From Armatimonadota bacterium (GTDB taxonomy: Bacteria > Armatimonadota > Fimbriimonadia > Fimbriimonadales > Fimbriimonadaceae), in the NCBI GenBank assembly GCA_029781035.1, contig JAKOXK010000071.1, positions 1 to 50,191 of the forward strand: 50,191 nt of DNA, read 5' to 3'. Positions 1 to 50,191 of the stretch are shown one piece after another; position 1 is the first letter of the stretch, and each line of letters opens with the position of its first letter. The translations under genes and the position numbers were made by a program. The notes under the pieces were generated by a model. The model saw only the letters and a program-made list of their open reading frames with translations, searched no databases and was not told the DNA's origin.

Positions 1-596
1 ACGAGGACAGGCTGGCCCGGATTGGCGGCCTCAGCCTCGGCAAAAAGGGCCGCCAGGTGCGACTCGTCGTAGACGATGTCCATCGCGCGACCACCGAGGA
101 CGAAGCTGGGTCTAACGAGGACCGGATAGCCCACCTCACGCGCAACTTTCTCGGCTTCGCCGAGCGAGCGTACTGCCCGGCCGGCAGGTTTGGGAATCCC
201 CAGCTTGGTCAGCAACCGCTCAAACTGGTCGCGGTCTTCCGCCGCTGCGATGGCACTTGGCGGCGTGCCGAGCACCCGGACACCGGCCCTTTCCAGGCCC
301 TCGGCGAGGTTGATCGCGGTTTGCCCGCCGAACTGCACCACCACACCCTCCGCGTTTTCGTGCTCGACCACGCCCAAAACGTCGGGCAAGGTCACTGGCT
401 CGAAGTAGAGTCCGTCACCCGTATCGAAGTCAGTGCTGACAGTCTCTGGGTTGTTGTTGATGATCACGGCCCGGTAGCCGATCTGCTCGAGCGCCCAGAC
501 GCAGTGGACGCACGAATAATCGAACTCGATCCCCTGTCCGATGCGAATGGGGCCGGATCCGAGGACGAGGACGGTCGGTTTCATGGGGCTGGACAT
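1..596 (-). CDS. carB: Carbamoyl-phosphate synthase large subunit, C-terminal synthetase half (partial, runs off the window)
   Basis: Makes carbamoyl phosphate for pyrimidine and arginine synthesis. The 198 visible residues match the start of the second (carbamate-phosphorylating) ATP-grasp half: [17 protein letters not shown] near residue 10, [13 protein letters not shown] near 47, [11 protein letters not shown] near 85 and [11 protein letters not shown] near 160. The first half instead carries GAGPIVIGQ, MGGQTALN and FTMGGSGGG. The frame starts at ATG 596 or ATG 584. An in-frame TGA at 630-632 lies only 11 codons upstream, so the N-terminal half is not fused in front. The next gene upstream is divergent, so it is not adjacent on that side either. 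A TACAAT -10-like box at 598-603 supports independent transcription. The 3' end lies outside the window. Family identity is sure; a genuinely split gene is the likely reading. Confidence 0.93.
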
Positions 597-597
597 G

Positions 598-603
598 ATT
601 GTA
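598..603 (-). promoter_or_regulatory. -10-like box of the carB half gene
   Basis: TACAAT on the minus strand lies 1 bp before ATG 596 and 13 bp before ATG 584. If it is the -10 element, transcription would begin between the two start codons, so ATG 584 would be the first usable one. No clear -35 element is seen. Confidence 0.35.
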
Positions 604-737
604 GCCGGGTCGGGAATTGCGTTGGGGCATCAGGCCAGCTTGTCTCGGACTCTCCCGAGCCTGCCGGAGTCGAGAAGACGTTCTTGTCCATGGTCCTCGG
701 GCCGCATGCGCGCAACCATTGTTCGACCCTATCGGGC

Positions 738-743
738 TAGAAT
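738..743 (+). promoter_or_regulatory. -10 box of the Gfo/Idh/MocA gene
   Basis: TAGAAT lies 18 bp before ATG 762. It is followed by a Shine-Dalgarno-like GAGAAGGA at 752-759, so this gene has a conventional short leader. A well-spaced -35 is not evident. Confidence 0.45.
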
Positions 744-761
744 GCACGTGAGAGAAGGACG

Positions 762-2081
762 ATGGCGAAGAACTCACTGACGAGACGGGAAGTACTAGCG
801 AAAGCGGGATCCATGGCGGCAGCCGGTGCCGTGGCGCCGATTGCCAAAGCGAGCGGATTCACGATGATCAAGGGCCACTCCCCGAACGACAAGATCGTTC
901 TGGGACTCATCGGTTGTGGCGGCATGGGAGCCAGCAACATGCGCAACCTGATGAACTTCTCCGACATTGAAGTCGCTGCGCTGTGCGACGTGGACACGAA
1001 CCGGGCCACCAACGACTTCAAGGACGTTCAGAACAAGTACGGCAAGGCGCCAGACTTCTATCCGGACTACCGTCACATGCTCGAGCGTAAGGACATTGAT
1101 GCGGTGATCATTGGAACGCCTGACCACTGGCACGCCATGACCTTCATCAATGCCTGTGAAGCAGGTAAGGACTCCTATTGCGAGAAGCCGATCAGCCACA
1201 ACATTCAGGAAGCCGTAAGGATGGCAAGTGCCCAGCGACGCTACAAGCGGGTCGTGCAAGTCGGCACATGGCAGCGCAGCACCAAGGAGTTCACCGACGC
1301 CCTCGCCTACGTCAAGGCGGGCAAACTGGGAAAGATCGTTCTGTGCCGGGCCTGGATCTCAGACGGAACGAGGATCGGCAAAGCTAAGCCAAGCGCCGTC
1401 CCGTCGAACCTTGACTACGACTTTTGGATCGGGCCCGCGAAGATGGTTCCGTACCAGTCGAACAAGGTCCACTGGAACTGGCGCTGGGTGTTGAACACGG
1501 GAGGAGGCCTCACGACCGACTGGGGCGTCCACATGATGGACATCGCGCTGTTGGGCATGAGCAAGGGTCTCGATCTGGTCATGCCGACGGAAGTGAGCGC
1601 CGAAGGCGGGCTGTTCGCGATTTCGGACGACGACCGGGACGCCCCAGACACCATCGAAGCCGTTTACCGGTTCAAGGATCCTGACTTCGTCATGCACTGG
1701 TCGGTTGGACGAGACCATCCAGGCAAACCAGGGCACGGAACCGAGTTTGTGAGCGCCGATGGCAAGACCGTCCGTGTCTGGCGAGGCGGTTGGGTGATTC
1801 TCGACTCCGACGGAAAGGAGCTGCCGAAAGAAGAGGCCCCGGCGGTGAGCGACCACTGGCGGGAGTGGGTCGACTGCGTGAAGTCGCGCGGAACACCCAA
1901 AGCCGACCTGCAGTCTGTGGCTCAGACCACCATCGTGTGCCACCTGTCGAACGCGGCGCTGTTCTCGGGTGAGAAGGTCCGATGGGACAAGTCAGCCATG
2001 GACATCGTCGGTGGAGCAGGAAAGAACACGTCGGCCTACCATCGCGAGTACCGGAAGCCCTGGAAACTCCCGGAGGTCTGA
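762..2081 (+). CDS. Gfo/Idh/MocA family oxidoreductase, TAT-exported
   Basis: A 439-residue NAD(P)-dependent sugar or cyclitol dehydrogenase-type protein; the substrate cannot be read from sequence. The N-terminus has a twin-arginine signal (LTRREVL near residue 6, then an Ala/Gly-rich stretch), which implies export in folded form. The Rossmann motif GLIGCGGMG follows near residue 47, TPDHWHA near 126 and the family EKP motif (YCEKPI) near 146. The C-terminal half is the usual alpha/beta substrate domain. A GAGAAGGA ribosome site supports ATG 762. An APH-type kinase begins 12 bp downstream. Secreted members of this family are expanded in Planctomycetes and Armatimonadota, where most lack a known substrate. 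Confidence 0.9.
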   Translation: MAKNSLTRREVLAKAGSMAAAGAVAPIAKASGFTMIKGHSPNDKIVLGLIGCGGMGASNMRNLMNFSDIEVAALCDVDTNRATNDFKDVQNKYGKAPDFYPDYRHMLERKDIDAVIIGTPDHWHAMTFINACEAGKDSYCEKPISHNIQEAVRMASAQRRYKRVVQVGTWQRSTKEFTDALAYVKAGKLGKIVLCRAWISDGTRIGKAKPSAVPSNLDYDFWIGPAKMVPYQSNKVHWNWRWVLNTGGGLTTDWGVHMMDIALLGMSKGLDLVMPTEVSAEGGLFAISDDDRDAPDTIEAVYRFKDPDFVMHWSVGRDHPGKPGHGTEFVSADGKTVRVWRGGWVILDSDGKELPKEEAPAVSDHWREWVDCVKSRGTPKADLQSVAQTTIVCHLSNAALFSGEKVRWDKSAMDIVGGAGKNTSAYHREYRKPWKLPEV

Positions 2082-2093
2082 GGCGATACCGAC

Positions 2094-2903
2094 TTGAATC
2101 CGAGAAACCCACCGCAGATCGGTGAAGGGAAGAGCGTGTCTGGGCTGGACAGGATCGCTCGAGGGGCAACCGCTACGATTCTGCGGTCCGGCCCGGAGTC
2201 CGTGCTAAAGCTTTACGATTCCTGGGTGCCTCGATGGGCGATTGAGTCAGAACTGGCAGCCATGAGTGTGGCGGCGGCGGCTGGCGTCCGGGTGCCCAGG
2301 CCGGGGAACCTGTTCGAATTTGGCGACCGCCTTGGTTTCGAGATGGCGCTCGTCAAGGGACAGGACGGAATGGAGCGACTCATGGAGTCGGTGGACCAGA
2401 TCCGCGCGCAGGCCGAAGCACTAGCGCAGTTGCAGGCAGCGCTCCATCAGGCGAAGGCAGGCGGGCTGGGCACGGTAAAGCAACGCCTAGCCCTCAAGAT
2501 CGACCGTGCCGAGGGGCTTGCAGAGGAAGATCGGACTCGGGCGTTGGAACTTTTGGCACGCCTCCCCGATGGCAACGCCCTCCTGCACGGGGACTTCCAC
2601 CCTGGAAACGTCATGTGGAGCCGTGACGGACCCTGGATCATCGACTGGATCGACGCAGGCCAGGGAGACCCAGTCGCCGATGTGGCGAGATCACTCGTTC
2701 TCTTCGGCGAAGGAGCGTCCGAGGATGTCCACCGTTCGCAGTACCGTGCCGCTTATCGCGACGCCTACCAAAGAGCAAGTGGAAGTTCATTGGCACATCT
2801 CGACGATTGGCTGACGGTGAATCGGGCAGCCCGTCTGTTCGAGCCGGCTGAACCTGACCGTGAAGCTCTTCTGAACCTCGTGCGTGCGGGCTTGAATCGA
2901 TGA
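2094..2903 (+). CDS. Aminoglycoside phosphotransferase (APH/choline kinase) family protein
   Basis: A small-molecule kinase of the APH fold, 269 residues. The catalytic loop LLHGDFHPGNVMW (Brenner motif, near residue 163) and the metal-binding IIDWIDAGQGDP (near 182) are intact, so it is probably active. The N-lobe shows ATILRSGPESVLKLY with its ATP-binding Lys. The annotated start is TTG 2094, but GTG 2136, preceded by GAAGGGA, is a good alternative and would remove 14 unconserved residues. It overlaps the next gene by 4 bp (ATGA), so the two are translationally coupled. The substrate is unknown, and antibiotic resistance should not be assumed. Confidence 0.85.
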   Translation: MNPRNPPQIGEGKSVSGLDRIARGATATILRSGPESVLKLYDSWVPRWAIESELAAMSVAAAAGVRVPRPGNLFEFGDRLGFEMALVKGQDGMERLMESVDQIRAQAEALAQLQAALHQAKAGGLGTVKQRLALKIDRAEGLAEEDRTRALELLARLPDGNALLHGDFHPGNVMWSRDGPWIIDWIDAGQGDPVADVARSLVLFGEGASEDVHRSQYRAAYRDAYQRASGSSLAHLDDWLTVNRAARLFEPAEPDREALLNLVRAGLNR

Positions 2904-4480
2904 CGCAAGCCCGCAAGACAATATCCTGGATCTTTCTGATTGTTGTGGTCGTCGCCGCAGCCCGTCTCGTTCTGCGACCCGCGACTCACCCTGGCCCGCT
3001 CCACGTGTCGTTCTGGTACTGGCACAGCCCTTACCAACTGACCTCCAATGATCAGAAGGAACTCCGTGAGATCGGGGTTTCGCAAATGTTCGTCCGTGCG
3101 GGGACTTTCACCCAGGACGGCAAGCACGTTTTGTTGAGGCTGCCCCAGGAATACGGATCCGGTGCTTCGGCCTTTCCTGTGCACCTGGTCTTCAACGCCG
3201 ACGGAGGCATGGTTCACCACTTCGGCGACTTTTCTGTCCAACAAATGGCCGAGGAGATGACCCCGCGACTGATGCTTCAGCTCAAGCGGGCGGAGTCGGC
3301 CGGACTCAACGTTCAAGGCGTCCAACTGGACATCGACTGTCCTACCCGGCTGTTGCCACGGTACGCCGCTCTGATCCGCATGATTCGTTCCCGGGAGCCT
3401 CGCTTGCGGCGGGGTTCGGGCCTGCAGTTCTCGACGACTGGACTTTGGAGCTGGCTGCAGTCCCATGAAGTCGTGGCCCTGTCACGAGAGCTTGACTTCA
3501 TGGTTCCGCAAGCCTATGAAGGGCTGACGGGCAAGTCCGTCGACACGATGCGTACCGTGTCGGATCCCGATTCGCTTCGAGCGGGCCTTCCCTTGGCCGA
3601 GAGACTGGCGTGCCCCTATTGGATCGGGGTTCCTACCTATGGACATGCGTTGGTGTTCGACGATCAGGGCGCCATGCTGGGGGTCTACCACAGGCTCAGC
3701 GCAGGCGACGCCTTGCGTCAATCCACATTCGTGCAACAGCAGGCGTTCGGGGCCGACCGCCTGGGTCGTCCGGCTTCTAACCCGGCCGACTGGGTCGGCG
3801 AGGAGATCCTCAAGCTCAAGGCGACGCAAGCCGATCGGTTTGGACGAGGGAAGGGATACTCGCTGTGTTACACGATCCCCACGCCGGAGATGGTGACGAA
3901 GTGGGCGGCTATCCTTGGCTCAAGGGGATCCGGGTGCCAGGGTGTCATCGTCTACCGGATGCCCGATGCGGGGTCTCCCATGGCCCTGAGTCTGAATGCC
4001 GTACGTCAGGCCCTCGAAGGTAGAACCAGCCCATCTTTGGTCGAGGTTCGCACCCAGGTTCAATCTGACCCGTTCGCGAGGATCGAAGGGCGTGCGAAAG
4101 TCATCCCCGTGGACCTTATGGTCGAAATGCAAAACGCAGGAGGGGTACCAGCCTTCTTCGCCACCGACGCTGTCAAGCTGACCGTCCATTTTAGTCGACC
4201 GTGTGTGGATTCAGCGGTCGCAAGAGACATGGACAGCGCTGTCACAGGGTCAGCGGACGGCCAAGGCGGTGTCGTTTCCGGGCCCCGGACATTGGCCGAC
4301 ACGGTCGTGTTCACGAGGTCGTCTCTCTTGCCTGGCGAAAAAGTGTTCGCAGGACCGATCCAACTGACATCCTCGCAATCTCTACAGGCTAGAATCGAGT
4401 GGGAGGTCCGCGATCTCACCACCCTTGGAGGAACGGTCCGCGGCTCGCTCGACGTTCCACTCCGGTCAAAGGGTAGCTGA
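2900..4480 (+). CDS. Membrane-anchored TIM-barrel-like protein (DUF3142-like)
   Basis: A 526-residue protein with an N-terminal signal anchor (SWIFLIVVVVAAARLVL, residues 9-25) and a large exported domain. FWYWHSPYQL near residue 38, VQLDIDCPTRLLPRYAAL near 140 and DFMVPQAYEG near 197 recall the beta-strand motifs of glycosidase-like TIM barrels such as DUF3142. I am not certain of the family. After about residue 390 a beta-rich region without recognised motifs follows. ATGA overlap with the kinase upstream and a downstream gene starting 4 bp after the stop argue for a three-gene unit. Enzymatic activity is not established: I see a conserved acidic D-I-D motif but cannot assign catalytic residues. 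Confidence 0.6.
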   Translation: MTQARKTISWIFLIVVVVAAARLVLRPATHPGPLHVSFWYWHSPYQLTSNDQKELREIGVSQMFVRAGTFTQDGKHVLLRLPQEYGSGASAFPVHLVFNADGGMVHHFGDFSVQQMAEEMTPRLMLQLKRAESAGLNVQGVQLDIDCPTRLLPRYAALIRMIRSREPRLRRGSGLQFSTTGLWSWLQSHEVVALSRELDFMVPQAYEGLTGKSVDTMRTVSDPDSLRAGLPLAERLACPYWIGVPTYGHALVFDDQGAMLGVYHRLSAGDALRQSTFVQQQAFGADRLGRPASNPADWVGEEILKLKATQADRFGRGKGYSLCYTIPTPEMVTKWAAILGSRGSGCQGVIVYRMPDAGSPMALSLNAVRQALEGRTSPSLVEVRTQVQSDPFARIEGRAKVIPVDLMVEMQNAGGVPAFFATDAVKLTVHFSRPCVDSAVARDMDSAVTGSADGQGGVVSGPRTLADTVVFTRSSLLPGEKVFAGPIQLTSSQSLQARIEWEVRDLTTLGGTVRGSLDVPLRSKGS

Positions 4481-4484
4481 GGAT

Positions 4485-6821
4485 ATGGAAGCGACACGCC
4501 GACAAGGCCGAATGCGTTTGGTTGCGTTCTTGACTCTGATTGCAGTCGGAGTGGCGTTCGCATGCTACGAGGGCACGTATGAATCGGTGCACTTCTACTC
4601 GTACAACCTGATGGATCCGAGCGACAAGAAACCAATCGACTTCGGACGGCTGCCGCAGAAGGTGATGGTTCCAAACTGGAACTATGAGTTGGTTCGGTCG
4701 GGAACGGACTATGACGCTTGGACTGCACCAGACGATTACCACGCGTACGACGAGAACTACGACGTTGTCCTGCATCCCGGCCTCGAGCGGGCTCGCAACC
4801 TAGAAGCCGCCGGCCGTTACGCTCAGGCACTGAGGGCTTACCGAACACTGGATTTGGGACGGGCTTATCGATCCTTTGTGCAGGAACGGTCCGAGGTGTT
4901 CGCCATGGCCCGTCGGCGGCGGCAAGTCCGAGGCTTGAGCGAGTACTTGCGGGCTACCTACCTGATCCGCTTCTACGATGAACCCGGAGGAAAGGGCGGG
5001 AGCCAGGGTTGGACTCCGGGAGAAGCGGCTCTTCGCGCCATAAGGCCAGGCAATGAGCTCCTCCCCTTCGTCGACTATGACCGGCTTGACTTTGAGGATT
5101 TCAAAACCAGAGACGAAGCACGCCTCGCCTATCTAGGAATACACGACCAGTACCCCTCAAGCCCAAGGGCCGAGCCAGCTCTCGTCATGGCGGCTCGGGC
5201 CATGTTGAACGAGGAGTCCGCTGTCCCCACACCGGACGACATCGGCAAGGGAAAGGAGCTCTTGCTGCGAGTGATCAGGGAGTATCCGAGAACGCGGTTC
5301 AAAGCGAACATTCAAGGTTGGTTGGCTTACTGCGCTGAACACAAGGGAGACGACCTGTCGGCCGTGGCCCTCTATACCCGTCAAGCGTCGTCGAACGACC
5401 CTGCGGAAGCCTGGAAGGGCCACACTGAGCTTGCTAGAATCTGCCGTCGCGACGGGAAGACGGCCAAGGGAGTCGCGCACTTGCTACAGTCGTGGCTCGT
5501 CCGGGCCACGACATACAGTCACCTTCAGGCGGGGCAGGCATTGCGCGCCACCTTCGCTTCCCTCAAAGAACGTGAACTCTCGGAAGTCCAGGCGCTCGTC
5601 AGAAAGGATCCTGAGCTCCTGGCCGCTTACTTAGGATTTCGGATTGAAGACACAAGACTTGAGCCCAAAGAGGGCCAGGCTCTGGGAAAGTTCGCCCTGA
5701 GGGCTGCCTCCTCGATGAGGCGGCGTCCTGCAGCCATGTTGGCACGTGTCGCCCAAGCTGCGTACAACGCTGGGCTGTACTCTCAGTCATTGAAATTTGC
5801 CAGGTTGGCCGTTCGGGTGAGGACGGACAGAGAAGCCGTTCAACAAGGCCTCTATGTGTCCGCAGCCTCCGAGGCCAGGCTCGGGACGTACCGGCAAGCC
5901 ATTTGCGACTACGAGAGACTTTTCGCCCTCCATCCACGGGAATACCTGATGAAGCCCTGTGCCGAGAACCTCGCATTGCTCTGCGAGCGACACGGAAACC
6001 CCCTTCGGGCACTGGACTTGTATCGGTGGCTCTCAAGCGATATGGACGTGGCTTACATGGCCGACGTGGAGCTTAGCCCGTCCCAGTTGCGACGCTATGT
6101 CCGCCAGCTACGGCCCGGTCAAGAACGCAACGTGCTGACCTACACGCTCGGTATGCGGTACTTCCGGCTGGGACAGTTTCGTGCTGCTGCCCAGGTGTTC
6201 GCAACGTTGCCCAGGAAGGTCCGAGAACACGGTGGCATGGACAAGAAGGAGTTCGAGTCGATTGTCAGTGACATGTACTACGAGCAGCCGTATCGATACG
6301 CCGACCCCTTGATCGACGTACGCGACCTAGCGGGCCTCCAGAGGCGGGTCGACCTAGCTCGCGGCCCTGAGGCCAAGTCGCAGGCTCTTTATGACATGGC
6401 TCAGTTCATCTACAAGCGGCGGAACCTGCTCTACTACAGTCCCGGACTTTGGAAGGGTTCTCGGGCATTTGACTTTGACTTCTACTGGTCCGCGCACGTC
6501 AACACCAAGGCTGAAGACGAGCGCGTTTGGCGGTACTACGAACTCCACGAGTGCCTCAACCACTCAATGAACCTGTGCGACCGAATCATCAAGGAGTTCC
6601 CACACTCGAGTGTCCTGCCCAAGGCGCTCTATACCGGTGCGCTTTCCGCCGAGCGGCTGAGCAATCTGAACGAGAGGTGGAGGGACAGAGGCGGCCCGCT
6701 AATCGGCAAGGCAATCAGCTACATGCTCCGCATCGCCAGGGACTATCCCAAGGATCCGCTCGCCAACGACGCCAAGAAGTACGCTGGCGAGTTCGACTCA
6801 GACCTCAAGACCGGCAACTGA
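4485..6821 (+). CDS. TPR-like repeat protein with N-terminal membrane anchor
   Basis: A 778-residue protein. ATG 4485, with TGAGG just upstream and 4 bp after the previous stop, is preferred over an upstream ATG at 4425 lying inside the previous gene. Residues 10-27 form a hydrophobic signal or anchor ending in FAC, a weak lipobox candidate. Helical repeats of TPR character follow (for example GRYAQALRAYRTL near residue 108, LYSQSLKFARLAV near 430 and GQFRAAAQVFATL near 565), and YfiO/tol-pal-type repeats are the closest analogy. It probably acts as an envelope scaffold. It ends 5 bp before a convergent gene. Confidence 0.65.
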   Translation: MEATRRQGRMRLVAFLTLIAVGVAFACYEGTYESVHFYSYNLMDPSDKKPIDFGRLPQKVMVPNWNYELVRSGTDYDAWTAPDDYHAYDENYDVVLHPGLERARNLEAAGRYAQALRAYRTLDLGRAYRSFVQERSEVFAMARRRRQVRGLSEYLRATYLIRFYDEPGGKGGSQGWTPGEAALRAIRPGNELLPFVDYDRLDFEDFKTRDEARLAYLGIHDQYPSSPRAEPALVMAARAMLNEESAVPTPDDIGKGKELLLRVIREYPRTRFKANIQGWLAYCAEHKGDDLSAVALYTRQASSNDPAEAWKGHTELARICRRDGKTAKGVAHLLQSWLVRATTYSHLQAGQALRATFASLKERELSEVQALVRKDPELLAAYLGFRIEDTRLEPKEGQALGKFALRAASSMRRRPAAMLARVAQAAYNAGLYSQSLKFARLAVRVRTDREAVQQGLYVSAASEARLGTYRQAICDYERLFALHPREYLMKPCAENLALLCERHGNPLRALDLYRWLSSDMDVAYMADVELSPSQLRRYVRQLRPGQERNVLTYTLGMRYFRLGQFRAAAQVFATLPRKVREHGGMDKKEFESIVSDMYYEQPYRYADPLIDVRDLAGLQRRVDLARGPEAKSQALYDMAQFIYKRRNLLYYSPGLWKGSRAFDFDFYWSAHVNTKAEDERVWRYYELHECLNHSMNLCDRIIKEFPHSSVLPKALYTGALSAERLSNLNERWRDRGGPLIGKAISYMLRIARDYPKDPLANDAKKYAGEFDSDLKTGN

Positions 6822-6828
6822 CCGGTCT
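6808..6828. terminator. Short bidirectional hairpin between convergent genes
   Basis: AGACCGG and CCGGTCT form a 7-bp stem with a 7-base loop that covers the stop codons of both convergent genes. There is no T-run, so termination strength is uncertain. Confidence 0.35.
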
Positions 6829-7366
6829 AGCTCTTCGACTTGGACGCAGCAACGATCTGGTCTAGCACCTTGTCAGTCAGAGGATCTTCCTGACTACCTG
6901 GGAATCCCTGCCAGCGGACGATTCCGTCCGGGGAAACGATCATGACGTGCGGAATCCCCTGAACGCCCAAGACGTTGGCCATGCGCTTCTTCGGATCGGT
7001 CGCCACGTGGTAGTTCATGGGAGTTGTCTTCATGAACTCGGTGACGGTCGTCGCCGGTTCGTCGCTAAGCCCCACGAACACGATGTCGTTGCCGTACTTT
7101 TTGCTCCACTCGTTGACTTCGGGGATCAGGTGCCGGCACGGTCCGCACCAAGTCGCCCAGAAGTCCACGAACAAGATTTTGCCCTTGGTGTCGGGTGCCT
7201 TGCCGTTCAACCAGGTCTCCGCAACGAGCTCGGGGGCCTTTTTGCCGCGCAGATCGGTCTTGGCATACAGCGTCTTTTGGGTAACGATCGTTGGGTAGTC
7301 GCTTGACTGGAGGGCGATGGCGCCAACGGCACAGGCGGCAAAGGCGAGCAGAGCGGGAGTCCTCAT
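6827..7366 (-). CDS. TlpA-like thioredoxin-fold protein
   Basis: A 179-residue periplasmic thiol-disulfide protein. A signal peptide (MRTPALLAFAACAVGAIA) precedes a TlpA/ResA-type domain with the redox motif FWATWCGPCRH (near residue 71) and the cis-proline loop GIPHVMIV (near 137). The family reduces or oxidises exported proteins and cytochrome precursors. Start ATG 7366 lacks a ribosome site and has TATAGT 7 bp upstream, consistent with a leaderless message. It is monocistronic and convergent with the TPR gene. A second thioredoxin-fold gene lies at 13163-14368. Confidence 0.88.
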   Translation of the reverse strand: MRTPALLAFAACAVGAIALQSSDYPTIVTQKTLYAKTDLRGKKAPELVAETWLNGKAPDTKGKILFVDFWATWCGPCRHLIPEVNEWSKKYGNDIVFVGLSDEPATTVTEFMKTTPMNYHVATDPKKRMANVLGVQGIPHVMIVSPDGIVRWQGFPGSQEDPLTDKVLDQIVAASKSKS

Positions 7367-7373
7367 GGTTCAC

Positions 7374-7379
7374 ACTATA
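7374..7379 (-). promoter_or_regulatory. -10-like box 7 bp before ATG 7366
   Basis: TATAGT on the minus strand; its spacing to the start codon would put the transcript 5' end at or next to the ATG. Confidence 0.4.
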
Positions 7380-7456
7380 TCGCAATCGCTGGCCAAGGCC
7401 TGCTTCAACGTTCGACTCTCAAGGAGGAGGCGCTTCCTGCCGAGAATCCTGACAGG

Positions 7457-8032
7457 ATGCATTCCAACGTTGTCGGCAGCATGGTGGAGATCTACTCGCC
7501 AGGATCGGGCGAGGCTGTCACCGGCGTCTGTATGGGCAAGTCCCGTTCGGGCTGGGTGATCGAAGCCGACGACGAGGCCCATTTTGGCCGGTCGCACGTC
7601 CTTGGGTGGATCAGTTCCAACGGAGAAGAGACCGTGGTCAAGGGACATGTTCGACCCATCAACGGTCGGTTTCTGTCATTGCGACCGACTGAGCCTGTTT
7701 TGGCCTCAACAGAAAGCCGTCAGCACCGATACGCCGTGGACGGAATTCCGATCCGAGTGATCCAGGGCGACAACGTGGAGGCCGTGTATGCCACCGACTT
7801 GTCCTGCCGTGGTTTCGGCTTTGTCTCGGCCCACCCTCTCGATGCGGGCGAACCAGCGCTCTTTGAGTTTCCTGTCGGGCTGGGCGCACTTAAAGTGCCC
7901 GGAACTCTGATTCATCAGCGCCTTCTGGCACCCATGCTCTACCGTGGGGGCGGTTCTCTGAACCTGGCGAGCTCCGAAGAGCGGCGCGGATGGATGTGTC
8001 TTCTCGCTGACGTGATCAAGACGGCCGCCTGA
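7457..8032 (+). CDS. PilZ-like domain protein
   Basis: A 191-residue cytosolic protein. The C-terminal half resembles PilZ, the cyclic-di-GMP-binding barrel: an Arg-rich entry RQHRY (near residue 89) is followed about 30 residues later by DLSCRGFGF (near 115), matching the D-x-S-x-x-G signature. The first motif is one residue shorter than the usual RxxxR, so nucleotide binding is uncertain. The N-terminal half looks like the YcgR-type N-barrel. It stands alone between divergent and co-directional neighbours with no obvious flagellar context, although a chemoreceptor lies at 26121-28334. Confidence 0.6.
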   Translation: MHSNVVGSMVEIYSPGSGEAVTGVCMGKSRSGWVIEADDEAHFGRSHVLGWISSNGEETVVKGHVRPINGRFLSLRPTEPVLASTESRQHRYAVDGIPIRVIQGDNVEAVYATDLSCRGFGFVSAHPLDAGEPALFEFPVGLGALKVPGTLIHQRLLAPMLYRGGGSLNLASSEERRGWMCLLADVIKTAA

Positions 8033-8083
8033 GGCACGCCGCGAACACCCTCCGCTGTCAGTGGGACCCTAGTCCCAAAGAAC

Positions 8084-8115
8084 CGGTTGCACGAAACTCT
8101 CAGATCGTGCAACCG
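8084..8115. promoter_or_regulatory. TetR-type operator (perfect inverted repeat)
   Basis: Arms CGGTTGCACGA and TCGTGCAACCG, 11 bp each and perfectly complementary, are separated by 10 bp. The repeat ends 13 bp before ATG 8129 of the TetR gene and overlaps the expected promoter; TATTAC at 8118-8123 is a -10 candidate. Length, symmetry and position fit an autoregulatory operator controlling the regulator and the coupled protease gene. Confidence 0.75.
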
Positions 8116-8128
8116 TGTATTACATGAC

Positions 8129-8728
8129 ATGGCTGCTACCGCGCTTCGCGAATCGACCCGTGACGCGATACTCGACGCCACTGACAGGTTGATGGCGCGG
8201 TTCGGGTTCCGGAAGATGACGATGGACGACGTCGCGAAAGAAGCCGGAATCAGCAAGCGGACGATCTATCTCTACTTCGCCAGCAAGGAGGACGTCGGGC
8301 TCAGTTCGATTGGTCGCGTCGTCGCCCACGTCCTCGACGAGCTCCAGGTCATCGCTGCTGCGGACTTGCCGACTGACGAGAGGCTACGCCGCGTCTTGCG
8401 CCATCGCGTACTGGGTCGGATCGAGCGCGTCAAAGAATACGCCCATAGCTTGGACGAGCTGTTCGAGGCCGTCCGACCAGCCTATATGGCTCGCCGCAGG
8501 CAAGTGTTCGAAGGCGAGCGCGATCTGATCGCGGGCCTCTTGCCCGACAATCCGGCGGCTTCCCAGACTGCTGAGGCATTGCTCCTTGCGACAAACGCCT
8601 TCTTGCCTTATAGCTTGACCGTCCGCGAATTGGGCTCTCCCGAGTCCCTGGCGGCACGGCTCGACTCAATGATCGAAACGCTCCTCCACGGAGCCCTGGC
8701 CCCGAATCAAAAAGCAAACCTATCATGA
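8129..8728 (+). CDS. TetR/AcrR family transcriptional regulator
   Basis: A 199-residue repressor-type protein. The N-terminal helix-turn-helix shows DAILDATDRLMARFGFRKM, then MDDVAKEAGISKRTIYLYF (residues 28-46), the classic TetR_N signature. The C-terminal ligand and dimer domain is diverged, so the inducer is unknown. A TTG at 8087 would extend the frame, but that codon lies inside the 11-bp operator arm, so ATG 8129 is preferred. The stop overlaps the next start by 4 bp (ATGA), coupling it to the S41 protease, its most likely regulated partner. Confidence 0.9.
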   Translation: MAATALRESTRDAILDATDRLMARFGFRKMTMDDVAKEAGISKRTIYLYFASKEDVGLSSIGRVVAHVLDELQVIAAADLPTDERLRRVLRHRVLGRIERVKEYAHSLDELFEAVRPAYMARRRQVFEGERDLIAGLLPDNPAASQTAEALLLATNAFLPYSLTVRELGSPESLAARLDSMIETLLHGALAPNQKANLS

Positions 8729-9804
8729 CTGCCTTGCTAGCCGTTCTGGCTCTTCACCCTTTGGTCGCTCTGGCCCCGGTCCGACAGGACGCCAAGGCCA
8801 CCACCCCTCCTGCGTTCGTTCTGGACGCTCCAACAAAGGCACAGACTCTCGACGCGTTGATCAAATACATGAATGAACGCTACATCGTGCCGGAGACCGC
8901 AAAGAAGATCGAGGCTGATCTACGTGCCTGGATGTCGGGAAGCGACTATGCGATCCTGACCGACCCTGCTGCGTTCGCCCTCAAGGTGAACGAGTTGATG
9001 AAGCGGGACGTGACCGACGCCCACCTGCGGTTCCGGTATTCGCCTACCGTGCTCCCTGAGCGCAAGGAGGCCACCCGACCGTCCCAAGACGAATTGAAGC
9101 GCTACGCCGACGAGACGCGCTACGAGAATGCTCTGTTCGAGCACGTGGAGCGTTTGAAGGGTAATGTGGGTTACATCGAGTTCCGTGGGTTCGCCAGTCC
9201 GGACGACATGAAGCGCCCTCTTGAAGGGGCCATGACCTTTCTTGCGAACGTGGACGCGTTCATCGTAGATTTGAGGCAAAACGGCGGAGGCGACCCGGCC
9301 GGAGTGCAGCTCTTCTGTAGCTACTTCTTCGATGGAAAGCCTGTCCACATCAATAACATCTACTTCCGAAATGGCGACAAGATCGACAAGCAGGAGTTCT
9401 GGACACTAAAGAAGGTCGACGGGCCCCGTTTCCCGAAAGTGCCTCTGTACGTGCTGACGAGCAAACGCACTGGATCGGGCGCTGAAGAGTGTGCCTACGA
9501 CCTGCAGCAGACCCACCGCGGCATGATCATCGGGACGTCGACGTGGGGCGGCGCCAATCCCGGCGACGTCGTCCGACTCGGAGACCACTTTGCCTGCTTC
9601 ATCCCAGTGGGCCGGGCCGAGAACCCGTACACCAAGACGAACTGGGAAGGTATCGGGGTGCAGCCTGACCTCAAGGTCGATGCCGACAAAGCGCTGGGCG
9701 AAGCGCACGGGCTCGCTCTTAGGAAACTGATCGAGAATTGCGCGGACGAGGAGAGGAAGACCGAACTCCAGCAGGTGTTGGACGAGGTCATGAAGGGCCA
9801 ATGA
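8725..9804 (+). CDS. S41 family (tail-specific/IRBP-like) peptidase, secreted
   Basis: A 359-residue protein with a signal peptide at residues 1-18. The S41 core is visible: NVGYIEFRGF near residue 149, the oxyanion-region FIVDLRQNGGGDPAG near 179 and the serine loop TSKRTGSGAEECAY near 241. The usual loop is TFSAAEE, so Ser is kept while the preceding Phe is Gly. GTSTWGGANPGD near 267 follows. A PDZ domain is not evident, which fits the interphotoreceptor retinol-binding-like subgroup rather than CtpA. It is translated from the ATGA overlap with the TetR gene and so probably falls under the same operator. Confidence 0.87.
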   Translation: MTALLAVLALHPLVALAPVRQDAKATTPPAFVLDAPTKAQTLDALIKYMNERYIVPETAKKIEADLRAWMSGSDYAILTDPAAFALKVNELMKRDVTDAHLRFRYSPTVLPERKEATRPSQDELKRYADETRYENALFEHVERLKGNVGYIEFRGFASPDDMKRPLEGAMTFLANVDAFIVDLRQNGGGDPAGVQLFCSYFFDGKPVHINNIYFRNGDKIDKQEFWTLKKVDGPRFPKVPLYVLTSKRTGSGAEECAYDLQQTHRGMIIGTSTWGGANPGDVVRLGDHFACFIPVGRAENPYTKTNWEGIGVQPDLKVDADKALGEAHGLALRKLIENCADEERKTELQQVLDEVMKGQ

Positions 9805-9856
9805 GTCCGACCGTGCAGCCCTATTGACAGTGGGCGCACGCGAACTCCATGCTCAT

Positions 9857-9883
9857 GGGTGTCGGCGCCTGGACCCGGCACCC
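9857..9883 (+). terminator. Possible terminator hairpin after the S41 peptidase
   Basis: GGGTGTCGG and CCGGCACCC form a 9-bp stem (one G-T pair) with a 9-base loop, not followed by a T-run. Confidence 0.3.
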
Positions 9884-10528
9884 GTGCCTATGTTGACGAC
9901 ATGCCTCTTGGTAGGAATTGGAGGGCTGACTCACTCTGCGGTGGCACCTGAGTAGTCAATTCCCAATTGTCTGTCACTCCCTGCCGAGGCCTGGCAAACA
10001 ACACTGGAGTTGCTTTCCAACGACGTCGACTCGTACAGGAAAGTTTTTGAACACGGCAAGCCGACGGCAAACGACGTCATCCGCTGTACGGACGCGCCCA
10101 GATGCGCGCCACATTGACGGAGCGTCCAGACGTTCAGCACCCAGGCTTGGCCACCGAGGCCCCGTGTGGCCAGGCCCGGGCGAAGGTCACACCGGATAGA
10201 TTGGTCGCTCTGGTCTGGGCGTACTCCGACGCCTGACACGATTATCCAGACGGGGCTAGTTGGCCTCGGTCCGGCACGTCGCTGGGCGCGTGAAGGTCGA
10301 AGTGGTCGACACTACGGATTCGGAACATGAAGGGATCTTGCCGGATGACGCCCTCTGGTTTTGGGGCAAGCTGTTCATCCTGGGAACTTCGGGATGGTAC
10401 GGAAACGGCCGCGTGCGGCAACAATGCTCTATGGCCCAAGCGGTAGGATTTCTGGCAGTCTCGAGCTTGCCGCGCCGGTTTGTCACCCTTGACTCCGCGG
10501 CTTACGTACGGATCGTGAGCCGCAAAGG

Positions 10529-10534
10529 TAGGAT
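10529..10534 (+). promoter_or_regulatory. -10-like box 6 bp before ATG 10541
   Basis: TAGGAT followed by 6 bp and ATG. No Shine-Dalgarno sequence is present, which suggests a leaderless transcript. Confidence 0.4.
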
Positions 10535-10540
10535 CGGGTT

Positions 10541-10768
10541 ATGTCGTTGTCCGATCTGGTAGACGCTTACATTGCCAATGGGGAGGCACTGATGACGGCC
10601 GGTTCGCAGGAGGAGGGCCTTGAAATCGAGACTCAAATGCGCGAACAGTTTGCTGAGATTCAGTCTCGATCGCAGAGTCCCGGCTTTCCCACCGCTGAGG
10701 ACGGCGAAGCTTGGAACCGGTTCCAAGACTGGGAGTTGAGACACAGCGTCCCCGACGACGGGCCTTAG
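10541..10768 (+). CDS. Small acidic hypothetical protein (75 aa)
   Basis: I do not recognise this gene. It encodes 75 residues, soluble, rich in Glu/Asp/Gln, and probably helical in its first 45 residues (DLVDAYIANGEALMTAG and GLEIETQMREQFAEI). No signal peptide or cysteines are present. The -10-like TAGGAT placed 6 bp before ATG and the strong third-position GC bias support a real gene. Its stop overlaps the stop of the convergent peptidase gene by 3 bp. Confidence 0.6.
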   Translation: MSLSDLVDAYIANGEALMTAGSQEEGLEIETQMREQFAEIQSRSQSPGFPTAEDGEAWNRFQDWELRHSVPDDGP

Positions 10769-11445
10769 GGCTTCTGCTCGATGAACTCGTCCCAAAGTTC
10801 TTGCGGCTCTTTGCCGGTCAGGTTCTTGAAGACGCCAAGTGGATCTTGTCGGTGGCGCATGGCGCTGTCGAGGTCGAAGACGAGCCTGCTGTCGTATTTC
10901 TTGCCGACATAGGCGAGCCAGTACGCGGTAGTCCGGTAGGCGTCGGAGTATTTGGACTTTGCCGGATCGATTTTGGGCCGGCCGTGGGTGGCGAAGTACT
11001 CGGGTTCGTACCGCCACCAGCGGATGTAGTCCGCAATCCCCTCAACAAGCCAGCCGACGTTCGTCTTTCCGCCGGGGTAGTGCTGTACCACGTGAACCAA
11101 TTCATGCACGACCATGCCGAGGTCGTCAGGGTGTTGCGTGATCCACTCGCCGTTGATCGTGATCGTGGCGTTCGACGTGTATGCGGGCACGTTGATCTTC
11201 TTTTTCACCACGAGCTTGATCTCACTCGGAACGCGGTAGTCCTTCGTGTCGAGCAAGGCCGTGATCTGAGGAAACCACTCCTCGACCAGCGTCTTGGCTT
11301 TCTCCGCCCAGGGCATCGCGTCGGGCAAGTCGGTCACGTCGATGCTGACAGGGGGGCAGGCAATCGGCTTGGAAACGGGCAAGACGAACTTATCGAGGTC
11401 CGGCGCTTGTTGAACGAGAGCGAGAAACGCGACGGCGGCGAACAT
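10765..11445 (-). CDS. Secreted zinc peptidase of the basic secretory protein family
   Basis: A 226-residue exported protein. A short signal peptide (MFAAVAFLALVQQA) precedes a domain with the metallopeptidase motif VVHELVHVVQHY (HExxH near residue 114), and GWLVEGIADYIRWW (near 130) supplies the likely third ligand region. This arrangement is that of the plant and bacterial basic secretory protein (BSP) peptidases. Loss of activity is not suggested because both His and the Glu are present. Start ATG 11445 has TAAACT 8 bp upstream and no ribosome site. Function is probably extracellular protein turnover; the substrate is unknown. Confidence 0.8.
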   Translation of the reverse strand: MFAAVAFLALVQQAPDLDKFVLPVSKPIACPPVSIDVTDLPDAMPWAEKAKTLVEEWFPQITALLDTKDYRVPSEIKLVVKKKINVPAYTSNATITINGEWITQHPDDLGMVVHELVHVVQHYPGGKTNVGWLVEGIADYIRWWRYEPEYFATHGRPKIDPAKSKYSDAYRTTAYWLAYVGKKYDSRLVFDLDSAMRHRQDPLGVFKNLTGKEPQELWDEFIEQKP

Positions 11446-11516
11446 TGGACGCTAGTTTACGCTCTGGGGCAAGAGGCCCTTGAACCGGCGCCAACCGATG
11501 CAAGGTGTTCAACGTG

Positions 11517-11522
11517 TAAGAT
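11517..11522 (+). promoter_or_regulatory. -10-like box 6 bp before GTG 11529
   Basis: TAAGAT, then 6 bp, then a GTG start; no ribosome-binding site. Confidence 0.4.
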
Positions 11523-11528
11523 GCGATC

Positions 11529-11894
11529 GTGGCCGCTTCGGCACGTCAGTTCCTCTTCTTGAGAGTGTTTGCGATCCTACTAGCGGCTGTGATCACCCTA
11601 TTCGTGTACCGGATCACAGCCGGTTTGGCTCTGCTTGCCGTAGCCATCGTTCCGGCATTGGTAGCTGAGGAGCGCAAACGAACATCGTTCTGGACGACTT
11701 TCAGCCTATGGTTTGTCCTCTTGGTCGTACCCGTCGACATCACGTTCAAGAACGTGCCCGGCCGACCCCGCTTCGTCCCTTACATCATGGGGCTGCCTAA
11801 CCATGAGTCAGTCGTCAAGGTGAAACGAGGCGAGGTAGTGCTGGGCGGATGCGTCATCACCGGCACCGAGCCGAAGTACGTACTGGTTTGGTGA
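11529..11894 (+). CDS. Small membrane protein of unknown function (121 aa)
   Basis: I do not recognise this family. Three hydrophobic segments are visible: about residues 9-24 (FLRVFAILLAAVITLFV), 28-43 (AGLALLAVAIVPALV) and 55-70 (FWTTFSLWFVLLVVPV). A soluble tail of about 50 residues follows, ending in GEVVLGGCVITGTEPKYVLVW. The start is GTG with TAAGAT 6 bp upstream. It ends 4 bp before the convergent acyl-CoA dehydrogenase gene. Confidence 0.55.
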   Translation: MAASARQFLFLRVFAILLAAVITLFVYRITAGLALLAVAIVPALVAEERKRTSFWTTFSLWFVLLVVPVDITFKNVPGRPRFVPYIMGLPNHESVVKVKRGEVVLGGCVITGTEPKYVLVW

Positions 11895-11898
11895 CGCC

Positions 11899-13089
11899 TC
11901 ACTCGAACGGCCAAGTCGGTAGGACGTGGGAGCCCGGTTTGTCTGACCGATACCCCAACTCGTACTCCGCCTGGATCAGCGTATGGATCTCGTGCGTGCC
12001 CTCATAGATCACGGCACCACGGGAATTCCTCAGGTAGCGCTCGACCGGGAATTCGTCGCAATAGCCATAGGCGCCATGGATTTCCACGGCTTTGTTGGCT
12101 GCGTCGAAGGCGGCCGCGCAGTTGGTCCACTTGGCAAGGCTCACTTCGCGACTGTGCCTCTGGCCGGTGTTCTTCATCCATCCGACCTTGTAGTAGAGAA
12201 GCCGACCGATCTCGCGTCCTTGGACCATGCTCGCAATCATCTGCTGCACCAGTTGCTTCTTGCCGATTGGCTCGCCACCGACCATTCGCTCGTTGGCGTA
12301 CTTCACGCTGGCGTCGAGGCAAGCCTGGATGATGCCTACCGCACCTGAAGCGACGGTATATCGGCCATGATCGAGGGCTGAAAACGCGATCTTGAGGCCA
12401 TCACCTTCCTGGCCGATCATCCGGTCGGACTCCACCCGCACGTTGTCAAAGAAGATCTCGCCCGTGTTGCCGGCGCGGACGCCGAGTTTGCCGTGGATCG
12501 GACGGCTGGAGAAGCCAGGCAGCGTGCGGTCTACGATGAAAGCCGCATAGGGCGCCTTGGCGCTCGTCTCGGCCAGCCTCGCGACCACGAGGAAGGCGTC
12601 CGCGTAGTCGGCGAGACTGATCCACGCCTTTTGACCGTTGAGCACATAGCTGTCGCCGTCTTTTCGAGCTGTGGTCTTCATATTGACGACATCTGAGCCG
12701 ACGCTTGGCTCAGTCAGCCCGAATCCACCCAGCCTCTTGCCGGTCGCAAGTTCGGGCAACCAGCGCTGCTTCTGCTCCTCGGTGCCCCATTGCATGAGGG
12801 ACATGGAGTGAAGACCGTTGTGGACGCTCATCGCCACCCGCGCGCTGGTGTCGGCCCGTTCGAGCTCCTCGCAGACAATGCCGAGACTGATGTAGTCGGC
12901 ACCCATGCCGTTGTACTTCTCAGGCACGCTGACCCCAAGGAAACCAGCGTCACCCATTCTGTCCAGAAACTCGCGGTTGCTTTCGCCGGCTCGGTCGCGT
13001 TCACGCAGCCCGTTGAGGATCACGTCTTGTCCGAACTTGTACGAAGCTTCTCGAATCTGCTCGTGCTCGGTGGTCAGAGCGAAGTCCAT
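11899..13089 (-). CDS. Acyl-CoA dehydrogenase
   Basis: A 396-residue FAD enzyme that forms the alpha,beta-double bond of an acyl-CoA, in fatty acid or branched-chain amino acid breakdown. All signatures are present: FGLTEPSVGSDVVNMKTTA near residue 123, DSYVLNGQKAWIS near 145 and the C-terminal EIHGAYGYCDEFPVERYLR near 336. IYEGTHEIHTLIQ near 362 contains the position of the catalytic Glu in medium-chain and short-chain members. Chain-length specificity cannot be read. CAGAAT lies 6 bp before ATG 13089. It lies downstream of the thioredoxin-like gene on the same strand, 73 bp apart. Confidence 0.93.
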   Translation of the reverse strand: MDFALTTEHEQIREASYKFGQDVILNGLRERDRAGESNREFLDRMGDAGFLGVSVPEKYNGMGADYISLGIVCEELERADTSARVAMSVHNGLHSMSLMQWGTEEQKQRWLPELATGKRLGGFGLTEPSVGSDVVNMKTTARKDGDSYVLNGQKAWISLADYADAFLVVARLAETSAKAPYAAFIVDRTLPGFSSRPIHGKLGVRAGNTGEIFFDNVRVESDRMIGQEGDGLKIAFSALDHGRYTVASGAVGIIQACLDASVKYANERMVGGEPIGKKQLVQQMIASMVQGREIGRLLYYKVGWMKNTGQRHSREVSLAKWTNCAAAFDAANKAVEIHGAYGYCDEFPVERYLRNSRGAVIYEGTHEIHTLIQAEYELGYRSDKPGSHVLPTWPFE

Positions 13090-13162
13090 ATGAGGATTCT
13101 GACTGACGGTCCCAGTAGGGTCTGGGGTACCGGGACTCTGGAGAGTGCGGGCAAACGCCTCT

Positions 13163-14368
13163 TCACTCTTTTAGCGCAGCTTCGACCGCCTCTCGAAACC
13201 GCACAAACATAGGGTCGCTGAATCCAAGGTCGACCTTGCGTATGACCCCCTTCTTGTCGATCAGCATGATCTGGGGGATGCCGGCGACGCCGTACGCTCT
13301 CAGCGTCTCGCCCGTCACGTACGCCATGGCCCAGGGCATTCCGTGCTGCTTCATCCAAGCAGGCATGCGGTCGAACTCCTCCTTTTTAGGCATCGCCTTG
13401 TCCTGGACGTGGTCGGTGCCGAAGAACCCGTAGTACGTGGTCACGCTCAAGACGTCGAGCCCTTGGCCGTGCAACTCGGCGTACATCTTTTCCAGGCTCG
13501 GCAGGGCTGCGATGCAGGCGTGGCACCAGTGGGCGGTGAAGTCGAGCACGACAACGTGGCCACGCAGCGATTCCAGGCTTGTGTAATGGCCGTGGACAGC
13601 CGTCGGGGGCAGGGAAGGGGCCGGGCTGCCCAGAAGGCCGTAGCGGCCGCGTGAAGCCAAAAGGTCTGCCTTTCGGTACACACTGTCGTCCAGTTCCTTG
13701 AGGCCATGGTCGATCGTGGCGACGGCGTCCTTCGGGCGACCAAGCTCAGCGAGGTAAGCAGCCTTGGCGTCCACAAGTTGGCGCAGGCCCCAGCCCACTT
13801 CGCCCTTGGCGGGCTGGGTGGTGTCGCGCTTGGACAAGAACGACGCGCACAGGTCGATATCCTTGACCGTGGCTTCGGCTCCGAGCGCGTTCCGGATCTC
13901 GTAGTGGTAAGTGCCGCCCATGTAAGAAGCCAGTTCCGCCGCCTGGCTGAGGTTCGCAGGCTTTGTCTCGTGGAGCATGCGGTGAAGGTTCTGCCCGTCT
14001 TGGAGGTAAAAGCAAGCGAGCATGTAGTCCAGTCGGGCCGGGAACGCTTCGGCGTGGTCCGTCAGGTAGCGTTCGATCAGGCGGCACTCGGTCTTGTAGT
14101 CCTTCGCCGTCTTGGCGAGTTGAGCCCAGCCCCACGCGTCCTTCGCCTCGACCTTTGCAAGGTCGGTGCGCTTTAGGTCTTGCGCTGCCTGGCTTGCGAT
14201 GGACGCCTCGATCTTGTCGATCTCGCCGCTTTTTCCGGCTTTGAGCGCGTCGCCGACCTGCTTGTTGCGCAGGGCTTCCAGCTCGGCCGCTCGTCGTGCG
14301 GGGTCGAACGTCTGGCTGGCCGGGTTGCTAACCAGCGCGAGGGCGAGGAGGACGGCGGACCTGAACAC
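13163..14368 (-). CDS. Secreted protein with helical N-terminal region and C-terminal TlpA-like thioredoxin domain
   Basis: A 401-residue protein. The preferred start is GTG 14368, with TATCAT exactly 6 bp upstream and a tidy signal peptide (MFRSAVLLALALVSNPAS). An ATG at 14413 would add 15 unlikely residues. Residues from about 20 to 255 are helical and Ala/Lys-rich, resembling the TPR-like N-terminal halves of Bacteroidetes-type TlpA proteins. The C-terminal domain starts near residue 260 with HYTSLESLRGHVVVLDFTA, carries the redox motif HWCHACIAALPSLEKMY (CHAC rather than CGPC) and ends with the cis-Pro loop GIPQIMLIDKKG. It probably acts as an extracytoplasmic thiol oxidoreductase. Confidence 0.82.
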   Translation of the reverse strand: MFRSAVLLALALVSNPASQTFDPARRAAELEALRNKQVGDALKAGKSGEIDKIEASIASQAAQDLKRTDLAKVEAKDAWGWAQLAKTAKDYKTECRLIERYLTDHAEAFPARLDYMLACFYLQDGQNLHRMLHETKPANLSQAAELASYMGGTYHYEIRNALGAEATVKDIDLCASFLSKRDTTQPAKGEVGWGLRQLVDAKAAYLAELGRPKDAVATIDHGLKELDDSVYRKADLLASRGRYGLLGSPAPSLPPTAVHGHYTSLESLRGHVVVLDFTAHWCHACIAALPSLEKMYAELHGQGLDVLSVTTYYGFFGTDHVQDKAMPKKEEFDRMPAWMKQHGMPWAMAYVTGETLRAYGVAGIPQIMLIDKKGVIRKVDLGFSDPMFVRFREAVEAALKE

Positions 14369-14374
14369 GGTCAC

Positions 14375-14380
14375 ATGATA
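14375..14380 (-). promoter_or_regulatory. -10-like box 6 bp before GTG 14368
   Basis: TATCAT on the minus strand, then 6 bp, then GTG. It supports the shorter start of the thioredoxin-like gene and a leaderless message. Confidence 0.4.
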
Positions 14381-14654
14381 CAAAGCGCGGCGCGTCGTTG
14401 GCGGCCGAAACATCGGAAATCACCACAGAAGAGGCGATTCCTGCCGGGGGACAAGCGGGCTTCGCGTCAACTCACGCGGTGAACGAGGCAGATTCCGCGC
14501 GCCTTATACCCAATAGTGCGCTTTTTGCCGCAGAAGACGCGCTTTTTGGAGGAGCAGGCGCGTGCAAAAGGCCGAGGCAAGCACTGGAAACCCCGCAAGA
14601 CTTCCCTTATGAAAGTGTGTTCATTGAGTCAGGTGACCGGGTACAACGCGCCCC

Positions 14655-15119
14655 ATGACCAGCAACGCCAAGACCGTCGAGGAGTACCTTGCCAGCTTGC
14701 CTGAGGACCGTAGGGAAGCCATCGCCGCCGTGCGTCAGACCATTCTCGACAATCTGCCCGAAGGCTATGAGGAGGGCATGCAGTACGGCATGATCGGCTA
14801 CTACGTGCCGCACTCGATTTTTCCCGCCGGCTACCACTGCGATCCCAAGCAGCCCTTGAACTTCGCAAGCTTGGGCAACCAAAAGAACCACATGGCGCTT
14901 TACTTGATGTGCGTCTATGGCAACTCGCAGGTGCGGGAGTGGTTCGAAGCTGAGTACAAGAAGTCCGGAAAGAAACTGGACATGGGCAAGGCCTGTCTTC
15001 GCTTCAAAAAGCTGGACGACCTGGCGCTCAACGTGGTGGGAGCCGCGATCGCCAAGGTTCCGGTCGAGAAGTATGTCGCTGCTTATGAGGCGGTGCTGTC
15101 GACCCGGAAGGCACAGTAA
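14655..15119 (+). CDS. DUF1801 domain protein
   Basis: A 154-residue soluble protein of the YdhG-like/DUF1801 family: TVEEYLASLPEDRREAIAAV at the start, EGYEEGMQYGMIGYYVP near residue 36, KNHMALYLM near 76 and MGKACLRFKKLDDLAL near 111. The family has an alpha/beta fold, an iron-chaperone (frataxin-like) role has been suggested for some members, and no activity is established. ATG 14655 is preceded by TACAAC at a 7-bp distance. The 240 bp upstream hold no gene; the only visible feature is the decamer GCGCTTTTTG repeated twice near 14518-14554. Confidence 0.8.
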   Translation: MTSNAKTVEEYLASLPEDRREAIAAVRQTILDNLPEGYEEGMQYGMIGYYVPHSIFPAGYHCDPKQPLNFASLGNQKNHMALYLMCVYGNSQVREWFEAEYKKSGKKLDMGKACLRFKKLDDLALNVVGAAIAKVPVEKYVAAYEAVLSTRKAQ

Positions 15120-15202
15120 GCCTGAATCCTTGGCTCGCACCTGTCTAGCATGAAATGAGGCAACCTCCGGGCCGTAGCAAACGGTACAGTTACCTCGGAC
15201 TT

Positions 15203-17881
15203 ATGAGGAACTGGTTCGGACTTCTCATTGTTTCATGTGCGGCTCTATCTACAGCGCAAACAACGCCGCCCGCCGACCCATCCACCGCGCCCGCGAAGCC
15301 CGCTGACGCTTTGACTCAGATGCTCTCAGTCCTCTCTCCGAGGGAACTGGGGCCAACCACGATGGGCGGCCGTATCGCCGACCTCGCGGTCTACGAGGCG
15401 GATCCGAGGATCTTCTACGTGGGAACTGCGGGAGGAGGCGTTTGGAAGACAGAGAACGGTGGTCACACCATGACTCCGATCTTCGACAAGCAGCCTGTGC
15501 TCGCGATCGGAGCGGTCGCGGTGAACCAAAAGAACCCCGACGAAGTCTGGGTGGGCACCGGCGAGCCAAGCAGCCGGAACTCCACCGACATCGGTCAAGG
15601 GCTGTACCACTCCACTGACGGAGGCAAGACGTGGACGAGCGTCGCTGGGTTCGAAAACGTCCGGCAGTTCGGAAAGATCGCGATCGACCCGAACGACCCG
15701 AAGACGATCCTCGTGGCCGCGCTGGGCAACCTCTGGGGCCCGAACCCGGAAAGGGGGCTTTACAAGAGTACTGACGACGGCAAGACCTGGAAGAAGGTCA
15801 TGGACCAGGGCGACAAGGTCGGCGTGGTCGACGTGGTCTACAACCCCAAGAACCCGAAAGTCGTCCTTGCCGTGACTTGGGAGCGACTCAGGGTTCCGTA
15901 CAACTTCTACAGCCGAAGCGTGAACAACGGCATTTGGCGAAGCACCGATGGCGGGGAGAAGTGGACCCGCATGACGAAGGGGATCCCGACCGGTGAGGTC
16001 GGACGGATCGGCCTCGACGTGATGGATTCAAACCCGAAGATCTGGGTGGCCGAAATTGACCACAAGGACGAGGCTGGCTATTACCGGAGCGAGGACGAGG
16101 GCCAGAGCTGGACGAAGATCAGCAAACAGGACGACCGACCGTTCTACTTCAGCATGCCGAGACAAGACCCGACCGATGAGAACCGGGTCTACGCACCGGC
16201 TACAAGCCTGATGTACAGCGATGACAAGGGCAAGACGTTCAAGGACATGAGCGGTTCGATCCACCCTGACTTCCACGCCATGTGGATCGACCCCAAAGAC
16301 CACAACCACATGCTCGTCGGCAATGATGGCGGGGTCGCGCAGACGAGAGACCGGGGCGTATCCTGGGAGTTTCTTGGCACGATGCGGATCGGCCAGTTCT
16401 ATGCTGTCGACACGGACAACCGCAAGCCCTACTGGGTGTATGGCGGTGCGCAAGACAACGGGTGCTGGGGAGGCCCGACCCAGACTCGGAACGGTGGTGT
16501 CTCCTACTTCCATTGGATCAGCGTGGGTGGTGGAGACGGGTTCTACGTCAAGGTGGATCCCGAGGACTGGCACATCATCTACAGTGAGAGCCAAGGTGGC
16601 GCGATCCAGCGTATCAACGTCGAGACGGGCGAGGGAAGGGGCATCCGCCCGATTCCGAGCCGGCTTGGGGAGCCCTCGGGGACGCGCTATCGGTTCAATT
16701 GGGACTCACCGATATTCATTTCGCCCCATAACCACACCACTCTTTACTTTGGAGGCAACAAGGTCTTCAAGAGTGTTGATCGAGGCAACAACTGGAAATT
16801 GGTTTCTCCTGATCTGACAACGAACGACCCTGAGAAGGAGAAGCCAGTCGTTGGCGACAACATACAGTCTGGAGCGGAGACGCACTGCACGATCATCTGC
16901 ATTGGTGAGTCACCAGTCAAGCAGGGAGTTCTTTGGGTCGGCACCGACGACGGCAACCTCCAAGTCAGCCAGGACGACGGAGTCACGTGGAAAAACGTTG
17001 TGTCGAACGTGCCCGGCGTGCCCAAGAACACGTGGGTCACGCGCGTCGTTCCCAGTAAGTACAAAGAGGGCCGGTGCTACGTCACGTTTGACGGCCACCG
17101 CAGCAACGATTACAAGCCCTATGTGTACGTCACCGAGGACTTTGGCGCCACGTGGAAAGCCCTGACGGGAATCCCGGACGGGAATCCGTGCTACGCCTTT
17201 GCTGAAGGCGAACAGAACGAAGACCTGCTGTTCGTTGGTACAGAGTTCGGCCTTTATGTGTCCATCGACCGGGGTCAATCCTGGACCAAGTACACGACTG
17301 ATTCCTGGCCGAACGTACGGGTGGACGACCTCAAGATTCAAGCACGCGACCTTGATCTGGTCGTCGCCACCCACGGCCGATCGTTCTGGACAGTGCCGAT
17401 CGGTGCTCTCGAGCAACTGACCAAGACCAACCGGGACAAGGATGCCTTCCTGTGCCAACCGCGCAACATCTACTTCATCGGCAGGATGTCTGGCGGTGGC
17501 TATACGAGCTTCGGTGAGTTCGTCGCGCGGAACACGCAGCCGGGCGCCCCGATCTTCTACAACCTGAAGACTGAGGCCAAGGAGCGCGTGACGATCAGTG
17601 TGGTCGATGCGGCTGGCAATGAGGTTGGGCACATGACCGGAGACCGGGACGCCGGCCTTCACACCGTCAGTTGGAGTCCGCGGGGTCGGATCGGCCGCGT
17701 CTCAGGCGACTTTGGCGTTGTCCTCAAGATTGGCGACAAAGAAATAGCTCGCACGAGTGTGCGCGTCGAGAGCATGATCACTGACACCGGCTACACGCAA
17801 GACTCGGACGATCAGGAGCAAACGACCTCAGGTGACCCGGACGAAAGAACCGGCGGCGAAAGGGAAGGCGCGGGCGGTTAG
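15203..17881 (+). CDS. Secreted beta-propeller protein (Ycf48/sortilin VPS10-like, BNR repeats)
   Basis: An 892-residue exported protein. ATG 15203 gives a proper signal peptide (MRNWFGLLIVSCAALSTAQ); an upstream ATG at 15155 would place 16 polar residues in front. The body is a series of Asp-box/BNR-type propeller blades such as STDGGKTWTSV, STDDGKTWKKV, STDGGEKWTRM, SEDEGQSWTKI, SQDDGVTWKNV and SIDRGQSWTKY, the pattern of Ycf48-like and sortilin VPS10 proteins. A C-terminal segment of about 150 residues (from IYFIGRMSGGGYTSFGEF) has a beta-sandwich look, FlgD-like in places (HTVSWSPRGRIG). Such proteins are common in this kind of genome and their ligands are unknown. A strong terminator follows. 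Confidence 0.85.
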   Translation: MRNWFGLLIVSCAALSTAQTTPPADPSTAPAKPADALTQMLSVLSPRELGPTTMGGRIADLAVYEADPRIFYVGTAGGGVWKTENGGHTMTPIFDKQPVLAIGAVAVNQKNPDEVWVGTGEPSSRNSTDIGQGLYHSTDGGKTWTSVAGFENVRQFGKIAIDPNDPKTILVAALGNLWGPNPERGLYKSTDDGKTWKKVMDQGDKVGVVDVVYNPKNPKVVLAVTWERLRVPYNFYSRSVNNGIWRSTDGGEKWTRMTKGIPTGEVGRIGLDVMDSNPKIWVAEIDHKDEAGYYRSEDEGQSWTKISKQDDRPFYFSMPRQDPTDENRVYAPATSLMYSDDKGKTFKDMSGSIHPDFHAMWIDPKDHNHMLVGNDGGVAQTRDRGVSWEFLGTMRIGQFYAVDTDNRKPYWVYGGAQDNGCWGGPTQTRNGGVSYFHWISVGGGDGFYVKVDPEDWHIIYSESQGGAIQRINVETGEGRGIRPIPSRLGEPSGTRYRFNWDSPIFISPHNHTTLYFGGNKVFKSVDRGNNWKLVSPDLTTNDPEKEKPVVGDNIQSGAETHCTIICIGESPVKQGVLWVGTDDGNLQVSQDDGVTWKNVVSNVPGVPKNTWVTRVVPSKYKEGRCYVTFDGHRSNDYKPYVYVTEDFGATWKALTGIPDGNPCYAFAEGEQNEDLLFVGTEFGLYVSIDRGQSWTKYTTDSWPNVRVDDLKIQARDLDLVVATHGRSFWTVPIGALEQLTKTNRDKDAFLCQPRNIYFIGRMSGGGYTSFGEFVARNTQPGAPIFYNLKTEAKERVTISVVDAAGNEVGHMTGDRDAGLHTVSWSPRGRIGRVSGDFGVVLKIGDKEIARTSVRVESMITDTGYTQDSDDQEQTTSGDPDERTGGEREGAGG

Positions 17882-17908
17882 GGTTCGCGTTAGATCCAAT
17901 CGGTCAAT

Positions 17909-17944
17909 GGGCCGCAGGCTTTGGAGAGCCTGCGGCCCAGTTTT
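17909..17944 (+). terminator. Rho-independent terminator of the beta-propeller gene
   Basis: A perfect 12-bp GC-rich stem (GGGCCGCAGGCT with AGCCTGCGGCCC, 6-base loop) is followed by AG and TTTT, 28 bp after the stop codon. Confidence 0.85.
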
Positions 17945-18030
17945 GATTCAGTTCGCCGTACCCAAGGGCCTATCTGTGAACGCTCGTTCGCTCTTCCGCC
18001 CAATTCCTCTTTGTTTCGGCGTAGAAAACC

Positions 18031-18060
18031 TTGGAAACGTTCTTCCACGGACGACATAGG
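18031..18060 (+). promoter_or_regulatory. Promoter of the first PEP-CTERM gene
   Basis: TTGGAA (18031-18036), an 18-bp spacer and CATAGG (18055-18060), then 6 bp to ATG 18067. This is a leaderless arrangement with a recognisable -35. Confidence 0.4.
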
Positions 18061-18066
18061 CTTACG

Positions 18067-18714
18067 ATGAATCGCACTTTCTCGGTTTCGGTAGTTCTGG
18101 GCGCGCTGTCGCCCTTTGCCATGGCCCAGGTGGAGTTCACAATCTTCGACACCGGCGTAGACAACAACAACAACCTGCTCGCAGCGGGCGCACCTGACTC
18201 TCATTGGTCCGTCTTTCCCTATGGCGCGGGCAGCGGTGTGCCAGTAGTCCTGTCAGCCGAAAACAGGGGCTCAAGCTGGGTTCCAGGCGGCGACCACTCC
18301 CAATGGGTGTCAACTGCCGATACGGTGCATACAGGTTCACCAGGTCGCTACGCGTACAGCCAAGTCTTCCGTCTGGACGGGCTTGATCCGAACAGAGCAA
18401 CTATCAGCGGACGGTGGGCTGGCGACGACGACCTGATGGACATCCTCATCAACTGGAAGTCCGTCGGAATCGATGGACAAGGCGCCGGACCCATCTACAA
18501 CTACGATTCCTGGGTTAGGTTCCATAGTTTCAGGGTCGACTCTGGATTCCTAACTGGACAAAACGTGCTGACCTTCGTCGTGAACAACATGGACAACGAA
18601 GAAGAGGGCGTCATCGTCGACTCGATCAAAGGCACGGCTACAGTGCCAGAGCCCACGCTGCTCCTTGGATTGGGAGTTGGCTTGGCCACCCTGTCCAGAC
18701 GTCGCCGTCGGTGA
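18067..18714 (+). CDS. PEP-CTERM sorting domain protein
   Basis: A 215-residue exported protein. The signal peptide is MNRTFSVSVVLGALSPFAMA. The C-terminus is a textbook PEP-CTERM signal: VPEPTLLLGLGVGLATLS followed by five or more Arg residues. It is recognised by an exosortase and leads to surface anchoring or release, usually in exopolysaccharide producers. The middle resembles carbohydrate-binding beta-sandwiches (for example VFRLDGLDPNRATISGRW and FVVNNMDNEEEGVIVD), as in many PEP-CTERM proteins. ATG 18067 is preferred over ATG 18031 because the latter breaks the signal peptide. No exosortase gene lies in this window. Confidence 0.88.
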   Translation: MNRTFSVSVVLGALSPFAMAQVEFTIFDTGVDNNNNLLAAGAPDSHWSVFPYGAGSGVPVVLSAENRGSSWVPGGDHSQWVSTADTVHTGSPGRYAYSQVFRLDGLDPNRATISGRWAGDDDLMDILINWKSVGIDGQGAGPIYNYDSWVRFHSFRVDSGFLTGQNVLTFVVNNMDNEEEGVIVDSIKGTATVPEPTLLLGLGVGLATLSRRRRR

Positions 18715-18769
18715 CTCGGTACGGTGGCAAGACCCAGGGAAGTCCGTCTCCACGCCTCTCATGCTGTAA

Positions 18770-18793
18770 TTCTCATAATAATGATTATCAGAA
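18770..18793. promoter_or_regulatory. AT-rich Fur-box-like dyad
   Basis: A 24-bp interrupted palindrome whose half-site reads TTCTnATAATnA. Ten of twelve positions per half are symmetric. On the minus strand it contains TGATAATCATTATTA, which matches the 7-1-7 Fur consensus TGATAATnATTATCA at all but one defined position. It is strikingly AT-rich for this genome but lies between two convergent gene ends, so its target is unclear. Confidence 0.5.
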
Positions 18794-18832
18794 ACACTAT
18801 CGCCGACACCGGGTGACTTCTCGTTGCTCCCC

Positions 18833-19765
18833 TCAGGCATAGGACGCCCTTCTGTCTCGTCTGCGCGCCATCTCACTCGCATAGCGGACGCCGAGTTCGT
18901 TCGCGTGCTCGCGCGCCCACTCTGTCAGCTTGGTGGTGCCGGCGGGCGGCGACTGGGTGCACAAGAGCCCCTGCATCAGGCCGGCGATCTCTTCACGCGT
19001 GATCGTGACGTCTTGGACGAACCATCCGACGACCCGGCCCACCGCGTACCCGACGCTCGGCGCAACGCTGACTACTTTGCGTCGCTGACCTATGATGGCG
19101 GCGATCTGCTCGACGAGGCCCTTGTACGTAAAAGTCTCTGGCCCGATCGCGTCGGTAACACTGTTTTCGACGGATTCACCCGCCCTGACCGCCAGCTCGG
19201 CAAAGTCGTCAACAAAAATGGGCTGGAGTTTGTACTGCCCGTCACCAAAAACGCCGAAGACAGGCATGTGTCGGATCATCCAGGCGATGTTGTTGACCAG
19301 AATGTCCTCTCGACCAAAGAGGACGGTGGGCCGGAGGATTGCGTACGAGAGACCCGAGTCCCTGAGTGCGCGCTCAAGTCTGGCCTTTCCTGAATAGTAC
19401 TCAAGTTCCGAATCTTCTGAGGGGTTGGCGATGCTCGTATGGATCAAGCGCTCAACTCCTGCAGCTTGAGCGGCCTCGAAGAGCCGCAACGTGTTCTCCA
19501 CTGCCGTCTTGTGCGTAAAGTCGGCAGCGTTGAAGCGGACCCAGTAGGTGTTGTAGAGGACGCGGGCTCCGCGCAGCGATTCAGCTAGCCGCTTGGGAAC
19601 GTCGAAGGCAAGAGGACTTGCCGGAACCGCGTCACCGAAGGGGTTGGATCTCTCAGGCGAGTTCGTCAGAGTGGCCACTTTCTGGCCAGCGTTGAGCAGG
19701 CGGCGTGCGATGTAACGCCCGGAATAGCCATAGGCGCCGGTGACCACGTGGAGGTCGTTACTCAC
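18833..19765 (-). CDS. NAD(P)-binding atypical SDR (NmrA/NDUFA9-like)
   Basis: A 310-residue protein of the extended or atypical short-chain dehydrogenase group. The glycine-rich VTGAYGYSGRYIARRLL at residues 7-23 is the nucleotide site. VERLIHTSIANPSEDSELEYY near residue 110 is followed by YSGKARLERAL, so the usual YxxxK becomes Y-Y-S-G-K, and SYAILRPTVLFG comes near 143. The C-terminal part is the variable substrate region. Members act as NAD(P)H sensors, epimerases or quinone-linked proteins, so the function is open. The start is GTG 19765, with CATACT 6 bp upstream and no ribosome site. It is convergent with the PEP-CTERM gene. Confidence 0.8.
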   Translation of the reverse strand: MSNDLHVVTGAYGYSGRYIARRLLNAGQKVATLTNSPERSNPFGDAVPASPLAFDVPKRLAESLRGARVLYNTYWVRFNAADFTHKTAVENTLRLFEAAQAAGVERLIHTSIANPSEDSELEYYSGKARLERALRDSGLSYAILRPTVLFGREDILVNNIAWMIRHMPVFGVFGDGQYKLQPIFVDDFAELAVRAGESVENSVTDAIGPETFTYKGLVEQIAAIIGQRRKVVSVAPSVGYAVGRVVGWFVQDVTITREEIAGLMQGLLCTQSPPAGTTKLTEWAREHANELGVRYASEMARRRDRRASYA

Positions 19766-19784
19766 GGAGCGAGTATGACGGAAG

Positions 19785-20042
19785 TCAACTGGCCCGGGCC
19801 GTCTCAGCCAAGAAGGAGTGTTCGAGCTTTTCAGCCGCCCGGTCGGCGGCCGTGATCAAGTCGTCGATGGACCAGTTGCTGCGGGAACCGCGACGGCGCT
19901 GACTGAGCACAAACAAAGCTGCAGCCGTCAAACCGACGATGGCAGCGACACCCAGAAGCCCCCAAGTCGGGTTCTTTGGGTCATCGTTTGTTCGGGTCTC
20001 GCGGTCGTCACACATTCGCTCTTCCAAATCCTGAGACGTCAT
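19785..20042 (-). CDS. Small single-pass membrane protein (85 aa)
   Basis: I do not recognise this gene. From ATG 20042 it encodes an acidic 27-residue head, one transmembrane helix (WGLLGVAAIVGLTAAALFVL, about residues 29-48), a basic stop-transfer patch (SQRRRGSRS) and a helical tail (DDLITAADRAAEKLEHSFL). The layout resembles YtxH-like stress proteins without clear homology. ATG 20012 is an alternative start. A longer upstream extension to 20246 has shadow-like composition and is not accepted. Confidence 0.55.
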   Translation of the reverse strand: MTSQDLEERMCDDRETRTNDDPKNPTWGLLGVAAIVGLTAAALFVLSQRRRGSRSNWSIDDLITAADRAAEKLEHSFLAETARAS

Positions 20043-20164
20043 TCTTGTTTTCGGGGTTTCCGTTGAAAATGTGAAGAGGACTGTCAGCCCTTTCCTGTGG
20101 AAAAGTGTATAAGGTCCCAGAGGATTGCTGGGATGGCGCGGCCGTTGAGGCCGAGTCGAGCCAC

Positions 20165-20440
20165 ATGAGGTTGACGACCACGGGATCTGACGACAGCTTT
20201 TGGGCCGAGCGGCTTGTCCGGCGCCTCTTGGCCGAGACCGCTGCACGCGACTCGCACGACATTCACCTCGGCGATCGGCTGGACGCCTATCTTGGAGATT
20301 CCCTTGACGTCGTTGAGCTCGTGATGACGGTCGAGGAACGGGTGGGCGTGTCTATCGCCGACGAGGTTGCCGTTCAGCTCCGCACTGTTCAGGATTTGGT
20401 GGACGCGGTCAGGCAGGGGCACCGACCGTTGGACTCCTGA
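20165..20440 (+). CDS. Acyl carrier protein homologue
   Basis: A 91-residue carrier protein. The 4'-phosphopantetheine site LGDSLDVVELVMTVEE (Ser 46) and the following VGVSIADEVAVQLRTVQDLVDAV match acyl carrier proteins closely. It should be modified on Ser and carry acyl chains as thioesters. The start is uncertain: ATG 20165 gives a normal ACP length, while GTG 20105 would add 20 residues that overlap a TATAAG promoter-like box at 20108. No fatty-acid or polyketide enzyme lies nearby; ffh begins 84 bp downstream. It may be a second, dedicated ACP, though the window cannot show whether another exists. Confidence 0.8.
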   Translation: MRLTTTGSDDSFWAERLVRRLLAETAARDSHDIHLGDRLDAYLGDSLDVVELVMTVEERVGVSIADEVAVQLRTVQDLVDAVRQGHRPLDS

Positions 20441-20524
20441 CACCAAGGCATCGGGCTCTCCATCCACTGCTGCCACCCTCCGGCCCAACGCCAGACGTCT
20501 TGAACGCGTCACACTTCCCTTCGC

Positions 20525-21886
20525 ATGCTCGACAACTTGACCCGGCGGCTCTCAGGCATTTTCGCGGGCCTGCGCCGCAAGGGCCGCCTGACAGAGGACG
20601 ACGTCACCGCCATGCTACGTGAGGTGCGCGTCGCTTTGCTTGAAGCTGACGTCAACTTCCAAGTCGCCAAGGCATTCGTGGCGCGCGTCAAAGAGCAAGC
20701 GGTCGGCGAGGAGGTCTTCGGCAGCTTGAGTGCCGACCAGACCCTGATCAGGATCGTGCGTGACGAGTTGGTGAACCTGCTCGGAGGGGGCGACACGCCT
20801 TTAAACTGGAGCCCTTCCCCACCGACGGTGGTCTTGATGGCCGGCCTCCAAGGTTCAGGCAAGACAACGACTTGCGCCAAACTTGCCCGCTGGTTCTTAA
20901 AACAGAACAAAAAAGTCCTGTTGGCCGCTTGCGACCTGCAACGTCCGGCGGCGGTGAAACAGCTGGAGATCCTCGGCGAGCAAATCGGCGTCCCTGTCTT
21001 CGGACCGAACGGTGTTTCCGGCTCGAATCCCACTGGCCATGGTCAGGATCCCGTCGCCGTCGCAAGGGCCGCAGTGGCACACGCAAAGCACTACTTCCTC
21101 GACGTCGTCATCTTGGACACGGCAGGACGGCTCAGCGTCGACGAGCCGTTGATGCAGGAGTTGCAGCGCGTGGGAGAGGCGACGAAGCCGAGCGAGGTGT
21201 TCCTGGTATTGGACGCGACCACTGGCCAAGAAGCGGTAAGTGTCGCGGAGTCGTTCCATAAGCGTTTGAGCTTGACCGGCGCAGTCTTCACCAAGATGGA
21301 TGGTGACGCCCGAGGTGGGGCGATGCTCAGTGTCCGAGCGGCGACGGAAGTTCCGGTCCGTTTCATTGGGACGGGCGAACAGACCGAGGCTCTCGAGGGC
21401 TTTTTCCCGAAGCGCATGGCCGAGCGCATATTGGGAATGGGGGACGTCCTCGGAATCATCGAGAAAGCCGAGGAGGCGTTCCAGGGCGAAGAAGCGAACA
21501 TCATGGGCCTCGAGTCCAAGATGCGCACCGGGAAGATGGACTTCAACGACTTCCTCCAGCAGTTGCGCATGGTGAGAAAGATGGGGCCCATGAAGAACGT
21601 CATGAAGATGATGCCAGGAATGGCGGGAATGGTGCCCGAGGGAGCACTCGACGAGATCGATGAGAAGCACATTGACCGCATTCAGGCCATTGTCCTAAGC
21701 ATGACCCCTAAGGAGCGTTCCAATCCGGATATACTCAACGGCTCCCGGCGAAAGCGCATCGCCAGGGGTTCTGGGACGAGCCAGGAGGAGGTCAACCGCC
21801 TGATCGACCAGCTCTACCAAATGCGGAAGGGCATGAAGCAGCTTGCCAAAATGGGCAAGAAGATGAAGCGCTTCGGCAAGAGGTAG
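20525..21886 (+). CDS. ffh: Signal recognition particle protein Ffh (SRP54)
   Basis: A 453-residue GTPase that binds 4.5S RNA and signal sequences and docks on FtsY for co-translational membrane targeting. Domains in order: N-domain helices at 1-90, P-loop GLQGSGKTTT at 107-116, DTAGR at 198-202, TKMDGDARGGA near 257, and a Met-rich M domain from about 325 with SRRKRIARGSGTSQEEVNRL near 405. The segment after GVPVF is about 10 residues longer than usual (residues 160-174, GPNGVSGSNPTGHGQ) before DPVAVARAAV, a small lineage-specific loop in the G domain. It opens the housekeeping run that continues with rpsP 18 bp downstream. Confidence 0.97.
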   Translation: MLDNLTRRLSGIFAGLRRKGRLTEDDVTAMLREVRVALLEADVNFQVAKAFVARVKEQAVGEEVFGSLSADQTLIRIVRDELVNLLGGGDTPLNWSPSPPTVVLMAGLQGSGKTTTCAKLARWFLKQNKKVLLAACDLQRPAAVKQLEILGEQIGVPVFGPNGVSGSNPTGHGQDPVAVARAAVAHAKHYFLDVVILDTAGRLSVDEPLMQELQRVGEATKPSEVFLVLDATTGQEAVSVAESFHKRLSLTGAVFTKMDGDARGGAMLSVRAATEVPVRFIGTGEQTEALEGFFPKRMAERILGMGDVLGIIEKAEEAFQGEEANIMGLESKMRTGKMDFNDFLQQLRMVRKMGPMKNVMKMMPGMAGMVPEGALDEIDEKHIDRIQAIVLSMTPKERSNPDILNGSRRKRIARGSGTSQEEVNRLIDQLYQMRKGMKQLAKMGKKMKRFGKR

Positions 21887-21904
21887 TTCCAAAGAGACAA
21901 AACC

Positions 21905-22396
21905 ATGGTGAAGATTCGACTTCGACGGATGGGCAACAAGCACAGGCCCTTTTACAGGATCGTGGTGGCCAAGAGCACCTCGGGACGTGGCGGCAGCTTT
22001 ATTGAAGTGCTCGGCACTTACAATCCCCTGACCAAGCCTTCGACCGTGACCCTAGATGGGGACAAGTCCCTTGAGTGGCTTCGCAACGGCGCCCAGCCGA
22101 GCGAGACAGTCGCCTACCTTCTGAAGCGAGAGGGCGTGCTGGACAAGTTCTTCCAAGAGCGGCCCAAAGCGAAGAAGGACTTCCGGTTCTTGGACAAGCG
22201 GACGGCCATGATGAGCCAGAAGTCAGTGATGGAACCGGTCGCGGCCGCAGCCCCGGCGGAAGCACCAGCCCCCGCCCCGGCCCCTGCAGCCGAGCCCGCG
22301 CCGGTCGTCGAAGAGGCTCCAGCGGCAGAAGCGGCGCCGACCGAAGAAGCCACCGAGCCAACTGCCGAAGCGACCGCTCCGACCGAGGAGGCCTAA
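21905..22396 (+). CDS. rpsP: 30S ribosomal protein S16 with long low-complexity C-terminal tail
   Basis: The S16 core occupies residues 1-85 ([20 protein letters not shown] at the start, GTYNPL near 38, [13 protein letters not shown] near 71). S16 is normally about 80-100 residues long; this one has 163. After a basic stretch (residues 86-110), residues 111-163 are almost entirely Ala, Pro, Glu, Val and Thr. The reading frame stays open to TAA 22394-22396, immediately followed by the khpA ATG. The tail is probably disordered and solvent-exposed. Its role is unknown. Confidence 0.96.
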
Positions 22397-22639
22397 ATGT
22401 CGCTCAAGCCGTTCGTCGAGAACATTGTCAAACTCACCGTTTTCGAACCTGAAGTGGTGAAGGTCGAAGAGCGAAACGACCGGGGAACACGCGTCTTCAA
22501 CGTCCGTGTCGCCCCGAACGACGTCGGTCGTGTAATCGGAAAGGACGGTCGCGTGATCACCTGCATCCGGCAGCTAGTCTCGGCAGCCGGCGCCAAGTCC
22601 CACCAGCGCACCGTCGTCAAGGTTCATACAGAGTCCTGA
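22397..22639 (+). CDS. khpA: KH-domain RNA-binding protein KhpA
   Basis: An 80-residue single KH domain with the GxxG loop in DVGRVIGKDGRVITCIRQLV. KhpA partners with KhpB in RNA binding, affecting cell size and ribosome-related RNAs. The usual rpsP-khpA-rimM order supports the assignment. The start codon directly follows the rpsP stop with no gap; GGAGG within the last rpsP codons can act as ribosome site. Confidence 0.93.
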   Translation: MSLKPFVENIVKLTVFEPEVVKVEERNDRGTRVFNVRVAPNDVGRVIGKDGRVITCIRQLVSAAGAKSHQRTVVKVHTES

Positions 22640-22641
22640 GC

Positions 22642-23205
22642 ATGACCGGCCCCGAGCCGTACATCCGCGTTGGCCAGATTGTAGGCACACACGGCGTGAA
22701 GGGCGGTCTCAAAGTCAGAGTCCTCACCGACTTCCCGGAGCGATTTGAGCCTGGGAAGTCCTTGTTTTTGAGGGGCGAGGGACGAAAGGTGTTGTCGGCC
22801 TCCTGGCACCGTGACCAGGTCCGCATCCACCTTGAAGGTGTGGACGATATGACGACCGCCGAGTTTCTTCAGTGGGAGTATCTGTCCGTCCCGGCCTCTT
22901 CCCGTCCCGAGCACGATCCCGATGTGCTCTTGGAGCGGGATCTCCTTGGCGTTCCCGTTATCGCCGATGACGGGAAAATGATCGGGCCTCTCGATGAGGT
23001 GCTCCATGCTCCGGCGCAAGACCTTTTCCGCGTTGGACAGACTCTGATCCCGGTCGTCAGCGAATTCGTGAAGGAGATCGACGTTGCTGGCCGCCGAATC
23101 GTTGTCCACCTTATCCCGGGCATGCTCGACGACGACGAAGCCGAGAGGGTCGAGCCTGAGCCTCACCAACCAGCACACGGAAAGCCTAAACGGAGGAGGT
23201 CATGA
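22642..23205 (+). CDS. rimM: 16S rRNA processing protein RimM
   Basis: A 187-residue 30S maturation factor that binds S19 and helps assemble the 30S head. The N-terminal RimM barrel shows YIRVGQIVGTHGVKGGLKV (residues 7-25) and VLTDFPERF; the C-terminal PRC-barrel domain shows LLGVPVIADDGKMIG near residue 99 and DVAGRRIVVHLIPGML near 148. The last 25 residues are charged. The stop overlaps the obgE start by 4 bp (ATGA). trmD, the usual partner gene of rimM, is missing here. Confidence 0.94.
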   Translation: MTGPEPYIRVGQIVGTHGVKGGLKVRVLTDFPERFEPGKSLFLRGEGRKVLSASWHRDQVRIHLEGVDDMTTAEFLQWEYLSVPASSRPEHDPDVLLERDLLGVPVIADDGKMIGPLDEVLHAPAQDLFRVGQTLIPVVSEFVKEIDVAGRRIVVHLIPGMLDDDEAERVEPEPHQPAHGKPKRRRS

Positions 23206-24470
23206 GCCAGTTCATCGACGAGGCGGTCGTGACCTTCGAATCGGGCCGCGGTGGTAACGGTTCGGCCAGCTTCCATCGTGAGAAGCACGTGCCGCGCGGA
23301 GGGCCAAACGGTGCTGACGGCGGACGAGGAGGCAGCGTCGTCTTGATCGCCGACAGGGGTGTGCGGACCCTGCTCGACTTCAAGCTGAAAGACAGCTACA
23401 AAGCCGCGAATGGGACGGACTCGCACGGAAACAAGCACGGCAAGGACGGCGAAGACCTGGTGGTCCGGGTGCCAATCGGAACGATCGTCACCTTGCTGCC
23501 CGAAGAAGACGTGCTGGGAGATTTGAGTGCCGATGGGATGAAGCTGAAGGTGGCTCGAGGAGGACGGGGTGGCCGCGGCAACCTTCACTTCACCACGAGT
23601 GTACGTCAGGCACCTACCATTGCTGAAAAGGGCGAACCGGCTGAAGTCGCGATGATCCGGCTGGAGCTCAAGCTCCTCGCGGACGTTGGGCTGGTCGGTC
23701 TGCCAAATGCAGGCAAGAGCACGCTCATCAGCAGTTGCTCGGCAGCAAGGCCGAAGATCGGGGCGTACCCCTTCACCACGATAACTCCCAATCTCGGAGT
23801 GGTCAGTGTCGGGGACGACACGTTTGTCATGGCGGACATGCCTGGTTTGATCGAGGGTGCCAGCGAGGGAGTCGGGCTTGGGCACCAATTCCTGAAGCAC
23901 GTCGAGCGCACACGGGTGCTCGTCCACGTCGTCGATGCCTTCCCTGTCGACGAGACGGATCCCCTCAAGAGCTACGAACTGGTCGAGAAAGAACTCGGGC
24001 TGTATTCAGAGGCACTGACCTCGGTTCCACGCGTCATTGTCCTGAACAAAATCGACTTGGCACCGCCAACCGACACGAACGCACTGATAGAACGGTTCCA
24101 GGTGTTCGGTCGCGCCGTTTTTGCTGTTTCGGCAGTCACTTCGCAAGGAGTCCAGCCCTTGTTGTACGCCTTGAAAGCGATCCTCGATGAGGAAGACGCC
24201 AAACCGCGCCCAGTCGTGATTCGGCCATTGCCTCAGGAGCGGGCTGAAGAGCCTTGGGAAGCCCATCAGGTCGAGGGGGCATTTGTTGTCAGTGGCCGAC
24301 GGGTCGAGCGGATCGTCGAGATGACGAACCTTGCGAACTCGGACAGCATCCGGTATTTGCACCGCCGACTCCAACGGATGGGAGTGATCGACAAGCTGAG
24401 GGAGTTGGGAGCGGAGGATGGAGACGCGGTCAGGATTGGCGACTGGGAGTTCGCCTTTGTGGAGGGATGA
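23202..24470 (+). CDS. obgE: GTPase ObgE/CgtA
   Basis: A 422-residue essential GTPase of late 50S assembly. The Gly-rich Obg fold spans residues 1-158 (GRGGNGSASFHREKHVPRGG, then GGRGGRGNLHF near 125). The G domain follows with GLPNAGKSTLIS near 166, DMPGLIEGAS near 211 and LNKIDLA near 281. The C-terminal OCT domain (VEGAFVVSGRRVERIVEMTN near 353) is complete. The ribosome site GGAGG precedes ATG 23202. The stop overlaps the nadD start, continuing the translational chain. Confidence 0.97.
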   Translation: MSQFIDEAVVTFESGRGGNGSASFHREKHVPRGGPNGADGGRGGSVVLIADRGVRTLLDFKLKDSYKAANGTDSHGNKHGKDGEDLVVRVPIGTIVTLLPEEDVLGDLSADGMKLKVARGGRGGRGNLHFTTSVRQAPTIAEKGEPAEVAMIRLELKLLADVGLVGLPNAGKSTLISSCSAARPKIGAYPFTTITPNLGVVSVGDDTFVMADMPGLIEGASEGVGLGHQFLKHVERTRVLVHVVDAFPVDETDPLKSYELVEKELGLYSEALTSVPRVIVLNKIDLAPPTDTNALIERFQVFGRAVFAVSAVTSQGVQPLLYALKAILDEEDAKPRPVVIRPLPQERAEEPWEAHQVEGAFVVSGRRVERIVEMTNLANSDSIRYLHRRLQRMGVIDKLRELGAEDGDAVRIGDWEFAFVEG

Positions 24471-25057
24471 TGAAGATCGGGATTCTCGGAGGTAGCTTCG
24501 ACCCACCGCACCAAGGCCACTTGACACTGGCCAGGACGGTTCAGCGGGCACTGGGCTTGGACGAGATCGTCTTTGTGCCTGCCAACCGGAACCCCCTGAA
24601 ACACCGGCGTGTCTCGCCCGCGCAAGACCGGCTCCGGATGGTCGAACTCATGGTCGATGGTGAGGAAGGCCTTGCCGTCTCGGACATCGAACTTACGCGA
24701 GGCGGACCAAGCTACGCCGTGGACACGGTCGAAGAGATGAAGCTTGTGTGTCCAGGCGAGTACTGGTTCATCCTGGGATCTGACTCCCTCAAAGACTTGG
24801 CCGATTGGAAGGATCCGGCGAGGCTCCTCCACTTGTGCCGACTCGCGGTCGTCAGTCGTGCCGACACGGCGGCAGAGTCCGTCGTCAGCAGCTTGGACCG
24901 AGAGTATTCTCGCCGTATCGACATTGTGCCGATGCCTTCTGTGCCAATGTCTTCGTCTAAGATTCGAGAGGACGTGATTCGGGGAATGCCTGTCGAACAC
25001 TGGCTGAAACCCGTTGTCTGGGAGTACATCAAGAAAGTTGGCCTCTATAGGAAGTAA
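24467..25057 (+). CDS. nadD: Nicotinate-nucleotide adenylyltransferase
   Basis: A 196-residue enzyme making deamido-NAD from nicotinate mononucleotide and ATP. The HxGH nucleotidyl-transfer motif is in GGSFDPPHQGHL (His 15 and His 18) and the second signature is SSSKIREDV near residue 166. Two adjacent ATGs (24467 and 24470) follow GGAGGG; the first overlaps the obgE TGA. A longer frame back to 24254 lies inside obgE and is a shadow. The order obgE-nadD-rsfS is widespread in bacteria. Confidence 0.95.
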   Translation: MMKIGILGGSFDPPHQGHLTLARTVQRALGLDEIVFVPANRNPLKHRRVSPAQDRLRMVELMVDGEEGLAVSDIELTRGGPSYAVDTVEEMKLVCPGEYWFILGSDSLKDLADWKDPARLLHLCRLAVVSRADTAAESVVSSLDREYSRRIDIVPMPSVPMSSSKIREDVIRGMPVEHWLKPVVWEYIKKVGLYRK

Positions 25058-25415
25058 GAAACACGCGCCGGCCGCCGAGAAGGCCGAGCTGATCCGGCAG
25101 TTCGCGGACGACATCAAGGCCGAGCGCATCGAGGTCATCGATGTCCACAGCAAGACCGCCATGATGGACTATCTCGTCGTTTGTTCAGGAACCAGTGACA
25201 CACACGTCGGTGCCATTGCGGACAAAGTGTCCGACCGACTGCGTGACCTCGGAATCAAACCATTGCGGACGAATTCCGGACCAAATGCCGGCGGTTGGAC
25301 GTACTTCGACTTTGGAGACGTCGTCTTTCATGTGATGATCGAGGAGAAGAGGCAGTTTTACGACCTGGAGACTCTATGGAAGACGACGCCGCCCGACCCG
25401 ACCCTGGTGGACTGA
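25038..25415 (+). CDS. rsfS: Ribosomal silencing factor RsfS
   Basis: A 125-residue DUF143 protein that binds L14 and blocks subunit joining under starvation. Core motifs: DIKAERIEVIDV near residue 27, MMDYLVVCSGTSDTHVGAIA near 43 and GWTYFDFGDVVFHVM near 87. The start is not certain: TTG 25038 overlaps the nadD end by 20 bp and follows AAGAAAG; TTG 25014 is also in frame. No ATG is available upstream of the conserved part. Confidence 0.92.
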   Translation: MASIGSKKHAPAAEKAELIRQFADDIKAERIEVIDVHSKTAMMDYLVVCSGTSDTHVGAIADKVSDRLRDLGIKPLRTNSGPNAGGWTYFDFGDVVFHVMIEEKRQFYDLETLWKTTPPDPTLVD

Positions 25416-26119
25416 ACCCGGCAGAGGGCCAGACCGGCCTTCCCGAGCCTGAGTTGCCGCCCGTCCCGTCTCAATCTGAATTAGAGGCGGCCGAGAACCT
25501 GATCCGACAGGCCAACTTGGCCAAGATCCGTGGCGACATGGCAGGATTTGAGCGCCTAGTCCAGCAAGCATCGGAGACTGCGCCCGGTTCTAGCAACGTC
25601 CACGAAGCTCTCGGAGATGCGTACGTCGAGCGCAAGCAAGTCAGAAAAGCCAAGGAAGAGTATCAATTGGCCGTGAGGATCAATCCGAAGAACGCGTCTG
25701 CCGAGCGTAAATATGGGGAGACCGTTTTGGCCATCCAACTGGCCTTGGATCCGAACTTCGCCACCCCTCCACCCGACGACTCCTTCGCCAGCGGAAAAGG
25801 TGCGGTGATCCTTTCGTTCCTTGTTCCGGGCCTTGGGCAGCTGGCGCTGGCCGACTATGTCAAAGGCGGGATTTTGTTCGGCCTGACCGTCCTATCAGTC
25901 GGATGGGCGTTGCTCATTCCCGACGGATTCAACGGATTGCTGTATCTGTTCTCGCCTCACGCCAAGGTCAGCCTGAACCCAGTCATCTTCTTGCCGTTGC
26001 TGGTCACCCTTGTCTGCTGGGTCGTAGGCGTTGCCGACGCTTCAAGCAAGGCCAAGCGGGTGCCGGCCCTGCGCGTCGACCGGCCCGTTCCTCCCGTGGA
26101 CAAGGACTTCGAGATCTGA
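25376..26119 (+). CDS. TPR-containing membrane protein with TM2-like C-terminus
   Basis: A 247-residue protein that starts at ATG 25376 inside rsfS, a 40-bp overlap, and so is coupled to it. An acidic, Pro-rich head (residues 1-30) is followed by one or two TPR-type helix pairs (NLIRQANLAKIRGDMAGFER, EALGDAYVERKQVRKAKEEY). Hydrophobic segments then occur near residues 141-160 (VILSFLVPGLGQLALADYV, a TM2-like GLGQ motif), 163-180 and 202-222. It is probably an inner-membrane protein of unknown role. It ends 1 bp before the convergent chemoreceptor gene. Confidence 0.65.
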   Translation: MEDDAARPDPGGLNPAEGQTGLPEPELPPVPSQSELEAAENLIRQANLAKIRGDMAGFERLVQQASETAPGSSNVHEALGDAYVERKQVRKAKEEYQLAVRINPKNASAERKYGETVLAIQLALDPNFATPPPDDSFASGKGAVILSFLVPGLGQLALADYVKGGILFGLTVLSVGWALLIPDGFNGLLYLFSPHAKVSLNPVIFLPLLVTLVCWVVGVADASSKAKRVPALRVDRPVPPVDKDFEI

Positions 26120-26120
26120 C

Positions 26121-28334
26121 TTAAGCGGCCGCCTTCCTCTCTGTCGATCGGCGGTTTGACAAGGAGTTCAGGTTTTCCGTCGCCTGGCGGATGGACTCGA
26201 CGGTGCCGACCAACCGCTTGAACGATTCGATTTGCGCTGTTGCCCGCTCATTCACGGACGACGACCTGTCCGCAACGGTCTCTGACGCCTCCGTGAAGAC
26301 AGCGATCGATTGAGCCAGATCCTCGCAGACCTTGGCTGACTCCTCGCTCATCAATCGGATCTGTGACAGTGATTGGCCAATCGCGGTCAGCGATGACTCG
26401 TTGTCTCGCGAGGCATCATGGATCACCTCGAATGCTTCAGCTGCGGCGAGTATCTCGGTGGATGCCGACTGGCTCTTCTCGGCCACGCGGCTCACCTCGC
26501 CCTCGGTGGCCTGCATGGACACCACGACGTCCTCCACGCCATCGCGCACGGCGTCGATCAAGGCACTGATCTCAGAAGTCGCCTGAGCCGACCGTTCGGC
26601 CAACTTTCGGACTTCGTCTGCCACGACGCCGAACCCACGCCCTGCCTCACCCGCCCTTGCTGCTTCGATCGCGGCATTGAGGGCAAGTAAGTTCGTCTGA
26701 GCGGCAATGTCCATGATCGTGGACACGATGCTGCCGATCTCACTACCGAGAGTACCGAGCTTCTTGACCGCGAGTGTGGATTCACCAGCGTGTGCCTGCA
26801 CCTGACCCATTGTCTCAGAAAGGTCGCGAACCGTGGACTTGAGCGTGACGAACACCTTGTTGGCTCCGTCGACCGCTTCACCCTGGCGAACGCTCGCCCC
26901 ATGGATCGCGTTCATTTCCCGAACAAGGTCTTCGATCGATGCGAGCGACTCCTGTGCCGCGGCCGCAATTCCGCCGATGCTGTCGGAGACTTGACGTGAC
27001 GTGTTCAACGAAGCTTGCGCGGCCAGGTCGCAGTCGCAGGCGGCTTTGTGAATCGACTCCGCGTCACCTTCCGACACACGGGTCACCGTCTCGAGTTCGA
27101 CGCAGGTCTGGACCAAGAGGCTGACGTTCTCACGGACATCCTGGGAGACTCTACTGAGTTCGTCGAGCTTGTCTTGAAGCCGGGAGTTGGTCGCGTCCAG
27201 TTCTCGGGTCCGGTCAGCCACGCTCGCCTCAAGCGCTTGGTTCTGAGCGATCACCGTTTCCCGACTCTTCTGGACGAATCGCGTGACAATCACGGACAAC
27301 ACGGTCAAGAGGGCCACAAGGCCAAACCCGCCGTCTCGAATCTGCTTGGCTGCCTTTACGTCGGGACGACCCTCGAACGCGGAGTTCGGCTGCGCCGCGT
27401 GAAGCATCCAGTGGCCCGCTGCGTCGACAACGTCGAGGGGCAGGTCTTCTGCATACAGCAAGCTCCGCGGAGGCTGGCCAGTTTGAAGCCATTGAGGATC
27501 ACCTGCGTCGCCGGCTTCCGGTGGTACAGCCGCATAATGAGACCCCTCGTTCGTCACCGAGTAACCGGTCGTAGGCAACATCTCGGCTACGACCGACGTC
27601 AGCATGATCCCCGAAATGCAGCCCTTCAAGTGCCCCTGCGGATCGAAGAACGGAACCGAAAGAACCATGCCAGAACGATCCTTGTCGTTCGGACGGTCCA
27701 GTTTGTACCGAGAGTTGTCGCAAGTGATGACTTCAGGACCAGACACGGCCGGGTAGTCGAGTCCATTGATCCTAGACTCCTCAGGAAAGTGCTTCTTCAT
27801 CCAGGCGAGCTGTCTTTTCATCAACCGGTACTCGTAGATTTCGATTTCCTCGGGCCCAGCTGCTTCGGACTCCTCGGCCCCCTCCGGCTTCTTGGGCCCG
27901 ATGATCAACTCATCGAACGTAGTGATAGGAATCTGGTCCTTTCCCGTCACCGGATCGATCTTGTCCGGCTCAAGGTCTTTGGGCACGATATAGACCTCGG
28001 ACATCGAGATGTTCGAGCCCAAGTTGTTGTAGATCTCCTGGACCGCACTGCGGGCGTTTGAGTCAAAGTGCTTCGCGTAACGATCGATCGACCGGACGCC
28101 GGGCAGCCGTGCGATGGTTCGGAGTCCCTGGTAAAGCGACCGCATCCGAGAAGAGACCTCGGTCACGACTTCAGCCGACCGCAGGTGCGACGTCTTCTGA
28201 AAGGCCGCAAGTGCCGATTGACGGTCGACGCGGTACTTGCTTGCGACAAGACACAGGCTACAGCCGCCAACAGCGGCGATCAAAAGGTACGGCAACCAAC
28301 GCATGTAGGCTCGTTTTCGGCCCTCTGCACGCAT
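26121..28334 (-). CDS. Methyl-accepting chemotaxis protein with large extracytoplasmic sensor
   Basis: A 737-residue transducer. TM1 lies near residues 13-31 ([22 protein letters not shown] 28304 at residue 11 is an alternative start), the sensor spans about 32-335 and TM2 is near 340-358 ([18 protein letters not shown]). The sensor looks Cache-like and includes an acidic insertion ([16 protein letters not shown]). A typical HAMP domain is not recognisable; a coiled-coil linker with [16 protein letters not shown] follows TM2. The signalling tip [20 protein letters not shown] and [19 protein letters not shown] is perfect, so it should engage CheA/CheW. No C-terminal NWETF-type tether is present. 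No che genes lie in the window, and the ligand is unknown. Confidence 0.9.
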
Positions 28335-28430
28335 ACTGGAAGTTTTCGGCAGGTACAGACTGAATCTGCAGAAATGCTGGGCGATCTTGTCGGGAGCGGC
28401 GTGACTTCCCTTCTCCGGTGCCAGAAAGCA

Positions 28431-28463
28431 CGAAGTCCCTGGAACTGTGATCCAGGGACTTCG
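28431..28463 (-). terminator. Rho-independent-type terminator of rpoBC
   Basis: A perfect 13-bp stem (CGAAGTCCCTGGA with TCCAGGGACTTCG, 7-base loop) begins about 20 bp after the rpoC stop. On the minus strand it is followed by TGCTTTCT, a weak U-tract. Confidence 0.7.
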
Positions 28464-28483
28464 ATGGCCTCTTGAGTCTTGGC

Positions 28484-31400
28484 TTACTCGTCGGTCTTAT
28501 CGTCCACTTCAGCCGCAGCCAGATCAGCGAGTGACATCCCCTCGAAAGCGTCGGCACCTGGCATGGTGTCGATCTCTTCCGCCTCGACAAGCGCAGTCAG
28601 AGACTGCTGAGCCCATGTCGGGGTCGTCCTGTCGACTTCGATCGCGAGGTCTCGGTAGCTCTTCACGCCGGTTCCGGCCGGGATCAAGCGTCCAATGATC
28701 ACGTTCTCTTTGAGGCCGACCAGCGTATCGTGCTTGCCTCGAACAGCCGCCTCGGTCAAGACGCGGGTCGTCTTTTGGAAGGACGCCGCTGACAGGAAGG
28801 AGTCCGTGGCCAGCGAAGCTTCGGTGATGCCGAGGAGTATCCAGTTGGCTGTCGCTTCCTTCGGATCGCGCTCCTTTTCCTGGCCATCGATTGGATCGAC
28901 GTACTTGATCTTGACTCCGGACGCAATCCGCTGGCGGACGCGCTCATTCTCTCTCAGGAAGCGGAAGCGGTCTACGATCTGGCCAGGTAGGAACGGTGTG
29001 TCGCCCGGTTCCTTGACTTGCCGCTTGCGCAGCATCTGGCGCACGATGACCTCAAGGTGCTTGTCGTTGATGTCGACGCCTTGGTCTTTGTAGACGCTCT
29101 GCAGGTTCTCAATGAAGTACTCGTGGACGGAGGTGGCCCCAGCCAGTTCGAGGACTTCGTGGGGATCGAGCGGCCCCTCTGTGAGTGGGTCGCCTTTGAT
29201 GACCTTGCTTCCCTTCTGGATCGGGAGGTTACCGAGCGGCGGAACCAGGATCGTGTAGAACACCCGGACCTTCTCGATGTTGTTCTTCCTCAAAGTCTGG
29301 AGAACCTGAGTCGTCAACTTCTGTCCGACCATTCGGTCAAGACCTCCGTCATAGCCACCGTCTTTGTCCCGGGCCCAGTCCTGTTCGCCTGCGATGTAGG
29401 CCTGTTTCTGCGCCGAAATGTCCGTCGTGACCTCAGCCTCGACAACGACCCACCGTCCATAGCTTGAGCGCTGGATATCGGCCACCACTCCGGTGACCGG
29501 GCAGATGATCGCCTTGCCTCGTGGCTGACGCCGCGCTTCGAAGATCTCTTCGACGCGGACAATGCCACTGGACTCACCGGTCCAGGAGTAGAAGAAGGTC
29601 TTTCTTGACCGCTCCCAGAGTTTGCGGCTTTCGCTGTCCAACTTCTCAGCGGCTTTTTCGGCTGCCTTCGTCGTCCTGGGCGTGGCCTTCTTCTTGCCGG
29701 TCTCCTCGTCTGAGGCAGGCACGCTCTTCATCAGACCCTTGACGACGGACTCCTGCGATTCAAGGAGCTTGCCCGGATCGAACGTGGCGAGATCGGTGCT
29801 GGTAGCCTGCTGGAAGTCTTCCTGGAACTGCCGCACGAACTTACCGGTCTTATACTGGTTGGTACGGGCGATCGTCTTCGAACCGGCGACACCGCCCGTG
29901 TGGAAGGTGCGCATCGTGAGCTGAGTTCCCGGCTCACCGATCGACTGGGCCGCGATGATGCCGACAGCAACTCCTTCCTCAACCACTTTCTGGCTGGCAA
30001 GGTCGATGCCGTAGCACTTGGCGCAGATGCCTAGTTCCAACTCACAGGTGATAGCCGACCGCAACTTCGCGCCGAGGCGACCATGCTCGTCGGTCTTGAA
30101 GCCGAGCGCTTCGAACTTGTCGACGACCTTCTGTTGGGCCTCGTCGCCTTCGGCCGCTTCGAGTTCCTCGTAGTAGGAGGCCTCGATGCGGTCCAGCTTC
30201 TTGACATGGTCAAGAGTCACTACTTCGTCAGCTTCCAAGAAGCTCTCGCCCGTCTCCGGATCTGTGATCGTGGAGAGTGAGACTCGACCGAACGAGCGCT
30301 CGCCCATCGTCTCGATGACCTTGCCCTCAAAGGTCAGGCGGCAGGCGTAGATCCCGTCGGTGGTGCCGCAGTCCTTGGCGCGAATGATGACGTCTTGTGA
30401 GACGTCAACCAGTCGTCGCGTGAGGTAACCCGCGTCAGCCGTTCGGAGAGCGGTGTCGGCAAGGCCTTTGCGCGCGCCGTGCGTGGTCACGAAGAACTCC
30501 AACATTGAAAGTCCTCGTTGGAAGGAGGACTTGACCGGGAGCTCGTAGATGACCTCGTTGAACTGGTTGAACATCAAGCCGCGCATTCCGCTCAGCTGAG
30601 CCAACTGCTTGATCGAGCCGCGAGCGCCGGAGACCGTGATGATCGAAAGAGGGTTCTCTTGCGTCATCGCGTCCACGATGGCGTTTCCGATCTCGTCATA
30701 GGTTCCAGTCCACAGGCGCACGAGCGACTCCTGCATCTCGCGGAAGGAGATGAGACCGCGTCGGAACTGCTCAAGGACCCGGTTCGCCTTGGCGTCCGCT
30801 TCACCGAGCATCTCCTCCCTGCGCTTGGGCGGGTCCATGTCGGTCAGCGCGATACTGATGCCATATCGTGAGGCCCACGTGAAGCCTAGCTGCTTCATGT
30901 CGTCGAGCAGCTTGATCGTGCCGTTCTGGCCGACCTGCTTGTGGCAAGTCACGATGGTCTCGGCAATCGCCTTTTTCGTCAACTCGACCTGAAGGAACTT
31001 GTCGCTGAACCGCATCGGATACGGCAGCACGTTGTTGAAGATCAACCGTCCTGGGGTCGTGGTCGCAATGAACGACTCGAACTCCTGTTCGAGAGGCCGA
31101 AGCTCTTGGACCTCTTCGCCAAACTCGTTCTCGACCGTCTCGTACTTGAACTCCAGGCCGGTGTCGGGGTCTCGGAAGTCCACTTCTGAGTTCGGCCGGA
31201 ACACGGGCCTCTGGATCCGCACCTTGAGCGGGTCGTTAAGACCGATGCGGTCGGCGTTGGGCGAATCCAGCCTGAACAAGACCTCATCAGTGTTGGAGTA
31301 CACATAAGGGGCCGGGTTCTTCTCGGAATCAGCCTTGTAGGCGTCTTCGATCTTCGCGAGCCTGGCTGCCGCCTCCTTGTTCGTGTAGGTGAGGGCGTAG

Positions 31401-33184
31401 CAGCCCAGAACGATGTCTTGGATCGGCGAGACGACGGGTCGTCCGTCGGCCGGCGAGAAGAGGTTCTGAGTCGAGAGCATCAAAACGCGCGCTTCAGACT
31501 GCGCCTGCATGCTCAACGGCACATGGACAGCCATCTGGTCGCCGTCAAAGTCTGCGTTGTAAGCGTGGCAGACCAGCGGGTGAAGCTGGATCGCCTTGCC
31601 TTCGACCAGAATCGGCTCGAATGCTTGGATTCCAAGGCGGTGCAGTGTTGGAGCGCGGTTCAAGAGCACCGGGTGCTCCTTGATGACGTCTTCCAAACCG
31701 TCCCAGACCGCAGGGTGCATCCTCTCGATCATCCGCTTGGCCGTCTTAATGTTCTGAGTGATCTTCCTCTCGACGAGGGTCTTCATCACGAAAGGCTTGA
31801 ACAGCTCAAGCGCCATCTCCTTGGGCAAGCCACATTGGTGCAGCTTGAGGTTGGGGCCGACGACGATGACGGACCGCCCCGAGTAGTCGACACGTTTGCC
31901 GAGAAGGTTCTTTCGGAACCGTCCTTCTTTGCCCTTGAGCATGTCGCTCAGGGACTTGAGGGGCCGTTGGTTGCTGCCCACGACGGGTCGCGCACGGCGA
32001 CCGTTGTCGATCAAAGCGTCCACGGCTTCCTGCAGCAGCCTTTTTTCGTGGTTGATGATCGACTCTGGTGCCTGAATCTCGATGATCTTCTTCAGACGAT
32101 TGTTGCGGTTGATGATTCGGCGGTACAGGTCGTTGAGGTCTGAAGTCGCAAAGCGTCCACCGTCCAGCTGCACCATGGGCCGTAGCTCGGGCGAGATCAC
32201 GGGGACGATGTCCTGGATCATCCATTCGGGCCGGCTCTTCGACTGCTGGAAAGCCTCGACAAGTTCCAGTCGCTTGATCGCCCTGGCACGCCGCTGGCTG
32301 GTCGTGACGACGATCTCGTGTCTCAGTTCGCGGGCCATTTTGTCGAGGTCAACGCGTCGGAGGAGCTCCTTGATGGCGTCGGCACCGATGTTGGCGTGGA
32401 CCAAAGCGCTGAGGTCGACCTTGAGTCGGCGGCTGACCGCGTCCAGCATCTTGCTGATCGCGCGCCATTTGTCTTCCTCGATGAGCTGGTTGACTTCCAG
32501 CTTGCCCAGAAGGTCAGCGGCGATGTCGAGATCCCTGACCCGTTCGTCAGCGTCTCGGTACTCGGCGCGGATCCGGTCGAAGTTCGCCTTCATGCGCTCG
32601 CGGACGAAACTCTCGTCAAAGTACTCGTCCGGGTTGTCGATCATCTCCTTCGACAGCCGCTGGAGAGACTCGATCTCGAGTTCCCGCATCTGCTCCTGGA
32701 TGTGGACCTTCTCGCGCTCGACAGAGTCGAGGATGTCGGGAAGGAGCTCCTGGATCTTCTCCATCTCGAGATCGATGATGATAAAGCTCGCGAAGTAGAT
32801 GACCTTCTCCAGCTGTCTCGGACTGATGTCCAAGATCAACGAGAGGGGCGATGGGACGCCCTTGAGGTACCAGATGTGACAGATCGGCGCTGCGAGTTCA
32901 ATGTGGCCCATCCGCTCGCGCCGAACCTTGCTCCGGGTGACCTCGACGCCACACCGCTCACAGACGATGCCTTTGTACTTGATCTTCTTGTAGCGGCCAC
33001 AGGCGCATTCGTAGTCTTTCACCGGGCCAAAGATCCGCTCGCAGAAGAGGCCGTCACGCTCAGGCTTGAACGTTCGGTAGTTGATGGTCTCCGGCTTCTT
33101 GACTTCGCCGTGCGACCATCCTTTGACGTCTTCCGGGCTCGCCACGCCGATTCGGATCTTGTCGAAGAGGTTGCTGTCTGCCAT
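28484..33184 (-). CDS. rpoC: DNA-directed RNA polymerase subunit beta'
   Basis: A 1566-residue catalytic subunit. The Zn1 site [20 protein letters not shown] is near residue 62. The catalytic [12 protein letters not shown] is at residues 543-554, later than in E. coli because a charged coiled-coil segment of about 80 residues is inserted after [11 protein letters not shown]. The second zinc site ([10 protein letters not shown]) and [19 protein letters not shown] are present. The trigger loop then carries about 100 extra residues before [10 protein letters not shown] (coordinates about 29566-29884), rich in Lys, Ala, Ser and Glu. This occupies the site where E. coli has SI3, but with unrelated sequence. 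A short acidic tail ends the protein. It lies downstream of rpoB with a 119-bp structured gap. Confidence 0.98.
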
Positions 33185-33234
33185 TTGTCTTTTTGTCTCA
33201 GATATCCAAAAGTGAGTCAGAGAGTGCGCGAACT

Positions 33235-33286
33235 CGGGACTGTGACAGGCGAGCCTTCACCGGCTCTCCCACGGGCCACAGTCCCG
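33235..33286 (-). other. Structured rpoB-rpoC intergenic region (alternative hairpins)
   Basis: CGGGACTGTG (33235-33244) pairs perfectly with CACAGTCCCG (33277-33286) and encloses a smaller GAGCC/GGCTC hairpin. The same downstream bases can instead form CACGGG/CCCGTG around a 7-base loop, so the two folds exclude each other. There is no T-run. Confidence 0.5.
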
Positions 33287-33303
33287 TGTTCACCCTTCGT
33301 TTT

Positions 33304-36300
33304 TCAGCTGAAGAACCCCACGCTCCGGGCCAAGCGGACGTCGTCACCGCCAGTCAGCTCGTCGAGGTCTTTCAAGGTCAGTTCCCTGTTCTGCGCGTCT
33401 TCGACCGACACCTTCAGACCGAGTGAACGCAACTCGTTCACCAGAATCTTGAAGGATTCGGGAATGCCAGGTTCAGAGATCGGCTCGCCCTTCACGATCG
33501 ATTCATAGGCTTTGACGCGGCCCATGACGTCGTCGGACTTGATCGTCAGCAACTCTTGCAGCGTATAAGCAGCTCCGTAGGCCTCGAGCGCCCACACCTC
33601 CATTTCACCGAACCTCTGGCCGCCGAACTGCGCCTTGCCACCCAAGGGCTGCTGGGTCACAAGCGAGTAGGGGCCGATCGACCGGGCATGGATTTTCTCG
33701 TCTGCCAAGTGCTCAAGCTTCAACATATAGATGACGCCGACTGTCATCGGATTCGGAAGTTGGTCGCCCGTCACACCGTCTCGGAGCACCGACTTGCACG
33801 TGTGGGGGTCGAGTCCCGCCCGGGCAAACACGTTCTGCTGGATCGAACTGAGGATTCCGGCGTAGACCGAGTCTGCCGCTTTGTACGGTGGCCCCGACAC
33901 ACTCGGCTCTTCGGGCACCCATTCCTCGACGTCGATGTTCAGGAGATCCTCCATCTTTTTCGTGGAGGGTGCGGACACGATGCGGCTGATCCGCTCCAGG
34001 TTGTCTTGATCCAGGCTGCGGAGCTTGTCTTCGACTTGTCCCAGCATGGACTCCAGCGAACTGCCAGGCTTGAACCTCAGGCCCATGGCAAGCTCTGAGT
34101 TGACGTAAGCCTGGAGCGACTGCGATCGCAGGTGCTCGGCGAGCCGGTCGACTTCGTGCAAGATCTCTTCTTCGGTCGCGCCTTCGAACGCCGGGCACTC
34201 GTACCGCACACCCAGGTGCCTGCCCACGTATCCGAGGTGGGTCTCGAGGATCTGGCCGATGTTCATGCGGCTTGGAACGCCCAAGGGGTTGAGGACCACG
34301 TCGACGGGGGTGCCGTCGGCCAACATCGGCATGTCTTCCACCGGCATGATCCGGCTGATGACACCCTTGTTGCCGTGACGTCCCGCCATCTTGTCGCCGA
34401 CCATGATCTTGCGCTTCTGGGCGACGTGCACCTGCACGCTCATGTTCGTGCCTGCGGGCAGTTCGTCACCGGCGATCTGTAACAGCGGGCTGTCGCACCG
34501 GTCGCACACGAGCCGCTCGCGCTTCTTCGACTCCTTGTACATATGTCCGCAACCGGTGCAGTTGTACTTGTACCGACTGAAGACCTTCACGTCCACGACC
34601 GTGCCTTTCTCGCCGTGAGGCAGCCTGAGCGAAACGTCCCGCGTCTCCTCCGCCTTCTTACCAAAGATCGCGATGATCAGCCGCTCTTCAGCCGTCATCT
34701 CCGTCTGCCCCTTCGGGGCGACCTTACCGACCAAGATGTCTTCCGGCCGCACTTCGGCGCCAACTCGGATGATGCCGTTCTCGTCGAGATCCTTGAGGGC
34801 GTCCTCGCCAACATTGGGAATGTCGCGCGTGATTTCTTCTGGACCGAGCTTGGTGTCCACGGCTTCAGTCTCGTAGCGCTCGATATGAATCGAGGTGTAG
34901 ACGTCGTCCTTCACCAAACGTTCGCTCAGGATGATCGCGTCTTCATAGTTGTAGCCGAGCCACGGCATGAAGGCGACCAAGATGTTCTTCCCGAGCGCGA
35001 GCCGTCCGTCGTCGCATGTTGCTCCGTCAGCCAGCGGATCACCCTTGAGCACCTTTTGGCCAGGAACCACGATGGGCCGGTGCGAGAAGCAGGTCGTCTT
35101 GTTGGACTGGAACATGTGGAGGAGCTTGTACTTGTCCTCGGTCCCATCCTCTGCCTCAATCCGGATCTCCTTGCTCGTGACATAGGTCACGACTCCGTCC
35201 CTTCTGGCGCGCACAGAAGCGCCCGAATCGATGGCCGCCCGGGCTTCATGTCCCGTGCCGACAACTGGGGCGTCGCTGCGCAGGCACGGAACGGCCTGTC
35301 GTTGCATGTTCGCGCCCATCAAAGCGCGGTTCGCGTCGTCGTTTTCGAGGAACGGGATCAACGAGGTAGCTACCGAGATGATCTGCACAGGCGACACGTC
35401 CATGAGGTCGACGCGGCTGCGCGGAACGGTCGGGTACTGGGCGCCACCAAACTGCTTGTCGCCGCCCGGACAGCGGACGTTGACTTGGTCGGCAACGATG
35501 CGGTTGTTTTCATCGACTCTGGTGTCGGCCGGGGCGATGCGCATCGTGTAGTCGTCATTGGCCGTCAGGTAGACGATCTCATCCTGAACGACGCCGTCCA
35601 CGACCTTCCGATACGGCGTCATGATGAACCCGAACTCGTCGACTCGGGCATGGGTCGTGAGCTGGCTGATGAGGCCGATGTTCGGACCTTCAGGAGTTTC
35701 GATCGGGCAGATACGGCCGTAGTGCGACCGGTGGACATCGCGCACTTCGAGCTTGGCGCTCGTTCTCTGCAGTCCACCCGGGCCGAGGCTGGAAAGACGT
35801 CGCTTGTTCGTCAACTCGCTCAGCGGGTTCGTCTGATCCATGAACGTGCTGAGCTGGTTGCTGCTGAAGAAGCTCTTGATGCTCGCGCTGACCGGCTTGA
35901 CGCTGAGAATGATGCTTGGCAGGAGGTTGTCCTGGTCGGCACTGGTCATCCTCTCCCGAGCGACCTTCTCCATGCGGACGAAGCCAAGCCGCAATTGGCT
36001 GGCCAAGAGCTCGCCGATGGACCGCACTCGCTTGTTCTTCAAGTCGTCGATGTCGTCGTGCTCGACCTCTTTTCGAAGGTACGGGCCCATGGCCATGATC
36101 GTTCCCCACAGGTCCTCGCTCGTCAGGTTTCGGATGTTGAGGGGGACGTTCAGGCCGAGACGCTGGTTCAGGAATCGGCGACCCACCTTGCCGAGATCGT
36201 ACCGGCGCATGTCGAAGAACAAGCTGAACACCAGTTGCTTGGCGGCGTCTTCGTTGGCAGCCTCGCCGGGTCGCATCTGCTTGTAGATGCCCAAGATCGC

Positions 36301-37320
36301 CTCGCGGGTGCTGGCGGTCTGGTCGGCGGCCAAAGTCGCCTCGACGAGTTCTTCGAGGGCAAGCACCTTGATCGAGACCAGCCCCAGAGACTGGATCTTG
36401 ACCGCCGTGTCCTGATCGATGCGGTGCATCGCCTGGACGACCGTCTTCGTGCCGTCTTTAATGTCCTCGAGAGGACGCTTGCCGACCAGGTCGTCTGCGA
36501 CGGGGCTTTCGAGCGTCTGCTCTTCGCCAAAGGCCCAGTACATCTCTTCGGTCGTTCCGAGAGGTGTCTCGGTCAGTGCCTCGATCTGCTTCTGCTCGTC
36601 CGTGAGAGAGTCCAAGATCGCCTTGGTCACGATCGCGCCCTTGTCAATCAGGACTTCGCCAGTGTCCGGGTCAGCAAGAGGCTCGGCGAGTTTCTTGTGA
36701 TAGGCCTCGCCCAACTTGCGGGTCTGTCGGTCTCGCCCCTTCTCAAAACCGTGCAACGCTTTGATCAGTTGAGTGATCGGCAGCTTCTTCGACTGTGAGA
36801 TCTGAGTGCGAACGACGCCGTTCGAGTCGTTCTCGATCTCCAACCACGGCCCTTCGCTTGGGATGATGCGGGCGCGGACGATCATCTGCATGGACGTGTC
36901 CACGTCTTCTTCAAAGTACAGCCCAGGAGAACGGCTCAGCTGGCTGACAATGACCCGTTCGCGTCCATTGATCACGAAAGTGCCGTTGTCGGTCATCAAA
37001 GGCAGGTCGCCCAAATAGACTTCGGACTCGATGACTTCCCTGTCCCGGCCGCCCAACCTGACGATGGCTTTGATCGGCGCCTCGAACGTCAGGTCGCGGT
37101 CCCTGCAGTCATCGATCCCATACTTGGGTTCGCCGAGCACGAAGTCCGTGAATTCGATATAGTTGGTCTGGGTGAAGTCCCAGATTGGGCTGAACGTTTC
37201 GAAGAGTTCGGGCAGTCCTTCTTCTAGAAACCACTTGTAGCTGTTGAGTTGGAGTTCAATGAGGTTTGGCACCTCGAGCGATCGACCGATACGCTTCGAG
37301 GAGGGTTGGATGACTCGCAT
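33304..37320 (-). CDS. rpoB: DNA-directed RNA polymerase subunit beta
   Basis: A 1338-residue subunit from ATG 37320, which has GGTGGA in front. An ATG at 37347 overlaps the -10 box and is unlikely to be used. Recognisable blocks include PNLIELQLNSYKWFLEEGL at the N-terminus, RSPGLYFEEDVD, the rifampicin region around FMDQTNPLSELTNKRRLSSL and RDVHRSHYGRICPIETPEGP. Further on come GYNYEDAIILSERLVKDD, GRHGNKGVISRI and the C-terminal QPLGGKAQFGGQRFGEMEVW. A moderate insertion in the beta2 lobe (LADPDTGEVLIDKGAIVTKA region) resembles those of several other phyla. It is not preceded by rplJ-rplL as in most bacteria but has its own promoter. Confidence 0.98.
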   Translation of the reverse strand: MRVIQPSSKRIGRSLEVPNLIELQLNSYKWFLEEGLPELFETFSPIWDFTQTNYIEFTDFVLGEPKYGIDDCRDRDLTFEAPIKAIVRLGGRDREVIESEVYLGDLPLMTDNGTFVINGRERVIVSQLSRSPGLYFEEDVDTSMQMIVRARIIPSEGPWLEIENDSNGVVRTQISQSKKLPITQLIKALHGFEKGRDRQTRKLGEAYHKKLAEPLADPDTGEVLIDKGAIVTKAILDSLTDEQKQIEALTETPLGTTEEMYWAFGEEQTLESPVADDLVGKRPLEDIKDGTKTVVQAMHRIDQDTAVKIQSLGLVSIKVLALEELVEATLAADQTASTREAILGIYKQMRPGEAANEDAAKQLVFSLFFDMRRYDLGKVGRRFLNQRLGLNVPLNIRNLTSEDLWGTIMAMGPYLRKEVEHDDIDDLKNKRVRSIGELLASQLRLGFVRMEKVARERMTSADQDNLLPSIILSVKPVSASIKSFFSSNQLSTFMDQTNPLSELTNKRRLSSLGPGGLQRTSAKLEVRDVHRSHYGRICPIETPEGPNIGLISQLTTHARVDEFGFIMTPYRKVVDGVVQDEIVYLTANDDYTMRIAPADTRVDENNRIVADQVNVRCPGGDKQFGGAQYPTVPRSRVDLMDVSPVQIISVATSLIPFLENDDANRALMGANMQRQAVPCLRSDAPVVGTGHEARAAIDSGASVRARRDGVVTYVTSKEIRIEAEDGTEDKYKLLHMFQSNKTTCFSHRPIVVPGQKVLKGDPLADGATCDDGRLALGKNILVAFMPWLGYNYEDAIILSERLVKDDVYTSIHIERYETEAVDTKLGPEEITRDIPNVGEDALKDLDENGIIRVGAEVRPEDILVGKVAPKGQTEMTAEERLIIAIFGKKAEETRDVSLRLPHGEKGTVVDVKVFSRYKYNCTGCGHMYKESKKRERLVCDRCDSPLLQIAGDELPAGTNMSVQVHVAQKRKIMVGDKMAGRHGNKGVISRIMPVEDMPMLADGTPVDVVLNPLGVPSRMNIGQILETHLGYVGRHLGVRYECPAFEGATEEEILHEVDRLAEHLRSQSLQAYVNSELAMGLRFKPGSSLESMLGQVEDKLRSLDQDNLERISRIVSAPSTKKMEDLLNIDVEEWVPEEPSVSGPPYKAADSVYAGILSSIQQNVFARAGLDPHTCKSVLRDGVTGDQLPNPMTVGVIYMLKLEHLADEKIHARSIGPYSLVTQQPLGGKAQFGGQRFGEMEVWALEAYGAAYTLQELLTIKSDDVMGRVKAYESIVKGEPISEPGIPESFKILVNELRSLGLKVSVEDAQNRELTLKDLDELTGGDDVRLARSVGFFS

Positions 37321-37345
37321 AAGTAGTCCACCGGGGGGAACGTTC

Positions 37346-37375
37346 ATTCTATCCCTCCCAGCACTCCAGGAACAA
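37346..37375 (-). promoter_or_regulatory. rpoB promoter
   Basis: On the minus strand, TTGTTC (37370-37375), an 18-bp spacer and TAGAAT (37346-37351). Transcription should start near 37339, giving a leader of about 20 nt with GGTGGA before ATG 37320. It places the upstream ATG 37347 within the -10 element. Confidence 0.65.
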
Positions 37376-37510
37376 GGCTACGCGGGACTTTGAAGCGCGC
37401 CTTGTATCAACTTTTCTGTGGACTGGGTCTTAAGTCCTCTCCTGATCTCTGTCACAGACATCGGCGAACGATGCTTCGGCTCGTGCATGGTCTCCAAAGA
37501 CGGTATTCCG

Positions 37511-38098
37511 TCACTTCCCGCCGTTAGAGGATTCCTGCTTTCTTGTAGCTGTGTACAACGATCGGCCCAGTGACCGGAACATTGCTTCGCACAAGTGTCG
37601 GTCGTTATAGCCCGCCAGTTTCGTCACGTGCAGCGAGAATCGCCCAGCGCACACGAGCGTTTCGAAGAACTCGCGGACGCTTTCGGTCGCGACCTCGGCG
37701 ATCCAGTCTCGTTTGAACTCGACGCCCCATCCCAGGTGCGCCCTCGCCCGGAGGTCGACCGCGCACATAACGAGGGCGTCGGCCGAAGGCACATGGGCCG
37801 ATCCGGCACTCGCCACCGGATCGGAATCCTCCAGGGCTGCGGTCAAGGCGATCCCGAGTGCCGTGCCGACGTCCTCCATGACAAGGTGGTCCTGGATGCC
37901 GACTTCCGCCTCAACCGAGACGCCGAAGTCGAGACTTCCGTAGGTCGCGACGTCGCGAAGCATCTCGTCGAAGGTGGCAAAGCCCGTGGCCACGTCACAC
38001 CTGGAACCTCCGTCCAAATCGAGGACGAGATGGACTCTTGAGTTCTCGGTCTCCCGATCCAACTCGGCATACCGGACGTTGCGCGCTCCTTTGCTCAT
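37511..38098 (-). CDS. HisB-like (imidazoleglycerol-phosphate dehydratase fold) protein with altered metal site
   Basis: A 195-residue protein with full-length IGPD layout: RETENSRVHLVLDLDG at 15-30, FDEMLRDVATYGSLDFGV at 43-60, HLVMEDVGTALGIAL at 71-85, VREFFETLVCAGRFSLHV at 141-158 and NDRHLCEAMFRSLGRSL at 165-181. Three positions that are metal-binding His in genuine HisB are changed: E45 for the His of FDHML, L72 for the second His of HHTVED and R167 for the first His of DHHxxEA. H71, E75, H157, H168 and E171 remain. Dehydratase activity is therefore doubtful. No other his genes are near. It precedes rpoB on the same strand by 163 bp. ATG 38098 follows AGGTGAG. Confidence 0.8.
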   Translation of the reverse strand: MSKGARNVRYAELDRETENSRVHLVLDLDGGSRCDVATGFATFDEMLRDVATYGSLDFGVSVEAEVGIQDHLVMEDVGTALGIALTAALEDSDPVASAGSAHVPSADALVMCAVDLRARAHLGWGVEFKRDWIAEVATESVREFFETLVCAGRFSLHVTKLAGYNDRHLCEAMFRSLGRSLYTATRKQESSNGGK

Positions 38099-38172
38099 GG
38101 GGTCTCACCTAGTTTATCGGTCATGACAGGAATTAGTTTCGTCGCAATGCCCAGGGAATCCCAGGTCACCGC

Positions 38173-38973
38173 TTGTATCGAAGCCTGTGGTCGCCGCCAT
38201 GCGTCAATATCCACGTGGTACTGTCGCTTGCCGTTGCCTTGACACTGGCCAACCGAGTTCCGGACCCCTGCCTGCTACTGCACTCGGGACAGAAGGTGCC
38301 CGACAGGGTCAAAGACGTGATCGTGGAGGAGAAAGCCAAGCGGATTGTCGAGACGATGTACGGCACGTACGCCTCGTGCAAGTCTTATTCCGATACGGGA
38401 ACGTCTGACATGGGAAACGCCCATTTGACGTTCGCCACTCGGTACCTGCGGCCGGAGCGACTCTTCTTCGGGTTCACGGCCAAGGGGTTTGCGCGGGACG
38501 GCCGGTTTGTGCTGTGGACGACGGGGGAAAGGAAGCGTATCTTCCAGCCGGGAGTGGACGGTCCCGGATGCTGGGAGGACACCGTGCTCACAAACACGTG
38601 GTACGGCGACGACAAGTCCATGGAGGCCAACGAATCGTTGGGGCTTTCGATCGCGGGCTTCACTGGGATCTCCATGGGGGTCGCGATGGACGTGACGAAC
38701 ATCATCTTCCCCTCGGAAGTCGGGGGGCTTTCGTTGCGGGACATGAAAGACCTGGTCTTCGAGAAGTCGGCCCAAGACCGAGGTGTCCTGTGCGACGTCT
38801 TGTACTCAAGGGAATACTTGACAAGGGCTTGGATCGACAGCTCCCGCCACCTGATGCGACGACTCTCCGAGCAGATTGAGCCTAGTGACCCGAAACAGGT
38901 GACCCTTTTTAACCCGGTCTTGAACCAGCCGGTCAGTGATGCCGACCTGACGTTCCGCCCTCCGCAGTCCTAG
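38173..38973 (+). CDS. Secreted protein of unknown function
   Basis: I do not recognise this family with confidence. The frame encodes 266 residues with a hydrophobic export segment VVLSLAVALTLA near residues 15-26. The start is either TTG 38173 (AGG 7 bp upstream) or GTG 38215. The exported part has alternating beta-type segments (LFFGFTAKGFARDGRFVLW, KRIFQPG, TNTWYGDD) and a late helix, vaguely reminiscent of LolA-like outer-membrane carrier folds; this is a weak impression. Five Cys residues are scattered. It is divergent from the HisB-like gene and convergent with the fucosidase. Confidence 0.5.
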   Translation: MYRSLWSPPCVNIHVVLSLAVALTLANRVPDPCLLLHSGQKVPDRVKDVIVEEKAKRIVETMYGTYASCKSYSDTGTSDMGNAHLTFATRYLRPERLFFGFTAKGFARDGRFVLWTTGERKRIFQPGVDGPGCWEDTVLTNTWYGDDKSMEANESLGLSIAGFTGISMGVAMDVTNIIFPSEVGGLSLRDMKDLVFEKSAQDRGVLCDVLYSREYLTRAWIDSSRHLMRRLSEQIEPSDPKQVTLFNPVLNQPVSDADLTFRPPQS

Positions 38974-38977
38974 CGAC

Positions 38978-40315
38978 CTACCGCGCGTAGAGTTGGAACT
39001 CCCAGATCGTTGGGCCGACCGAGGCTTCGAGCACGTTGAGCCGCACGCGGCGCGCTGTGACGGGCTTGAATCTGACTCGGAGATCGGGGCCAATCGTCGT
39101 GCCATGGTAAAACGTCTTCCACTCCGTCCCCCGAAGAGCCTGAAGGTCGAATCGTCTGACTCGGTTCGGGTACGCCTCGGACAGCATCGCTGAACGGAAC
39201 GTCTGCTCCGAATCGAGGTCCACTTCCAGCCACGCTTGGTGGGCATCGTCGTCCGTGGCCCACCGCGTCGAGTCGTCGCCGTCCACAGCTGACTTCGGTG
39301 ACCACTGTTCGTCTTGATGATAGACGTTGGAAGCCCTCGCCTCTTTGCCGAAGGTCAGCGACGGCGGTGTCGACATCGTGTCCGGGTGATCGATGGCCTT
39401 CTTTAGTTCCATGAGGCGTTGTACCGACGACTGCGGGATCTTTCCGGTCGTGTCGGGGGGCACATCGAGCAACAGGTTAGCGCCCCTTCCGACCGAGTTC
39501 TGATAGATCTTGTAGAGCCGCCGCACGGTTCTTGGCTCGTCACCCTTGACCCAGAACCAGTTCTCCTCCAGGGTGTCGCAGACCTCCAGTGGCATGTAGT
39601 ACGAATTGCCGTGGATTTCCATGACAGGGTTGTGCCTGGTAGGAGGCGCATTTCGTTCTCCGACGGCAAGGTCGGTCGGCCAGGCGCCTTCTGGCATGGA
39701 AGTTCCTGGCTTCGTCCAGATACTGACGTTCATGAGCACCAGGCAGCCGGGGCTCAGTCGATGGATCAAATCATACAGCTCGCGTCGCTGGTTTGGGGTC
39801 AGCTTTCCGGGTATGTCCAACCACTGCTCGAATATGCCTGGGTAGCGCGTGTGGAGTTGCGTCAGGTGCTTCTTCACGAGGGAGAAGTACTCGGGCGTGA
39901 GCGGCGCATCCCAGGTCACACGGCCCTCGTTGTGCCCATCCATGATGCAGTAGTAGATTCCGGGCTTGATGCCTTCAGCCTTGCAGGCTTTCATGAACTC
40001 CCCGACAACGTCGGTCTTGACGGGACTCTGCGTGACGTCGTAGTCGCCACTCGGCCAGAGGCAGAACCCAGCAGTGTGCTTCGCAGTCAGCACCGCGTAC
40101 TTCATGCCGGCGCGTTTTGCAGTTCTGACCCATTGTCGTACATCGAGGTCGGTCGGGTTGTAAAGGCTCGGAGCCGACTGACCATCGTTGATTTCGGACT
40201 GGTCAAACGTGCTCATCCCGTAGTGGATGAACATCCCGTAGTGAAGGTCTTCCCAAGCCGCCAGTTGAGGGGTTCTTGTCACGGCCTGTGCCATCGCGAG
40301 CAAGGGTATCCACAT
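38978..40315 (-). CDS. Alpha-L-fucosidase (GH29) with C-terminal F5/8-type domain
   Basis: A 445-residue secreted glycosidase that removes alpha-L-fucose by a retaining mechanism. A short signal precedes LHYGMFIHYGMSTF near residue 25. KYAVLTAKHTAGFCLWPS near 72 is a GH29 hallmark, EQWLDIPGKL near 166 carries the likely nucleophile Asp, and GRGANLLLDVPPDTTG near 288 closes the barrel. Residues from about 325 form a discoidin/F5/8-type carbohydrate-binding domain (AVDGDDSTRWATDD near 346, the canonical D-G-x-x-x-T-x-W pattern). It has TAACCT 6 bp before ATG 40315 and lies downstream of a PEP-CTERM gene, fitting extracellular polysaccharide metabolism. Confidence 0.92.
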   Translation of the reverse strand: MWIPLLAMAQAVTRTPQLAAWEDLHYGMFIHYGMSTFDQSEINDGQSAPSLYNPTDLDVRQWVRTAKRAGMKYAVLTAKHTAGFCLWPSGDYDVTQSPVKTDVVGEFMKACKAEGIKPGIYYCIMDGHNEGRVTWDAPLTPEYFSLVKKHLTQLHTRYPGIFEQWLDIPGKLTPNQRRELYDLIHRLSPGCLVLMNVSIWTKPGTSMPEGAWPTDLAVGERNAPPTRHNPVMEIHGNSYYMPLEVCDTLEENWFWVKGDEPRTVRRLYKIYQNSVGRGANLLLDVPPDTTGKIPQSSVQRLMELKKAIDHPDTMSTPPSLTFGKEARASNVYHQDEQWSPKSAVDGDDSTRWATDDDAHQAWLEVDLDSEQTFRSAMLSEAYPNRVRRFDLQALRGTEWKTFYHGTTIGPDLRVRFKPVTARRVRLNVLEASVGPTIWEFQLYAR

Positions 40316-40321
40316 GCTGCG

Positions 40322-40350
40322 AGGTTACCAGCGCCCAAGAGTGGCCCAAA
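40322..40350 (-). promoter_or_regulatory. Fucosidase promoter
   Basis: On the minus strand, TTTGGG (40345-40350), a 17-bp spacer and TAACCT (40322-40327), then 6 bp to ATG 40315. It overlaps the upstream terminator hairpin. Confidence 0.4.
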
Positions 40351-40372
40351 CCTTGGTTCCGGCTCGGGCCAC
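40341..40372 (-). terminator. Terminator-like hairpin after the second PEP-CTERM gene
   Basis: A GTGGCCC/GGGCCAC stem encloses an inner AACC-aa-GGTT hairpin, followed on the minus strand by TCTT. It begins about 10 bp after the stop. Confidence 0.45.
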
Positions 40373-40382
40373 CCTGACAGTG

Positions 40383-41162
40383 TCATCGGCGCCGTCGACC
40401 GCGCAGCAACGCGCTGCCCGCACCGATGGCAAAGAGGGCCAGAGTGCACGGCTCTGGCACAATGTTGAACTCGCCGCCCAGAGTGTTGACCGCCGTCATG
40501 TCGTTGTAGCTGACGGAACCCAGGAATCCACCGTTGGTGGAGTAGTTGTAGAAGTTGCCTTCAGCTGTCTGCGTCCCCATCCACAGCGTGCCCGTCGAAT
40601 ACTCCATTCCAAGACAGGTGATGTCGCTGAACGTTGTGGCAAAGCTGCTGAGGATGGTGCCGTTCATAGCTCGGTTCTCGATGACACCTGAGTTCCAACC
40701 ACTCACCCAGAGCGAGTTGTTGGACGGGTCATAGGTGATCCCGAGATATCCGCCGGATCCGCCCGGCAACGTGAAGAGGACACTTCCGTTCGCCCAGTTC
40801 CGGTCGAACTGCCACACGTCGCCCGTGTCCCAGTCGACCGAGTAGTTGCTTTTGCCGTCGGTCGTCCCGTCAAAGAAGCCGAGCCAGTTGCCCGGGTAGT
40901 TCGTCCCCGTGTACACCCCGTTCAGGTCGTACTGGGCTCCTGGCGTCGATGAACGCTGCGACGTCGTCCGAATGTCGCCGGCGACGGCAATGTTGTACTC
41001 GTTGCCCGTGTTCGTAGCGACGTTCTGGTCGTTGTTGCCTTGCAGTCTCCAGAGTTGGGTGCCTGAAGCCAGATAGTAGAAGTCCGTCGGGCCAGAGGCA
41101 TGGGCCGTCACGGCGGTCAGGGCCATCCCCAAGCACGTGACTGCCGCGGCTGTGTTTCTCAT
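40383..41162 (-). CDS. PEP-CTERM sorting domain protein
   Basis: A 259-residue exported protein starting at ATG 41162, with a strong GAGGAG ribosome site 6 bp upstream, unlike most genes here. The upstream in-frame codons to 41213 are not needed. A signal peptide (MRNTAAAVTCLGMALTAVTAHA) is followed by a beta-propeller-like body with YVTN-type strokes (YLGITYDPSNNSLWVSGW, LGMEYSTGTLWMGTQ). The C-terminus is VPEPCTLALFAIGAGSALL followed by RGRRRR, a clear PEP-CTERM signal. It is probably surface-exposed. Confidence 0.88.
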   Translation of the reverse strand: MRNTAAAVTCLGMALTAVTAHASGPTDFYYLASGTQLWRLQGNNDQNVATNTGNEYNIAVAGDIRTTSQRSSTPGAQYDLNGVYTGTNYPGNWLGFFDGTTDGKSNYSVDWDTGDVWQFDRNWANGSVLFTLPGGSGGYLGITYDPSNNSLWVSGWNSGVIENRAMNGTILSSFATTFSDITCLGMEYSTGTLWMGTQTAEGNFYNYSTNGGFLGSVSYNDMTAVNTLGGEFNIVPEPCTLALFAIGAGSALLRGRRRR

Positions 41163-41346
41163 GTTCTTCTCCTCGAAAGTACAGGAGCCCAGGGCATTCA
41201 CCCTGCCTTCCACTCTTGATGTTACAGCAGATTGAGCCAGAAGCCCGTCAAATCACCAAGATTCCTGACGACAATTTCCATTTTTCGGGGATCTGAACGG
41301 CGTGAGCACCGAGTTCCTGGCCCCGAGGCCGTGACGGGGTGCTTGG

Positions 41347-41352
41347 TATGCT
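41347..41352 (+). promoter_or_regulatory. -10-like box of the sucD operon
   Basis: TATGCT lies 9 bp before ATG 41362; no clear -35 and no ribosome site, implying a very short or absent leader. Confidence 0.35.
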
Positions 41353-41361
41353 CCAGGCGAC

Positions 41362-42240
41362 ATGGCGATCCTCGTCGACAAGAACACACGCGTCGTGGTG
41401 GCCGGAATGACCGGTCGAGAAGGCTCTTTCCACACGCAACAGATGATCGAGTACGGAACTCAGGTGGTGGCCGGCGTCACGCCTGGAAAGGGGGGCCAAG
41501 AGCACCTAGGCGTACCTGTGTTCAACACGATGCACGAGGCTGCGGAAAAGACAGGGGCCAACGCGGCCCTCATCTTTGTGCCGGCTCCGTTCGCGGCCGA
41601 TTCCGTGTTAGAGGCTGCGGACGCAGGCATTCCCTTCGTCACCTTGATCACAGAGGGAGTTCCGATCATCGATTCCCTCAACATGGTCAACAGGCTCCAC
41701 AGCCAGACGGACACCCGGCTCCTGGGCGGCAACTGCGCCGGAATCATCACCCCTGGGGAGTGCAAGATGGGGATCATGCCGGGGCACATCTTTAAGCCGG
41801 GCCCGGTGGGCCTTGTCTCGCGCTCGGGCACGTTGACGTACGAGATCGTGTGGGAACTCACCCGCGCCGATCTCGGACAGACCACCTGCATCGGCATCGG
41901 GGGCGATCCCCTTCCCGGCACCCGTTTCGTCGAAGTCATGGAGATGTTCGAGGCAGATCCCAAGACGGAAGCGGTCGTCATGATCGGTGAGATCGGAGGA
42001 ACGGACGAGGAGACTGCGGCAGAGTTCATCAAGACGATGAAGAAGCCGGTCGTTTCCTTCATTTCGGGCCGGACAGCGCCTCCCGGCAAGCGGATGGGTC
42101 ACGCAGGCGCCATTGTCAGTGGCGGCTTGGGCACAGCGCAGTCCAAGGTGGACGCGCTTCTTGCCGCAGGCGCCAAGATCGCGGACAACTCGAGTGACGT
42201 TCCGGCCATGGTGCGTGAGCAGCTCCTGGCCAAGGTGTGA
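41362..42240 (+). CDS. sucD: Succinyl-CoA synthetase alpha subunit
   Basis: A 292-residue subunit of the TCA-cycle ligase that converts succinyl-CoA to succinate with NTP formation. The CoA-binding Rossmann part shows [19 protein letters not shown] (residues 11-29), [20 protein letters not shown] follows near 126, and the phospho-His loop [14 protein letters not shown] near 239 contains the active-site His. The beta subunit (sucC), normally adjacent, is not upstream; the next gene is ridA, starting 1 bp after the stop. sucC must lie elsewhere. Confidence 0.96.
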
Positions 42241-42241
42241 C

Positions 42242-42628
42242 ATGCGCTCCCACGTCTCCAGCGGAAGTCCGTTTGAACCTGTCATTGGGTTCTGCCGGGC
42301 TGTCCGTGTCGGCGACCGGGTCTTTGTTTCGGGGACGGCTCCTATCGGCAGCGATGGCAAGACGGCCGGTGTCGGTGACCCTGGCGCCCAAGCCCGACGA
42401 TGTTGGGAGATCGTTGTCGAAGCGCTGTCCAAGCTCGGCGCGAGCCAAGCGGACGTCGTCCGCACGCGGACGTACTTAGTGCGAGCTGAGGACTGGGAGC
42501 CGGTCGGGCGGGTTCACGGCGAGTTCTTTGCGAACGTCCGGCCCGCGAGCACAATGGTCGTGGTCGCCGCGCTTCTCGACCCTGACTGGGTCGTCGAAGT
42601 GGAAGCGGAAGCCGTCGTAGCCGGCTAG
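42242..42628 (+). CDS. RidA family protein (enamine/imine deaminase)
   Basis: A 128-residue member of the YjgF/YER057c/UK114 group. RidA hydrolyses reactive 2-aminoacrylate released by PLP enzymes. Visible motifs: RVGDRVFVSGTAPIGSDG near residue 22, ALSKLGASQADVVRTRTYLV near 62 (with the Arg that binds substrate carboxylate in RidA) and VHGEFFANVRPASTMVVVAA near 90. It starts at ATG 42242, 1 bp after the sucD stop; a longer frame inside sucD is a shadow. The PLP-dependent desulfurase two genes downstream gives a plausible reason for co-expression. Confidence 0.88.
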   Translation: MRSHVSSGSPFEPVIGFCRAVRVGDRVFVSGTAPIGSDGKTAGVGDPGAQARRCWEIVVEALSKLGASQADVVRTRTYLVRAEDWEPVGRVHGEFFANVRPASTMVVVAALLDPDWVVEVEAEAVVAG

Positions 42629-42635
42629 AGGAACG

Positions 42636-43121
42636 ATGTTGATCCAGGTCGTGACCGGTGACCTGCTCGATCAGCCCGTGGATGCAGTCGTCAATCCCTG
42701 GAACCGCAACACGATCCCTTGGTGGCTGTTGCTACCGCAAGGCGTATCTGGCGGGATCAAGCAACGGGCCGGTGCCCAAGTCTTCAAGGAACTAGCCCGA
42801 CATGGCCGGTTGGCACTGGGACAGGCCGTTGCGACTGGGGCCGGAGATCTTCCCTTCAAAGCCATCATCCACGTGGCTGGGATCGACGACCTTTGGACCG
42901 CGAGCGACGCATCGGTTCGCGCGTCGGTCTCGAACGCCGTCCAACTGGCTTGTTCTCTCGGCCTCACCAGCTTGGCGATTCCTCTGATAGGAGCCGGATC
43001 GGGGAGGATGCCCGCCAAGCGGTCCTTGGAGATCATTCTCGCCGAACTCCAGTCTTCAGACGCGCCTTTGTCGGTGATCGTCGTCCTCTATGGACGTCTG
43101 GCGGAGGCCGTCTATGCTTGA
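42636..43121 (+). CDS. Macro domain protein (ADP-ribose/O-acetyl-ADP-ribose binding)
   Basis: A 161-residue stand-alone macro domain: TGDLLDQPVDAVVNPWN at residues 7-23, QGVSGGIKQRAGAQVFKEL near 35, FKAIIHVAGID near 73 and LAIPLIGAGSGRMP near 112. VNPWN replaces the common VNAAN and IPLIGAGSG the common FPAIGTGVYG, so it is a divergent member. Some relatives remove ADP-ribose from proteins or hydrolyse O-acetyl-ADP-ribose. AGAGGAA precedes the ATG. It overlaps the desulfurase gene by 8 bp. Confidence 0.87.
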   Translation: MLIQVVTGDLLDQPVDAVVNPWNRNTIPWWLLLPQGVSGGIKQRAGAQVFKELARHGRLALGQAVATGAGDLPFKAIIHVAGIDDLWTASDASVRASVSNAVQLACSLGLTSLAIPLIGAGSGRMPAKRSLEIILAELQSSDAPLSVIVVLYGRLAEAVYA

Positions 43122-44190
43122 GGCGGCGGCCAACTACTTCGACCATGCGGCCACGTCCCCCGTCTTGCCGGAGGTATTCACCGAGATGCTTCCCTACCTC
43201 TCAGAGGATTTTGGCAATGCCAATTCGCTCCATAGCTGGGGCCAAAGAGCCCGCGCTGCCGTCGAGTTGGCCCGGTCCCGCGTGGCTAGCCTTTTGGGAT
43301 GCTTCCCGGAAGAGGTGTTCTTCACGTCCGGAGCTACGGAGGCGAACAACTGGGTCATGCGTCAGTTCGAAGGACCGAAGATCGCCTACAGCCCCTTTGA
43401 ACACTCGTCGGTGCTGGAAACGGGACGAGCCCTTGGCGCCCGAGTCTTGCCCAACGTTGGCTATGTCGTTTCCGCCCCGGGCGGTTCCACGACGGCCCTG
43501 GTCTCGGTCATGACGGTGAACAACGAAACCGGAGCTGAGCTGGAGGCGCCCAAGATTCCAGGTGCCCTTTGCCACCGGGACGTGACCCAGCAACTGGGCA
43601 AGCTTCCGCTTGATCTGACCGACACCGACTTCGCATCCATGTCGGCCCACAAGCTGGGTGGTCCCAAAGGGGTGGGTGCCCTGTACGCCCGGGGAGGAGG
43701 GCCACTCGAGCCACTCCTCTTCGGAGGCGAACATGAGGGTGGGTACAGGGCCGGAACACTGAATGTGGCTGGAATCGTCGGCTTCGGTGCTGCCTGCGCC
43801 CTCGCAAGCGACGAGATGGTAGAAAGGCTCGAGCGAGCCAAAAGACTCAGGGGAATTCTCCTACAAGCCCTGCACAAAGTCCCAGATTGGCTCGAAAACT
43901 GCCACAATGCGAACTCGCCTTATGTCCTCAGCGTCAGTTTCCTTGGCATCCAGGGCGAGTCTCTTGTCGTGGAAGTTGACGCTAAGGGCTTTGCCGTCAG
44001 TTCAGGCGCTGCCTGCAGTTCCCGATCGACCGAACCCAGCCACGTCCTCACGGCTCTGGGGTATTCCCCGGAACGTGTGCGAGGAACCGTGCGCATCAGT
44101 CTCGGGCCCGGGAACACTGCTGAGAGCACCTGGGCTCTCGGAAAGGCTCTGGAGTCGGCGGCGGCAAAACTGCGAGCGCTTGCCAAATGA
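43114..44190 (+). CDS. Cysteine desulfurase (NifS/IscS-like, class V aminotransferase)
   Basis: A 358-residue PLP enzyme that takes sulfur from cysteine for Fe-S clusters or tRNA thiolation. NYFDHAATSPVLPEV (residues 6-20), SGATEANNW near 71, the PLP Lys in SMSAHKLGGPKGVGALY near 174 and the persulfide Cys in SSGAACSSRSTEPSHVL near 299 are intact. The segment between VNNETGAELE and HRDVTQQLGKLP is about 15 residues shorter than in IscS. ATG 43114 with GGAGG upstream is preferred over ATG 43090. It closes the sucD-ridA-macro-desulfurase unit. No iscU lies nearby. Confidence 0.92.
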   Translation: MLEAAANYFDHAATSPVLPEVFTEMLPYLSEDFGNANSLHSWGQRARAAVELARSRVASLLGCFPEEVFFTSGATEANNWVMRQFEGPKIAYSPFEHSSVLETGRALGARVLPNVGYVVSAPGGSTTALVSVMTVNNETGAELEAPKIPGALCHRDVTQQLGKLPLDLTDTDFASMSAHKLGGPKGVGALYARGGGPLEPLLFGGEHEGGYRAGTLNVAGIVGFGAACALASDEMVERLERAKRLRGILLQALHKVPDWLENCHNANSPYVLSVSFLGIQGESLVVEVDAKGFAVSSGAACSSRSTEPSHVLTALGYSPERVRGTVRISLGPGNTAESTWALGKALESAAAKLRALAK

Positions 44191-44435
44191 CCTTCGGCCT
44201 GAAACCGTGGGACCGTTGCTGGCGTCCCTACATATGGCACGCAATGTGACAAACGAGGTTAGAGCGGCGTCCAAATATTAGAGACCGCAAATATACACGT
44301 TCGTCTGGGTCATTTCGGCCAATGTCCTATATCCTAGATGTCCATCCTTGTTATGAGTGATAGAACGATAGATCGAAGCAGTGGCCTTACAGTGGGGGCC
44401 GCGAACCTGGCGACACGGAGGCCGCTGTAAGAACA
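44191..44435 (+). other. AT-enriched upstream region of the sigma factor gene
   Basis: The 245 bp hold no gene. The stretch 44270-44370 is much more AT-rich than its surroundings and offers several -10-like boxes (TATATC, TAGATG, TAGAAC, TAGATC), typical of a regulated or multiple promoter. I cannot choose one. The start ATG 44436 has only a weak ribosome site (GTAAGAA). Confidence 0.5.
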
Positions 44436-45575
44436 ATGCCTGTGGAAACCACCGGACCGACAACACAAGTGAGACGCGGAAAAGCGATTACAGTGCGGAC
44501 GCACAGCCGGACGGCTTTTGTGGACGCCAATAAGCACATGCTCTTGGACGAGCAAGAGCCTGCCGCCGAGGAACTCCTGGAACTCGAGGAAGTCGAGGAA
44601 GAGGAGGAGATCGAGCAGCAGGCGGTTGCCGATGATTCTGAAGAGCTCGAGATGTGGATGCGGCAAACGCGCCGTGCCCACTTGCTGACCCCTGCCCAAG
44701 AGGAGCACCTGGCCAAGAAGGTGCAGGCGAAGGACTTGGCGGAGGCTGGCAAGTGGTCAAAGGTCGCCGAACTGCTCAATCTGCCGCGCGACCACCAGTT
44801 CACAGATTTTGAGCAAGTGTTGGTCTTCAAGGACGGCGCGGCGTCGAAGCAGCAGCTCATTGAAAGCAACCTGCGGCTCGTTGTCTCCATCGCCAAGAAG
44901 TACAACGCGCGTGGCATTCCCCTCGCTGACCTGATCCAGGAAGGAAACTTGGGATTGATCCGCGCTGTCGAGAAGTTCGACTGGCGCAAGGGCTTCCGGT
45001 TCTCGACCTATGCGACCTGGTGGATCCGCCGGGCCATCGCTCGTGCGATCATCAACCAGGGCCGCACGATCCGCATTCCGGTCTACGTGGCTGAGTTGAT
45101 CAACAAGGTCATGAAGACTGCCAACGCGCTGCAGCAAGAGCTTCACCGCGAACCGACTCCTGAAGAGGTCGCCGAGAAGGTCGGGATGTCGCCCGACCGT
45201 GTGCAAGAGATGCTCCGCGTGGCGATCGAGCCTCTTTCACTTGAGACTCCGGTCGGTGAGAAGGACAACTCTTCCATCGGTGACTTCGTCCCTTCGACGA
45301 ACATGCCGACGCCCACCGACGTGACGTGGTCGCTGATTCGGCGCGAGGAGATCGACTCGATCTTGGGTCGGCTCACAAGTCGCGAGCGAGACGTGGTCCG
45401 GCTCCGGTTTGGTCTCGACGATGGTCGGGCCCGGACTTTGGAGGAGGTCGGCACGGCGCTGAACGTCACTCGAGAGCGGGTGCGGCAGATTGAGTTACGC
45501 GCGATGAAGAAGCTACGCCACATCGGCCAAGAGCTGGCTGCGCAGGGCTTCACGATCACACCGAGCCCGAACTAA
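44436..45575 (+). CDS. rpoD: Primary sigma factor (sigma-70, group 1)
   Basis: A 379-residue RNA polymerase sigma factor. Residues 1-70 lack a recognisable region 1.1 and are instead highly acidic ([20 protein letters not shown]). Region 1.2 ([20 protein letters not shown]) starts near 73. Region 2 has [20 protein letters not shown] near 145, [19 protein letters not shown] near 168 and the -10-reading [18 protein letters not shown] near 191. Region 3 ([20 protein letters not shown]) and region 4 with the -35 helix ([20 protein letters not shown] near 346) follow. The near-perfect regions 2.4 and 4.2 mark it as the housekeeping factor. It is monocistronic with a strong terminator. Confidence 0.95.
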
Positions 45576-45600
45576 CAGAGTCCTCGGACATCCCGAGGCG

Positions 45601-45635
45601 AAGCCCGGTGCCTTAGGGCACCGGGCTTTCCTTTC
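45601..45635 (+). terminator. Rho-independent terminator of the sigma factor gene
   Basis: A perfect 12-bp stem (AAGCCCGGTGCC with GGCACCGGGCTT) with tetraloop TTAG, followed by TCCTTTC, 25 bp after the stop. Confidence 0.85.
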
Positions 45636-45655
45636 GCTGCGGATCCGGGCGCGGT

Positions 45656-46759
45656 CTACTTAGTCCGCTTCACCGTCACCGACTGCTTCTGCGTGGTCTT
45701 GCCCATACCGTAGTCGATGTCGGTGGTGTTCTGGAAAGTGATCAACTTAGGCAATCCGGTCCGGATCTCGACCGTTGCCGTTCCCGAGCCCTTGACGATG
45801 AAACTCACCTTCATCTCCTTGGGAGCGTCGGTCGGCATCTTCTGACCGGACTTCGAGCCCAAGTCGGGCATCTTCATCGACATCGATGGGTTGCCGGACA
45901 ACGACATCGAGATCGTGGCGGTCCCAGCCGATGGCTGGATCGATTGAAGTGTGAACGTCGTTGTCAAGTTGGAGTTCTTCCAGGTGGCTCCAGTCATCGG
46001 CATCATGGCCCCGATCACGTCCTTGAAGTCGAGTGAGTGCGTCCACGTGTCGCCAGGCTTGAGCTTCTTGTCGGGGTAGGAGATGCTGAAGAACCCCGTG
46101 TCGAAGTCGAAGCCAGCAATCTTCCCGGTGCCTTTGTCACCCTTGGTGTACTTGAGGTTGGACGGTTTGCCAAACGGATCAATTGTCATCGTGGCGACGG
46201 TTCCCTCGGCTTTTTTCGCCATTTCGGCTTCAGCCTTCTGCACTTGGCCGTCGCCACCGCTGACGGTGATCTTGCTCGACGTGAGTTGGATGTTCGCTTT
46301 GCCGCTCGTCACATCGAGGACTTTGATGTCCGTCACGGTCGCCATCTTGCTTTGCATGCTCCCGCCTTTGGAGCCTGGCATGCTGGCTTCCTGCGAGATG
46401 TCCGAGGCGTACGTCATCGCCGCGCCTTTGTCAAACGCGAACCGCAAGGACATCGGCCCGTTCGCTGAGGCTGTGGACGGAGGAGTGGCTGGAGCCGTAT
46501 CGGACGAAGGAGACGTGGCGTCCGTCGGTGCGGGCGCAGTCGATGGATCACTGGTCGGCGCTTGAGGGGCCCCGGCGGTTGGCGAAGCCTTCGACGCGTC
46601 TGACGTGTCAGCCGTCCCGTTACCAGGCAGTTGTGAAATCGGTTCTGGAGAGTCGTTGGGAGGAGGTGCGACCGCTTCCTGCACTTTGGGCTGGCAGCCT
46701 GCCACGACCAAGATCGCGGCAAGCGAAAGGACGACTGAGACTTGTGGTAGACGCATCAC
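45656..46759 (-). CDS. Lipoprotein with Pro/Thr/Ser-rich linker (DUF6263-like)
   Basis: A 367-residue predicted lipoprotein. The signal peptide ends in a lipobox VVAGC (Cys 22). Residues 23-100 are a disordered Pro/Ala/Ser/Thr linker. The rest is beta-rich (SLRFAFDKGAAMTYASDIS, then KLKPGDTWTHSLDF near 235) and recalls DUF6263-type surface proteins; that assignment is tentative. The start is GTG 46759 with TATAGC exactly 6 bp upstream, although the ligase gene ends only 12 bp before it. It could therefore be read from its own leaderless promoter as well as from the gcv operon. Confidence 0.7.
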   Translation of the reverse strand: MMRLPQVSVVLSLAAILVVAGCQPKVQEAVAPPPNDSPEPISQLPGNGTADTSDASKASPTAGAPQAPTSDPSTAPAPTDATSPSSDTAPATPPSTASANGPMSLRFAFDKGAAMTYASDISQEASMPGSKGGSMQSKMATVTDIKVLDVTSGKANIQLTSSKITVSGGDGQVQKAEAEMAKKAEGTVATMTIDPFGKPSNLKYTKGDKGTGKIAGFDFDTGFFSISYPDKKLKPGDTWTHSLDFKDVIGAMMPMTGATWKNSNLTTTFTLQSIQPSAGTATISMSLSGNPSMSMKMPDLGSKSGQKMPTDAPKEMKVSFIVKGSGTATVEIRTGLPKLITFQNTTDIDYGMGKTTQKQSVTVKRTK

Positions 46760-46765
46760 GTTCTC

Positions 46766-46771
46766 GCTATA
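46766..46771 (-). promoter_or_regulatory. -10-like box 6 bp before GTG 46759
   Basis: TATAGC on the minus strand, between the ligase stop and the lipoprotein start; no ribosome site. Confidence 0.4.
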
Positions 46772-47443
46772 TTACGAGACAGGAACGCCAGAGGGTGCGG
46801 TCCTCCTCAGAAGTTCCTCAAGCGCGCCAGCGAACTGGGCCGCCTCCAATGCGACCCACGACACAGGCGCAGGCGTGTTGAAGACAGTCGCTGGGTCAAC
46901 GAGCGGTCGACCAGCTGGGATGCTTGCTTGAACGAGCACAGCAGTCTGCGACATCCGGAGTGCGCAACCGCAGACCTTCTGCCCCGTGTCAGGTCTGACG
47001 ACATCGTTCGGCGCCACGTGCGCGAAGCAGTCGGCGGTCGGGCCATGGTCAGCCACGAACCGAGTTTCCTCACCCAAGGCAACAGCCACCCCACAGTCCT
47101 GCAAAGCGCTCACGATCAGTTTGACCACGGGCCGGTAAACCTCAGCCACCGAACGTCGTCCGGGTTCTAGGCCGAGTGCGGTGAGCGGCAGTGCCAAGCC
47201 GAGCGTCACGTCGTGTCCGTGCAGGACCGCCTTCCCTCCGGTTGGACGGGAGACCCACGGAACCGGGCACTGATCGACGAGGGCTCGTTGGGGCTGCTGC
47301 GACTTCCCTAGGCTCACCCAAGGTCCGTCCCACGAGTAGACCCGCGCCCCGACCACCCCAGACTCTGCAGCTTCGAACAACTCCCTGTCGCGCGCCATGT
47401 TCGTCGTGCCATCGTTGGCACCTTCTCGGTGGACGCTGGTCAC
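46772..47443 (-). CDS. Lipoate-protein ligase/octanoyltransferase family protein
   Basis: A 223-residue BPL/LplA-type protein that attaches lipoyl or octanoyl groups to carrier lysines such as that of GcvH. Motifs: RVYSWDGPWVSLGKSQQP near residue 34, SRPTGGKAVLHGHDVTLGLA near 65 and TGQKVCGCALRMSQTAVLVQ near 152, which holds the conserved Lys. The start GTG 47443 overlaps the stop of the upstream gene (GTGA); ATG 47398 is an alternative. Its place behind gcvPA-gcvPB strongly suggests that it serves the glycine cleavage system. Confidence 0.82.
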   Translation of the reverse strand: MTSVHREGANDGTTNMARDRELFEAAESGVVGARVYSWDGPWVSLGKSQQPQRALVDQCPVPWVSRPTGGKAVLHGHDVTLGLALPLTALGLEPGRRSVAEVYRPVVKLIVSALQDCGVAVALGEETRFVADHGPTADCFAHVAPNDVVRPDTGQKVCGCALRMSQTAVLVQASIPAGRPLVDPATVFNTPAPVSWVALEAAQFAGALEELLRRTAPSGVPVS

Positions 47444-48024
47444 AGCACTCGTTGATACAGATTGATCCGGTACAGCGTCTTCTTGGGAAGCGATGCCTCA
47501 AAGGCCTGCTTGTTCTCCCAGAACACGAGCCCAAGAACCTCTTCGGCGATGTCGGTGTGCTGGCCTGTCAGGCTGCCCAGGTAGCCAGGAATCAGCCTCA
47601 GCTCTTCGAAGATGTCGTTGATCTCCTTGAGCAGATTGGACTCGTAGCCGAGACCCGAGATCCGGGTGCTGAGAGACACGAAATGCCCGACTTTCGTATC
47701 CTCAAGGCTTAGTCCGGTCTTCTTCCTCACGAAGAAGCGCATGGTGTTCGGGGCCTCGCTCATCAAGTTGGCGAGGATTTCCATCACGGGCGAGCGGACC
47801 ATCGTGTCCCACGCCTTGAGCGAATCCTCTTCCGTTGCAAATTGGACGAGGTTCAGGAATGAAAAGGGGTCGTCGTGCATTTCCCACATGCTTGACGACA
47901 CGAAGCCGGGCACGGCAGAGACGACCTTGACGACCCTGGCCCGCAGGCTCGCCATCCGCTCAAGGTCGATCGTCGCGAAGCGTGCCCGCGTCACGACGAT
48001 CACTTCGGTGCTCTGTTCGCTCAT
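47440..48024 (-). CDS. Protein with two ABM (antibiotic biosynthesis monooxygenase-like) domains
   Basis: A 194-residue protein. Two tandem dimeric alpha-beta barrel units are seen: VVKVVSAVPGFVSSSMWEMH with FSFLNLVQFATEEDSLKAW in the first half, and LRLIPGYLGSLTGQ with VLGLVFWENKQAFEASLP in the second. Such folds act as small cofactor-free oxygenases, haem-binding proteins or stress proteins; no catalytic residue can be assigned here. The start ATG 48024 overlaps the gcvPB stop (ATGA) and the end overlaps the ligase start, so it is an integral part of the gcv operon. Confidence 0.75.
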   Translation of the reverse strand: MSEQSTEVIVVTRARFATIDLERMASLRARVVKVVSAVPGFVSSSMWEMHDDPFSFLNLVQFATEEDSLKAWDTMVRSPVMEILANLMSEAPNTMRFFVRKKTGLSLEDTKVGHFVSLSTRISGLGYESNLLKEINDIFEELRLIPGYLGSLTGQHTDIAEEVLGLVFWENKQAFEASLPKKTLYRINLYQRVL

Positions 48025-49508
48025 GCCGCCCCTGCCGGTTCCGGCGTCGGGGGTTTCCATGTCACGTCTAGGTTCTTCACGGCTGCTGCTTCGTCAAGCC
48101 TACCCACGATCTGCGTGGAAGGCGCATCATGCAGTTTATCAGGATCGCTCTTCGCTTCTTCACAGATCGCGATCAACGCGTCACAGAAGGCGTCGAGGGT
48201 CTCCTTGCACTCCGTCTCAGTCGGCTCAATCATCAGGGCCTCGGGAACGATGAGTGGGAAGTAGTTGGTCGGCGGGTGGAACCCGTAGTCGATCAGGCGC
48301 TTGCTAATGTCGAGAGCGCGGACACCGTTCGCCTTGTAGGGCGTCGCCGTGAGGACGCACTCGTGCATGCACGGTCGGTCATAAGCGGCAGGCAGGTGAT
48401 CTTTCAACCGGGCTTTCACGTAGTTCGCGTTGAGGACCGAGCACCGGCTGATTTCAGGCAGACCTTCCCGACCGTGGGCCAGAAGGAACGTGAGCGCTCT
48501 TACTGCCATAAGGAACTGGCCGTAAAAGCCGCTGACGCGCCCGATACTGAGGGGCCGCGACTGGTCGAGTTCGTACTGGCTTCCGACCTTCTTGATGACC
48601 GGCCCGGGCATGAAAGGTTCCAGGTGCTTCTTGAGTCCGATCGCGCCGCATCCAGGGCCTCCTCCGCCATGAGGAGTGCTGAACGTCTTGTGGAGGTTCA
48701 GGTGCATGCAGTCGAACCCATGGTCGCCTGGCCGGGTCGTGCCGACCATCGCGTTCATGTTCGCACCGTCGCAGAAGACTTGACCACCGCAGGCATGGAC
48801 GATCTCGCAGATGCGCCGGATGTTTGGTTCGAACAGCCCGAGCGTGGAGGGATTGGTGACCATGAACGCGGCCACGTTGTCTTTCGCTTGTCGCTCGAGG
48901 TCGGCCAGGTCTGTATTGCCATCGGCATCGGTCGCCACGTGGGCGACTTCGAAACCGCACCGGGCTGCGCTGGCTGGGTTGGTGCCATGAGCCGAGTCGG
49001 GAACCAGCACGATTCGTCGCTGGGCGCCTTCTCCTCGACTCTCGTGATACGCCTTGATCAGCATTAAGCACGTTAGCTCACCATGGGCGCCAGCGACCGG
49101 CTGCATCGTCATCTCCTCGAAGCCAGTGACCTCCTTGAGGATGTCTTGGACGGTCGCGATGACTTCGAACGCCCCCTGTGCCGAAGACACGGGTTGGAGG
49201 GGGTGGAGCCGGACAAATCCAGTCATTCCTGCCGTCCGTTCATTGACCTTCGGGTTGTACTTCATAGTACATGAGCCGAGGGGATAGAAACCGGTGTCGA
49301 TGCCGTAGTTGATATGGCTCAAGTTGGTGAAGTGCCGGATAAGGTCTAGTTCGGCAATCTCCGGCCATTTCACTTCATTCCGCGTCTTGCCGAGAGCGGT
49401 GTCCCAATCGACTGGTGGAGTGTCGGCCACGGGCAGGTTGCATCCGATGCGACCGGGCGAGGACTTCTCAAAAATCGTCGTTGGGTCAGGGACAGTCTTG
49501 GTCCTCAT
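48021..49508 (-). CDS. gcvPB: Glycine dehydrogenase (decarboxylating) subunit 2
   Basis: A 495-residue PLP subunit of the P-protein, which decarboxylates glycine and passes aminomethyl to lipoylated GcvH. HFTNLSHINYGIDTGFYPLG near residue 59, CTMKYNPKVNE near 82 and the PLP-Lys motif HLNLHKTFSTPHGGGGPGCG near 266 are all present. The two-subunit (PA plus PB) form is the one found in Gram-positive, thermophilic and many deep-branching bacteria. It is separated from gcvPA by a 101-bp gap with a long hairpin. Confidence 0.96.
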   Translation of the reverse strand: MRTKTVPDPTTIFEKSSPGRIGCNLPVADTPPVDWDTALGKTRNEVKWPEIAELDLIRHFTNLSHINYGIDTGFYPLGSCTMKYNPKVNERTAGMTGFVRLHPLQPVSSAQGAFEVIATVQDILKEVTGFEEMTMQPVAGAHGELTCLMLIKAYHESRGEGAQRRIVLVPDSAHGTNPASAARCGFEVAHVATDADGNTDLADLERQAKDNVAAFMVTNPSTLGLFEPNIRRICEIVHACGGQVFCDGANMNAMVGTTRPGDHGFDCMHLNLHKTFSTPHGGGGPGCGAIGLKKHLEPFMPGPVIKKVGSQYELDQSRPLSIGRVSGFYGQFLMAVRALTFLLAHGREGLPEISRCSVLNANYVKARLKDHLPAAYDRPCMHECVLTATPYKANGVRALDISKRLIDYGFHPPTNYFPLIVPEALMIEPTETECKETLDAFCDALIAICEEAKSDPDKLHDAPSTQIVGRLDEAAAVKNLDVTWKPPTPEPAGAA

Positions 49509-49566
49509 GGCTTTTTCGTCTTTCTCTTCGCTGTTTTCTTCCGGTTTTCATTCGATGCGCGTCGAT

Positions 49567-49605
49567 CGTCGTTGTGGGGACTACCGGACAGTCCTCACAA
49601 CGACG
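49567..49605 (-). other. Long hairpin between gcvPA and gcvPB
   Basis: Two 16-bp arms (CGTCGTTGTGGGGACT and AGTCCTCACAACGACG) pair with a single mismatch or wobble around a 7-base loop. On the minus strand it lies 4 bp after the gcvPA stop. No U-run follows, so it is more likely a stabilising, processing or attenuation element than a full terminator. Confidence 0.6.
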
Positions 49606-49609
49606 AATC

Positions 49610-50191
49610 TCATCTCAACGCGGCTTTGAGTCGCTCCGCGAACCGGTCGATCTCGGCTTTGGTCCGCACCTCGGTCACCGCCACGAGCAGGTCGTTCTCC
49701 ATGTTCGGGAAGTACTCGCTTAGCGGCAGACCCGCCAAGATGCCCTCTTCCAAGAGCCGGTCACGGACGCTTGCCGCGTTCTTGGGCAACGTGAGGGTGA
49801 ACTCACCGAAGACTTTGCCCTCGTACTTAAGCTTGGCGCCGGCAGCGGTGAGCTGTTTGATCGCGTACTGGGTGTTCCGAACCGTGGACTCAGCCACACT
49901 TCGAATGCCGTTCTTGCCCATCGCTGACATGTAGACGGTCGCAGCCAACGCCATGAGAGCTTCGTTGGTGCAAATGTTGGACGTGGCCTTCTCGCGCCGG
50001 ATGTCCTGCTCGCGCGTTCGCAGGGTCATCACGTACCCAACGTTGCCATCGTGGTCGGTGGTACGACCAACGATCCTCCCTGGCAACTGGCGGACATATT
50101 CCTTCTTGCACGTGAACAACCCTAGGAGCGGCCCTCCAAACCCCATCGCGATGCCGAGTTGCTGGCCCTCTCCGGTCACCACATCAGCGTC
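49610..50191 (-). CDS. gcvPA: Glycine dehydrogenase (decarboxylating) subunit 1, C-terminal part
   Basis: The 5' end lies beyond the window. The visible 193 residues are the C-terminal part of P-protein subunit 1: DVVTGEGQQLGIAMGFGGP, then GRIVGRTTDHDGNVGYVMTL, EQDIRREKATSNICTNEAL and LTLPKNAASVRDRLLEEGI. It forms the N-terminal-type half of the decarboxylase heterodimer with gcvPB, which follows on the same strand. gcvT and gcvH are not in the window and may lie further upstream. Confidence 0.96.
   Translation of the reverse strand, partial: DADVVTGEGQQLGIAMGFGGPLLGLFTCKKEYVRQLPGRIVGRTTDHDGNVGYVMTLRTREQDIRREKATSNICTNEALMALAATVYMSAMGKNGIRSVAESTVRNTQYAIKQLTAAGAKLKYEGKVFGEFTLTLPKNAASVRDRLLEEGILAGLPLSEYFPNMENDLLVAVTEVRTKAEIDRFAERLKAALR

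What the first reader, a model, noticed from the sequence alone, without database searches (positions are those of the whole stretch)
37511..38098. HisB paralogue with three metal-ligand histidines replaced, directly upstream of rpoB
The protein keeps the full IGPD fold length and order, but E45, L72 and R167 stand where catalytic HisB has His in the FDHML, HHxxED and DHHxxEA motifs. No histidine-biosynthesis gene is near. It may be a repurposed, possibly non-catalytic or differently metallated HisB-fold protein, and its position before rpoB is unusual.
Basis: partly seen in the sequence, partly recalled or inferred. Interest (0 to 1): 0.55.

Follow-up and report, generated by a model that had tools for sequence, protein, structure and literature searches.

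The report
Dead histidine enzyme outliving its pathway
The gene is the bacterium's original histidine-making enzyme HisB, which has lost most of its catalytic parts but is still kept as an intact protein, as in several related bacteria that have lost the rest of the pathway, so it may well have a second, non-catalytic job.

Summary
Confirmed: window 37511-38098 (-) encodes an intact HisB-fold protein (Pfam IGPD E 2.7e-37; model pLDDT 93, TM about 0.9 to IGPD crystals). The three lost histidines are exactly the three His ligands of Mn1; the Mn2 ligands remain. E21, D108, H55, R99 and the C-terminal S-T/S-K-G loop are lost too. E21 and the loop are each essential in tested IGPDs (PMC4509728), so it should be dead as a dehydratase. 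The genome has a canonical HisB inside an eight-gene his operon on another contig.
The rpoB position is not unusual: hisB lies there in 26 of 53 family genomes with an ordinary HisB. Of 18 relatives (90% complete or more) without HisG, HisI and full HisD, 12 still keep a HisB. The loop is missing in 18 of 18 orphan or displaced native copies and present in 61 of 61 others. Within the genus the gene is under purifying selection (dN/dS 0.18-0.31).
Best reading: native HisB, orphaned when histidine synthesis was lost, kept as a folded pseudoenzyme; this genome later regained the pathway. The retained role is inferred, and some relatives do without it.

The parts
37511..38098 (-). native HisB (IGPD-fold) pseudoenzyme, 195 aa, with stop codon
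37964..37966 (-). codon of E45 = Mn1 ligand position H47
37883..37885 (-). codon of L72 = Mn1 ligand position H74
37598..37600 (-). codon of R167 = Mn1 ligand position H169
37886..37888 (-). codon of H71 = kept Mn2 ligand H73
37595..37597 (-). codon of H168 = kept Mn2 ligand H170
38042..38044 (-). codon of N19 = catalytic position E21 (note a Glu at the neighbouring residue 18)
37514..37546 (-). C-terminal tail without the S-T/S-K-G C-loop motif
38105..38110 (-). putative ribosome-binding site AGGTGA, six bases before the ATG
   Evidence: read from the sequence; no program tested it
33304..37347 (-). rpoB, next gene downstream on the same strand (163-nt gap)

Best explanation
The gene is the vertically inherited hisB of its family (Fimbriimonadaceae), still in its old place before rpoB. 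When an ancestor lost histidine biosynthesis, hisB was not deleted with the other his genes. Its catalytic parts (C-loop, E21, phosphate site, Mn1 site) were lost while the fold, the Mn2 site and an open frame were kept under purifying selection. It is therefore a HisB pseudoenzyme, retained for a role that needs the folded, probably oligomeric body and not the dehydratase reaction. In the window's genus the lost Mn1 histidines H47 and H169 became acid and Arg, which could form a salt bridge in place of the metal. This genome later gained a foreign his operon that supplies the real HisB. Shown by the data: fold, lost residues, shared place, recurrence, purifying selection, second HisB of other descent. 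Inferred: that the place is ancestral, loss before regain, inactivity of this very protein, the salt bridge, and the retained role.
For: Fold intact: Pfam E 2.7e-37, model pLDDT 93, Foldseek TM 0.90-0.91 and rmsd 1.2-1.7 A to A. thaliana IGPD2 crystals. Catalysis gone: E21N, Mn1 ligands, D108A, R99S, H55Y and no C-loop; E21Q and a C-loop deletion are each inactive in real IGPDs (PMC4509728 passages). Loop present in 61 of 61 ordinary copies and 0 of 18 orphan or displaced native ones; of 20 further copies 17 have it and 3 lack it, two of these from genomes without HisG and HisI (by exclusion). Pathway gone but HisB kept: 12 of 18 genomes. Shared place. Window gene groups with the G001, G003, G010, G027 and G040 native copies (100/98), among the family's native HisBs; operon copies fall elsewhere, 100/100 and 100/99. 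Selection: dN/dS 0.31, 0.18, 0.31 for the three pairs of the genus; a neutral simulation gives mean amino-acid identity 0.22 (maximum 0.30) against 0.64 observed and both frames open in 1 of 1000 runs. Own his operon: HisI, HisG, HisD, aminotransferase, HisB, amidotransferase, two HisA/F proteins.
Against: The gene is absent in 6 of those 18 his-minus genomes, and same-genus G002 (88% complete) shows no HisB in the 732 bases held upstream of its rpoB-linked small gene nor elsewhere, so the role is dispensable. Losses differ between lineages: G023 keeps all four Mn1 ligands and loses H73, E77 and H170, and 6 of 18 orphans still keep 10 or more of 13 active-site residues, G007 all 13. No conserved partner gene outside the old neighbourhood was found. 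dN/dS is higher than in the four ordinary pairs with a usable dS (0.075-0.16), so constraint is relaxed. A Glu stands one residue before position 21. All genomes are assemblies of uneven completeness.
Confidence: 0.55

Rival explanations
1. A slowly decaying relic: hisB survived deletion by chance (small gene before an essential operon) and is on its way out, without function.
For: Absent in 6 of 18 his-minus genomes and apparently in same-genus G002; different residues lost in each lineage; constraint weaker than in ordinary copies; the G037 native copy is 3' truncated.
Against: dN/dS 0.18-0.31 in three genus members that already lack loop and active site, and frames open at a divergence where a neutral model leaves both open in 1 of 1000 runs or fewer; 19 of 26 conserved other positions kept against 5 of 13 active-site positions; orphans kept also in 6 of 15 family genomes where they are not next to rpoB.
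Confidence: 0.2
2. A new enzyme: the HisB fold with a single metal (Mn2 site) now acts on another substrate in the window's clade.
For: In the six copies of the window's clade H73, E77 and H170 are kept at 16 of 18 cells against 6 of 24 for the four Mn1 ligands (counted by hand from the table; residue 145 is Glu in 3 of 6); clade-specific shared states such as Gly or Ser at 99 and Arg at 177 in 5 of 6.
Against: Phosphate and general-acid residues and the closing loop are gone; other orphan lineages lose the other metal site, so no common new active site is seen; no new metabolic neighbourhood found.
Confidence: 0.15
3. A DNA-level role: the sequence is kept as leader or promoter region of rpoB.
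For: Upstream of rpoB on the same strand, in some cases with small genes between, in 9 of 15 orphan or displaced copies of the family.
Against: Codon positions 1 and 2 change less than position 3 (0.29, 0.19, 0.42 for the closest pair), which is protein-level constraint; 6 of 15 family orphans lie away from rpoB; no sigma-70-like promoter found in 37200-38400, though other promoter types were not sought.
Confidence: 0.04
4. Still an IGP dehydratase with an odd active site, a spare HisB.
For: Family fold and Mn2 site kept.
Against: E21 and C-loop are each essential in tested IGPDs and both absent; same-genus G001 and G003 carry it without HisD, HisG, HisI or a strong HisA/F match.
Confidence: 0.03

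Closest known systems
Imidazoleglycerol-phosphate dehydratase (HisB/IGPD; Pfam PF00475; A. thaliana IGPD2 4mu3, IGPD1 2f1d)
   Same: Full-length fold, order of elements, Mn2 positions, E173, R121, structural core
   Different: Mn1 histidines, E21, H55, R99, D108 and C-loop missing; not in a his operon
Ordinary native HisB of other genomes of the family (for example L025 of G045)
   Same: Nearest ordinary relatives in the tree, 43% identity over the length for L025 (43-45% for the four compared), same place before rpoB in G045
   Different: Complete active site and C-loop
Pseudoenzymes in general (catalytically dead members of enzyme families kept for binding or scaffold roles; recalled, not from a call)
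   Same: Fold kept, catalytic residues lost, purifying selection remains
   Different: No such HisB appeared in the searches (open-licence library only)
HisB of the genome's own his operon (contig C76, L001/L052)
   Same: Same family
   Different: Canonical active site; groups with the G015 and G008 operon copies (100/100); 80.8 bits to the window protein, which scores 426.7 with itself

Membership tests
IGPD/HisB protein family (fold) | Match to PF00475 over its whole length above the curated cut-off | tested here: met
   128.5 bits against cut-off 27, profile 1-144 of 144; TM about 0.9 to IGPD crystals
Functional IGP dehydratase | Mn1 site: H47, H74, H169, E173 | tested here: not met
   E, L, R, E (ligands from PMC4509728 Table 2)
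Functional IGP dehydratase | Mn2 site: H73, E77, residue 145, H170 | tested here: met
   H, E, E, H; residue 145 is His in A. thaliana and Glu in 52 of 60 comparison copies
Functional IGP dehydratase | Catalytic E21 | tested here: not met
   Asn at the aligned place, Glu one residue before it; E21Q is inactive
Functional IGP dehydratase | C-loop with S-T/S-K-G, essential for catalysis | tested here: not met
   Absent; 61 of 61 ordinary copies have it, 0 of 18 orphan or displaced copies; deletion inactive in P. furiosus IGPD
Functional IGP dehydratase | NCBIfam HisB equivalog cut-offs | tested here: not met
   13 models matched, best 145.8 bits, all below their cut-offs of 189-443; ordinary copies of the family were not run as a control
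Functional IGP dehydratase | Dehydration of IGP, complementation of a hisB mutant | not testable with these tools
   needs bench work
Pseudoenzyme | Purifying selection after loss of catalysis | tested here: met
   dN/dS 0.18-0.31 in three pairs within the genus, all three members already without active site and loop; neutral simulation. Pairwise NG86 only, no branch test
Pseudoenzyme | A demonstrated non-catalytic role | not testable with these tools
   no partner or phenotype known

The most novel reading that the evidence does not exclude
HisB of the Fimbriimonadales has a second, non-catalytic function that outlives histidine biosynthesis. Each time a lineage lost the pathway, HisB could be kept as a scaffold or binding protein, its catalytic loop and metal sites eroding in lineage-specific ways; in the window's genus one metal site may have been replaced by an acid-Arg pair. 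Ordinary HisB of these bacteria would then be a moonlighting protein today.
Probability: 0.35. Interest if true: 0.7.

Novelty: new variant of a known kind. Interest (0 to 1): 0.5.

Why it matters
HisB is known as an enzyme of histidine synthesis (recalled). Repeated retention of a HisB without its catalytic parts after the pathway has gone is a natural experiment that points to a second role. It also warns annotators: in these genomes a PF00475 match does not mean that histidine can be made, and the S-T/S-K-G loop separated the two kinds in the copies (61 of 61 against 0 of 18).

Tried and rejected
Rejected: 'unusual insertion before rpoB'. Rejected for lack of power: a functional link to the small membrane-protein genes (c3) that follow hisB in many relatives; c3 genes stay before rpoB in HisB-less G013, G020, G044 and G002 and occur in 80 of 101 genomes. 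No partner: nine neighbour proteins of orphans away from rpoB, at five loci, gave EF-G, MFS transporter, beta-lactamase-like, ferritin-like, DXP synthase and carboxyltransferase matches and three without a match (a tenth protein in that call was a c3 protein, no match). No HisB remnant in 13 stretches upstream of rpoB where none was found by profile: one tblastn hit in all at E up to 1 (E 0.97, 28 aa, in L081 several kb from rpoB). YN00 failed with a numerical error, so only NG86 values are given; two of nine pairs had no usable dS. Two moonlighting papers were checked (passages): they mention a hisB deletion as a selection strain, not roles of HisB.

Rows moved or left out: G016 (89% complete) was counted with the orphans in the residue table (19 rows against 60) and with the ordinary copies in the loop count (18 against 61), because it keeps the loop and has a strong HisA/F match although HisD, HisG and HisI were not found; it has E173I and K177R. 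G085 (65% complete; HisD, HisG and HisI not found) is among the ordinary copies. The A. thaliana row is the E21Q mutant chain and was not counted. G017 ends in VSKG, a near miss of the motif. G058 has two ordinary copies and G084 two fragments. G037 (87% complete) does not fit neatly: no hisB was found in its his operon stretch, and its native copy keeps all 14 residues of the table but is 3' truncated without the loop. The 53 genomes are the 55 of the family with an ordinary HisB less G038 and G117 (no rpoB match); they include G016, G037 and G058.

Full report
Observation. The ORF at 37511-38098 on the minus strand encodes 195 aa, with ATG at 38098 and AGGTGA six bases before it. It matches Pfam IGPD over the full profile (E 2.7e-37) and IGPD crystal structures by sequence (best E 1.6e-29). 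In the ligand table of Bisson et al. 2015 (PMC4509728; passages seen) Mn1 is held by H47, H74, H169 and E173, and Mn2 by H73, E77, H145 and H170. The window protein has E, L, R, E at the Mn1 positions and H, E, E, H at the Mn2 positions. Position 145 is Glu in 52 of 60 comparison copies. So one metal site has lost all its histidines and the other is whole by the family's standard.

More is lost. At the catalytic position E21 there is Asn (a Glu stands one residue before), at D108 Ala, at R99 Ser, at H55 Tyr and at K177 Arg. The C-terminal S-T/S-K-G loop is missing. In A. thaliana IGPD2 the E21Q mutant is inactive, and a C-loop deletion of the P. furiosus enzyme shows no activity above background. 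All 60 comparison copies keep E21, H47, H73, H74, E77, R99, D108, R121, H169, H170, E173 and K177. That this very protein is inactive is inference from these facts.

The genome. A second HisB with a canonical active site lies at C76:14045-14476, in a run HisI - HisG - HisD - aminotransferase - HisB - amidotransferase - two HisA/F proteins. HisE and the phosphatase step were not sought. The family name Fimbriimonadaceae (phylum Armatimonadota) is inferred: contigs of same-genus G003 and same-family G040 have the same lengths as named records (Armatimonadetes bacterium SZAS-3 and a Fimbriimonadaceae bacterium).

Relatives. PF00475 was found in 84 of 101 related genomes and in 94 of 113 of the order. 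HisD, HisG and HisA/F were sought in the same 101 and HisI in the 113 of the order. Eighteen genomes of the order at 90% completeness or more have no HisG, no HisI and no HisD above 100 bits; G020, G044 and G074 have only weak or partial HisD matches (40-61 bits). The best HisA/F match in any of the 18 is E 3.3e-18 (G074), the next 9.8e-8, against E below 1e-60 in ordinary genomes such as G045 or G009. Twelve of the 18 keep a HisB (G001, G003, G005, G007, G012, G017, G022, G023, G027, G046, G064, G074) and six do not (G013, G020, G031, G044, G049, G066). I made these sets by comparing the lists by hand; genomes that a call left unlisted as 'more without a match' were placed by exclusion. HisC and HisH were not tested in relatives. 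Seven genomes (G000, G008, G010, G015, G040, G068, G070) carry a divergent native copy and a second, canonical copy.

Loop and active site. In 79 copies taken out for comparison, the S-T/S-K-G loop is present in 61 of 61 ordinary copies (the seven operon copies included) and in 0 of 18 orphan or displaced native copies (11 sole copies of his-minus genomes and 7 displaced ones). Twenty further copies were then fetched: 17 have the loop and 3 lack it: G074 and G078 (no HisG, no HisI by exclusion) and G037, an exception described under Tried and rejected. G007 keeps all 13 conserved active-site residues and has lost only the loop; six of the 18 orphans keep 10 or more of 13. Of positions conserved in at least 95% of ordinary copies the window protein keeps 5 of 13 active-site ones and 19 of 26 others.

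Tree and place. In an 80-row maximum-likelihood tree (midpoint root, bootstrap not fully settled) the window copy groups with the copies of G001, G003, G010, G027 and G040 (100/98), among the native HisBs of the family. Orphans of a second family (G064, G068, G070) group with each other (100/92) and with the ordinary copy G072 (100/89). The operon copies form two clades, G000-G015-G008 (100/100) and G010-G040-G068-G070 (100/99), away from the native ones. Horizontal gain, perhaps twice, is my inference; the two clades were not tested against one. The rpoB domain match lies about 3.3-6.2 kb downstream of hisB on the same strand in 26 of 53 family genomes with an ordinary HisB (9 far on the same contig, 18 on another contig, some of these because of fragmentation), and 2.9-5.5 kb downstream in 9 of 15 orphan or displaced copies of the family. 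In the other 6 of 15 no HisB profile match was found in the stretch held upstream of rpoB, so retention does not depend on rpoB. That this place is ancestral is inferred from its spread.

Selection. Pairwise NG86 within the genus gives dN/dS 0.27/0.88, 0.39/2.11 and 0.32/1.06; differences at codon positions 1, 2, 3 for the closest pair are 0.29, 0.19, 0.42. Seven of nine pairs gave a usable dS; the four ordinary ones give 0.075-0.16. A neutral simulation of substitutions (no indels; assumed G+C 0.65 and a twofold transition bias) at the observed dS leaves mean identity 0.22 (maximum 0.30 in 1000 runs) against 0.64 observed, and both frames open in 1 of 1000; for the two more distant pairs in 0 of 1000. 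All three genus members already lack the loop and the active site, so the constraint is most simply dated after catalysis was lost.

Mechanism. What stays conserved in at least 85% of the orphans is R11, D31, G32, T40, G41, D46, L49, G84, L111, F146, H159, E173, F176 and A186 (A. thaliana numbering), mostly not active-site positions. Different lineages lose different metal sites: the window's clade loses Mn1, while G023 keeps all four Mn1 ligands and loses H73, E77 and H170. This fits a role that needs the folded body, perhaps an oligomer, and not a common new reaction. IGPD is a 24-mer with two metals whose ligands come from two chains. In G000, G001 and G003 position 47 is acidic and 169 is Arg; both residues bind the same metal in IGPD, so a salt bridge in its place is geometrically plausible. 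These three are close relatives and not independent, and no complex was modelled.

Against this reading. Same-genus G002 (88% complete) has no HisB match and none in the 732 bases left upstream of its rpoB-linked small gene, and six his-minus genomes lack it; the role is dispensable. No partner is known.

Literature. The held open-licence library was searched for pseudoenzyme with imidazoleglycerol (0 papers), the enzyme name with 'catalytically inactive' (1 unrelated), Fimbriimonadaceae, Fimbriimonadales, Fimbriimonas or Armatimonadota with histidine or auxotrophy terms (0, 0, 1 and 0 papers), hisB with gene-loss terms (1 paper), hisB with moonlighting and the enzyme name with paralog (21 papers, 15 listed). 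In the titles and abstract starts listed I saw no description of such a HisB. Three papers were opened, passages only: PMC4509728, PMC5121330 and PMC4941109. Subscription papers were not searched.

Noticed in passing
L021:845-1394, L034:9256-9549, L044:10951-11806 and others (alignment A1): A family of small proteins (about 90-110 aa, one hydrophobic segment followed by what looks like a coiled coil, motif around IPIVAILT-HQRKMAE), one to three in tandem, follows hisB or hisA in many relatives, also outside the order (G091, G095, G100), and precedes rpoB in this family. The one member scanned has no Pfam match; found in 80 of 101 genomes.
   Followed up: partly
L202:2900-3442 (G037 C40) and L201 (G037 C142): No hisB was found in the his operon stretch of G037; its native hisB keeps all catalytic residues of the table but stops early without the C-loop and runs into a small membrane-protein gene.
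   Followed up: partly
L052:7430-13672 (G000 C76) and operon copies of G008, G010, G015, G040, G068, G070: His gene clusters whose HisB falls outside the family's native clade, in two groups: possibly two gains of histidine synthesis in lineages that had lost it.
   Followed up: partly
G020:C1:2736438-2736908 and G044:C1:2586698-2587171: Two his-minus genomes carry a weak, partial HisD match (about 61 bits) in a 407-aa frame: possibly another protein of a lost pathway kept for other use.
   Followed up: no
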